The position numbers were made by a program, and so were the translations under genes. Under the pieces are notes generated by a model. It made no database searches and was not told the DNA's origin. It was given only the letters and a program-made list of their open reading frames with translations. Below, in pieces: positions 1-40,136 of a DNA stretch of 40,136 nucleotides; the first letter of the stretch is position 1; the number at the start of each line of letters is the position of its first letter. The stretch spans positions 1 to 40,136 of the forward strand of contig JAJZPC010000019.1 in NCBI GenBank assembly GCA_021811385.1. Direction: 5' to 3'. This DNA is from Deltaproteobacteria bacterium. Lineage in GTDB: Bacteria > Desulfobacterota > Desulfobulbia > Desulfobulbales > Desulfurivibrionaceae.

Positions 1-1069
1 CCTCACCATAGAGCCGGACGCAGATCCCCGGCCCCACCCTGCCGCAGCGCCCCTTGCGCTGGTCGCAGCTCGCCCGGGAAATCGGGACAATGGGCAGCTT
101 GCTGGTCCTGGCCCGGACATTGTAGCTGGCCAGCCGGGCCAACCCGGTGTCCACCACATAGCGGATGCCGGGCACGGTAATGGAGGTTTCGGCCACGTTG
201 GTGGCCACCACGATTTTCCTCCCTTGTACCGGCTGAAAGATCTTCTTCTGGTCCCCGGGCGACAATCTGCCGAACAAGGGCAGGACCACAGACGCCGACC
301 CGCCGCCCCGCCTGTCCGGATGGGCGTTCAAGGCCTCCACGGTTTCGAGGATATCCCGCTCACTGGGCATGAACACCAGGATATCCCCCGGGCCTTCCTC
401 CCGGCACAGGGCGCGAACCGCCTGCACGGCCTGGTCCACATAGCTCTGTTCCCCCTCTTCCTCCTTTTCCGGGTCCAGGGGTTGATAGCGGATCTCCACC
501 GGATAGGTCCGGCCCGAAACCTCGACCACCGGGGCATTACCGAAATGCTTGGCAAAGCGGGCCGTGTCGATGGTGGCCGAGGTGATCAGCAGGGTGAGAT
601 CCGGACGGCGGGCCAGCAGCTGCTTGAGCAACCCCAGGAGAAAATCGATATTGAGGCTCCGCTCGTGGGCCTCGTCGATGATGATCGTGTCGTAGGCGGA
701 GAGATTCCGGTCGTGGTGCGCCTCGGCCAGCAGGATGCCGTCGGTCATGAACTTGAGCCGGGTGTTCCGGCCGGTCTGGTCCTTGAACCGGATCTTGTAG
801 CCCACCAGATCGGCCTGGGAGCCAAGTTCCTCGGCAACCCGCTCGGCCACGGAGATGGCGGCAATCCGCCGGGGCTGGGTGCAGCCGATTCTTTTGCGTC
901 TGCCGCGTCCGGCCTCCAGACACATCTTGGGCAACTGGGTGGTTTTGCCGGAACCGGTGTCCCCGGCAATGACCACCACCTGGCTGGCGCGGATCGCCCG
1001 GACGATTTCCTCCCGGTGCGCCACGATGGGCAACTCGCCGGGATAATTGATATTTATTTCCTGTTCCAT
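1..1069 (-). CDS. hrpA: ATP-dependent RNA helicase HrpA, 5' part only
   Basis: DEAH-box RNA helicase of the HrpA family; about 356 N-terminal codons are inside the window and the gene runs off the left edge with no stop. Reading the minus strand from ATG at 1069 gives MEQEINI, then Walker A GDTGSGKTTQLPK near residue 37, CTQPRRIAA (motif Ia), DEAH in IIIDEAHERS (Walker B), the SAT motif in LLITSATID, and further in VATNVAETSITVPGIRYVVD (motifs IV-V) and GRCGRVGPG (motif VI). HrpA proteins are usually about 1,300 residues, so roughly a quarter is visible. The family unwinds or remodels RNA using NTP; HrpA is linked to ribosome rescue in some bacteria. HrpB is the main alternative, but the motif set and spacing fit HrpA better. 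No convincing Shine-Dalgarno sequence precedes the ATG, so the exact start is less certain than the identity. It is divergent from the actin-like gene. Confidence 0.85.
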   Translation of the reverse strand, partial: MEQEININYPGELPIVAHREEIVRAIRASQVVVIAGDTGSGKTTQLPKMCLEAGRGRRKRIGCTQPRRIAAISVAERVAEELGSQADLVGYKIRFKDQTGRNTRLKFMTDGILLAEAHHDRNLSAYDTIIIDEAHERSLNIDFLLGLLKQLLARRPDLTLLITSATIDTARFAKHFGNAPVVEVSGRTYPVEIRYQPLDPEKEEEGEQSYVDQAVQAVRALCREEGPGDILVFMPSERDILETVEALNAHPDRRGGGSASVVLPLFGRLSPGDQKKIFQPVQGRKIVVATNVAETSITVPGIRYVVDTGLARLASYNVRARTSKLPIVPISRASCDQRKGRCGRVGPGICVRLYGE

Positions 1070-1162
1070 GGATGCGTAGAGTATAGATCCCAAGGAGACC
1101 ACCGGAGAAATTGCAACCGGTTTGGCCCCTGATCCGCGATGCGGGAGAATTTTTTTTATAAT

Positions 1163-1176
1163 TTCTTCAAGAAGAA
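1163..1176. promoter_or_regulatory. Short inverted repeat in the divergent intergenic region
   Basis: TTCTTC and GAAGAA are separated by two bases in the 297-bp AT-rich gap between hrpA and the actin-like gene. This is the right scale for an operator, and a TATAAA-like hexamer lies next to it on the minus strand. No matching -35 box of good quality was found, so a regulatory role is only a suggestion. The rest of the gap (1070-1366) shows nothing else I can name. Confidence 0.2.
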
Positions 1177-1366
1177 TGCTGAACCAGTCGAAAATAATGT
1201 AGAATTTTCACAGTGAGATAAGTACAATAATACCAATTTTCCTGTAAAAATGCAGGAAAGAACGCAACAACAGGCAGAAAAAACATCGGCGGCGCGCAAG
1301 CGGCAGGCTATGGGGCAGGCACCCCGCTCTCAGGCGGGGAAGAGAGGAACAAGGAGGAGCATAAGG

Positions 1367-2452
1367 ATGACGGAAGAAATGGGAAACATTGACAATGCCA
1401 TTGAAGCATCGCAGAAAACCGTAGTCTCCCGCGAAAAGGAGACCGGCGAGGATGCCGAGCGCCCCAAGGGGCCGGTAGGCCTTGATATCGGCACCAGCCA
1501 TATCGTCATGGCCCAGAACAAGGGCAAGAACATCCACACCATCAAGCAGCTCAACGCATTCTTCACCATCCCCTATTCAAAATTCACCAAGAAGATCCTG
1601 GTGGACAACGAGGTGACCTTTTTCGAAAAGGGAGACATGTTTTACATCCTCGGCTATTCGGCCGAGAACTTCGCCAACATGTTCAATACCAACACCCGGC
1701 GCACCATGGAAAAAGGGTTGCTCTCCGCCCGCGAGGACGAGGGGATCAACGTGCTCCAGGCCATCATCGGCACCCTGATCAAGCGGCCCAAGAATCCGGG
1801 CGAGGTCATCTGCTTCAGCATGCCGGGCACCCCGGTTGACAGCGGCCAGTCCGTGGTTTACCACGAGTCCATCATCAAGATGTACCTGGCTACCCTGGGC
1901 TACAACCCCATCTCCATCAACGAGGGTCTGGCCACGGTCATGGCCGAGCTGGCGGAAGACAATTTCACCGGCATCGGCATCAGCATGGGCGGCGGCATGT
2001 GCAACATCTGCCTGGCCTATCTCTCCGTGCCGGTCATCACCTACAGCATCCAGAAAGGCGGCGACTACATCGACCAGATGGTCGGAATCTCGGTGGGCGA
2101 ACCTGCCACCAAGGTCAAAACCATCAAGGAAAGCACCTTCCGGCTGGCCAAGCCCCCGAAGAACCGGGTTGAAACCGCCCTGCAGATCTATTACGACGAT
2201 CTGATCCACACCCTGTTGCACAGCCTGCAGGACGTGCTGCACTCTTCCGACAAGATTCCGAAGATCGCCAAGCCCATCCCCATCGTGCTGGCAGGCGGCA
2301 CCGCCCTGCCGAACGGCTTCAAGGAGCACTTCGAGAAGGCGCTGAAGGACTTCAACCTGCCCATCGACATCTCCGAGGTCAGGATTGCCGAAGATCCCCT
2401 CAACACCACGGCCAAGGGCGCCATGGTCATGGCGCTTTCCGAAGAAATCTAG
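1367..2452 (+). CDS. Actin/MreB-fold ATPase, function unassigned
   Basis: Protein of 361 residues with the actin/Hsp70-fold nucleotide-binding signature: phosphate-1 loop VGLDIGTSHIVMA (about residues 37-49), phosphate-2 loop GIGISMGGGMCNI (about 201-213) and adenosine motif PIPIVLAGGTALPNG (about 303-317). The start chosen is ATG at 1367 because AAGGAGGAG lies just upstream; an in-frame ATG at 1250 would add 39 basic, low-complexity residues with no ribosome site. The first 35 residues are charged and poorly structured. There is no membrane segment. Known relatives polymerise into filaments (MreB, MamK, ParM) or act as ATPases in cell-shape and division complexes (FtsA, PilM); this protein is clearly divergent from canonical MreB, and the gene stands alone without mreC/mreD or partitioning partners. 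A strong terminator follows. I call the fold confidently and the role not at all. Confidence 0.8.
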   Translation: MTEEMGNIDNAIEASQKTVVSREKETGEDAERPKGPVGLDIGTSHIVMAQNKGKNIHTIKQLNAFFTIPYSKFTKKILVDNEVTFFEKGDMFYILGYSAENFANMFNTNTRRTMEKGLLSAREDEGINVLQAIIGTLIKRPKNPGEVICFSMPGTPVDSGQSVVYHESIIKMYLATLGYNPISINEGLATVMAELAEDNFTGIGISMGGGMCNICLAYLSVPVITYSIQKGGDYIDQMVGISVGEPATKVKTIKESTFRLAKPPKNRVETALQIYYDDLIHTLLHSLQDVLHSSDKIPKIAKPIPIVLAGGTALPNGFKEHFEKALKDFNLPIDISEVRIAEDPLNTTAKGAMVMALSEEI

Positions 2453-2477
2453 CGCCAGGCAAAAAAACAGCATCCAT

Positions 2478-2511
2478 GGGGCGTGGCCGATCGGCCGCGC
2501 CCCTTTTTTTT
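2478..2511 (+). terminator. Rho-independent terminator of the actin-like gene
   Basis: A GC-rich stem (arm GGGGCG pairing with CGCCCC, and GGCC with GGCC around a GATC centre) is followed directly by a run of eight T. It begins 25 bp after the stop of the actin-like gene. Confidence 0.9.
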
Positions 2512-2681
2512 GCACCGCCGACCCGCCACTACTCAGCATTCCCAGCGAAAAGCCTCTCTTTTGCGCAAGAAAACCTTTCACCGCTCCCCGTGTTCATATA
2601 CAATACATTCAGCGATCCTTTCCCTGTTCCGGAACCCCAGACACAGGCACAACGCCCACAAAACGGCAGTGAAAAGAACCG

Positions 2682-5471
2682 ATGGCTACTCCGACCTCCC
2701 CCCAACCCCACCAACCCCTGCGCAATCCTGAAAAGGAATACGCCGAACTGTGCGCGGTCCTGCACAGTCTCCCAACCCCCGCGGAAATCTACCTTCCGGA
2801 CGGCACCCTGCTCATGGCCAATGCGGCAGCCCGAAGCCTGCCCACCTTCCCGGAAGGGACTGAAAATGGTCCTTGCATCCGGACCGCGCACGACGATGAC
2901 CGCGCCGCTTTTTCAAGGGCTGTTGCGGAAAAAATACCATGCGCCGCACCCGAGCGCAGCTATGCCGATCCTTTACCGGAGATGCCGTGGAACATCCTGC
3001 GGTTGCGGACCCTTTGCACCCCGGTTTGTGACGCGCAAGGGCGCCTCCACCACGTTCTCGTTTCACGGGAAGATGTAACCGCTCTTTACACGGGCACGCG
3101 TTTCCAGCGACTGGTGGAAGATGCCAATGAAGCCATTCTCGTTGTCCAGGACGGCCTGATCAAATATTTCAACCGCCAGGCCCTGGTAATAACCGGCTAT
3201 TCCCCCGAGGCGTATCTCTCTCGGCCTTTTCACACTTTTATCCATCCGGAAGACCGGGAGATGGTCATGCAGCGTTCCCTGCTCAGATTGCAGGGCAAAG
3301 AGCCGCCGAACATCTATCAGTTCCGGGTTATTGACGTCAATGGAGAGCCTAAATGGCTGCAGATCAATGCCGGAGTCATCGAATGGGGGGGAAGACCGGC
3401 CATCCTTGCCTTTCTCCCCGATATCACCCAACTCCGCCAGACGGAGATGGCCCTGTGGGAAAGCGAAATCCGCTTCCAGATGATCTCGGAAAACACCGGA
3501 GACCTGATCATCCTGAGCAACGGCCTGGGAAAAACGATCTTCGTCAACTCAGCCCTGACCCGGCTCCTCGGCATCCCGGCGGAAGAACTGCAAGGCAGGC
3601 CAATCACCGAAATCATCCATCCCAGGTACCGTTCCGCCCTCAGCGGGCTCTGGAACAGAATTCTGGCCGCGAAAACCGTTGCTCCCCAGGAAACCGTCCT
3701 GATCAGACGGGACGGCAGCCATCTCCCTGCGGAGATAAGCTGCTTTCCCATAGCGCAAGAAAACAGGACCCCTTACCTGGGGGCGATCCTGCGGGATATC
3801 TCCGCCCGTAAGGCGGCGGACCATGAGCTGGAACAATACCGCGACCACCTGGAAAAACTCGTCGGAGAACGCACCTCCGAACTGACCCAGACCAATGCCA
3901 GACTCCAGCAGACCATCCTTGAGCAGGAGCGCACCGAGGAAAGGCTCTCCCAGGAAAAAAGCAAGCTGGAAGCGGTTTTTTCCGCGATCAACGACGGCAT
4001 CTCCGTGCATGACCGCGATTTCAAGATACTCTTCCAGAACGCCGTCCTCACCAAACGGTATGGCGATTGCACGGGCCAGATTTGCCACAAGGCATACCAC
4101 GGGCGGGAAACCCCCTGCGAGAACTGCGGTTTGCTGGGCTGCATCCAGGACGGCGCCACCCATTGGTTTGAGATGAATGAAACCACCGACCGGGAAAATC
4201 TGTTTTTTGCCATGGGCGTAAGCCCGGTCCGCGACGGCAGGGGGGAAATCATTGCGGCGGTGGAGGTGATCAGGGATATAACCGACCAGAAAAGACTTGC
4301 CGACCAGCTGCTCCAGGCCCAGAAGATGGAAGCCATCGGCACCCTGGCCGGAGGCATTGCCCATGACTTCAACAATATTCTCACCGCCATCCTCGGCTAT
4401 GCGGAGCTGTCAAAATTGGAGGCCGATCCGGACAGCGATCTCGCGCACAATCTTGCCGAAATCATCAGTGCCAGCCGCAGGGCCGGGGATCTTATCCGGC
4501 AAATCCTGACCTTCAGCCGAAGGGCGGAGTTCAAGAAACAGCCATTGCAGATTCATTCCGTGGTCAAGGAGGCCCTGAAACTGATCCGCGGCACCATCCC
4601 TTCCACCATCGATATCCGCCAGGAGATAGCCGGGGACTGCGGGACAATCCTCGCCGATGTCACCCAAATCCATCAAGTGATCATGAATCTTTGCACCAAT
4701 GCCTACCATGCCATGCAGAAACAAGGCGGCATCCTGATCGTCAGAATACAAAACGCCGTCATCAGTGGAGAAACGGACGACCCGCCGGCAGGGCTTGCAC
4801 CGGGGAGCTATGTGCGGCTGACGGTCTCAGATACCGGGCACGGCATGGACGAAACCACCCTGGAGCGGGTGTTCGACCCATACTTTACCACCAAAAAACA
4901 AGGAGAAGGAACGGGGCTTGGTCTGGCGACCGTGCATGGCATCGTGGAAAACCACGGGGGGACAATCTCGGTGAAAAGTGCGCTCAACGAGGGAACGACC
5001 TTTGACATCTATTTTCCCCGGGTGGAAACGGCTTTTTCCGCTGCCCTGACCGGCTGGAATGAAACAGGGACCATCTCGTGCGCAGCCAGAATCCTGCTGG
5101 TGGACGATGAGGATATGCTGATCAGGCTGGGAAAAAGTATTCTCAAAAAACTCGGCCACACCGTGACCGCCTTCAGCAACAGCCAAGACGCGCTGGATTG
5201 CTTCCGGCAAGACCCTCAGGCCTTCGACCTCTTGCTCACCGACCAGATGATGCCGGGCCTCACCGGCCTGGAGCTTGCGCAACAATGCCTGACCCTGCGC
5301 CCCGATCTGCCGGTTATTCTGGCCACGGGCTACAGCGAGGCGATCAGCAAGGAGCAGGCCCAGGCCCAGGGGATCAACGCGATCCTTTGGAAGCCGGTGA
5401 CCATCAACACCATGGCCGAGACCATCCAACAGGCCCTCGGCAAAAATGAGGCGACAAGCCGGCCCGTCTGA
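2682..5471 (+). CDS. Multi-PAS hybrid sensor histidine kinase
   Basis: Cytoplasmic hybrid histidine kinase of 929 residues with no predicted membrane helices. Domain order: a degenerate PAS-like segment (about 25-130), PAS (about 144-260), PAS (about 265-385), a coiled coil (about 385-430), a third clear PAS (about 430-540), HisKA with the phospho-acceptor H561 in GGIAHDFNNILTAI, HATPase_c with N-box NLCTNAYHAM, G1 box DTGHGMD and G2 box GEGTGLGLATVHGIV, then a C-terminal receiver with phospho-acceptor D854 in LLLTDQMMPG and the conserved Lys in LWKPV. The last PAS carries a cysteine cluster, C468, C479, C482 and C487, which could bind a metal or act as a redox switch. There is no adjacent response regulator or DNA-binding protein, so it is an orphan. 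The ATG at 2682 lacks a strong ribosome site. Signal and output are unknown. Confidence 0.93.
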   Translation: MATPTSPQPHQPLRNPEKEYAELCAVLHSLPTPAEIYLPDGTLLMANAAARSLPTFPEGTENGPCIRTAHDDDRAAFSRAVAEKIPCAAPERSYADPLPEMPWNILRLRTLCTPVCDAQGRLHHVLVSREDVTALYTGTRFQRLVEDANEAILVVQDGLIKYFNRQALVITGYSPEAYLSRPFHTFIHPEDREMVMQRSLLRLQGKEPPNIYQFRVIDVNGEPKWLQINAGVIEWGGRPAILAFLPDITQLRQTEMALWESEIRFQMISENTGDLIILSNGLGKTIFVNSALTRLLGIPAEELQGRPITEIIHPRYRSALSGLWNRILAAKTVAPQETVLIRRDGSHLPAEISCFPIAQENRTPYLGAILRDISARKAADHELEQYRDHLEKLVGERTSELTQTNARLQQTILEQERTEERLSQEKSKLEAVFSAINDGISVHDRDFKILFQNAVLTKRYGDCTGQICHKAYHGRETPCENCGLLGCIQDGATHWFEMNETTDRENLFFAMGVSPVRDGRGEIIAAVEVIRDITDQKRLADQLLQAQKMEAIGTLAGGIAHDFNNILTAILGYAELSKLEADPDSDLAHNLAEIISASRRAGDLIRQILTFSRRAEFKKQPLQIHSVVKEALKLIRGTIPSTIDIRQEIAGDCGTILADVTQIHQVIMNLCTNAYHAMQKQGGILIVRIQNAVISGETDDPPAGLAPGSYVRLTVSDTGHGMDETTLERVFDPYFTTKKQGEGTGLGLATVHGIVENHGGTISVKSALNEGTTFDIYFPRVETAFSAALTGWNETGTISCAARILLVDDEDMLIRLGKSILKKLGHTVTAFSNSQDALDCFRQDPQAFDLLLTDQMMPGLTGLELAQQCLTLRPDLPVILATGYSEAISKEQAQAQGINAILWKPVTINTMAETIQQALGKNEATSRPV

Positions 5472-5543
5472 AAACCACGAAAAGCAGCATCACGACGGCG
5501 GCCGCCGCCTTAAAACAACCCGGCGCCACGGAACCGCGAATCC

Positions 5544-8105
5544 TTACAGAACCGCGCCATCCTGGGAAAGACGAACCTCCAGCTGCTTGCCCTTCCTGAC
5601 CTCGAAGCGCTGCTCCCCGATCTTCCGGTTCTGATGAAAAAATTGGACCGTCCAGGTTCCGTACATCGGCATCTTTTCCGTAATGGTGAGGGCCTCGACC
5701 ACCCGCTGCATGTACCTGACCTGCTGGTTCGAGGTACGGATCAGCTTGCCCTCCGGCCCGTACCACTGGATAACCAGGGGCAGCGTCTGGTCCACCGGGA
5801 GAAAATTCACCGAGTACAACGCGCCCAGGGTTGCCCCTGGCTTTCCGGCGATATTGTTCGGCCCTCCGGCAAACATCTGGAGTTTTTTCATGTTCAGTTC
5901 GATGTCGCTGATGTTTTCATAGGCGGCGCTCAGTTCGGCAACCTGCTGAAACGGCTGCTGCACAAGACCTGCGCTCTCGATCTGCAAGGCCCAGATCTTC
6001 ACCGGCCGCGCCGGCGCTGCCGACTCTTCCGAATCCTTGCCCTGGCGCCCGACCGTGGCGACTCCGCTGCCGCGCGGGGCAGCCACCGCGCCCAGGCTGC
6101 TCTCCGGGCCAGGGGGCTTGAACCCCTTGGCCGTGTTGATCTTCTTGGCCCTTTTAATATTTTTCACATTCTGCAGAGAGGCCTTGGTCAGGTCGGCGCC
6201 TTCCAGATTGGTCCGGTTCAGGTCTGCGTCATTGAGGTTGGCATTGATCAGGATGGCTTGGGACAGGTCGGCGTCGGTGAGATCCGCCCAGCGCAGATCG
6301 CCGTCCCGGAGATTGGCTCCGGTGAGCACCGCATTGGTCAGATCGGCATTGGCCAGATCCACGTTGGAAAGATCGGCCTTGCTCAGATTGGCATCGATGA
6401 GATTGGCGTTTCGCAGGTCAAGGCTGACCAGCTTCGCATCGCTCAGCACTGTCTCGCGCAGATTCTTGAGATCGAAATGCTTGGCCGCCGTCAGGTTGAT
6501 CCCGGACAGGTTCGCCCCCTTGAGGTCGGCATTGCTGAAATTGGCATTGGCCAGTTCGGCATTGGACAGATCCGCCCGGTTCAGATAGGCATGGTTCAGT
6601 TTTGCCCTGGTGAGATCCGCGCCCTGCAGGTTGGCGTTGTTCAGATTGGCCCCGGTGAAATCCACGGTGTTCAGCCGCGCCTTGCGCAGATCGGCATTGG
6701 TAAGATTGGTTTTGACCATGAGGGTGCGGACCCCGAAATCAACCCCGGACAAGCGGGCGCCGGTGAGGTTGGCTTCGGTCAGGTCAACGCGCTCCATCAT
6801 GGCTTTCTCACCGTTCGCCTCGGTGAGATTCGCCTGCAGGAAATTCGCCCCGGCGAACGCTCCACCGGCCAGGCCGGCCTTGGTGAGATTGGCCCCCCGG
6901 AAATTGGCTTCTTCCGCCCTTGCCCCGTCAAGGACCGCGCCGTTAAGGTTGGCCCGGACCAGGACAGCCTCATCCAACCGGGCCTCGCCCAAGTTGGTTC
7001 CGTTCAGACTCGCCTCGGACAGATTCGCCCCGGACAGATTCACCCCGCGCAGATCCGCGCCATCGAGGTTCGCCCTGCTCAAGTTCGCCTTGGCAAATTC
7101 AATCCCCCGCAGATCGGTGCGGCGCAGGTCCACCTCGTTGAGGATGGCGCCGGACAGGTTCGCCCCCTTGAGAAAGGCGGCGGTGAGATTGGTATTCCCC
7201 AGCTTCGCTTCACTCAAGTTTGCCGAGGTCAAGTTGGTTTTCGTGAAGGTCGCCCCGGAAAAATCAGCGGAGCGCGCGTCGCTTTCGGAGCAATCCGTTT
7301 CAAGGAGGAGGGCGCCGGCCAGCTTCGCCTCCTGGAGATCCGCCCCACGGAGATTGCTCCGGTTAAGATCGGCATCGGTCAGGTTTGCCCCGGAAAGCTT
7401 GGCCTGGGACAGATCGGTTTTTCCGAATTTGCATCCGACAAGAATGGCCTCGCTGAGGTCGGCCTCGTGGAGATCGGCATTCAGCAGATTTGCCTGGCTG
7501 AAATTCACCCCGCGCAGATCAGCCTCCCGCAGATTGGCGCCTTCGAAATTGGCATTCTGGAAATTCAGCCCACGCAGGTTTTTGCCGGCAAGATTGGCCC
7601 CATGAAAATCCTTGCCCACGAACCGGGGAGTACCGGCAGTGCCTGTCGACCCGGAAGCCGCGCCTTTTTCCGCCGTCGCGCCGCTATCCTGGGAAGACCC
7701 GGTTGGCGCGGAGACGGTGGAGAACCAGGGCAAGCCTCTGCCGCCATTGGCCCAAAAGAGATACCCTCCCCCCCCCACCAGAGCACAGACCACAACCGCG
7801 GCGAGCGCCCGCCCGAACCAGGCGACCATCGACCGTCCCCCCCCTTGCCCGGTGAACCGGACAAGGGTTGTTTCCGAATGGCACCGTGGGCAGGGCGCCT
7901 TTTTGCCCGCAAAGGCAGGCGGCACCATCTTTTCGAAGCCGCAGGCACTGCACCGGAAGACAGCCTGGCCGGAGTTGCCTGGCGCCGCAGCCGGATTTTT
8001 TCCCACCACAACGGTATGCCGGCACTTGGGGCAAGGCACGGCCTTGCCGGCATGGCGGTCTTCAACCTCTACGGAATATCTGCATTTATCGCAGTAAAAA
8101 ATCAT
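5544..8105 (-). CDS. Zinc-ribbon, membrane-anchored giant pentapeptide-repeat protein
   Basis: Protein of 853 residues. The N-terminus has two zinc-ribbon-like units (CDKC with CPKC at about residues 5-28, CSAC with CPRC at about 52-75), then one transmembrane helix (about 97-118) and a Ser/Thr/Gly-rich linker. Residues about 166-650 are nearly uninterrupted A(N/D)LXX pentapeptides, roughly 95 copies, which should fold as a long right-handed quadrilateral beta-helix. The last 153 residues (701-853) are a non-repetitive, beta-rich domain I do not recognise. Topology would put the zinc ribbons in the cytoplasm and helix plus C-domain outside it. Pentapeptide proteins include DNA-mimic gyrase protectors (Qnr, MfpA), but those are soluble and about 200 residues, so that role is not implied. 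A Gly-Ala-Arg-free clean start is ATG at 8105 after TGAGGA. It is convergent with the hybrid kinase. Function unknown. Confidence 0.88.
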   Translation of the reverse strand: MIFYCDKCRYSVEVEDRHAGKAVPCPKCRHTVVVGKNPAAAPGNSGQAVFRCSACGFEKMVPPAFAGKKAPCPRCHSETTLVRFTGQGGGRSMVAWFGRALAAVVVCALVGGGGYLFWANGGRGLPWFSTVSAPTGSSQDSGATAEKGAASGSTGTAGTPRFVGKDFHGANLAGKNLRGLNFQNANFEGANLREADLRGVNFSQANLLNADLHEADLSEAILVGCKFGKTDLSQAKLSGANLTDADLNRSNLRGADLQEAKLAGALLLETDCSESDARSADFSGATFTKTNLTSANLSEAKLGNTNLTAAFLKGANLSGAILNEVDLRRTDLRGIEFAKANLSRANLDGADLRGVNLSGANLSEASLNGTNLGEARLDEAVLVRANLNGAVLDGARAEEANFRGANLTKAGLAGGAFAGANFLQANLTEANGEKAMMERVDLTEANLTGARLSGVDFGVRTLMVKTNLTNADLRKARLNTVDFTGANLNNANLQGADLTRAKLNHAYLNRADLSNAELANANFSNADLKGANLSGINLTAAKHFDLKNLRETVLSDAKLVSLDLRNANLIDANLSKADLSNVDLANADLTNAVLTGANLRDGDLRWADLTDADLSQAILINANLNDADLNRTNLEGADLTKASLQNVKNIKRAKKINTAKGFKPPGPESSLGAVAAPRGSGVATVGRQGKDSEESAAPARPVKIWALQIESAGLVQQPFQQVAELSAAYENISDIELNMKKLQMFAGGPNNIAGKPGATLGALYSVNFLPVDQTLPLVIQWYGPEGKLIRTSNQQVRYMQRVVEALTITEKMPMYGTWTVQFFHQNRKIGEQRFEVRKGKQLEVRLSQDGAVL

Positions 8106-8590
8106 CCAGCGTCCTCAACAAAAAAACAACCCCGCCCCCGGCGGTAACCGCGACATGTCAATCCTGGCCAACGGCAACAGCTACAACAGTCATCGACCAT
8201 AACGAAAAAATACTTCATAATATTTATTGAAATCACAAAAAAAACACGACTACGGCAGGAAGCGAAAGCGACCGGCGACGGTTGCCGTTGTATACTTTTT
8301 TGCTGTTCCATTGGGGAGCTGCGCCGATGGGCACGCCCAGTCTCTGGCCTTTTCCTCTTTTTGCGACGCCATCATCCATTTCGACAGAATCAAGAGCATT
8401 GCTGAAAAAAAAATTCAGATGGGGTATTATAACACTTTACCTGGGGGGGTAACAGAGTCTTGCTTGTTCCTGAGAAAAAATCCCCCTGAAAAGTTGCGCC
8501 GTGTTTTTTCGATCTTGCTGTTTTATCGTATGTATTGACAGCCACAAGGGGACGGACCCCCCGGTGGCGAAATCGAGGCCATAACTTTCC
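8106..8590. other. 485-bp AT-rich gap with no recognised gene
   Basis: Divergent region between the pentapeptide gene and the penicillin-binding protein gene. A 103-codon open frame on the plus strand (8227-8538) has no ribosome site and an implausible composition, so I do not call it. A TATTAT hexamer at 8425 has TTGCTG 20 bp upstream, a spacing too long for a good sigma70 promoter. Promoters for both flanking genes presumably lie here but I cannot place them. Confidence 0.4.
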
Positions 8591-11437
8591 GTGGACAAGC
8601 CAAAGCAGACAGAATCGCCCCAGCCAGAGAACAAGACCGACGATCCGGGGAAGCAGAAGATCTTCGACCCCAGGGAACAGGCCATCAAGTACAAGGCCTA
8701 CCGTCATATCTTCTCGGACAAGGATGTCAAGAAGGGGCTTGACGAAAAAGCGATCATCCGCAAGATCAAAAAAAGCAAAAGTCTGAGCGGCCGGTATCGC
8801 CAGTACCTGGAAATGCGGGATGACGACAAGCGCGGCAGCCACACGTATCCCTGGCAGAACCCGTTCAACCGCATTCTGTTCTGGTCCGCCTATTGGCTGC
8901 CGCGTTTCATGAAATGGGGCTCCCTGCTTGGCGTGGCCCTGTTCGTCCTCAACTATATCCCCGGCCCGACCCAGCACATCATCGAGGTGCTCATTGCCCG
9001 CTCCGTTTATGATACCGCCCCCATCGAGCGCTTGCCCGATGATCTGGAAACCTACGCCCATTCCGCCGACATCAAGGACAGCCGGGGCGCGATCATCAAG
9101 TCCTACGGAAAACGCAAGGTGACCCAGCAGCTTCCCGCCTCCGCCCAGAAGGCCCTGCTGGCCTGCGAGGATCACTACTTCCTGCCCCACCCCAACAATA
9201 CCTGGTATGAAAATCTTTTCCTGATCCACCCCGGCGTCAGCTGGCTGAATCTGGTCGGCGCGGTAAAGGACACCCTCCAGGGCGATCCCCGCGGGGCCAG
9301 CACCATTGTCATGCAGAACGCCAAGAAGATCCTTGGCAACGATGATCGAACCATCGCCAACAAGCTGGAAGAGATCATCATCGCCTACATGATGGTCTCC
9401 AAGTTCGGCAAGGAAAAGAACCTCAATTTTTACATCAACACCGTGCCGGTGGGCGCCAACATCTATGGTTTTCCGGCCGCCGCCACCAATTATTTCAAAA
9501 AGGATCTGGCCGCCCTGAACATGCAGCAGCTGGTGACCATCGGCTCCTTCATCCCCAACCACAACCGCCAGGTCGCTTTTTACGAAATCGTCAACGGCAA
9601 GAACTTCGGCGACCTCTCCCCATCCCTGCAGGGCCATGCCAAAAGCGCCATCAACAAGATCAATCTCGCCCTCACCCATCTCTGGAAACGCAAGGAAATC
9701 CCCGACGACCAGTACCGGAGCTGGCTGCTGAGCGACGAGGAATCCATCCGCCGCATCGGTTTCCGCGACTTCCGCTCCCCCCTGTACGGAGAGGAGGAGT
9801 GGACATCCTGGAACGTCATCAAGGAGGTCTCCTCCCGGACTTACACCATCAATGGCCGCGAGGTTACCGGCTCCCAGCTCCTGCTGGACGAAAAGGGCGA
9901 GGTCTCCATCGAGACCGGGACCAACCTGGCCCTGATCGAGAAGATGAAGGAAATCATCGGCGAATTCCTGCAGAGCAGCTATTTCAAGGAAATCCTCTCC
10001 GCCAGCAACCAGGGCACCTGGCAGCGCGACAAGGAACGCTACACCTCCCGTGGCCTCACCCCGCCGTACACCGATTTCGACAGCTTCCTCGGGTATCTGC
10101 AGCGCAACATCAATGTCGGCATCCTTGCCGTCAACCAGAAGGGTGAGATCGTCGCCTATGTGGGCGGCAAGGAGTTTTTGCAAACCAAGAACAACGAAAA
10201 GGACGAGGAGGAGGATGAGGCGCCGGAGCCCGGCGAACCCGCCGCCGACACCAGCGCCGCTAAAACCGGCGGCCAGGAATCGGTGATCATCGACATCATG
10301 AACAAGAAGGCGAAGATCACCCCCTCCTCCACCATGAAGCCGATCATTGCCTACTACGCCATGGTGGCCAACAATACCAAGATGAGCGACCGTTTTGCCG
10401 ACAAGCCCATCGAGTACAAGTATGTGGCAAGCGACGGCAGACAGACCTGGCTGCCCCGCAACTGGTACAATTACGACGGCACCCATCCCATGGGCAAGGA
10501 ATACAATCTGCTGGAAGCGCAGGTTATCTCGATCAACACCATCTTCGCCAGGCTCTACACCAACCCCATGCTCCGCAACGCCATGCTCCAGGGTTTTGAT
10601 CAGGTCGGCCTGGACTACAGCAAGGAAGACGCCAAGTACTGGCCCTTCGGCATCGGCTCCTCGGCGGTATCGGTGCAGCAATGGCTGGGCATCTACAACG
10701 CCTTTCTGGACGGCCAGTACCGCGATCCCTCCTTTGTGCGCCGGATACAGATAAACGGCAAAACAGTGTATGACCGGGACCAGGACGAACAGTTCGCCAA
10801 GATCCCGCTTTTCGAGTCCAAGAAGGAACGGGAGGCGGAGATGAATGCCCTGTACGAGGTCTGCAATCGCGGCACCGGCTCGGCCATGAAAACAGAATTC
10901 AAGCATCACAAGAATCTGGTGTCCGGCAAGACCGGCACCGCGCCGATGAACAAATCCGCCCTGTTCATCAGCCATTTCAACCCCTACCGCGACCGGCAGG
11001 CCCACAAGGACCAGACCATCACCATGCTCATCTCCGTAACGACCAATACCGGCGGCTTCAAGAGCGTGGGCACCTCGGGCAACGCGCCGGCCAAGATTGC
11101 CGGCCGCATCTACAACCACCTCTTCCAGCAGGAACTGCAGGAGATGATGGATAAAAACCTCGACAAGGCAAAACGCACGGATACCCATTTCCGCAACAAT
11201 CAGGTTTACTGGGCCAATGTCAACCGGTACATGGACACCCTGCTCACAGGCAAATGCGGCAACAGCCTCATCTCCGACAACATCATCGGGGTTGACGACT
11301 ACGGGGAGGCCCTGGTGCAGATATTGAACAGCAACACCAAGATTTACACCGGGCGCGACGATGTCTTCTCCCAGCTGGTTCAGTATTACTGCGATCAGGA
11401 AAAGATGGTCCGCATGGACTCGGCCCCGGCAAACTGA
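8591..11437 (+). CDS. Divergent class A penicillin-binding protein (glycosyltransferase-transpeptidase)
   Basis: Bifunctional peptidoglycan synthase of 948 residues, anchored by one N-terminal transmembrane helix (about 106-127) after a charged cytoplasmic tail. The GT51 domain (about 155-350) shows the catalytic-Glu region ACEDHYFLPHPN (Glu at 193), RGASTIVMQNAKK (canonical GGSTITQQ is altered) and KLEEIIIAYMMVSKFGKEKNLNFYIN. The transpeptidase domain carries S580-T-M-K583 (acylating Ser and Lys), S647-I-N (SxN) and K780-T-G in VSGKTGTA. An acidic, Pro/Ala-rich insertion (about 538-560, EEDEAPEPGEPAAD) precedes the SxxK motif. The start is GTG at 8591; no ATG in frame precedes the helix at a sensible distance, but the ribosome site is poor. 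The family polymerises lipid II and cross-links stem peptides in the periplasm. It stands alone, so the specific role (elongation, repair or sporulation-like process) is not indicated. Confidence 0.9.
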   Translation: MDKPKQTESPQPENKTDDPGKQKIFDPREQAIKYKAYRHIFSDKDVKKGLDEKAIIRKIKKSKSLSGRYRQYLEMRDDDKRGSHTYPWQNPFNRILFWSAYWLPRFMKWGSLLGVALFVLNYIPGPTQHIIEVLIARSVYDTAPIERLPDDLETYAHSADIKDSRGAIIKSYGKRKVTQQLPASAQKALLACEDHYFLPHPNNTWYENLFLIHPGVSWLNLVGAVKDTLQGDPRGASTIVMQNAKKILGNDDRTIANKLEEIIIAYMMVSKFGKEKNLNFYINTVPVGANIYGFPAAATNYFKKDLAALNMQQLVTIGSFIPNHNRQVAFYEIVNGKNFGDLSPSLQGHAKSAINKINLALTHLWKRKEIPDDQYRSWLLSDEESIRRIGFRDFRSPLYGEEEWTSWNVIKEVSSRTYTINGREVTGSQLLLDEKGEVSIETGTNLALIEKMKEIIGEFLQSSYFKEILSASNQGTWQRDKERYTSRGLTPPYTDFDSFLGYLQRNINVGILAVNQKGEIVAYVGGKEFLQTKNNEKDEEEDEAPEPGEPAADTSAAKTGGQESVIIDIMNKKAKITPSSTMKPIIAYYAMVANNTKMSDRFADKPIEYKYVASDGRQTWLPRNWYNYDGTHPMGKEYNLLEAQVISINTIFARLYTNPMLRNAMLQGFDQVGLDYSKEDAKYWPFGIGSSAVSVQQWLGIYNAFLDGQYRDPSFVRRIQINGKTVYDRDQDEQFAKIPLFESKKEREAEMNALYEVCNRGTGSAMKTEFKHHKNLVSGKTGTAPMNKSALFISHFNPYRDRQAHKDQTITMLISVTTNTGGFKSVGTSGNAPAKIAGRIYNHLFQQELQEMMDKNLDKAKRTDTHFRNNQVYWANVNRYMDTLLTGKCGNSLISDNIIGVDDYGEALVQILNSNTKIYTGRDDVFSQLVQYYCDQEKMVRMDSAPAN

Positions 11438-11555
11438 CCCCTCCGAACCGACACAGGAGATGCACGCACGGCTTTACAAACCATGCCGGGCGTGGCATAG
11501 TGGCACAGTTTCATACAACCCCTGAACCCACACAGTCAGAAGAGAGACCCCCCAT

Positions 11556-12071
11556 ATGGCCAAGATAGGAAGAAATGACCTCTGTTTCTGCGGCAGCGGC
11601 AAAAAATTCAAGAAATGCTGCCTGGGCACCCGCACCGTTGCTCCGGCCAGGCCCGCGATCCCCTCGGTACGGGTTGAGGTCGAAAAAATTCAGGAAAGCG
11701 CCGGTGCCAAGAAAGCAGCCGTCCTGGCTCTGGGGGTTTTCGTGCTCTTCTCCACCACCAGCGGCGATGCCTGGCTCCTGGAGGTCACGGACATGGACGC
11801 CATCCAGGTGGCGCAGGGCGGCGAAAAGATAGCGGTGCAGATCGAGGAGAATCCTGAAACCATCGAGATCAACTGGACCCACAAGTTCGATGTCAAAAAC
11901 AAAAAATTCATCCTCACCTCATATAAAGACAAGAGCGAAGAGATCCGGGAAGACTATCCGGTGCACACCATTCTCTCCACGGTGAAAAAAATCCGCAGCC
12001 GCATCCCTCCCGAGTTGATCAGCACCATTCACCTGGACACCGAGGAAGAGAGCCAACAACAGGCGGGCTGA
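11556..12071 (+). CDS. SEC-C motif protein with an unassigned C-terminal domain
   Basis: Small protein of 171 residues. The N-terminus [22 protein letters not shown] is a classic SEC-C zinc-binding motif (C10, C12, C21, C22; spacing CXC-X8-CC), the same motif that ends SecA. The remaining 140 residues contain a short hydrophobic stretch (about 56-70, [18 protein letters not shown]) and then a beta-rich charged segment; I do not recognise it. It has no signal peptide. SEC-C proteins bind zinc and often associate with SecA, ribosomes or nucleic acids, but no specific role can be read here. A terminator follows, so it is probably transcribed alone. Confidence 0.8.
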
Positions 12072-12106
12072 GTCCGGACTGCCGACATCCGTTGGAAACA
12101 AAATGG

Positions 12107-12144
12107 AGCACGGGGTGGGAGATTTCTCGTCCCGTGCTTTTTTT
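12107..12144 (+). terminator. Rho-independent terminator after the SEC-C gene
   Basis: Arms AGCACGGG and CCCGTGCT close over a 16-base loop and run into seven T. It separates the SEC-C gene from the downstream permease. Confidence 0.88.
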
Positions 12145-12191
12145 AGGCGAGCCGGCATTGTGTTGCCAGGGAGGAAGACTTTCCGAATCCC

Positions 12192-12980
12192 ATGAGCTAT
12201 CTGATCATCTGCACCGTGGCCCTGGCGGTATCCGGCCTGACCCTTTTCTCCGGCTTCGGCCTGGGCACCCTCCTGATGCCGGTTTTCGCCCTGTTTTTTC
12301 CGGTGGAGGTGGCGGTGGGGGCCACGGCCATGGTGCATCTGGCCAACAATCTCCTCAAGGCCGCCCTGTTCGGCAGACTGGCCGACCTTGGGATCGTTAT
12401 CAGATTCGCCCTGCCCGCCGCCCTGGCAGCCATGCTGGGCGCGCTGCTCCTCAATCAGCTCAGCGGGATGCCGCCCATCACTCACTATAGTCTGGGCGGC
12501 CATCTTTTCATGATCACCTGGCTCAAAACGGCCATTGGCGCGCTGATCATGGGATTTGCCATGGCCGAGCTGTGGCCGGGGCTGAAAAAACTCTCTTTCC
12601 CTCCACGATACATCCCCCTCGGCGGGATCATTTCCGGTTTCTTCGGCGGGCTGTCCGGGCATCAGGGCGCCTTGCGCACCGCGTTTCTGCTCAGGTCCGG
12701 GCTGAACAAGGAGACCCTCATCGGCACCATGGTCCTCTCCGCCATTGTCGTGGATATCAGTCGCATGCTGGTGTATGGAACAACCTTTTTCGCCCGGGAT
12801 TTTGCCGTAATGCAGGCGAAAGGCGGCTTTGGCCTGGTGGCAGCGGGCACCCTCGCCGCTTTCCTGGGCACCTTCTCTGCTTCGCGCTTTTTAAAGAAAA
12901 TGACCCTGCACTCGGTGCAGACCCTGGTGGGCGTCCTGCTTCTCCTGCTGGCCGTGGCGCTGGGCGCGGGATTACTGTAA
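12192..12980 (+). CDS. TauE/SafE (TSUP) family membrane permease
   Basis: Integral inner-membrane protein of 262 residues with about eight hydrophobic helices in two similar halves, typical of the TSUP/DUF81 family. Characteristic segments are GLTLFSGFGLGTLLMPVFALFFP near the N-terminus, the AMVHLANNLLKAALFG loop, and the second-half repeat GGIISGFFGGLSGHQGALRTAFLL. Family members export or import sulfite, sulfoacetate, taurine-derived compounds or other organosulfur anions, but substrate cannot be deduced from sequence, and no sulfonate-metabolism gene is adjacent. The ATG at 12192 follows a weak purine stretch. The next gene is 138 bp downstream and unrelated in type. Confidence 0.85.
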   Translation: MSYLIICTVALAVSGLTLFSGFGLGTLLMPVFALFFPVEVAVGATAMVHLANNLLKAALFGRLADLGIVIRFALPAALAAMLGALLLNQLSGMPPITHYSLGGHLFMITWLKTAIGALIMGFAMAELWPGLKKLSFPPRYIPLGGIISGFFGGLSGHQGALRTAFLLRSGLNKETLIGTMVLSAIVVDISRMLVYGTTFFARDFAVMQAKGGFGLVAAGTLAAFLGTFSASRFLKKMTLHSVQTLVGVLLLLLAVALGAGLL

Positions 12981-13118
12981 GCAACAAAAACCACCATGGA
13001 TCCAAAGGGGCCCTGGCATACCACCGCACATTTCCCCCTGGACAAAACTTAAGACAAGACTTAAATTCCATTCATACATGGAACCGTAAGATGATTCGTA
13101 CTTTCCAAGGAGAACGCC

Positions 13119-13334
13119 ATGCCCATCTATGAATACCGCTGCCAGGAATGCAAGAACCTGTTTGAGGCCATTCTCACCTCCGCCGAGGCGGCAAGTGAGG
13201 TGACCTGCCCGAAATGCGAAAGCAGCGCGGTGAAGAAAACCATCTCCGCCTCAAGCTTCCGGATTTCCTCCGGCTCAAGCGCCATCCCCTCCGGAGCGCT
13301 CTCGGGCTGTTCCACAAAGTCGGGTTTTTCCTGA
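13119..13334 (+). CDS. FmdB-type zinc-ribbon protein
   Basis: Protein of 71 residues starting MPIYEYRCQECKNLFE, with C8-X2-C11 and a second pair CPKC, the hallmark of the FmdB/CxxC_CXXC_SSSS regulatory-protein family. The tail is Ser/Gly-rich, as usual for the family. The ribosome site AAGGAG is 8 bp upstream of the ATG. FmdB was named as a putative regulator beside formamidase genes, but most members are small zinc ribbons of unknown role. Nothing in the neighbourhood narrows it down. It is convergent with the outer-membrane protein gene. Confidence 0.88.
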   Translation: MPIYEYRCQECKNLFEAILTSAEAASEVTCPKCESSAVKKTISASSFRISSGSSAIPSGALSGCSTKSGFS

Positions 13335-13404
13335 GGCTGAAAACGATGCGGCCGGTCCGGCTGCACCAAAATAGTGCTTCTCAACACCCCAGGACTATGC
13401 GGGT

Positions 13405-14646
13405 TCAGTAGTAGATGCGGAATGCGCAGGCAAGGGTGGCGGGGGCAAAACCGAATTCCGAGCCGACGGAGTCATCCGTTGGCTGATCTCCCCTGGGGAG
13501 AGAGAGGGTAACTGCCAGCTCCGCCTCATCGGAGAGCGAATACACCCCATTGAGGCTCAACAGCTGGGAATGATCGCTCCAGTTGGCAAGAATCAGGGCC
13601 TGCCCGGTCAGCAACGGGGAAAATTCATAGCTTGCGCCCAGGGCGGTGTAATCCCGCCCGGTGTATCCTTCCGCCACACTGCCTGCGGCCAGGGCCTGGT
13701 TCAGAGCCTCGGCGGAGCGGTATCCCTGGCCGTGGTGAAACTGCTCCAGCCGCACCTCCAGGCTGTTGGCAAAACGGTGCTCGATTCCCACGCTCACCTC
13801 GGCGCCGCCACCCTCACCGTCCTGTTCCGGGGCCGCGTAATGTCCCTCCGCCCGCACTCCCAGCCAATCGTACAGCTCGCCCTGCAGGGATCCTCCGGTT
13901 ATCCGATGGTCGCGCACCGAACCGCCCAACAGCGCCCATTCCCAATCGTGGCGATTGACGGCAACCCTGGCCAGCAGGGAGTTCCGACTCCAATCAGGCC
14001 GGTGTCGCCAGTCGGTATCGGTGGCGCTTTCGGGCGAATACCCCAGCACCCCGACCAGGCTCAGCTGGGCGAGGTTGCCAAGGCGCACCTCGGCCCGGCC
14101 GCTGTCCACCCCCGGCTTGTAAGCCCGGTAAAAGGTTTGCGCCGCAAAGGGGGCGAAGAAATCATTGGGGGAGAAATACATGGTGGTGGCCAGATTCACC
14201 GGCTGCCGGCCAAGGCTCCACTCGGTGTTTCCCTGCACATAATGGAAGGCGGCGGTATCCACGCTCAAGTTGGCCTCGGAGTTGCCGCTCTCATGCTGCT
14301 GCCAGGAAAGCAGCCCGCTCCGCTCTGCCCCGGCAGACCTGTCGGCAAGGCCAGGATTCGGCGTGGCGCGGATATTTTGCAGAACATTCAAGTCAAACCG
14401 GGCATTCTCCCGGTAATTCGCGGCAACCAGAAGCCGCTGGTCCAGATCCCAGAGCAGATCTTCCCGGCTGTCATACAACGCCGGCGCCTCGGGATTATGG
14501 CTATGGCCGGCCCCCAGGCCGGTAAATCCCCGCAGGCTGACAGAACCATCCTCGGACTGCCACTCGGTAAACGCTTGCCCCGGAAAAGGAAAAAGGAACA
14601 GCGCGCCCAAGAAAATCGGAGACAGGAAGAGAATCCCCCTTCTCAC
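13405..14646 (-). CDS. Outer-membrane beta-barrel protein of the ABC/LolA cluster
   Basis: Protein of 413 residues with a signal peptide (LFLFPFPGQA, cleavage about residue 25) and no internal transmembrane helix. The mature part alternates polar and aromatic residues in short amphipathic strands (for example WSLGRQPVN, SLVGVLGYSP, VRLEQFHHGQGY) and ends in an aromatic residue, the usual beta-barrel signature. It starts with GTG inside a GTGA overlap with the upstream ATPase stop, so it is translationally coupled to it. As the last gene of the transport cluster it is the natural outer-membrane partner or cargo acceptor of the exporter; it could also be a porin that merely travels with it. I cannot assign a named family. 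Confidence 0.75.
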   Translation of the reverse strand: MRRGILFLSPIFLGALFLFPFPGQAFTEWQSEDGSVSLRGFTGLGAGHSHNPEAPALYDSREDLLWDLDQRLLVAANYRENARFDLNVLQNIRATPNPGLADRSAGAERSGLLSWQQHESGNSEANLSVDTAAFHYVQGNTEWSLGRQPVNLATTMYFSPNDFFAPFAAQTFYRAYKPGVDSGRAEVRLGNLAQLSLVGVLGYSPESATDTDWRHRPDWSRNSLLARVAVNRHDWEWALLGGSVRDHRITGGSLQGELYDWLGVRAEGHYAAPEQDGEGGGAEVSVGIEHRFANSLEVRLEQFHHGQGYRSAEALNQALAAGSVAEGYTGRDYTALGASYEFSPLLTGQALILANWSDHSQLLSLNGVYSLSDEAELAVTLSLPRGDQPTDDSVGSEFGFAPATLACAFRIYY

Positions 14647-15338
14647 CCGCGCACCTCGTCATGCTCCAGCCTGCCGTCCCGGAGATGGATGAGCCGGTGG
14701 GCCCGAGCCATTACCCGCTGGTCGTGGGTGGAAAAAAGAAAGGTGATCCCCTGCTCATGGTTGAGACGCTCCATGAGTTCGAGGATGGCATCCGCTGTTG
14801 CCGAATCCACATTGGCGGTGGGCTCATCCGCCAGGACAATGGCGGGGTGGGAGACGATGGCCCGGGCGATGGCAACCCGCTGCTGCTGGCCGCCGGAAAG
14901 CTCGTCCGGCCTGCGCTGGGCCAGCTCGGCCATGCCGACCTCGGCCAGCACCGCCATGACCCGCTGACGGCGCAGGGCTTTGGGGACATTCTGCAGGGCC
15001 AGGACGAACTCGGCATTCTCGCAGGCGGTCAGCACCGGATTGAGGTTATAGGACTGAAATACAAAACCGATGCGGTCGCGCCGCAACCGGGCCAGATCGC
15101 CACGCCCCAGCTCGGCAAGATCACGCCCTTCAAGGAGCACCCTGCCCTGGGAAGGCTCATCAAGCGCGCCGATCAGATTGAGGATCGTTGTTTTCCCAGA
15201 GCCGGACGGCCCGCAGAGCACACTGAACTCCCCACCCTGCACCGTAAAGGAAAAATCCGTCACCGCAGAAACCTGCACCTTGCCCTGCTGGTAAATCCGG
15301 CTGACATTTTCGAGCTGCACGAGCGGCGTGTTGTTCAT
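14643..15338 (-). CDS. LolD/MacB-type ABC transporter ATPase
   Basis: ATPase subunit of about 231 residues with Walker A GPSGSGKTTILN, Q-loop in VFQSYNLNPVLT, signature LSGGQQQRVAIARA, Walker B IVLADEPTANVD and the H-loop in LFSTHDQRV. These are the features of the LolD/MacB/FtsE-like branch that works with FtsX-fold permeases. I prefer the ATG at 15338 (MNNTPLVQLENV) because AGAG lies about 10 bases upstream; an in-frame ATG at 15353 (MKEQIMNN) is possible but has no usable ribosome site. It lies in the same strand order as the two permeases, separated from them by a 246-bp repeat-containing gap. It should power extrusion or transfer of lipoprotein or lipid substrates from the inner membrane. 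Confidence 0.9.
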   Translation of the reverse strand: MNNTPLVQLENVSRIYQQGKVQVSAVTDFSFTVQGGEFSVLCGPSGSGKTTILNLIGALDEPSQGRVLLEGRDLAELGRGDLARLRRDRIGFVFQSYNLNPVLTACENAEFVLALQNVPKALRRQRVMAVLAEVGMAELAQRRPDELSGGQQQRVAIARAIVSHPAIVLADEPTANVDSATADAILELMERLNHEQGITFLFSTHDQRVMARAHRLIHLRDGRLEHDEVRG

Positions 15339-15410
15339 AATCTGCTCTTTCATCCCTGTTAAATAAGAAAGTTATTACAAATGCAGTCAAAATCCCATTG
15401 TCACACCGCC

Positions 15411-15578
15411 GAGCAGCGCAGCCTTGGCCGAATGAGGCGCTTGCACTGTTTGAGGCGAAGCCGAGTTTGCAAGCGCCCGGCCAAGGCGAGCAGCGCAGGG
15501 AATCCCGCCTTTTGCGGGACAAGTGGCGGGTGCCCTTTCTTTTGGTTCGTTTTCTTTGGGCAAGCAAAGAAAATGAAC
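15411..15578. repeat. Nested palindromic repeat element between permease and ATPase genes
   Basis: The gap between the second permease and the ATPase (15339-15599) contains an ordered structure. Direct repeats GAGCAGCGCA (15411-15420 and 15488-15497) flank an inverted pair GCCTTGGCCG/CGGCCAAGGC (15421-15430, 15478-15487), which encloses a second inverted pair GGCGCTTGCA/TGCAAGCGCC (15436-15445, 15468-15477). After this come a CCCGC/GCGGG hairpin and a long imperfect hairpin with 14-base arms (15545-15558 and 15565-15578, one mismatch). This looks like a mobile intergenic repeat of the REP/MITE kind that inserted inside an operon. I recognise the general look of its right-hand part from other proteobacterial intergenic regions, but cannot name the family. 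Confidence 0.65.
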
Positions 15579-15599
15579 AAATGGCAATTAAAACGTATT

Positions 15600-16841
15600 T
15601 TACCCCTGCTTCAAATTCTCCACCGGCGTGGTCCTGCCCGCCTTGAAAGCCGGAAAGATCCCGGCCACAATAGTCAGGGAAAACACCGCCCCGGCTATCC
15701 ACATGGCGCTTTCCCGGTAGAGCCGAAACTTCATGACCGGGTCCACCAAAACGCCGCCGGCGCTGTAATCCTCCCCGATCTGCCCGCTGAAATCAATGCC
15801 GACCGTGGCCATGTAGAGAAACCAGGGCGTGGTGATGATCACCCCCAGAATCAACCCCAAAATCCCGAGCCAGCAGGACTCCAGCAGCACAAGACGCACG
15901 ACCTGTCCCGGCATCATCCCCAGGGCCATCATGATCCCGAATTCCCGCCGCCTTTCCATGACGCTCATCAGCAGGGTGTTCATGATCCCGGCGGCGATGA
16001 CCAGACCCACCAGAAACTGCAGGAGGTAGTTGAACAACCGATCCACCCCGATAAGTCCGGCGAGATCCGGCTGGCTCTCCTGCCAGGTGAGCACGGCAAT
16101 CTCCTTGTTTTGGGTCCAGAACCGAGCCAGCATGCCCCTGACCGATTCCGCCTTGCGGTGATCGTCAAGAAAGATCGCCACCAGGGAGGCGGCGTTGGGC
16201 TCGTAGCCGAGCCCCTTACGCACCAGGGCAAGGGGCAAAATGACCACCGACCCGTCCACCGAGTCGTCCCCGGTCTTGAAAATGCCGCTGACCCGGGCAA
16301 GCTCGCTGACCAGCTCCCCATCCGTATCGGTCATGGTGAAGACCAGCTTCTTGCCCAAACGCAGATTCAATTTTTCCGCCATCTTTGCCCCGACCACCAC
16401 GCCATGTTCCTCGTCGGCGGAAAAGCACTGCCCCGCAATAAGGGTGCGCAGAAAGATATTATGGGCCGGGGTTTCCTGGGCCGGATCGATGGCGATAAAG
16501 GCGCCGCCCACGCTCTTGGCGCCGCCGGCAAACATGGCCTGCCCCATGATCCGAACCTGCGCCCCGGTAACGCCCGGGATTTGCAAAGCCATCTCTTGCA
16601 CGGCTTTCGCATCGAGCAAACGCTTGTCCAGGGTAGGGGTATCCTGGTAATCCGGATGCTCCACGCTCAGATGCCCCAGCCCCATCACCGCGCTGGTGTT
16701 GATCATGTTGGTGTAGGCATAATCGCCGGAGGCGGTGAAGGTCACGGAGAGCAGGACGCCAAAGGCAACGGAGAAGGCGGTGATCACGCTCCGCCGCTTG
16801 TTGCGCATCAGGGTTCGCCAGGCCATGGTAGCAAGCTGCAT
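15600..16841 (-). CDS. FtsX/MacB-type ABC permease, second subunit
   Basis: Permease of 413 residues: one N-terminal helix (ITAFSVAFGVLLSVTF, about residues 20-35), a large periplasmic MacB-type domain (about 50-260), and three C-terminal helices, the FtsX layout shared by LolC/LolE and MacB. The start is ATG at 16841 with AGGAG 8 bases upstream, 10 bp after the stop of the first permease; an in-frame extension of 40 residues to 16961 is in fact the 3' end of that gene and is rejected. The pair with the neighbouring permease suggests a LolCE-like heterodimer. Confidence 0.88.
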   Translation of the reverse strand: MQLATMAWRTLMRNKRRSVITAFSVAFGVLLSVTFTASGDYAYTNMINTSAVMGLGHLSVEHPDYQDTPTLDKRLLDAKAVQEMALQIPGVTGAQVRIMGQAMFAGGAKSVGGAFIAIDPAQETPAHNIFLRTLIAGQCFSADEEHGVVVGAKMAEKLNLRLGKKLVFTMTDTDGELVSELARVSGIFKTGDDSVDGSVVILPLALVRKGLGYEPNAASLVAIFLDDHRKAESVRGMLARFWTQNKEIAVLTWQESQPDLAGLIGVDRLFNYLLQFLVGLVIAAGIMNTLLMSVMERRREFGIMMALGMMPGQVVRLVLLESCWLGILGLILGVIITTPWFLYMATVGIDFSGQIGEDYSAGGVLVDPVMKFRLYRESAMWIAGAVFSLTIVAGIFPAFKAGRTTPVENLKQG

Positions 16842-16851
16842 CAAGGCTCTC

Positions 16852-18075
16852 CTAGCGATGATATATGGCATCAAGCGGCTTGAGCATCGCCGCCTTGAGC
16901 GCGGGATAGAGAATGGCCAACCCTGCCACCAGATAGAGAAAGAGTACGGGCAAAACCACACTGTTCATGGTGACCACACAGTACCATTTCGCATCCAGGG
17001 CGACTCCGGCAATGGTGGAGGAGGATTGGACAAAACCGGAAAAATCGATGGGATGGCTGCTGAAATAGAAAGAAAGCGGCAACCCGACAGCCACGGCGAG
17101 GCATACGGCAACCGTGACCTGGAGCATGCTCTCCATAACGATCATGGCAAAAAGCCCCCCAGGGGAAAAGCCCAGGGCCTTCATCACCCCGAACTCGGGA
17201 ATCCGCTCAAAGACGCTCATCAACAGGGCGTTGAGGGTCAGGATGCCCACGGCGACATAGGTGATGAGCAGCATGATCACCAGGGAGACATCGCTCATCT
17301 CGAAAAGTCGGGCCAGCACCGGCTGGAGCTGCCGCCAGTTGCGCACCTCATGGTTGGGCAACAACCGGGCCAGCCGTATGGTGGCTTGATTCAGATCCTC
17401 GGTGGCCTGCTGCCGCTTGACCACGATCTGTTGCGCACCCTGCGGCACGATCATCATTGTGCGGAAGGCGGCGGAGGTCATGAGAAATCCGCTGCGATCC
17501 ACCCCCTCGGCCACCGATTTCAGGATGCCCCGCACCCGGAAAAGTTCATTGGCCGTGGAGCCGTCCGCGGCCTGGGCCACGACCACCACCTCGTCTCCCA
17601 CCCCAAGGCCGAGGATCCGGGCCAGCTTGCGGCCAAGCACCACCCCGGACCGATCCTCTTGGGCAAGCCATTGCCCCTGCCAGACATGCTCATTGAGGGC
17701 GGTCACCCGCGGCTCCCGCGCCAGATCAACGCCCCGCAGCTCGATGCCGCTTGAGGCATTGCCCGCCGCAGCCAAACCGCTTGCATACAGGCGTGGGGCG
17801 GCAATAAAACCCTCACGGCCGAGCAGGGCCAGCACCTCCTCTTCCCCGCCGATGCGTTTGTAGAGATCCGGATCAGCGCGAAAGCCATGGGCATGGACCT
17901 GAAACTCGCCAAGCTCCATGCCCACCGCATTTTTTTCCATGCCTGCGAGCCAGCCTTCCAGCAGACTGGCATAGAAGATCATGATCGCGCAGGCAAAGGC
18001 CATGGCCCCTACGGTGATCCAGGTTCTGGTCCGGGCGCGGTTGAAATTTCGCAGGGCAAAGAACACAATCTGCAC
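16852..18075 (-). CDS. FtsX/MacB-type ABC permease, first subunit
   Basis: Permease of 407 residues with the FtsX layout: helix at residues about 17-40 (WITVGAMAFACAIMIFYASLL), periplasmic domain, and three C-terminal helices beginning about residue 265 (LVIMLLITYVAVGILTLNALLMSVFE). The motif ERIPEFGVMKALGF matches the conserved cytoplasmic coupling region ER(R/I)xEFGxMxAxGM seen in its partner as ERRREFGIMMALGM. The start is GTG at 18075 preceded by GGAGAGG. It follows the LolA-like gene by 31 bp. With the second permease and the ATPase it should form an inner-membrane exporter or lipoprotein-releasing machine. Confidence 0.88.
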   Translation of the reverse strand: MQIVFFALRNFNRARTRTWITVGAMAFACAIMIFYASLLEGWLAGMEKNAVGMELGEFQVHAHGFRADPDLYKRIGGEEEVLALLGREGFIAAPRLYASGLAAAGNASSGIELRGVDLAREPRVTALNEHVWQGQWLAQEDRSGVVLGRKLARILGLGVGDEVVVVAQAADGSTANELFRVRGILKSVAEGVDRSGFLMTSAAFRTMMIVPQGAQQIVVKRQQATEDLNQATIRLARLLPNHEVRNWRQLQPVLARLFEMSDVSLVIMLLITYVAVGILTLNALLMSVFERIPEFGVMKALGFSPGGLFAMIVMESMLQVTVAVCLAVAVGLPLSFYFSSHPIDFSGFVQSSSTIAGVALDAKWYCVVTMNSVVLPVLFLYLVAGLAILYPALKAAMLKPLDAIYHR

Positions 18076-18106
18076 GGTTCACCTCTCCACAATCACTGAG
18101 TTCCGG

Positions 18107-18916
18107 TCAGCGGCGGCGCAGCTCCAGCAGCGAAAAAAGCGACTCGGGCAGGTCCAGATCAAAACGCAGGGATTCATAGACCAGCTCCGTGTACTCGCCG
18201 GGCTTGTCCGTGGGCACCACCTTGAGCAGGGCAGGCAGGAGGCGGCCCCCCATGTTCTTGACCTCGCTGAAATAAATGGTGCGGGCCAGGACATTGTCCT
18301 CGTCATAGTAGGTGGCGATTAGCGGCAGATGGCCCTGGGCCGTGACACTCATCACGATCCTGCCCCAGACCACGGCAGCATCCGGGTGCGGGAGCAGGGT
18401 GAATTCGATGATCTCCCGCCCCTCCCTTTTCCCCTTAAAGCTGATGCGCGGATCATAATCCTCGGCCAGCCGAGACTCCTTGACCAGATCGTCGTTGGTG
18501 AAATGGCTGCCCATCCAGGAGCTCATCATCATGCTGGAGGTGAGGCGGATGGTGCGGTCGGTCTTGGGAAGATAGGTGTACATGGTGTTGTCGGTTTTCA
18601 GGCTGGCGGTATCCTTTTCCTTGAGCGGCGAGACGATGCGGACCAGGGATTTGTCCTTGCCCTTGGACCACATCTCCATGCGCATGGTCCGGGTATAGTT
18701 TGCGGTTTTCACCTGCATGCGCACCATGCCCTGGGAGCTGGCGGCGCGCCAGAGGTCGTCGATCTCCAGCAGGATGGCGCGGGCCTCCTGCTCGGCAAGA
18801 GGTGAGGGGGATGGGGCGGATGGGACGGCGGCAGCGTTTCCGGCCAGCCCGAAAATTCCCCCGCCCGCCAGCAGCAGGACCAGAAGGATACAGGCTGGCA
18901 AGGAGACCCTGTTCAC
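18107..18916 (-). CDS. LolA-like outer-membrane lipoprotein-sorting protein (COG2834 type)
   Basis: Exported protein of 269 residues. Signal peptide: ILLVLLLAGGGIFGLAGNAAA, cleavage near residue 31. The mature part matches the LolA/LolB-like half-barrel of the COG2834 type: RMQVKTANYTRTMRMEMWSKG, then SLVRIVSPLKEKDTASLKTDNTMYTYLPKTDRTIRLTSSMMMSSWMGSHFTNDDLVKES, and the C-terminal PTDKPGEYTELVYESLRFDLDLPESLFSLLELRRR (described in parts here; each segment is conserved in the family). Such proteins carry lipoproteins or lipids across the periplasm; many are encoded beside FtsX permeases, as here. The start is GTG in a GTGA overlap with the U32 peptidase stop. Confidence 0.85.
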   Translation of the reverse strand: MNRVSLPACILLVLLLAGGGIFGLAGNAAAVPSAPSPSPLAEQEARAILLEIDDLWRAASSQGMVRMQVKTANYTRTMRMEMWSKGKDKSLVRIVSPLKEKDTASLKTDNTMYTYLPKTDRTIRLTSSMMMSSWMGSHFTNDDLVKESRLAEDYDPRISFKGKREGREIIEFTLLPHPDAAVVWGRIVMSVTAQGHLPLIATYYDEDNVLARTIYFSEVKNMGGRLLPALLKVVPTDKPGEYTELVYESLRFDLDLPESLFSLLELRRR

Positions 18917-21192
18917 AACAGGGTTCCCGTATAGTTGAAGGTGTTGAGCCTGCGCCCCCCGCGCCCCGGTTGACCTGATTGCCGGAAGGCAACGACCAGC
19001 TCGTCGGGCCTGGGGTGCATGTGGGAGAGATCAACCACCCCATACGCCACGCCACGGCCGGCAAACTCCACGCTGTACGGCACCAGGGAAAAGGGCTGGT
19101 CGGCCACGGCCACGGTCTGGCCCCAGCACTGCTTGAGCACGATCACCTCGCCCTTGGGGCTGATCAGGGGCTGGTCGTATTTGAAAAACGGGGAGGCCAG
19201 CCGGGCGGTGAAGAGCGGCGGCAGGCCGTAGATGGTCATGCCCATGGGCAGCGCGTTTTTGTGGCCAAAGACATCGAACAGGTTCCGGCGGTCGGTTTCA
19301 ATGGCCAGCTGAACATTGCTGAGCCCCAGTCCGGCCAGGGTTTGCACGCTCATGCTGTTCAAGACATTCAGGGTATAATCGCCGAAAAGCAGCAGTCTCT
19401 CGGGAGGAGGCTGCCCTGGTCGCCCTTTTTTGCGGCCTGCCGGAGCACTTTCCGCCCCAGGCTCCGCCGGCATCGGGGCAGCCGTTTCAAAGAGCAGACG
19501 CTGGCCGATGTGGCCGATCTGCCAGGCGTTGTAGCCGCCGGAGCGCAGATGTCCGATGGCTTCCCGGTAAAACTCCAGGTCCGCCTCCAGGATCACCGGG
19601 GGCAGGGCCCAGACCAAGCGACGCCGGTAAGGGGTCAACCGCTTCTGCTGCCGTCCGTATTGGGCAAAGGTGTGCCGCGACAGGGTGATGACCAGTCGCG
19701 ACGGCGGGGTGGGCAGCTGGACTTTAAGCGATTCAAAATCGTCGATCTTCAACCACCATTCCAGGGGCAGCTGCACCTGGGGTACGGACCGGCGGCCCTG
19801 GGCCTGGCCCTGCACTTGACCGCGAGTCTGAACCTGACCGCGGGCGGGTCGCTCCTCCCGGCTCTTGACCGTTGTGGGTCTCGTAACCGGCTTTCCTAAA
19901 AAATGGGCAATCTGGGCGAGCTTGCGCGGATCAACGAGGTTCGCCACCTTCTTGCTGAACAAACCCGGCTGGATACCATTTTTGGCTGCCTGCCGGCTGC
20001 GCTCGCCGATATCCACTTTATAGAGGCTGTCGCCCCATTGCGCGCCCGGCGGCAGATCCACCTGCACCTTGCTGCCTGCCTTGGCCTGTTCCAGGGCAAC
20101 CTTCCCCTGCCACAACCCCTTGAGGGTAAAGGACTGCCGCTCGCCCGAGCCCTCCTGGTGGATACGCAGCCGGTCGCCGACCCGGAGCGGTTCTTTCAGG
20201 GTCATCTGGGCGCGATTGGCCGTGACCTTCTCGGTCTTGCCCAAAAACAGGCCGATATTGCCCGAGTGCTGGGGGGCGATGATGTCCGCTGGTTGCGCCT
20301 TTTTAAAATACCCGAGCGAAGGTTTGCGGCCCATGGCCTGCTCCAGCAGTTCCTTGGCCTCGGCCAGCACCGCCGGGGTCGCGGGATTATCCAGGGCCAG
20401 CCGATAGGCCTTGACCACCGATCCCACATACTGGGCGCTGCGCATCCTCCCCTCGATCTTGAGCGAGCTGACCCCTGCCTGCCGGAGCTGGGGGATCAGC
20501 TCAAGCCCGGCCAGGTCGTTCATGGAAAAGAGATACCCCGCCGGAGCCCCTGCCCCACGGCCCTTAGCACCCCAGGTGTAACGCCTCCGGCAGGGCTGGA
20601 CGCAACGTCCCCTGAGGCCGCTTTTTCCGCCGAGATAACTGCTGAACAGACACAGGCCGGAATAGGCGAAACAGAGCGCCCCATGCACAAACACCTCAAG
20701 CTCCACCGGGCATTGGGTGTGGATCTGGCCGATCTCGGCCAGGGTCATCTCCCGGGCCAGAACCACCCTTTTAAAATCCATCTCGGAAAACTGCCGCACA
20801 TTGAGGGAGTTGTGCGCGCCCATGAGGGTGCTGGCATGCAACCGCAGCCCGGGAAAGAACTTCCGGGCCAGGTAGGAGATACCGAGATCCTGAACAATAA
20901 GGGCGTCGGCTTTGAGCGCTTCGAGGGCGGCCAGCTCCTCCACCGCCTTACCGATCTCCTCTTCCTTCATCAGGCTGTTCATGGCCAGATAGACTTTGAC
21001 CCGGTTCTTGTGGGCATGGTCGATCATGGCAGCCACCTCGGTCAGGGAGAAATGGCGGGCCAGGGCGCGGGCGTTAAAGGCAGGAGCGCCGATATAGATG
21101 GCGTCGGCCCCGCTCTCCACCGCAGCCTCAAAGGCCTCGATGGTGCCGGCCGGGGCGAGCAGTTCCATGTTCCGTGCAGAATGTTTTTCCAT
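18913..21192 (-). CDS. Peptidase U32 family protein
   Basis: Cytoplasmic protein of about 759 residues. The N-terminal half is a TIM-barrel-like U32 domain: MELLAPAGTIEAFEAAVESG, DAIYIGAPAFNARA, and the signature VFVHGALCFAYSGLCLFSSY followed by RGRCVQPCRR, with four cysteines that in relatives can carry a cluster or metal. The C-terminal half (about 330-759) is a long extension with a Gln/Arg/Gly-rich linker. Start choice is ATG at 21192 (MEKHSARN) or 21168 (MELLAPAG); neither has a strong ribosome site. Characterised relatives are collagenase-like proteins or tRNA/ubiquinone hydroxylation factors (TrhP/RlhA, UbiU/UbiV), so true peptidase activity should not be assumed; RlhA-like long forms hydroxylate 23S rRNA. 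It lies 81 bp after yggS and overlaps the LolA-like gene. Confidence 0.85.
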   Translation of the reverse strand: MEKHSARNMELLAPAGTIEAFEAAVESGADAIYIGAPAFNARALARHFSLTEVAAMIDHAHKNRVKVYLAMNSLMKEEEIGKAVEELAALEALKADALIVQDLGISYLARKFFPGLRLHASTLMGAHNSLNVRQFSEMDFKRVVLAREMTLAEIGQIHTQCPVELEVFVHGALCFAYSGLCLFSSYLGGKSGLRGRCVQPCRRRYTWGAKGRGAGAPAGYLFSMNDLAGLELIPQLRQAGVSSLKIEGRMRSAQYVGSVVKAYRLALDNPATPAVLAEAKELLEQAMGRKPSLGYFKKAQPADIIAPQHSGNIGLFLGKTEKVTANRAQMTLKEPLRVGDRLRIHQEGSGERQSFTLKGLWQGKVALEQAKAGSKVQVDLPPGAQWGDSLYKVDIGERSRQAAKNGIQPGLFSKKVANLVDPRKLAQIAHFLGKPVTRPTTVKSREERPARGQVQTRGQVQGQAQGRRSVPQVQLPLEWWLKIDDFESLKVQLPTPPSRLVITLSRHTFAQYGRQQKRLTPYRRRLVWALPPVILEADLEFYREAIGHLRSGGYNAWQIGHIGQRLLFETAAPMPAEPGAESAPAGRKKGRPGQPPPERLLLFGDYTLNVLNSMSVQTLAGLGLSNVQLAIETDRRNLFDVFGHKNALPMGMTIYGLPPLFTARLASPFFKYDQPLISPKGEVIVLKQCWGQTVAVADQPFSLVPYSVEFAGRGVAYGVVDLSHMHPRPDELVVAFRQSGQPGRGGRRLNTFNYTGTLL

Positions 21193-21273
21193 TGGTCTAC
21201 TGTACCAGATTGGGAGCCGGTCCGCTTCCGGCAAAATCAACGGACAGCCATGGGGGACACAGAGGGAGGGAAC

Positions 21274-21975
21274 TTAAACCGCCTGATTTCTCTCGCCGAA
21301 CAACGCCGTGCCCACCCGCACCAGGGTGGCGCCTTCCTCGATGGCCACCTCGAAATCACCGGACATGCCCATGGAGAGCTCCACCTTCCCATGCAGGCCC
21401 AACAGGCCCTGGGACGTCAGCTCTTCCCCCAGCAAGCGGAGTTGGCGGAAATACCCCCGGCTTTCCTCCGGGTCTTCGGCAAAAGGCGGCATGGTCATGA
21501 GACCTTGCAGTCTCAGGTGAGGAAACTGCTGCAGATCGCGGCACAATTGCCCGGCTTCTTTCGGGGCAACTCCGGCCTTTTGCGCCTCGCCGCCCACGTT
21601 GACCTGGACCAGAACAGGCATGGTCTTGCCCAGCTCGGCGAGCCTCGTTTCCAGCGCCTTGGCAAGCTTGAGCCGGTCGAGGGTTTCGATGCAATCAAAG
21701 ATCTCCGCCGCGATCCGGGCCTTGTTACTCTGCAGATGCCCGATGCAATGCCAGATCAGACCCTGACCCAAGGCCGCGATCTTTTCTTCGGCCTCCTGCA
21801 GATAGTTTTCGCCGAACATCGTCTGCCCGGCACCCATGGCCTCCCGGATTGCCTCCACAGATTGGTGCTTGCTCACCGCCACCAGCCGCACCGAATCCGG
21901 ATCGCGGTGGGACCGCTCCGCCGCGCCCCGGATCCGGGCTCGGATCATCTCGATATTCTCCGCCACCGTTCCCAT
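21274..21975 (-). CDS. yggS: PLP homeostasis protein, YggS/PLPBP family
   Basis: Pyridoxal-phosphate-binding protein of 233 residues (236 if the GTG at 21984 is used). It is an alanine-racemase-like TIM barrel without the second domain. The PLP lysine lies in LVAVSKHQSVEAI; other family marks are FGENYLQEAEEKI, WHCIGHLQSNKA, VNVGGEAQKAG, LQGLMTMPP, LSMGMSGDFEVAIEEGATLVRVGTALFG (family signature, cited by parts). Family members buffer free PLP and affect amino-acid pools rather than catalyse a reaction. I prefer the ATG at 21975 because the family usually begins M-x-x-x-x-EN; the GTG at 21984 lies in a GTGA overlap with tatD and would couple translation. Confidence 0.92.
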   Translation of the reverse strand: MGTVAENIEMIRARIRGAAERSHRDPDSVRLVAVSKHQSVEAIREAMGAGQTMFGENYLQEAEEKIAALGQGLIWHCIGHLQSNKARIAAEIFDCIETLDRLKLAKALETRLAELGKTMPVLVQVNVGGEAQKAGVAPKEAGQLCRDLQQFPHLRLQGLMTMPPFAEDPEESRGYFRQLRLLGEELTSQGLLGLHGKVELSMGMSGDFEVAIEEGATLVRVGTALFGERNQAV

Positions 21976-21980
21976 CTGTC

Positions 21981-22811
21981 TCACCGTCCTTCCAGGGAAA
22001 AAAGGCGCACCGCGTTCATGGTGGTCTGCCTGGCCACCTCCTCAAGCGAGACCCCTTTCAGTTCCGCCACCTTCTGGGCGGTAAAAAGCATGAGTTGCGG
22101 CTCGTTGCGTTTCCCGCGCTTGGGCACCGGGGCAAGGAACGGCCCGTCCGTCTCAAGCACCAGCGAACCGAGGGGAATCCCGCGCACCGCCCCATGAAGC
22201 ATCTCGGCCTTGGCAAAGGTCACCACCCCAGGGATGGAGATATAAAAGCCCAGGGCAAGCACCCGCCTGGCAAAGGTGGCATCCCCGGAGAAGCAATGCA
22301 TCACCCCTCCGGCGGGAAACGGCCCGGCTCCCTCAAGCATTTCCATGATATCGTCATGAGCCTCGCGGTCGTGGACCACCAGGGGCAGTTGCAGTTCCTT
22401 GGCCAGGGCGACCTGCCGGGCAAAATGCTCCTTTTGCAGAGCAACCGGGGCGTAATTCTTCACGTAATCAAGGCCGATCTCGCCGTAGGCCACGACCTTG
22501 GGATGGCTGCACAGCCTCCGCAACTCCGCATACGATTCCTCGCCGAGTTCCGCGACATTATGGGGATGCACCCCCACCGTGGCATAGATGCCGTCGTGCT
22601 GTTCAGCCAGCGCAATGGCCCGGCGCGAACTTTCCAGATCGATGCCCACGCTGATGATCCGGGTCACGCCCGCGGCCGAAGCCCGAGCCAATACTTCAGT
22701 AAAATCCGCCTCATACGCCGACATGTCGAGGTGGCAATGGGTGTCGATCAGCACAGCCCCGTTGCCTGGCAGCGGCATGACAATCTCTGCTTTCTGGTTT
22801 ATTTTTTCCAT
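21981..22811 (-). CDS. TatD-family metal-dependent deoxyribonuclease
   Basis: TIM-barrel hydrolase of 276 residues with all expected metal ligands: H25 and H27 in DTHCHLD, E111 in GEIGLDY, H147 in VVHDRE, H172 in MHCFSG and D222 in LETDGPFLAP. Family enzymes are Mg-dependent 3'-5' exonucleases or quality-control hydrolases (TatD, YcfH). The first 18 residues precede the barrel and are slightly longer than usual. GGGAGG lies 6 bases before the ATG at 22811. It is first in a run of minus-strand genes and overlaps yggS, so it likely starts the operon. Confidence 0.92.
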   Translation of the reverse strand: MEKINQKAEIVMPLPGNGAVLIDTHCHLDMSAYEADFTEVLARASAAGVTRIISVGIDLESSRRAIALAEQHDGIYATVGVHPHNVAELGEESYAELRRLCSHPKVVAYGEIGLDYVKNYAPVALQKEHFARQVALAKELQLPLVVHDREAHDDIMEMLEGAGPFPAGGVMHCFSGDATFARRVLALGFYISIPGVVTFAKAEMLHGAVRGIPLGSLVLETDGPFLAPVPKRGKRNEPQLMLFTAQKVAELKGVSLEEVARQTTMNAVRLFSLEGR

Positions 22812-22883
22812 GAAGCCTCCCTGGCCGCAGTTTCTAACAGGTTTTTATTTCTTGCGCAACACAACCACTGCTACGGAAACCGT

Positions 22884-22913
22884 TTGACAAATCATGGTCC
22901 AACCGGCTATGAT
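22884..22913 (+). promoter_or_regulatory. Sigma70-type promoter for the nitroreductase-coaBC operon
   Basis: A perfect TTGACA at 22884-22889 and TATGAT at 22908-22913 are separated by 18 bp. Transcription should begin near 22920, which leaves a leader of about 68 bases before the preferred ATG at 22988. Confidence 0.65.
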
Positions 22914-22987
22914 TTTCTTGAAATTTCAGGGTGTTCCGAACAATTTTATCGGCGATAATCATTACAGCGCGACCCGCCCTCATCCCC

Positions 22988-23497
22988 ATGCCTTCACCGA
23001 TTCTTGAAGCCATCGAACAACGGCGCAGTATTCGGAATTTCACCGACCAGACGGTGGACCGCGCAGCGCTCCATGAAGTTATCCAAGCCGGGGTTTGGGC
23101 GCCTTCCGGCCTGAACAATCAGCCCTGGCGTTTCGTCATTGTCACGGATGCTGCCATCCGCGCCCGTTTGGCCGAACAAACCACCTACGGCCATATCATC
23201 CTCGGTGCTCCTGCCCTGATCGGGGTGTATCTTGACCGGGAGGCCATGTATGATGATCTTAAAGACGCGCAATCCGCCGGGGCCTGCATCCAGAACATGC
23301 TCTTGGCCGCCGAGGCCCTTGGCCTGGGGGCGGTCTGGCTCGGGCAGATCCTGAAAAACCGGGAGAACGTCGGCGAAATTCTCGGCCTTGCCGCGAATCT
23401 GGAGTTGATGGCAATCATCGCCATCGGCCACCCGAGTCGGCGCGATCAACAATCACAGAGAAAACCATTGGCGGAATTCATCGTCAAAGAGTTATAA
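22988..23497 (+). CDS. Nitroreductase-family FMN oxidoreductase
   Basis: Protein of 169 residues with the nitroreductase signature: ILEAIEQRRSIRNFTDQTVD at the N-terminus (FMN-phosphate Arg residues), GVWAPSGLNNQPWRFVIV, SAGACIQNMLLAAEALGLGAVWLG, and the end IIAIGHPS. The ATG at 22988 matches where homologues begin; a GTG at 22931 in the same frame would add 19 residues and lies only about 11 bases after the likely transcription start. Family enzymes are homodimeric FMN/NAD(P)H reductases; some relatives act in corrinoid ring or quinone chemistry, and the substrate is not shown here. It is first in a three-gene operon. Confidence 0.9.
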   Translation: MPSPILEAIEQRRSIRNFTDQTVDRAALHEVIQAGVWAPSGLNNQPWRFVIVTDAAIRARLAEQTTYGHIILGAPALIGVYLDREAMYDDLKDAQSAGACIQNMLLAAEALGLGAVWLGQILKNRENVGEILGLAANLELMAIIAIGHPSRRDQQSQRKPLAEFIVKEL

Positions 23498-23534
23498 CCC
23501 TATTGTCTTTCACACCATTATCAGGAGGCCTTCC

Positions 23535-24065
23535 ATGACCACGCCACGCAAACCGTTTCGCACCGTTTTTCTCTCAAGCCTTCTCGCCCTTGCCAGCCTT
23601 GCCGCCCTGAGCGGCTGCGCCGAATTGGGCATGGGCGGCAGCACCGACCAAGCGCAGTCCTCGGATCCCTTTGCCTCCTCTGCCGCTTCCTCCGTGGAAC
23701 AGCCGTACCGGGCCAATGAATTTTCCGACATCCTGATCCCCAGCGAGTTCGACTGGGACCGGGAAAAAAGCATGATCGTCCGCACCGACTCCTTTGCCGG
23801 CGGGGTGCTGCAATACAACGGCCGGGTGGACATCACCTCGGCGGCCGACTTCTTCAGCAACAACATGCCCAGAAATGGCTGGAAGCTCGCGGGCTCAACC
23901 AGGTATAAAAACGTGTTGCTCGCCTTTATCAAACCGAACAAGACCTGCACCATTGTCCTCTCCGAGAATAAACTGCTCATGCGCACGGAGATTGCCATCT
24001 ATGTCGCGGAAGACATGTCCGCAGGCGGTTCCAAGTCGGCAAACCCCTTCGGCTCCGGCATGTAA
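23535..24065 (+). CDS. Lipoprotein of unknown function
   Basis: Protein of 176 residues with a lipoprotein signal peptide: charged start, hydrophobic FLSSLLALASLAA, lipobox LSGC (lipid-anchored Cys at about 28). A low-complexity Ser/Ala/Gln tether follows, then a compact domain (about 58-165) beginning ILIPSEFDWDREKS and containing GVLQYNGRVDITSAADFF and MPRNGWKL. I have seen this kind of domain in deltaproteobacterial lipoproteins but cannot name it. GGAGG is 8 bases before the ATG. It is 37 bp after the nitroreductase gene and 21 bp before coaBC, so it is probably co-transcribed. Confidence 0.82.
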   Translation: MTTPRKPFRTVFLSSLLALASLAALSGCAELGMGGSTDQAQSSDPFASSAASSVEQPYRANEFSDILIPSEFDWDREKSMIVRTDSFAGGVLQYNGRVDITSAADFFSNNMPRNGWKLAGSTRYKNVLLAFIKPNKTCTIVLSENKLLMRTEIAIYVAEDMSAGGSKSANPFGSGM

Positions 24066-24086
24066 AGACTCGGACAACGCGCACCC

Positions 24087-25301
24087 ATGTCTCTTTTAAC
24101 CGATAAAAAGATTCTTCTCGGGATTACCGGAAGCATTGCCGCCTACAAGGTGGCGGACTGGGTTCGCGCCCTGCGCCGGGAAGGCTGCCAGGTTACCGTG
24201 GTCATGACCGAGGCGGCCTGCCGGTTCATCAGCCCCCTGACCATGGCGGCCCTTTCCGGCAATCCGGTGCACACCGGGATGTTCAGTGCCGAGGCGCCGG
24301 AAACCATTCCCCACATCAGCCTGGCCAAGGAGCATGATCTGCTGCTCATCGCCCCGGCCTCGGCCCAGACCATTGCCCGGTTGGCCCATGGGTTGGCCGA
24401 CAACCTGCTCGCCACCATCGCCCTGGCCTCCTCCGGCCCGATCCTGGTCTGCCCGGCCATGAACAGCGTCATGTTCCAGCATCCGGCCACCCAGGCAAAC
24501 CTTGCCATCATCAGATCTTACGGGTACCAGGTGATCGAGCCCGATTGCGGAAAAATGGCCTGCGGCGACGAAGGCCCCGGCCGCCTGACAGAGTGGGAAA
24601 ACGCGCGGCAGGCCATCCTCACCGCCTTTGCCCCCCAGGATCTTGCCGATGAACAGGTGCTCATCACCGCAGGCCCCACCAGGGAATCCTTTGATCCGGT
24701 CCGATTCTTGAGCAATCCCTCCACCGGCAAGATGGGGTATGCCCTGGCGGCCACGGCCAGACAACGGGGGGCGACGGTCACCCTGATCAGCGGGCCCACC
24801 GGTCTGACCGCCCCGCCGGGAGTCCGCTGCATCCACGTCACCACCGCCGTTGAAATGCAGGCCCAGGTCATGGCCTGCCTCGAAGCGACGACCATTGTCG
24901 TCAAGGCTGCGGCGGTTTCCGACTACCGTCCCGCCGAGCCCCAACCCCACAAGGTGAAGAAAGGGGAGGCCGCCCTCTCCCTGCCGCTCGTCGCCAACCC
25001 GGACATCCTGAAAGAATTGGGAAAACGCAAGCGCGACTCCGCAAAGTTCCCGCTGCTCATCGGCTTTGCCGCTGAAAGCAGGGATCACCTCACGGAAGGG
25101 GCGAGAAAACTCCAGGAAAAAAATCTTGATCTGATCGTGGTCAACGATATTGGCGGAACGGAAGAAACCGGCTTTGGCGCGGACACCAACCGGGTCACCC
25201 TGCTTGACCGCAATGGCGCGCAGGAAGATGTGCCGCTGTTGAGCAAGGAAGAAACAGCCCACCGGATCTGGGATGCGGTGGCCAGGCTGATTGATGGATG
25301 A
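24087..25301 (+). CDS. coaBC: Bifunctional phosphopantothenoylcysteine decarboxylase / phosphopantothenate-cysteine ligase
   Basis: Coenzyme A biosynthesis enzyme of 404 residues. CoaC domain (1 to about 180): ILLGITGSIAAYKVADW, the catalytic His in PHISLAKE (H76), PAMN (123-126) and the active-site Cys region KMACGDEGPGRL (C159). CoaB domain (about 190-404): VLITAGPTRESFDPVRFLSN, STGKMGYALA, and the KVKKGE lysine segment. It converts 4'-phosphopantothenate plus cysteine, using a nucleotide triphosphate, to 4'-phosphopantetheine precursor and decarboxylates it with FMN. It ends 3 bp from the convergent CxxC gene, with no room for a terminator. Confidence 0.96.
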   Translation: MSLLTDKKILLGITGSIAAYKVADWVRALRREGCQVTVVMTEAACRFISPLTMAALSGNPVHTGMFSAEAPETIPHISLAKEHDLLLIAPASAQTIARLAHGLADNLLATIALASSGPILVCPAMNSVMFQHPATQANLAIIRSYGYQVIEPDCGKMACGDEGPGRLTEWENARQAILTAFAPQDLADEQVLITAGPTRESFDPVRFLSNPSTGKMGYALAATARQRGATVTLISGPTGLTAPPGVRCIHVTTAVEMQAQVMACLEATTIVVKAAAVSDYRPAEPQPHKVKKGEAALSLPLVANPDILKELGKRKRDSAKFPLLIGFAAESRDHLTEGARKLQEKNLDLIVVNDIGGTEETGFGADTNRVTLLDRNGAQEDVPLLSKEETAHRIWDAVARLIDG

Positions 25302-25304
25302 CCG

Positions 25305-25778
25305 CTATTTTTTGGTGCGCCGCCGCAATTCGGCGTGAAAATCCGGGTAGAGCTTCTTGACGCAGTCCGGACAGATACCATGACTGAACAGGGCGTTGGA
25401 ATGCTTGCTGATATATTCCTCTATCTGACTCCAGTAGCCGCTGTCATCCCGGATCTTTTTGCATGAGGCGCAGATGGGCAGAAAGCCGCTCAAGACCTTC
25501 ACCTCCTGCATGGCCTTTTGCAGCTGGGCAATGAGCTGCTCTTTCTCCGCCTCTGTCCGTTTGCGTTCCTCGATTTCCAGCACAAGTTTCCCGTTGGCTG
25601 CGTCAAGCTCCCTGGTCCGCTCGCTGATCTTCTTTTCCAGATTGCAATAGATATCAAGGTACTTTGAGGTGGCATCCTCATATTCTTCCCTGGTCAGGCG
25701 AAGCTCGTTGCCCAGGTGGCGCACCTCTGTCTCAAGCTCCTGAATGCGCTGGCGAAGATCCGCGTCGCTGCTGCTCAT
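25305..25778 (-). CDS. Coiled-coil protein with a C-terminal CxxC signalling domain
   Basis: Protein of 157 residues. Residues about 5-95 are a long coiled coil (heptads in RQRIQELETEVRHLGNEL and the SERTRELDAANGKL segment common after PAS or receiver domains). Residues about 98-145 carry two cysteine pairs, ICASCKKIRDDSGYW and HGICPDCVKKLYP. This tail is common at the ends of response regulators and PAS proteins in deltaproteobacteria, where it probably binds zinc or another metal; here it stands alone without a receiver. Its ATG overlaps the HDOD stop as ATGA, so the two are translated together. Confidence 0.82.
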   Translation of the reverse strand: MSSSDADLRQRIQELETEVRHLGNELRLTREEYEDATSKYLDIYCNLEKKISERTRELDAANGKLVLEIEERKRTEAEKEQLIAQLQKAMQEVKVLSGFLPICASCKKIRDDSGYWSQIEEYISKHSNALFSHGICPDCVKKLYPDFHAELRRRTKK

Positions 25779-26659
25779 GCAATCAGGTATCCTTTCTGCT
25801 CTATCTTCCCCAGCTCTTCCCTGACGATCTCAATGATGGCGCGCAAGGCATACCACTGCAAGCCAAGATCCCGGACATACTGCTGCAAAATCTCCCGGTC
25901 GGGAAGCGGCATGGCGACGTAACCATATCCCTGTTCAAACATGAGATAGTCGGAGATAAAGATTGTTTTCACAAACAGGCGGTGTTCTTCCCTGGCGCCC
26001 TCGGGATCATGATGAAAGCCTATGCCGTCGATGAGTTCCGCTGGAAAATTCCAGTTCTCGGCCAGCCCCTTGCCGACCAGACCATGGTCGTAGCCAAAGC
26101 AGGAATTTTCGCCGTCGGTCAAGGGTTGGGGTATATCCTCCAAGACCTGCACCAGATGCATGAATTCCCGGTGCAGGAGTTGATCTTCGACAATGACCCC
26201 GATGTCGTGCATCAACCCGGCGGCATAGGCATTGTTTCCCTTCTCGCCGAATTCCCGCCGGTAAATGGTCTTGGCAAGAAGGGCGACGCCCAGGCTATGG
26301 CGCCACAACTGCAACCGCGAATAGCCGCCGACGGGGGTGCCGCCACGGTAGAGTTCGCTCATCTTCTGGGTGAGGATGATTTCCTTGAGCGTGTCAAAAC
26401 CAATCCAGATCAGGGCCTGCTGGATATCGCCGATGGTCTTGGAAGTGGCGTAGTAGGATGAATTGGCGACCCGGAGAATCTTTGCCGTCAGCGGCGGGTC
26501 AAGCTCAATAAGCTTGATGAGATCAGAGGAGCTGGCGGTAGGATCGCTGATCAGGGACAATATCCCGCCCACCGTCCCTTTGATGGAGGAAAGGGTCGAG
26601 GTCTCGACAAGTTCCAGCAGACCGGCCAGGGAAATATTGGTTTTTTTCGCTCCATCCAT
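25775..26659 (-). CDS. HDOD-domain signalling protein
   Basis: Protein of 294 residues with a single HDOD domain (about 15-215): FDTLKEIILTQKM, LWRHSLGVALLAKTIYRREF, AAGLMHDIGVIVEDQ (HD motif present) and a second conserved His in GYDHGLVGKGLAENW. HDOD proteins are HD-like but usually non-catalytic, and act as scaffolds or effectors in regulatory pathways. The C-terminal 80 residues look helical. The close overlap with the CxxC coiled-coil protein suggests that they form a pair. The start is ATG at 26659 with GGAAGG upstream. Confidence 0.88.
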   Translation of the reverse strand: MDGAKKTNISLAGLLELVETSTLSSIKGTVGGILSLISDPTASSSDLIKLIELDPPLTAKILRVANSSYYATSKTIGDIQQALIWIGFDTLKEIILTQKMSELYRGGTPVGGYSRLQLWRHSLGVALLAKTIYRREFGEKGNNAYAAGLMHDIGVIVEDQLLHREFMHLVQVLEDIPQPLTDGENSCFGYDHGLVGKGLAENWNFPAELIDGIGFHHDPEGAREEHRLFVKTIFISDYLMFEQGYGYVAMPLPDREILQQYVRDLGLQWYALRAIIEIVREELGKIEQKGYLIA

Positions 26660-26705
26660 GGGGCTTCGCCTTCCGGAAAATTTTTAGCCTGCAATGCGAC
26701 AGACT

Positions 26706-27764
26706 TTACATAACCGGCGGTCCGACCACATCCCCCCGGCGGATCTCATGCCCGCTCCGTTTTGTCACCACCGCGGCAGCGGTATTTGCCGAAACCTTCA
26801 GGATCATGATTTCCCCGGATGTCCGCCCCTCTGCCTGATCCTCCCCCGCCACCGACAACAGATCTCCGGGCGCAAGCCCCTGATCCGCGCCGATATTCAG
26901 ATAGAGAATATCCTCGGGTCCGGCAAGCTGGCGCATCATATGAAACGCCACCACCGCCCCCTTGACGGAGACCGCCCCGGCCTGCGCCGGTCGGGCGGGA
27001 ACCGCGGGCCGTTCCGGAACCTGCCCAAGCATGTCATCGGTTCGCACCTCGGCATAGGCGCGCCGGATAACAGCCTCCTGCCGCGATGCATCGGAGGCGA
27101 CAATCTCGACAATGGCGATATCCGCCAACAGATGCCCGGGGCTCTTGCTGAAATACTCCAAGGACTCAACCTTGCCCATATCCCGGTACACGCCGAACTG
27201 CTGGCCGACCTGCGCGCCAGGGGCAGAGACCAAGATGGTCTCGCCGAGAGCCGCGCCCTGCCAACCCTGGCCGGTGCGCAGCACCTTTCCTTCCTTGGGA
27301 ATATCGTTGGTAACCATGCCGATCCCCCGGTCATAATACGGGCCTGGATCGATTGCCAGGCCCCCCCTGGCCTGCACACCGGCAAGAGGCTGATCTTTTT
27401 TCACCACGACGAGAGGCAGCGGTTCGGCGGTAGAAGCCAATCCTGCCCGGGCAAGGGGAGAAGATCCGGATTCCACCGGGCCAATACCGCTGTCCGCGGA
27501 CACCTCCCTGACCAAAACCTTTTTTCGCCCTGGAATCTTAACGATTTGGCCCGGTTTAATCAGGTGGGGGTTGACGATCCCGGGATTAAACTTCCAGATT
27601 TTCGGCCAGAGCAGCGGATCATTGAGATAGCCTCCGCTCAAATCCCAGAGGGTGTCCCCTTTTTGCACCGCATGGGTGGTCGTATTTTCAGCCAGAATCT
27701 CCCTGACGCCGAAGATTCCGCAGGCAGAAGCGATGATCGCCGCAGTTACAATAATTTTTTTCAT
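26706..27764 (-). CDS. LysM-domain exported protein
   Basis: Protein of 352 residues. Signal peptide MKKIIVTAAIIASACGIFG with a cleavage site near AENTTT. LysM domain (about 30-80): HAVQKGDTLWDLSGGYLND, WPKIWKFNPGIVNPHLIKPGQ, VKIPG. The rest has a Pro/Ala-rich stretch and a C-terminal part with ILYLNIGADQGLAPGDLLSV, typical of LysM proteins of deltaproteobacteria that end in a repeated GxxxGLxxGD fold. The start is ATG at 27764 with GAGGAG 7 bases upstream; an in-frame extension to 27821 is rejected. It probably binds peptidoglycan in the periplasm. Confidence 0.85.
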   Translation of the reverse strand: MKKIIVTAAIIASACGIFGVREILAENTTTHAVQKGDTLWDLSGGYLNDPLLWPKIWKFNPGIVNPHLIKPGQIVKIPGRKKVLVREVSADSGIGPVESGSSPLARAGLASTAEPLPLVVVKKDQPLAGVQARGGLAIDPGPYYDRGIGMVTNDIPKEGKVLRTGQGWQGAALGETILVSAPGAQVGQQFGVYRDMGKVESLEYFSKSPGHLLADIAIVEIVASDASRQEAVIRRAYAEVRTDDMLGQVPERPAVPARPAQAGAVSVKGAVVAFHMMRQLAGPEDILYLNIGADQGLAPGDLLSVAGEDQAEGRTSGEIMILKVSANTAAAVVTKRSGHEIRRGDVVGPPVM

Positions 27765-27796
27765 GGGATGCTCCTCTCGAACCGGACACGGTATAT

Positions 27797-27835
27797 AAAA
27801 AAACAGCCTCACCGGCCCCAAACGGTACGGCCGGT
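27797..27835 (-). terminator. Possible terminator between copA and the LysM gene
   Basis: On the minus strand, ACCGGCC pairs with GGCCGGT (27811-27817 and 27829-27835) and a run of seven T follows after about seven bases. The distance to the T run is longer than ideal, so this is tentative. Confidence 0.4.
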
Positions 27836-27894
27836 ACTATCATCTACGCAAGGTTTCCAAAAATTGTCAAGACGATGCTGCGGTTACCCGAATT

Positions 27895-30414
27895 TTACAC
27901 CGATGGCGGTTGCAACCGGCTCCCGCCCGGCGGGGTGAAAAAACGCAACCGCAGGGCGTTGGAGACCACGGAAACCGAACTCATGGCCATGGCTCCGCCC
28001 GCGATCATGGGGTTCAGGGTGGGGCCGCCGAAAAGGTGCAAAACCCCGGCCGCCACGGGAATGCCGATGATGTTGTAGATAAAGGCCCAGAAGAGATTCT
28101 GCTTGATATTGCGCATGGTGGCGCGGCTCAGGGAAAGCGCGGCGATCAGGCCGGAGAGATGCCCCTTCATCAGCACGATATCGCCGGACTCGATGGCCAC
28201 GTCGATGCCGGTGCCCATGGCAATGCCGACATCCGCCTTGGCCAGGGCCGGGGAATCGTTGATGCCGTCGCCCACCATGGCGACCCGGAACCCTTCCGCC
28301 TGCAACTCCGCCACCTTTTCCACCTTCTGATCCGGCAGCACTTGGGCAAAGACCTCGCTGATTCCAGCCTGAGCGGCGATGGCCCGGGCCGTAATCTCAT
28401 TATCGCCGGTGAGCATGAAGATCTTGATCCCCATCTGTTCCAGAGCGTTGATGGTGGCTGGCACTTCGGGCTTAAGCCGGTCGGCGATGGCCAGCAGCGC
28501 GACAAGCTTGCCGTCCGCCGCGCAGTAGAGCGCGGTCTTGCCCGCCCCGGCAAAGCCATGGGCTATTTGCTCAACCGCCATGCCCAGCCCCGTAACGTTC
28601 TCCTCCGCCATGAACTCCCGGTTGCCGAGCAAGATCTTCTCGCCCCGCACCACAGCCCGGATACCCCTGCCCGGCACCGCCTCGAAATGCGAAGGCTCAG
28701 CCAGGGTCAACCCCTTTTCCCTGGCGCCGTTGACAATGGCCTCGGCCAGGGGATGCTCCGAGCCGCTCTCGGCGCTGGCCACCAGGGAAAGAATCCGGTC
28801 ACCGTCCACTCCATCCGACACTGCCTGCACATCGGTCAATTCCGGCCGGCCATGGGTCAGAGTTCCGGTCTTGTCAAAGACCACGGCGTCGATCTTCTGC
28901 GCCATCTCCAACGCCTCGCCGCTTTTCACCAGCACTCCCAACTGGGCTCCGCGGCCGGTGCCGACCATGATCGAGGTCGGGGTGGCCAGCCCCATGGCGC
29001 AGGGACAGGCAATGACCAGCACGGCGATAAAGATCCGCAAGGCAAAGGGGAACTCGGCCTGCCCGAGAAAATACCAGGACAAACCGGCGAGAATGGCAAG
29101 GACAATGACGGTGGGCACGAAATAAAGGCTGATGCGGTCCGCCAGATTGGCGATGGGCGCCTTGGAGCCCTGGGCCTCGCGGACCATGGTGATGATCCGG
29201 GCCAACACCGTGTCCTGCCCCACCTTCTCGGCCCGCATCTGTAATAGGCCATTCTTGTTCAGGGTGGCGCCCACCACCGGATCGCCGACCTCCTTGGAAA
29301 CCGGCAGGGATTCGCCGGTGAGCATGGACTCGTCCACACTGGAGCGCCCCTTGACCACCGAGCCATCCACCGGGATGCGCTCGCCCGGCTTGACCAGCAG
29401 GATGTCGCCCTTCTCGATCTCCGCCACCGGAATCCGTTTCTGCTCGTCATTGACAACAAGGGTAGCCTCCTCCGGCGCCAGGGCCATGAGCTGACGGATG
29501 GCGTCCGAGGTGCGCACCTTGGAGCGGGTCTCCAGATACTTGCCCAGGGAAACCAGGGCGATAAGCACCCCGGCCGACTCGAAATAGAGATCCATGACCC
29601 TGGCCATGGCCTCCATGCCCAGACCGATCTCGATCAGATTCCAGGTGCTGTAGACAAAGGCGGCGCCCGTGCCGATGGCAATGAGCGAATCCATGTTGGG
29701 CGCGCCGCGCCACAGAGCCGGAAAGCCGAGCTGGTAAAAATTCCGGCCCGACCACATGATCGGCAGCACCAGAAGAAACTGGACAAAACCGAAGGTGAAC
29801 GGCGAGTGATGGGGGGCCAGAAACAAGGGCAACGGCAGACCGGCCATCTCGCCCATGGAAAGAAGCAGCAACAAAACGGCAAAGGCAAAAGCCGGATAGA
29901 GGCGCTTTGCCATAGCGGCAAGCCTGGCAAGGGCCTCCTCCTGTTGCCGCTCAAAATCCGAGCCCCCGGCCGGTCCGGCCAGATGGGCCGTGAAGCCGAG
30001 CCGTTCGATACCCTCCCGGATCTGCCGCTGGCTGACAACCTCTGGGTCAAAGACCACCACGGCCGACTCCGTGGCCAGATTCACCTGCATGCTCCGCACC
30101 CCGGCCATATCCCCCACCACCTTTTCGATCCGGGCTGAGCAGGAAGCGCAACTCATGCCGCCAATGGCCAGCGCCAGCCGGGTTTCCTTTTCCGGCAGCA
30201 CCAACTCGAACCCCAGCCCTTTGACGATCCCGGCGATATCGGCAAGACTGAGCCTACCACTATCCCACTCAACCTCCAGGCTCTCGGCGGCAAGATTCAC
30301 CGCTGCCGCCCGGACACCCTCGGTGGAGGCCAATACCTTTTCGATGCGGGAGGAACAGGAGGCACAATGCATGCCCCGGATGGAAAACCGCTGTTTTTCG
30401 ATTGACGGTGTCAT
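27895..30414 (-). CDS. copA: Copper-exporting P1B-type ATPase with two metal-binding domains
   Basis: P-type ATPase of 839 residues. Two N-terminal HMA domains with GMHCASC (C17, C20) and GMSCASC (C89, C92). Eight membrane helices with the ion-binding CPC (C470-P-C472) in [15 protein letters not shown]. Phosphorylation site DKTGTLT (D514), HP motif SEHPLAEA, and hinge [22 protein letters not shown] (given in parts: GDGIND is the key box). These identify a monovalent-copper exporter (CopA type). AGAGGG precedes the ATG at 30414. A small CopZ-like chaperone gene lies divergently 232 bp away, as expected for a copper-response locus. No CueR- or CsoR-type regulator is in the window. Confidence 0.95.
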
Positions 30415-30508
30415 GCGACCCTCTTGCTTGTTCTGCCTTTTCGCAGTATTTTAATCGCTCGAAAAAATCTTTATGCAGGAGACAAATTAGTTTCTACCAC
30501 TGAAAAAA

Positions 30509-30585
30509 CCATCACCCCGGCGAAAGCCGGGGTCCAGAATAGTAACAATTTGCCGAAATTACTGGATTCCGGCCTTCGCCCGAAC
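30509..30585. repeat. REP-like inverted repeat between copA and copZ
   Basis: A hairpin CCCCGG...CCGGGG (30515-30532) with GTCCAG on its right is mirrored, 28 bases on, by CTGGATTCCGGCCTTCGCC (30562-30580). Together they form an inverted pair of a type widespread in proteobacterial intergenic regions. It lies in the divergent copA/copZ region and could affect transcription there, but that is not shown. Confidence 0.6.
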
Positions 30586-30646
30586 TATAGGTCTTTCCCC
30601 GAGAAAATCATCCCTCAGCCACAAAAATACTCAAAGGAGCACCTCC

Positions 30647-30847
30647 ATGCCAACCATCCAAATCAAGGGTATGCGCTGCGGCCATTGCGCGGCCTCGGTC
30701 ACCACCGCACTCAACGCCATCGACGGCATCAGCGACGTGAATATCGCTTTGGACAAAGGTGAAGCCACTTTCAACCAGAGCAAGGATGTGCCCATGGCCG
30801 ACATCAAAAAAGCCATTGCAGCCATCGGCTTCGAGGTGGTGGACTAA
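30647..30847 (+). CDS. copZ: CopZ-like copper chaperone (HMA domain protein)
   Basis: Protein of 66 residues that is a single HMA domain: MPTIQIKGMRCGHCAASVTT with the metal pair C11 and C14 (GMRCGHC), then the beta-alpha-beta-beta-alpha-beta pattern ending IAAIGFEVVD. It should deliver copper to CopA or buffer it in the cytoplasm. AAGGAG lies 10 bases before the ATG. It diverges from copA. A related HMA of another metal cannot be excluded from sequence, but the neighbour makes copper most likely. Confidence 0.88.
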   Translation: MPTIQIKGMRCGHCAASVTTALNAIDGISDVNIALDKGEATFNQSKDVPMADIKKAIAAIGFEVVD

Positions 30848-30865
30848 GCCGGGGCGACAAAAAAT

Positions 30866-31132
30866 CTACAGCACCATGACCACCGACGCATGCCCCTTGA
30901 AAGCACGGTACTGGGCCTCGCGGTCCTCGGCGCTGACCACGACAAGCTCAACGTCCAAGCAGAGATACTTGCCGCCGCTGCTTGAGTTGGAAAGCGTTAC
31001 CAAACATTCCCGCGCCTGAACAATCTCGGCGATGGCTGCCCGCAGTTCCTCCTGCTCCCTGCCGATGATCTTGTACACCCAAGAGCAGGGGTACTCCAGC
31101 TCGACCTTCTGTTTGCAGTTATTCAGCAACAC
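30866..31132 (-). CDS. DUF493 (YbeD-like) protein
   Basis: Protein of 88 residues similar in pattern to the YbeD/DUF493 family: YPCSWVYKIIGREQEEL near the start, SSSGGKYLCLDVELVVVSAED in the middle, and a final hydrophobic MVL. The family is an ACT-like fold of unknown function; E. coli YbeD is a regulatory-type protein in the lipoate region. The start is GTG at 31132 with GGAGG 7 bases upstream. It converges with copZ at an 18-bp gap. Confidence 0.85.
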   Translation of the reverse strand: MLLNNCKQKVELEYPCSWVYKIIGREQEELRAAIAEIVQARECLVTLSNSSSGGKYLCLDVELVVVSAEDREAQYRAFKGHASVVMVL

Positions 31133-31270
31133 GACCAGCCTCCGTATTTTCTCTCTCCCACTCCACCGGAAAACGCGCCCAAAAACTCATCATACCAGAC
31201 CCACCCCCCTTCGCCAACACACAGCACATCCGAAGACCTCACAAGTCCCCACCCTCCCCACAAAAATAAG

Positions 31271-31300
31271 TTGAATTTTTCGTCCATATTCTGACATAGT
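31271..31300 (+). promoter_or_regulatory. Possible promoter for the exporter gene
   Basis: TTGAAT (31271-31276) and CATAGT (31295-31300) are 18 bp apart, 47 bp upstream of the exporter ATG, in an AT-rich stretch. The -10 box matches only four of six bases. Confidence 0.4.
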
Positions 31301-31346
31301 GTTTTATTGTTAATAATTATTTTGTCTTATCACTACTGCTACAGGT

Positions 31347-32678
31347 ATGCCCATGGCACAATTAAAAATTATCGCCCTTGCATTGATTGCCCTGCAACTC
31401 TCACTCGCGCCGATTGCAGGTGCGGCGGAGATGCCCGCTTCCTACTCCCTGGGCGGGCAGTACCTGGAACAGGGTAAATTCGAGGAAGCCTACACGGAGC
31501 TGCACAAGGCGTTTCTCCAGGAACCGGGACACCCGGACCTTAACTTCCAGCTTGGCCGGGCCGCCTTTGAAACCGGCCGATTCGAGGAAGCGATCATGGC
31601 CTACGAACGGGTTCTCCTCGCCGACCCCGAGGCCCAGCGGGTTAAACTGGAACTGGCCCGCGCCTATATGCAGATGGGTTCCCGCGAGGTAGCCAAGCAG
31701 TATTTCAAGGAGGTTCTCGCCACCAACCCGCCGGAACAGGTGTGGAAAAACATCGAAAAATTCCTTGCCTCCATCGAGGAATCGGAACAGAAACATTTTA
31801 TAAACGGCACCTTCACCCTTGGCCACGCCTGGGATGACAACGCCCGTTCCGCCCCGGTCAGCGACCGGATCTCCGCCGGGCTTTTCGAGTTTCAGCTCAC
31901 CGGACAGAGCGCCAGCCCCCAGAGCGACCAGATCAATAACACCACCCTGGTTCTCAACCACATCTACAAAAACGAAGAATACCCCTTCATGTGGAAAACC
32001 GCGGCGACCTCCTATAATTCCCTGTACCAGAGCCTGTATGACCTCGACATAAACTATCTGGGCTTGACCTCAGGCCCTGTTTTCCAGCAAGACACCTTCA
32101 TCTGGGATGTGCAGGCGCTCGTCTCGCACATTGACGTCGAACATGACCGCTACCAGGGCGCCTTTGGGGCCGCTTCGTCCCTGACCTACTTTTTCTCGAA
32201 AAATATCATGGGCACCATTGGCATCAAGGCCGAGGAAAAAAATAACTATGACGACCCTGACAAGGATGCGCTCAACCTCATGCTTTCCGCAGGTCCGGTT
32301 CTGCTGATCGATCAGAACCGGCTGAGCCTCCTGTTCAGCAAGGAGAATGAAAACGCGGATAACGCGGTCAACAGTTACAACCGTTTTGGCTGGAAGCTCC
32401 GTTACGACCGCTCCCTGCCCTACGATTTTGCCGCTTTTGCCAGCCTTGGCTACACCGTGACCGACTATGATGCCCAACACCCGTTCTTTTCTGTCTACCG
32501 CAGTGACGATATACAGGAACTGACTGCAGGGGTCTCCCGTCTGCTCTGGCAAGATACGGCCAAAAACCAGGCGCTCATCATGCAGCTGGCCCACACCTAC
32601 ACCAATTCGGAATCCAATATCGATCTGTACACATACAGAAAGAATGTAACCGAACTCAACCTGACCGTGAGTTTCTAG
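31347..32678 (+). CDS. Slam-like TPR plus outer-membrane beta-barrel protein
   Basis: Protein of 443 residues. Signal peptide: IIALALIALQLSLAPIAGAA (cleavage about 27). Residues about 30-140 hold three or four TPR units (SLGGQYLEQGKFEEAYTELHKAF; LGRAAFETGRFEEAIMAYERVLLADP; LARAYMQMGSREVAKQYFKEVL, cited as separate units), then the junction PPEQVWKNIEKFLASIEE. Residues about 150-443 alternate in beta strands (HFINGTFTLGHAWDDNARSAP, LYDLDINYLGLTSG) and end in VSF with a terminal aromatic. A TPR domain plus a beta-barrel in this order is the plan of Slam (DUF560) exporters, which move lipoproteins or soluble proteins such as TbpB and hemophilin to the surface. The length is close to that of Slam. 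Two cargo-like genes follow directly. Other TPR-barrel outer-membrane proteins are the alternative. Start could be ATG 31347 or 31353. Confidence 0.65.
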   Translation: MPMAQLKIIALALIALQLSLAPIAGAAEMPASYSLGGQYLEQGKFEEAYTELHKAFLQEPGHPDLNFQLGRAAFETGRFEEAIMAYERVLLADPEAQRVKLELARAYMQMGSREVAKQYFKEVLATNPPEQVWKNIEKFLASIEESEQKHFINGTFTLGHAWDDNARSAPVSDRISAGLFEFQLTGQSASPQSDQINNTTLVLNHIYKNEEYPFMWKTAATSYNSLYQSLYDLDINYLGLTSGPVFQQDTFIWDVQALVSHIDVEHDRYQGAFGAASSLTYFFSKNIMGTIGIKAEEKNNYDDPDKDALNLMLSAGPVLLIDQNRLSLLFSKENENADNAVNSYNRFGWKLRYDRSLPYDFAAFASLGYTVTDYDAQHPFFSVYRSDDIQELTAGVSRLLWQDTAKNQALIMQLAHTYTNSESNIDLYTYRKNVTELNLTVSF

Positions 32679-32746
32679 GAGCTGTAACTAAATAGCCATT
32701 ATAGTGCACTTGTTTTTGGACAACGGCTTAAGCTGCGAGGACCGTC

Positions 32747-34795
32747 ATGAAAAAAAACACCTCCTTTACGACCATCGCTCTGCTCCTTCTGCTCTGCCTG
32801 GCTGCGCCCCTCTCATCCGCCTACGCCGAAATCCAGGGCGTGGCCACGGTTGTCGCCCTCCGTGGCACCGTGGTCGCACAGGGCAAGGATGGCGCAGCTC
32901 GTAATCTGAGCCTCAAGAGCCAGATTTTCCAGGAAGATGTGCTCAAAACCGACAAAACCGGCCAGCTGCAAATCATGTTCACCGACAGCAGCATCATCAG
33001 CATGGGCCGCGGCAGTGAGATGAAGATCGCCGAATACCGCTGGCAGCCGGAACAAAAAGACGGCGCTCTCAAAACCCAGGCCAAGGAAGGCACCTTCCGG
33101 GTGATGGGCGGGGCACTGGCCAAGGACGCGCCCCAGAATTTCAAAACGGAAACCCCCACGGCCACCATCGGCATCCGCGGCTCCATGTACACCTTCAAGA
33201 CGACCAAGGACTCGCTCTCTGTCGTCTTTCAAGGGGGTAAGGGCATAGAGGTCTTCAACGAAATGGGCAAGGTAACCATCACCGCCCCAGGCTTCGGCAC
33301 CCGTGTTGTGCTGAACGCCCCGCCCGCAAAACCCTCCAAATTCACGGAACAGGACATCAAAAATCTCAACAGCCAGCTCAATGGCGGTAGCGGGAATGGC
33401 AACGGAACCACGGACAACGGCCCCACGCCTCCTCCCAACCCCCTTCCTCCCCAGCCGCCGCCACCGCCGCCTATTCCTGATCCCGAGCCCATTGGGTATG
33501 AATTTACTCTGCCCCCGCCTCCGCCATCCGACGGCATCTTTGCCTTCGAGGGATCTTTGGGCGGCATTTACACCGAGTCGGGAGTCACAGAATCATTCAC
33601 CAATGCCCTGTTCATGGGGGTGAACTGGCATAACCGCAGATTCCTTGGCGTGGCCGAGGATCCCACCGTTGACGGTGGTAACCCGATCTTCTTTTTCGGC
33701 TCCATGAACGGCTCCACGGTTTCTGATCTCACAATCTTTGGCATGGACAGTAGCTGGCCGAATTATTTTGAATTCATCCAGGGAAGTGGCGCTGGCATTT
33801 TTGCGGGCACAGCCTATGACTTTTTCGCTTTTGGCGCGAATGGACAAACCTACGACATAAAAACAGCGGCCCCCGTTGGCAGTTGGAACATCGCCGGCGG
33901 AGTCCAGCAGCTGTCTGGCGCCATGACCCCCGTTGCCCCAACCGGTACGGAAACCTGGCATGGATTCGTGGTGGGGCTCAGTGCGGATATGAACCCCGTT
34001 AATCCAACAGTCCCGGCCCTGTTCCAAAGCGGCACCCCGGACCAATGGAACAATTTCAACATGACGGTGAACAAGGATGCAGGCACCATCAGCGGCATCA
34101 TGAATCCGGGCAATGAACTCAATGATTCTTCGTACGACAGCATTTCCGGCTTGCAGGTGGGCGGAGATGTGACCAACTCGGTCTATCTCCGCGACGACGT
34201 CATGGCTGCAATCATTGATCCTTCCGGCTTGAAGCCCTATGGCAATTTCATGGTGGTAACCGGCCCGGAGGATCAATTCTCCAGCTATGTCACCTGGGGC
34301 TACTGGCAGATTGCTTACACTGATACCGGAACCTCCACCGAACGTATCATGGCTGCTCCTTTTTCTCTGTGGATTGCGGGCAAGCCCTCCACCAATTCGG
34401 TCATCAAGAGCGGATTCACAGGCACCTACAGCGGAGGTGCAGTGGGCACAAAAGTCGATGCCAATGGCGCCATGTATCTCAAAGGCACCAGCACGCTTAC
34501 TGCTGACTTTAATGCTCTCTACCCAATCACTTCCGGCAACATCACTTTCCCCTCAATCTCCTCCGGCGGTGTTACTACTTTCCCTGGCGTAACCCTGACT
34601 GTCGATAATACAATCAGCAGCATGACCGCCAATGCCACCTCAAATTCTTTTACCGCAGCCATTGCTGGCGGCGGCACCAGTGGCTCAATCAAAGGAGCAT
34701 TTTTTGGCCCTGCCGCCAATGCCGTGGGCGGCAACTTCTATTCCTCTGGCGGAGGGGTCCAATACATTGGCATTTTTGGGGGAAACAAACAATAA
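32747..34795 (+). CDS. FecR-domain surface protein with TbpB-like C-terminal barrel, copy 1
   Basis: Exported protein of 682 residues. Signal peptide ends AYA at residue 27 and lacks a lipobox, so it is not lipidated. A FecR domain spans about 30-155 (LRGTVVAQGKDG, TPTATIGIRGSMYTF). Residues about 215-262 are a Gly/Asn- then Pro-rich linker. The C-terminal domain (about 262-682) ends in a segment (about 555-682) with TGTYSGGAVGTKVD, GAFFGPAANAVGGNF and the final GIFGGNK. These match the pattern of TbpB-type 8-strand barrels (GxFYGPNAEEVGGxF ... VFGAK), the part of Slam cargo that carries the export signal. GCGAGGA precedes the ATG. It lies 68 bp after the exporter gene. The alternative is an unrelated beta-rich adhesin. 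A terminator follows. Confidence 0.75.
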   Translation: MKKNTSFTTIALLLLLCLAAPLSSAYAEIQGVATVVALRGTVVAQGKDGAARNLSLKSQIFQEDVLKTDKTGQLQIMFTDSSIISMGRGSEMKIAEYRWQPEQKDGALKTQAKEGTFRVMGGALAKDAPQNFKTETPTATIGIRGSMYTFKTTKDSLSVVFQGGKGIEVFNEMGKVTITAPGFGTRVVLNAPPAKPSKFTEQDIKNLNSQLNGGSGNGNGTTDNGPTPPPNPLPPQPPPPPPIPDPEPIGYEFTLPPPPPSDGIFAFEGSLGGIYTESGVTESFTNALFMGVNWHNRRFLGVAEDPTVDGGNPIFFFGSMNGSTVSDLTIFGMDSSWPNYFEFIQGSGAGIFAGTAYDFFAFGANGQTYDIKTAAPVGSWNIAGGVQQLSGAMTPVAPTGTETWHGFVVGLSADMNPVNPTVPALFQSGTPDQWNNFNMTVNKDAGTISGIMNPGNELNDSSYDSISGLQVGGDVTNSVYLRDDVMAAIIDPSGLKPYGNFMVVTGPEDQFSSYVTWGYWQIAYTDTGTSTERIMAAPFSLWIAGKPSTNSVIKSGFTGTYSGGAVGTKVDANGAMYLKGTSTLTADFNALYPITSGNITFPSISSGGVTTFPGVTLTVDNTISSMTANATSNSFTAAIAGGGTSGSIKGAFFGPAANAVGGNFYSSGGGVQYIGIFGGNKQ

Positions 34796-34834
34796 CCAGG
34801 GATACTACTATCCCTTCATAGTTCTTGACTTATC

Positions 34835-34874
34835 AAAGACGGCTGCCTCTTTTCCATGGCAGCCGTCTTTTTTT
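34835..34874 (+). terminator. Rho-independent terminator after FecR copy 1
   Basis: Thirteen-base arms AAAGACGGCTGCC and GGCAGCCGTCTTT close over a 10-base loop and continue into T residues. It separates the first FecR gene from the gap, so the second copy needs its own promoter. Confidence 0.92.
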
Positions 34875-35180
34875 CCTATTCGAACGAAAGAAACAGAATT
34901 CCCCCCCTTCCCAGGTGCCGTCCGTATTTTCCGAGACAAAAACCGCTGCACGTCAGGGTCAATTGATTTGTTCCTTATCCTCGATAAAAAAGTTATGCTG
35001 CCCGCTGCTCTTATCCAGTATAATTATGACGATACGATAGCTAGTTTGCCTTATTGCAGGCCGTATCTGGGCCAACCATGGCAGAGTCATCCACCACCGG
35101 CAAAGCCGGTGGCTTATTGGGTGAGCGCCTCAAAAGCGCCGACAAAACCGTGAGCCGCCCAAGGCGGCCGCATTCTTCGT

Positions 35181-35286
35181 CTCCCCCTTTAACAAAGGGG
35201 GACTGAGGGGGATTTAAAACACCGGAATCGTACAGTCCCGTCCGAAAAGCAAATCCCCCCTCACCCCCCTTTGTTAAAAGGGGGAT
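35181..35286. repeat. MITE-like element with C-rich inverted ends
   Basis: Left end (35181-35216) has CCCCCTTTAACAAAGGGGG then TGAGGGGGATTT. The right end (35251-35286) is its imperfect reverse complement, AAATCCCCCC...CCCCTTTGTTAAAAGGGGG. About 34 bases lie between. Each end can also fold alone. No coding capacity. It has the form of a miniature inverted-repeat element; similar C-run repeats are known in many genomes, but I cannot name it. Confidence 0.65.
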
Positions 35287-35386
35287 ATAAAAAGTACTCC
35301 GGTCATAGTGAAAGCCTGAAACACGACCGCCGAAAAGGTCAAACCTGTCTGAGTCCCCCGGCAAAGCCGGGGGTTTACCTTACGGA

Positions 35387-35442
35387 AATTACAATTTTTC
35401 GCTTTTGTATTGCTTGCCCTGCAACTCTCGCTAGCGCCGACT
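35387..35442 (+). pseudogene. Remnant of the 5' end of a second Slam-like exporter gene
   Basis: About 56 bp align by eye with 31360-31415, the start of the intact exporter gene, with a shared run TTGCCCTGCAACTCTC and near-identical flanks (roughly 80 percent or more identical). The translated trace LALQLSLAP equals part of the exporter signal peptide (IALQLSLAP). The homology stops before the TPR region, and the following sequence resembles the leader just upstream of the first FecR ATG (GAGGACCGTC versus GAGAATCGTC). This is the mark of a duplicated exporter-cargo unit that lost most of its exporter gene. Confidence 0.7.
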
Positions 35443-35511
35443 ATAATCGCTGGAGAGTGCCCCGCAACCGAACCCAATCACACCGTATGCTGTTACGCCA
35501 CGAGAATCGTC

Positions 35512-37611
35512 ATGCAAAAAAACACTTCCTTTACGACCATCGTTCTGCTCTGCCTGCTCTGCCTGGCCGCGTCATTTTCCGCCGCCAACGCCGAGCCACA
35601 ATCCGTGGCCACAGTTGTCGCTCTCCGAGGCACCGTTGTTGCCCAGAACAAGAGCGGCGCCAGTCGGAACTTGACTCTCAAGTGCCCGATTTTCCAAGAA
35701 GATGTGTTGAAAACCGGACCAAACGGCCAGCTGCAGATTATGTTCACCGATAGCACCATCATCAGCGTAGGCCGCGGCAGCGAGATGAAGATTGCCGAAT
35801 ACCGATGGCAGCCTGACCAGAAAGACGGCGCCCTCAAAACCCAGGTCAAGGAAGGCGCCTTCCGAGTCATGGGCGGAGCCATTGCCAAGGAGGCCCCACA
35901 AAACTTCAAAACTCAAACCCCCACCGCCACCATCGGTATCCGTGGCTCCATGTATACATTCTTGGCGACCAAGGACTCGCTTTCTGTTGTCTTCCAAGGG
36001 GGGAGGGGCATAGAGGTCTTTAACGAAATGGGCAAGGTGACTATCACCGCCCCAGGCTTCGGCACCCGTGTTGTGCTGAACGCCGCGCCCGCAAAACCGT
36101 CCAAATTCACGGAACAGGACATCAAAAACCTCAACAGCCAGCTCAATGGCAATGGCGGCAATGGCAAGCAACCGGCCGATGCCGAAAAGGGCGGCGAAAA
36201 ACAACAGCCTGCCGAGGGTGAACCAGAAGCAGGGACGGGACCGCAACCCGCCCCCGAACCAGCTCCGTCCCCGTTGCCGCCAGTTCCTATCCCACCAGTC
36301 CCTCTCCCACCAGTCCCGCCGGACCCCCGCGACCGAATTTGGGAATTCGTCGTCCCCCCTTCCCCTCCGAGCGATGGTATCTACGCTTTTAAAGGCGGCC
36401 TGGGCGGCACCTCGACGAAGACCGACGGCTCTACGGATACGTTTACAAACAGTCTCTACTTGGGAGTAAACTGGTATAACCACAAAATCTTCGGTGTTGC
36501 CGTTGATGATACAGTTGAGGGTGGCAAGCCAGCATTTTTCTATGGCTCGGTGAATGGTTCCACCGTTTCCAACATCAAAATCTTTGGTTCAGATGAGGGT
36601 GGATCTTACCCATACAACGACGACGCATTTATCAGCGGCAGCGGCTCCGGCCTCTTCTCAGGCAGTGCCTTTGATTTCTTCAGCTTCAACGCCACAGGGA
36701 ACTCCTATCTTACCAAGGGGACGCCCACACAAACCTTGCTGGATTCCTGGACTGTTTCCGGCGGCGGTCAACAGGTGGTTGGAGAAATGACACCGACTGC
36801 CCCCAAGGGGGTCTCGGAAATATGGAGTGGCTTTGTTGTGGCTGTGAGTGAAAACATGAACGACCGTCCCACCGGCCGCCACCTCATTTACAACACGAAC
36901 CCGAACAATTTTACCATGAACATCAACAAGGACGCTGGCACCATCCTCGGCACCCTGACCACCGACGTAAATGTCGGCGGGGGCTATAATATTTCCGGCA
37001 TGACCGTAGGTGGAGCCTCCGGCTCAGTATATCTCAACGACCAGCTCATGGCAGCGCTGTTGGGTAATGCCGCCGGCATCACAGTAAAAGAATATGGCAA
37101 CTATATGGTGGTCGATCCGAAAAACCAGCTCTCCACCTACTTTACCTGGGGCTACTGGGAGGTCGCTTACGAAGCATCTTCCCTCCAGCGCCAGATCCGC
37201 GTACCGGAGTCCATGTGGCTGGCGGGAAAACTCTCGACAAATTCGGTGATCAAGCCAGGGTTTGTCGGCACCTACAGCGGTAAGGCCTTCGGCACTATGA
37301 TCGATACGATCGATACCACCAAAATTTCCCAAGTGGATGGTTCCATGAATCTCACGGCCAACTTCTCCACTCCCAGCATCACCGGCAGCCTCAACCTTAT
37401 TACGGACGTCGCCAACAACACCACTACCACCCTTTCCATAAGTGGCGGAACCTTTTCGGCCGACGGCTCGACCAACCAATTCTCTGCCAGCCTCACTGGT
37501 GGCAGCATTAAAGGCGCCTTTTACGGAACCAATGCCGAGGCCGTGGGCGGTAACTTTTACAGCCTGACCGGCGGCAAACAGTACCTTGGTATCTTCGGCG
37601 GGAATCGCTAG
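35512..37611 (+). CDS. FecR-domain surface protein with TbpB-like C-terminal barrel, copy 2
   Basis: Protein of 699 residues, paralogue of the gene at 32747. The start is ATG at 35512 (MQKNTSFTTIVLL), matched to MKKNTSFTTIALL of copy 1; an in-frame start at 35410 would add 34 residues that are the exporter remnant and is rejected. Signal peptide ends NAE at about 29. The first 210 residues are roughly 85-90 percent identical to copy 1 by eye (FecR domain with TPTATIGIRGSMYTF). The linker is longer and Glu/Gln/Pro-rich. The C-domain is clearly more divergent, but keeps VGTYSGKAFGTM, GAFYGTNAEAVGGNF and the end GIFGGNR. It is 27 bp before the CHASE2 cyclase and probably co-transcribed. Confidence 0.77.
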   Translation: MQKNTSFTTIVLLCLLCLAASFSAANAEPQSVATVVALRGTVVAQNKSGASRNLTLKCPIFQEDVLKTGPNGQLQIMFTDSTIISVGRGSEMKIAEYRWQPDQKDGALKTQVKEGAFRVMGGAIAKEAPQNFKTQTPTATIGIRGSMYTFLATKDSLSVVFQGGRGIEVFNEMGKVTITAPGFGTRVVLNAAPAKPSKFTEQDIKNLNSQLNGNGGNGKQPADAEKGGEKQQPAEGEPEAGTGPQPAPEPAPSPLPPVPIPPVPLPPVPPDPRDRIWEFVVPPSPPSDGIYAFKGGLGGTSTKTDGSTDTFTNSLYLGVNWYNHKIFGVAVDDTVEGGKPAFFYGSVNGSTVSNIKIFGSDEGGSYPYNDDAFISGSGSGLFSGSAFDFFSFNATGNSYLTKGTPTQTLLDSWTVSGGGQQVVGEMTPTAPKGVSEIWSGFVVAVSENMNDRPTGRHLIYNTNPNNFTMNINKDAGTILGTLTTDVNVGGGYNISGMTVGGASGSVYLNDQLMAALLGNAAGITVKEYGNYMVVDPKNQLSTYFTWGYWEVAYEASSLQRQIRVPESMWLAGKLSTNSVIKPGFVGTYSGKAFGTMIDTIDTTKISQVDGSMNLTANFSTPSITGSLNLITDVANNTTTTLSISGGTFSADGSTNQFSASLTGGSIKGAFYGTNAEAVGGNFYSLTGGKQYLGIFGGNR

Positions 37612-37638
37612 CGCCACAGGAAACAACGCCACGAACCA

Positions 37639-39882
37639 ATGAACACACCACGACTCAAACCATTCTTCACCCTCTCGCCCTTCAAGGTCGGCTGCCTGGC
37701 TACCCTGGCAGCCGTCCTCCTTTTCGCTTCCTTTGGCCAGCAAAAACCAGCCCTTCTCGAAACCCTGGACAACCGGCTGACCGACACCATGTTCCGCTGG
37801 CGGGGCACGGTCAAGCCTTCCCAGCCCATCGTCATTGTCGATATCGACGAGAAAAGCCTGCGAACCGTCGGCCAATGGCCCTGGCCCCGCAACACCGTGG
37901 CCAGGATGATCCAAAACCTTGGCGCGGGCGGGGCAAAGGTGATCGGGCTTGATATCGTCTTTGCCGAAGCGGACCGCACCTCACCGAAAAACTTTATCGA
38001 CGAGTTGCAGCAGTTTCTCCCGGTACAGCTCCCGCCGGAAACAATGACGGAGCTGAAAGCGAAAGAAACCCTGGACCACGACCTCACCCTGGGCAAAGCC
38101 CTGGCTGCGACGCCCTCTGTTTTGGGGTATGTCTTCCAGACCCAAAACGACAACCTGAAAAATCAAACGGATATCCCCTTTCCCTCGGGCACCACCCGCC
38201 TTGCCCCGGCGGACATGCACTATGAGGAGATTTCCCTGCTTCGGGCCTACCGGGCCATTACCAACGTATTGGCCGTGGCCCAGGGCCAGAGCGAAGGTTT
38301 TTTCAACGTGTTCCCCGATGCCGCGGGCACGGTGCGCAAGGTGCCGCTTTTCATGATAATGGACGGGGTTCCCTATCCCTCCCTGGCCCTGGAGATGCTG
38401 CGCATCGGCTCCGAAACGCAGGAGATGACCATCCATATCTCCCGGCAGGGAAAAACCAACCTCCGGGACATCCTCGGGGTTGAGCTGGGGTCAACCTTTA
38501 TCCCCACCGATGAAAAAGGCCAGCTCAACGTCAATTTCCGGGGGCCGGGCCAGACCTACCCCTATCTTTCCGCAATGGACATCCTGGCCGGTAGAAATCT
38601 GGATCAGGTGCAAGGCAAGTATGTTCTCATCGGCACCTCTGCCGCAGGTCTTCTCGATCTCCGGGCCACGCCCTTTTCCAACATCTATCCAGGCGTCGAG
38701 GTCCACGCCAACATCATCGACAACGTTTTAAGCAAGGATCCATTCACCCATGACATCTACACCGAAATCGGCATCACCTATGCCCTGCTTCTGATCGGCG
38801 GCCTGGGATTAAGCGCGCTCCTCGCCTATGCCAGCCCCCTGGCCGGAGGACTCGGCGGCCTGCTGCTCGTACTGGCCACCCTGGCCGGCAACTATTCTTT
38901 CTTTTTCAGCCACAACCAGCTCCTTGGCCTTTCCTATCCGTTGCTGACCTTTTTTGCCATTTTTCTCGTGGTCACCCTGTTCAACTACTTTTTCGAAGGC
39001 CAGAAAAAACGCTTCATCAGCTCGGCGTTCGGGCACTACGTCTCTCCCCAGATCGTGCATCAGCTCATGGAGCACCCGGAAAAACTCTCCCTGCAAGGGG
39101 AACAGAAAACCCTCACCGTGCTCTTCAGCGACATCAAGGGCTTCACCACCATCTCCGAAAAAATGACCTCCGAAGAGCTCGGCAGGTTCATGAATGAATA
39201 TCTCACGGCCATGAGCCATATCGTTTTGGAATACAAGGGAACCGTTGACAAGTTCATCGGCGACGCGGTCATGGCTATCTGGGGTGCGCCTCTTGATGAT
39301 GCTGACCACGCCGCCAACTGTGTGCGGGCCGCGTTCAGGATGATGGCCAAACTCAAAATCCTCCAGGATGATTGGCAAAAACGCGATTTGCCGGAAGTAC
39401 ATATCCGCATCGGCATCAACACCGGGATCATGAGCGTGGGCAACTTTGGCAGCGACCAGCGCTTTGATTACACGGTCATGGGCGACAACGTCAATCTGGC
39501 CTCCCGGCTGGAAGGCGCCAACAAAGCCTACAACACCGGCATCATCATCTCGGAGTACACCAAAGGTGCGTTGGGAGAAGGATTCTACTGTCGGCTCCTT
39601 GACATGGTCCGGGTCAAGGGCAAGGAAATGCCGGTACGGATATACGAACCCCTCTGCGAAGGCGAGCCGGAGCCGGAACTGAAAAAAGAAACGGAAACCT
39701 TTGCCAAGGCCCTAAGCCATTATGCGAACCGGGAGTTTCAGGAGGCGGCGGAAATCATCCTCTCCCTCAACAAGGCAAAACCCATGATGCTTTACGACCT
39801 CTACCTGGAGCGGATCGCCCATTATCAAAAAAATCCTCCGCCCCCAGACTGGGACGGCTCTTTTACCTTTACCACTAAATAA
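37639..39882 (+). CDS. CHASE2-domain class III adenylate/guanylate cyclase
   Basis: Membrane cyclase of 747 residues. N-terminal helix (about 14-32), periplasmic CHASE2 sensor domain (about 35-350; IVDIDEKSLRTVGQWPWPR and AKVIGLDIVFAEADR are its usual marks), three helices (about 370-455), and a cytoplasmic class III cyclase domain (about 480-680). Metal-binding aspartates D498 (FSDIKGFTT) and D542 (KFIGDAVMAIWGAP) are present, with K538 and the Asp of FDYTVMGDNVNLASRLE as the likely purine-recognition pair, which favours ATP over GTP. The product should be cAMP. It follows the second FecR gene by 27 bp, so a periplasmic FecR-side signal is a natural hypothesis. The final 60 residues are helical. 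Confidence 0.93.
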   Translation: MNTPRLKPFFTLSPFKVGCLATLAAVLLFASFGQQKPALLETLDNRLTDTMFRWRGTVKPSQPIVIVDIDEKSLRTVGQWPWPRNTVARMIQNLGAGGAKVIGLDIVFAEADRTSPKNFIDELQQFLPVQLPPETMTELKAKETLDHDLTLGKALAATPSVLGYVFQTQNDNLKNQTDIPFPSGTTRLAPADMHYEEISLLRAYRAITNVLAVAQGQSEGFFNVFPDAAGTVRKVPLFMIMDGVPYPSLALEMLRIGSETQEMTIHISRQGKTNLRDILGVELGSTFIPTDEKGQLNVNFRGPGQTYPYLSAMDILAGRNLDQVQGKYVLIGTSAAGLLDLRATPFSNIYPGVEVHANIIDNVLSKDPFTHDIYTEIGITYALLLIGGLGLSALLAYASPLAGGLGGLLLVLATLAGNYSFFFSHNQLLGLSYPLLTFFAIFLVVTLFNYFFEGQKKRFISSAFGHYVSPQIVHQLMEHPEKLSLQGEQKTLTVLFSDIKGFTTISEKMTSEELGRFMNEYLTAMSHIVLEYKGTVDKFIGDAVMAIWGAPLDDADHAANCVRAAFRMMAKLKILQDDWQKRDLPEVHIRIGINTGIMSVGNFGSDQRFDYTVMGDNVNLASRLEGANKAYNTGIIISEYTKGALGEGFYCRLLDMVRVKGKEMPVRIYEPLCEGEPEPELKKETETFAKALSHYANREFQEAAEIILSLNKAKPMMLYDLYLERIAHYQKNPPPPDWDGSFTFTTK

Positions 39883-39905
39883 CCGGCGGACTCGTAACAA
39901 CCACC

Positions 39906-39977
39906 CTTCGACAGGCTCAGGGCGAACGGAGGTTGTCTTGATGAATGGATATTCCGTTCGTGCCGAGCCTGTCGAAG
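39906..39977. repeat. REP-like long inverted repeat after the cyclase gene
   Basis: Twenty-five-base arms (39906-39930 and 39953-39977), differing at about three positions, start CTTCGACAGGCTC and end GAGCCTGTCGAAG, with a 22-base loop. This class of inverted repeat is common in proteobacterial intergenic DNA. It could fold as a transcript end but lacks a T run. Confidence 0.75.
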
Positions 39978-40002
39978 CACCTGTTTAAAGTAAATCCAGG
40001 GT

Positions 40003-40136
40003 TGTTAAGTGTTGAGTGCCACGACATCGTAGACACATTTTAGTGCCATGACATCGTGGACACTCATTGTTTTCAACGAAGTTTGTAATCGAATTCATCA
40101 ACCTGGGTTTTTCCCAGAAAGAGTTTCAATTTCTGC
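40003..40136. mobile_element. Probable end of an insertion sequence, cut by the window edge
   Basis: Two direct repeats of 22 bp (40015-40036 and 40042-40063), differing at two positions and starting AGTGCC, end GACAC, follow a TGTTAAGTG that may be the element tip. Multiple short repeats inside a TG-type end resemble IS21-like ends, but the family is a guess. On the minus strand the last 64 bp read as the C-terminal tail of a protein ending QVDEFDYKLR (stop at 40073-40075), which could be its transposase or helper. Confidence 0.4.
40073..40136 (-). CDS. C-terminal fragment of a protein, possibly a transposase
   Basis: Only about 20 codons are inside the window: QKLKLFLGKTQVDEFDYKLR then a stop at 40073. 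The position just inside the repeat-bearing element end suggests a transposase or IS helper, but the fragment is too short to identify. Confidence 0.3.
   Translation of the reverse strand, partial: QKLKLFLGKTQVDEFDYKLR

Follow-up and report, generated by a model that had tools for sequence, protein, structure and literature searches.

The window analysed here (the whole stretch of DNA, 40,136 nucleotides long) harbors a gene for a putative outer-membrane protein with TPRs and a barrel, two genes for FecR-headed proteins and one for a CHASE2 cyclase (Table 1). The question that this locus raises is whether the FecR proteins are the cargo of a Slam-type exporter, as originally predicted, or parts of a relay leading from the outer membrane to cAMP.

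Structure of the locus and of its products

An ORF check found all four reading frames where they had been predicted, on the forward strand.

Table 1. Features of the locus, in window coordinates.
Feature	Position	Strand	Details
Slam-like (DUF560/SlipAM) outer-membrane protein	31347-32678	+	443 aa
FecR-headed protein 1	32747-34795	+	682 aa; directly downstream of the Slam-like gene
Remnant of a second Slam 5' end	35387-35440	+	54 nt; just before protein 2
FecR-headed protein 2, paralogue of protein 1	35512-37611	+	699 aa from ATG
FecR head of protein 2	35602-36135	+	residues 31-208; AF2
Disordered proline-rich linker of protein 2	36136-36366	+	residues 209-285; AF2
TbpB-like part of protein 2	36379-37605	+	AF2 and Foldseek
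CHASE2-class III cyclase	37639-39882	+	747 aa

The first product matches the Pfam family SlipAM (PF04575; E 4e-8, 33.5 bits versus a cut-off of 22) and TPR families (E down to 2e-19), with TPR_Slam (PF24575) scoring 28.5, under its cut-off of 35.2; SlipAM and TPR_Slam match with E<=0.01 in 45 and 37, respectively, of the 51 members of the Slam-like set (A4). Its AlphaFold (AF2) model (pLDDT 93) presents, after a signal-like start, TPR helices (residues 31-146) and a predicted 14-strand barrel (150-442), in agreement, together with the SlipAM match, with the Slam/DUF560 protein that had been proposed; its presumed role is to move its cognate cargo to the surface. With Foldseek, the best solved fold was BcsC (9b8a, E 6e-12), with PelBC lower in the matches listed and CymA and porins also retrieved. 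Since Slam is absent among the 50 solved matches listed, the rank of BcsC says little, and Foldseek was set aside as a test of exporter versus porin, because the BcsC, CymA and porin matches do not separate them.

The FecR proteins begin with a Sec-like N-terminus, judged by eye, and the FecR domain starts directly after it, with no other N-terminal Pfam domain; neither Pfam nor AF2 revealed in them a cytoplasmic anti-sigma domain at the N-terminus, followed by a transmembrane helix. Protein 1 consists of a signal-like start, a FecR head (about residues 31-205; PF04773, 29.6 bits versus a cut-off of 24), a Pro-rich linker, a beta-rich middle (about 253-545) and a TbpB-type barrel (about 549-681), which reaches 23.3 bits with TbpB_B_D (cut-off 26) and 109 bits with our own HMM, a model built including the sequence of protein 1. 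Protein 2 exceeds both Pfam cut-offs (31.6 bits for FecR and 39.2 for TbpB_B_D), and its AF2 model (pLDDT 83) has strands at 290-448, a handle-like part at 457-572 and a C-terminal 8-strand barrel at 585-698; pLDDT is < 50 over most of its linker, a region whose length is highly variable across homologues. The claim of TbpB-like barrels on both proteins is thus borne out, for protein 2 by family and fold, and for protein 1 with a score just below the Pfam threshold. Foldseek matched protein 2 to TbpB (3ve2, E 2e-12), and also to LbpB, fHbp, NHBA and HphA, with low whole-chain TM-scores (about 0.2) that count against the reading preferred below. Further matches were the C-terminal cell-surface-signalling domain of PupR (6ovk, E 1.7e-4) and the anti-sigma protein BDI_1681 (4m0n); judging from the aligned length, these two would fall on the FecR head.

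The two paralogues share 88% identity in the FecR heads, 48-49% in the middle and 44-45% in the C-terminal barrel. TbpB_B_D matched with E<=0.01 all 35 members of cargo set A5, which was picked among barrel-bearing loci; up to three TbpB-like lobes per chain occur in this FecR-headed class, and a lipobox-like string is present in 3 of 38 cargo. A longer frame of protein 2, starting with TTG at 35410, was discarded, since its extra 5' part overlaps what is left of the second Slam 5' end. This remnant is 83% identical to positions 31360-31413 (E 2.7e-10) and, on sequence grounds, goes back to the duplication of a Slam-cargo pair; in a genus-mate (G007, L057), two such pairs persist in tandem.

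The cyclase gene starts 27 bases after that of protein 2, and the claim of a CHASE2 cyclase agrees with Pfam (CHASE2, E 5e-63; Guanylate_cyc, E 5e-27). Its product has hydrophobic segments at 9-33 and about 376-454 and a catalytic part at about 480-690, with class III metal and base-selecting motifs at 496, 537 and 609, which we take to mark an adenylate rather than a guanylate cyclase. Neither a glycan synthase nor a phosphodiesterase was found by Pfam among the four window genes.

Autoregulation by cAMP-CRP was considered and dropped: scanning the whole window with up to 2 mismatches gave 7 CRP-like sites versus a shuffle mean of 10.4, one of them inside the Slam-like gene (32247) and none before the operon, which speaks against the preferred reading. 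Scans for promoters (9 versus 5.0, sd 2.4, in shuffles) and terminators (20 versus 13.0, sd 3.1) were not used as evidence.

Recurrence of the gene order and divergence of the modules

In 48 genomes, a FecR gene lies next downstream, on the same strand, in 31 of the 34 TPR/Slam-like matches, two of the 31 being TPR-only proteins. The order Slam-like gene, FecR-barrel gene, CHASE2 cyclase gene recurs in many other genomes, as had been anticipated, and the original prediction also withstands the search for DUF560 and TbpB-type matches, both of which exist. A TbpB barrel was detected in the FecR neighbour of 43 of the 50 full-length Slam-like genes having an uncut FecR neighbour, always downstream (43/43), and 39 of these 43 loci include a CHASE2 gene. 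The barrel-neighbour counts, like the module identities, lobes, Slam grouping, distant loci and single-chain barrels given here, rely on our own HMMs, whose alignments include many of the counted loci, and the Pfam models represent an independent check on them.

The three parts do not always travel together. Among 74 FecR rows, 51 lie <=8 kb from a CHASE2 gene, and 27 of these lack a Slam-like match within 3 kb, one of the 27 being the second cargo of the window itself. Five full-length Slam-like genes (L050, L045, L046, L106 and L129) have an uncut FecR partner in which no TbpB barrel was detected, which weighs against the preferred reading; L050 is the second copy in the window's own genome, and its 343-aa FecR partner has no detected TbpB barrel. 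A sixth case (L157) falls below the FecR threshold used for the neighbour count. Distant loci with TPR-barrel, FecR and CHASE2 genes also lack the TbpB barrel (L176, L179, L181 and L187-L190), again to the detriment of that reading; therefore, the outer-membrane protein has a role independent of this barrel. Moreover, 48 of 97 CHASE2 rows are near neither FecR nor Slam, a further adverse count. The FecR partners of unbroken TPR-only relatives are barrel-less in 6/6 cases.

FecR and TPR (Pfam) are joined in one chain with an outer-membrane barrel in L144 and L145, both from a genus-mate and near CHASE2 cyclases, and likewise in a protein of Sinorhizobium pSymB, near a CHASE2 cyclase; the latter protein is probably NsrA, given its replicon, length and neighbour. 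An apparent FecR-cyclase fusion (L059/L076, 1230 aa) was rejected, as a stretch of Ns marks an assembly gap there.

The system occurs here mainly in Desulfobacterota; Slam-like and TbpB-barrel parts are also present in Campylobacterota (L122 and L132). Two cultured species harbor the operon, Desulfurivibrio alkaliphilus AHT2 (G019, L031) and D. dismutans AMeS2 (L087). Carriage by viruses was dropped, as no relative turned up when viral contigs were scanned for patterns.

Over 38 operons, the mean pairwise identity is 0.55 for FecR, 0.53 for CHASE2, 0.37 for the barrel and 0.34 for the middle; within the cargo, conservation is highest in the FecR head, and of all modules the middle and the barrel vary most. 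Between G003 and the window, identity is 0.86 for the cyclase, 0.46 for the Slam barrel and 0.28 for the cargo middle, and the Slam of G003 groups with that of another family. The partial correlation of module identities is 0.44 for Slam barrel and FecR and 0.00 for Slam barrel and TbpB barrel; the latter value goes against the preferred reading, and both are a hint only, since pairs are non-independent.

A possible relay across the envelope

FecR-CHASE2 pairs without Slam, TPR-barrel-FecR pairs without a TbpB barrel and single-chain FecR-TPR-barrel proteins point to a signalling relay as the core. These data do not agree with the view of FecR as mere Slam cargo; of the proposed Slam-type pathway coupled to cAMP, families, folds and gene order stand, whereas the export of the cargo is what we infer. 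Recurrence and fusions support the view that FecR, TPR-barrel and CHASE2 act together. The outer-membrane protein likely takes part in signalling instead of acting solely as an exporter, and FecR-CHASE2 coupling, rather than export, is likely the shared core. It seems, if only just, probable that this operon serves signalling across the envelope and that its outer-membrane component is of the Slam/T11SS type. Its core is probably a relay of outer-membrane barrel, FecR, CHASE2 cyclase and cAMP, the barrel being of the Slam type in this locus and the tail resembling Slam cargo. Also in favor of this reading are the PupR signalling domain among the fold matches, the NsrA precedent, the conserved head and variable tail of the cargo, and the divergence of the Slam barrel and cargo middle in G003 next to a conserved cyclase.

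In this relay, the TPR-14-strand protein would be placed in the outer membrane and the FecR protein made with a Sec-like signal. The Slam-like protein would recognise the C-terminal TbpB-like part and put it at the outer membrane or across it, with the FecR head kept in the periplasm near the TPRs on its long disordered linker. The head would then signal to the CHASE2 domain, in the periplasm, whether the surface part has bound a ligand or completed its export, and the inner-membrane cyclase would make cAMP. C-terminal export, the periplasmic head, the direction of the signal and the ligand are all conjectural steps. More specifically, it is possible, and we propose it tentatively, that sensing is coupled to export, with only the C-terminal lobes translocated by the Slam-type translocon and the tethered FecR head signalling to CHASE2 from the periplasm. 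Known Slam cargo reach the surface whole; therefore, FecR would lie outside, away from CHASE2, which is an argument against this scheme.

The resemblance to T11SS/Slam systems (Neisseria Slam-TbpB/fHbp, haemophilins, NilB-NilC) resides in the TPRs and the predicted 14-strand barrel and in a neighbour with a C-terminal TbpB-type barrel, its fold matching TbpB, LbpB, fHbp and HphA. The operon differs from them in including a CHASE2 cyclase, in cargo mostly without lipobox and in the FecR head, absent from the architectures in section 15 of PMC12282271. No FecR-headed T11SS cargo was found in the literature searched, and the available main text of that 2025 T11SS survey has 0 uses of "FecR" and "cyclase". 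From FecA-FecR-FecI and PupB-PupR, which share the FecR domain (with the fold match to the PupR C-terminal signalling domain) and inward signalling by an outer-membrane protein, it differs in that the FecR protein has no anti-sigma domain and the neighbour is a cyclase instead of a sigma factor.

The cluster is already partly known from Campylobacterota: the relevant section of PMC9239204 describes a CHASE2 adenylate cyclase, a FecR-domain outer-membrane protein, a TPR protein and a phosphodiesterase, that is, the same trio of parts, for which a common pathway was proposed. That section names neither Slam/T11SS nor a TbpB barrel, and its phosphodiesterase has no counterpart among the four window genes.

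Competing readings and significance

According to a less probable but still plausible reading, the 14-strand barrel would be a surface receptor working without export, the TPRs would hold the FecR protein in the periplasm, the TbpB-like tail would act as a periplasmic lid, ligand binder or adaptor, and the FecR head would signal to CHASE2. The precedent is NsrA of Sinorhizobium meliloti, an outer-membrane beta-barrel that, in the parts of PMC7529298 available, is required for cAMP to respond to a plant protein signal and that acts upstream of CHASE2 cyclases (PMC7529298 and PMC13001267, in part). The NsrA-CyaK/CyaD relay shares with the window FecR and TPR parts, a large C-terminal region and an adjacent CHASE2 class III cyclase gene; however, NsrA is a single 1202-aa chain with, as that paper gives it, a barrel at 600-1200 and no TbpB-type tail, whereas in the window FecR and TPR-barrel are split over two chains and the barrel is of the 14-strand Slam type. 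The single-chain proteins near CHASE2 cyclases, the barrel-less loci and FecR partners and the null correlation between Slam and TbpB barrels all favor this receptor. Against it, a SlipAM-family protein with 14 predicted strands and a cargo-barrel tail are both halves of a known export pair, TPR-only relatives have barrel-less partners throughout, and the middle and barrel vary most, as for a surface part. For FecR itself, inactivation of S. meliloti smc02177, a FecR gene near cyaD1, caused no significant change in the response, a result adverse to the relay that concerns one plant signal with the reporter quoted in the part of PMC5498481 at hand.

It is unlikely that the locus performs ordinary Slam/T11SS export, in which the whole protein would go to the surface or medium with FecR as its effector, and the cyclase would regulate or merely be co-regulated. 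T11SS cargo do combine variable N-terminal effectors with a C-terminal barrel, and some known Sec cargo are soluble (PMC12282271, in part), in line with the rarity of lipobox-like strings; but FecR-CHASE2 pairing persists without Slam and without the barrel, and the conservation of the FecR head is unexplained by a surface effector. A glycan exporter like BcsC, PgaA or PelB, with the FecR proteins as surface or matrix proteins of a biofilm locus, is very improbable: the BcsC and PelBC folds and a Burkholderia biofilm operon in which a LysM-FecR gene neighbours that of a CHASE2 histidine kinase (PMC5192318, in part) recall it, but the best Pfam barrel match is SlipAM and no glycan-exporter model, none of the four genes is a glycan synthase, and the top rank of BcsC is a weak argument.

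The trans-envelope relay addresses the open question of how CHASE2 proteins learn of cell-surface events, the factors recognised by CHASE2 domains being described as not known in the available part of PMC5192318. If sensing is coupled to export, one polypeptide would span the outer membrane and report the surface or export state, a new mode of outer-membrane signalling in which a secretion system is part of the receptor. With its outer-membrane barrel, FecR protein and CHASE2 cyclase, the operon offers a small, conserved system that lends itself to testing, ties type XI secretion to second-messenger signalling, adds a FecR-headed class, and suggests that a relay connecting the cell surface with cAMP has incorporated a protein-export machine.

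The four-gene locus and its products

The locus lies at the contig end of an uncultured, 75% complete genome and consists of four same-strand genes, coding for a TPR-barrel protein, two FecR proteins, and a CHASE2 cyclase. The ORF check confirmed the coordinates originally proposed for them, with intergenic spacings of 68, 716, and 27 bases.

Genes of the locus and predicted regions of their products
Feature	Location	Basis
Slam-like gene	31347-32678	ORF
FecR protein 1	32747-34795	ORF
FecR protein 2	35512-37611	ORF
CHASE2 cyclase	37639-39882	ORF
TPR helices	residues 31-146 of Slam-like protein	AlphaFold2
14 strands	residues 150-442 of Slam-like protein	AlphaFold2
FecR head	residues 31-208 of protein 2	predicted structure
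Proline-rich linker, disordered	residues 209-285 of protein 2	predicted structure
Set of strands	residues 290-448 of protein 2	predicted structure
Handle-like stretch	residues 457-572 of protein 2	predicted structure
C-terminal 8-strand barrel	residues 585-698 of protein 2	predicted structure

The TPR-barrel protein matches SlipAM above the Pfam cut-off, and SlipAM is matched at E ≤ 0.01 by 45 of the 51 Slam-like proteins of alignment A4. Together with the strands of its AlphaFold2 model (51 sequences; pLDDT 93, pTM 0.72), this agrees with the TPRs, 14-strand barrel, and DUF560 match that had been expected. Among solved structures, Foldseek retrieved BcsC, CymA, other barrels, and designed TPRs, with no Slam among the best 50 of 1552 matches.

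The model of protein 2 (AlphaFold2, 35 sequences; pLDDT 83, pTM 0.61) retrieved TbpB (E 2e-12), LbpB, fHbp, the Slam cargo NHBA, HphA, and a haemophore. Known T11SS cargo include TbpB, LbpB, fHbp, and haemophilins (PMC12282271). At the whole-chain level, TM-scores to TbpB are low (about 0.2); therefore, the lobes fit more closely than the way they are arranged. Also retrieved were the C-terminal cell-surface-signalling domain of PupR (E 1.7e-4) and BDI_1681, an anti-sigma protein; both, judging from aligned lengths of 140-147 columns, would fall on the FecR head. Protein 1 shares this layout by alignment, in keeping with the TbpB-type barrel predicted for it, but its Pfam TbpB_B_D score of 23.3 is below the cut-off of 26. 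Some relatives are multi-lobed (L030/L086, 2052 aa, three middle-plus-barrel units).

The cyclase has hydrophobic segments as for a periplasmic CHASE2 domain, plus catalytic motifs; the genome also holds six cNMP-binding matches, whose proteins could act as readers of cAMP.

The 716-base gap embeds a 54-base remnant of a Slam-like gene start (83% identity, E 2.7e-10); thus, protein 2 was probably once preceded by its own Slam-like gene. In the genus-mate G007 (L057), two tandem Slam-cargo pairs are still present ahead of a single cyclase. The gap also carries inverted repeats of 34-base pieces (35183-35373) and a terminator-like hairpin (35355-35373), perhaps an interspersed repeat element. 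Elsewhere in the same genome (contig C4, L050:754-3126), a second Slam-like gene, 77% identical, is partnered by a 343-aa FecR protein with a repetitive Gly/Pro end and no barrel.

Gene order and conservation among relatives

The original prediction had called for a survey of gene order in homologous loci. The 48 genomes searched for FecR and CHASE2 hold 34 of the TPR/Slam-like matches from a wider search of 97 genomes, and 31 of these 34 (two TPR-only) are directly followed by a same-strand FecR gene, so that the order recurs. Of the three exceptions, one sits at a contig end (G006:C20), one is a fragment (G025:C7), and the third, G002:C20, adjoins a 1039-aa protein that carries a TbpB-like barrel without FecR. 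A genus-mate has, at L055:5638-10101, a Slam relative without FecR that follows a 1039-aa neighbour ending in a TbpB-like barrel, an arrangement resembling an ordinary Slam-cargo pair within the same genus.

We then sorted 80 non-redundant TPR/Slam-like anchors of at least 90 bits (L028-L134, L143-L168, and the window): 67 full-length, 12 TPR-only, and one truncated gene. An uncut FecR neighbour adjoins 50 of the 67, with a TbpB barrel in 43 cases and without it in seven (L059 and L122, which span runs of N, and L045, L046, L050, L106, and L129). A further seven have a FecR cut by the contig end, and FecR was not seen beside ten: three contig-end cases (L029, L032, and L105), six others (L047, L055, L108, L114, L123, and L125), and L157, next to which a barrel-less FecR scored slightly below threshold (48 vs. 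50 bits). As for the TPR-only anchors, six have a barrel-less FecR, four none, and two a FecR with barrel (L048, at a contig end, and L132, split into two frames). In all 43 barrel cases the FecR gene lies downstream, and 39 have a same-strand CHASE2 gene within 9 kb; of the other four, L038 and L113 end at a contig end and L042 and L107 do not.

A tree built from 83 Slam-like proteins places the window in a supported clade of 58 (99/96), comprising 43 with FecR and barrel, seven cut, five with none, and three with FecR only (one being an N-gap case). The A4 model matched 35 of the 297 genomes of the phylum sample at E ≤ 1e-25, a figure that takes in distant TPR-barrel proteins, and the window protein was matched at E ≤ 1e-12 in 36 of 97 genomes (its own and 96 relatives). 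Twenty more distant loci include FecR proteins with a barrel (L177, L180) and barrel proteins without a FecR match (L178, L184). Records labelled as distant groups (L108 and L114, Lentisphaerae; L100, Planctomycetota; L125, a Klebsiella MAG) also hold Slam-like genes that belong to the window clade or lie close to it; these may be transfers or mis-binned contigs.

Mean pairwise identity over 38 operons is 0.51 for the TPRs, 0.38 for the Slam barrel, 0.55 for FecR, 0.34 for the middle, 0.37 for the TbpB barrel, 0.53 for CHASE2, and 0.61 for the cyclase; therefore, conservation is highest in what are presumed to be the periplasmic and cytoplasmic parts, with variation in the tail and the outer-membrane regions. 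Window proteins 1 and 2 follow the same pattern (heads 88%, middle 48-49%, barrels 44-45%). In genome G003, identity to the window is 0.46 for the Slam barrel, 0.63 for FecR, 0.28 for the middle, and 0.40 for the TbpB barrel, with CHASE2 at 0.81 and the cyclase at 0.86, and its Slam clusters with a Slam from a different family within the order. From these sequences, Slam and cargo appear to have been swapped as a pair. Partial correlations (pairs not independent) are 0.44 for Slam barrel-FecR, 0.43 for FecR-CHASE2, and 0.00 for Slam barrel-TbpB barrel; this last value counts against joint exchange, as a hint only.

FecR-CHASE2 pairing beyond Slam-like genes

In the 48 genomes, 51 of the 74 FecR rows (73 over the cut-off) have a CHASE2 row within 8 kb, the chance expectation being about one (an estimate from roughly two CHASE2 genes per 3-Mb genome). 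No Slam-like match lies within 3 kb for 27 of these 51, one being window protein 2. Neither FecR nor Slam is near 48 of the 97 CHASE2 rows; hence, CHASE2 has other uses. In Burkholderia, a LysM-FecR gene adjoins a CHASE2 histidine kinase (PMC5192318), and Campylobacterota have a FecR/TPR/CHASE2-cyclase/phosphodiesterase cluster (PMC9239204).

Further arrangements were observed. L157:1018-7722 consecutively encodes a TPR outer-membrane protein, FecR, a Big_5-repeat protein, and a CHASE2 cyclase, and L158:2586-8140 a barrel match, FecR, a further protein, and a CHASE2 cyclase; with FecRs of 260-285 aa, in both, the trio is accompanied by a partner protein of its own in place of a fused tail. Beside a window-type operon, on the opposite strand, L102:12915-18144 holds a very divergent second set (a cyclase with a weak CHASE2 match, a TPR-barrel, and an Asn/Ser-rich FecR-like protein). 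By its sequence, another recurrent FecR-CHASE2 operon is found at L151, L155, L161, and L184 (plus L150, with a FecR frame): a short FecR (148-177 aa), a protein of about 200 aa ending in or near EPRNRRVEV, and a CHASE2 protein that our cyclase model does not match. Finally, a short TPR-only protein (139-158 aa) precedes a barrel-less FecR at L124 (the L162 place), L126, L127, L130, L131 (the L049 place), and L163. At L130 the TPR is the end of a 698-aa protein, presumably TolC-type, and a giant protein (1249-2474 aa) follows the pair in L124, L127, and L130; the pair may belong to a secreted adhesin as its FecR/TPR module.

Fusions, NsrA, and a possible mechanism

The genus-mate G011 encodes two proteins (1163 and 1239 aa) with FecR and TPRs (Pfam) and, by eye, outer-membrane-barrel-like C-termini. 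The L145 fusion lies nine bases ahead of a same-strand CHASE2 cyclase and the L144 fusion about 2 kb from an opposite-strand one; L148 is similar (FecR, TPR, TonB-receptor-like barrel), and L149 has FecR and TPR. Probing plasmids with the L145 protein (tblastn) retrieved 135 records, 67 of them from Sinorhizobium. A 1202-aa pSymB protein with FecR and TPRs (L169) aligned with L145 along almost its entire length (23%, E 1e-56) and is directly followed by a CHASE2 cyclase (one open frame in strain BL225C, two in L169). A Methylocystis plasmid has a similar FecR-TPR protein adjoining a CHASE2 cyclase. We infer that the pSymB protein is NsrA, an outer-membrane receptor with its barrel placed at residues 600-1200, and required, along with CyaK (SMb20776; PMC5498481), for a plant protein signal to elicit a cAMP response (PMC7529298).

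The common core is most likely an outer-membrane TPR-barrel, FecR, and a CHASE2 cyclase. The FecR head would be periplasmic, the position demanded by the single chains in which FecR precedes TPRs and barrel, and would touch CHASE2. The Slam-like barrel would display the TbpB-like tail, with the linker bridging head and displayed tail, and the signal would presumably run inward to the cyclase. The main rival is a receptor acting without export.

As to novelty, FecR is absent from the T11SS cargo architectures listed in a 2025 survey (PMC12282271), whose main text contains neither 'FecR' nor 'cyclase'; 'cyclase' and 'CHASE2' do not occur in PMC8406197. The openly licensed Slam/T11SS papers searched do not mention FecR, which appears three times in an unrelated siderophore paper, and no FecR-headed T11SS cargo was found in that literature. 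None of the openly licensed papers searched combined any four of the subjects FecR, Slam, adenylate cyclase, tetratricopeptide, and beta-barrel. The FecR/TPR/CHASE2-cyclase trio is already partly known from the Campylobacterota cluster (PMC9239204), and NsrA-CyaK is probably a studied relative; for these reasons, the window system would be a variant of something known rather than wholly new.
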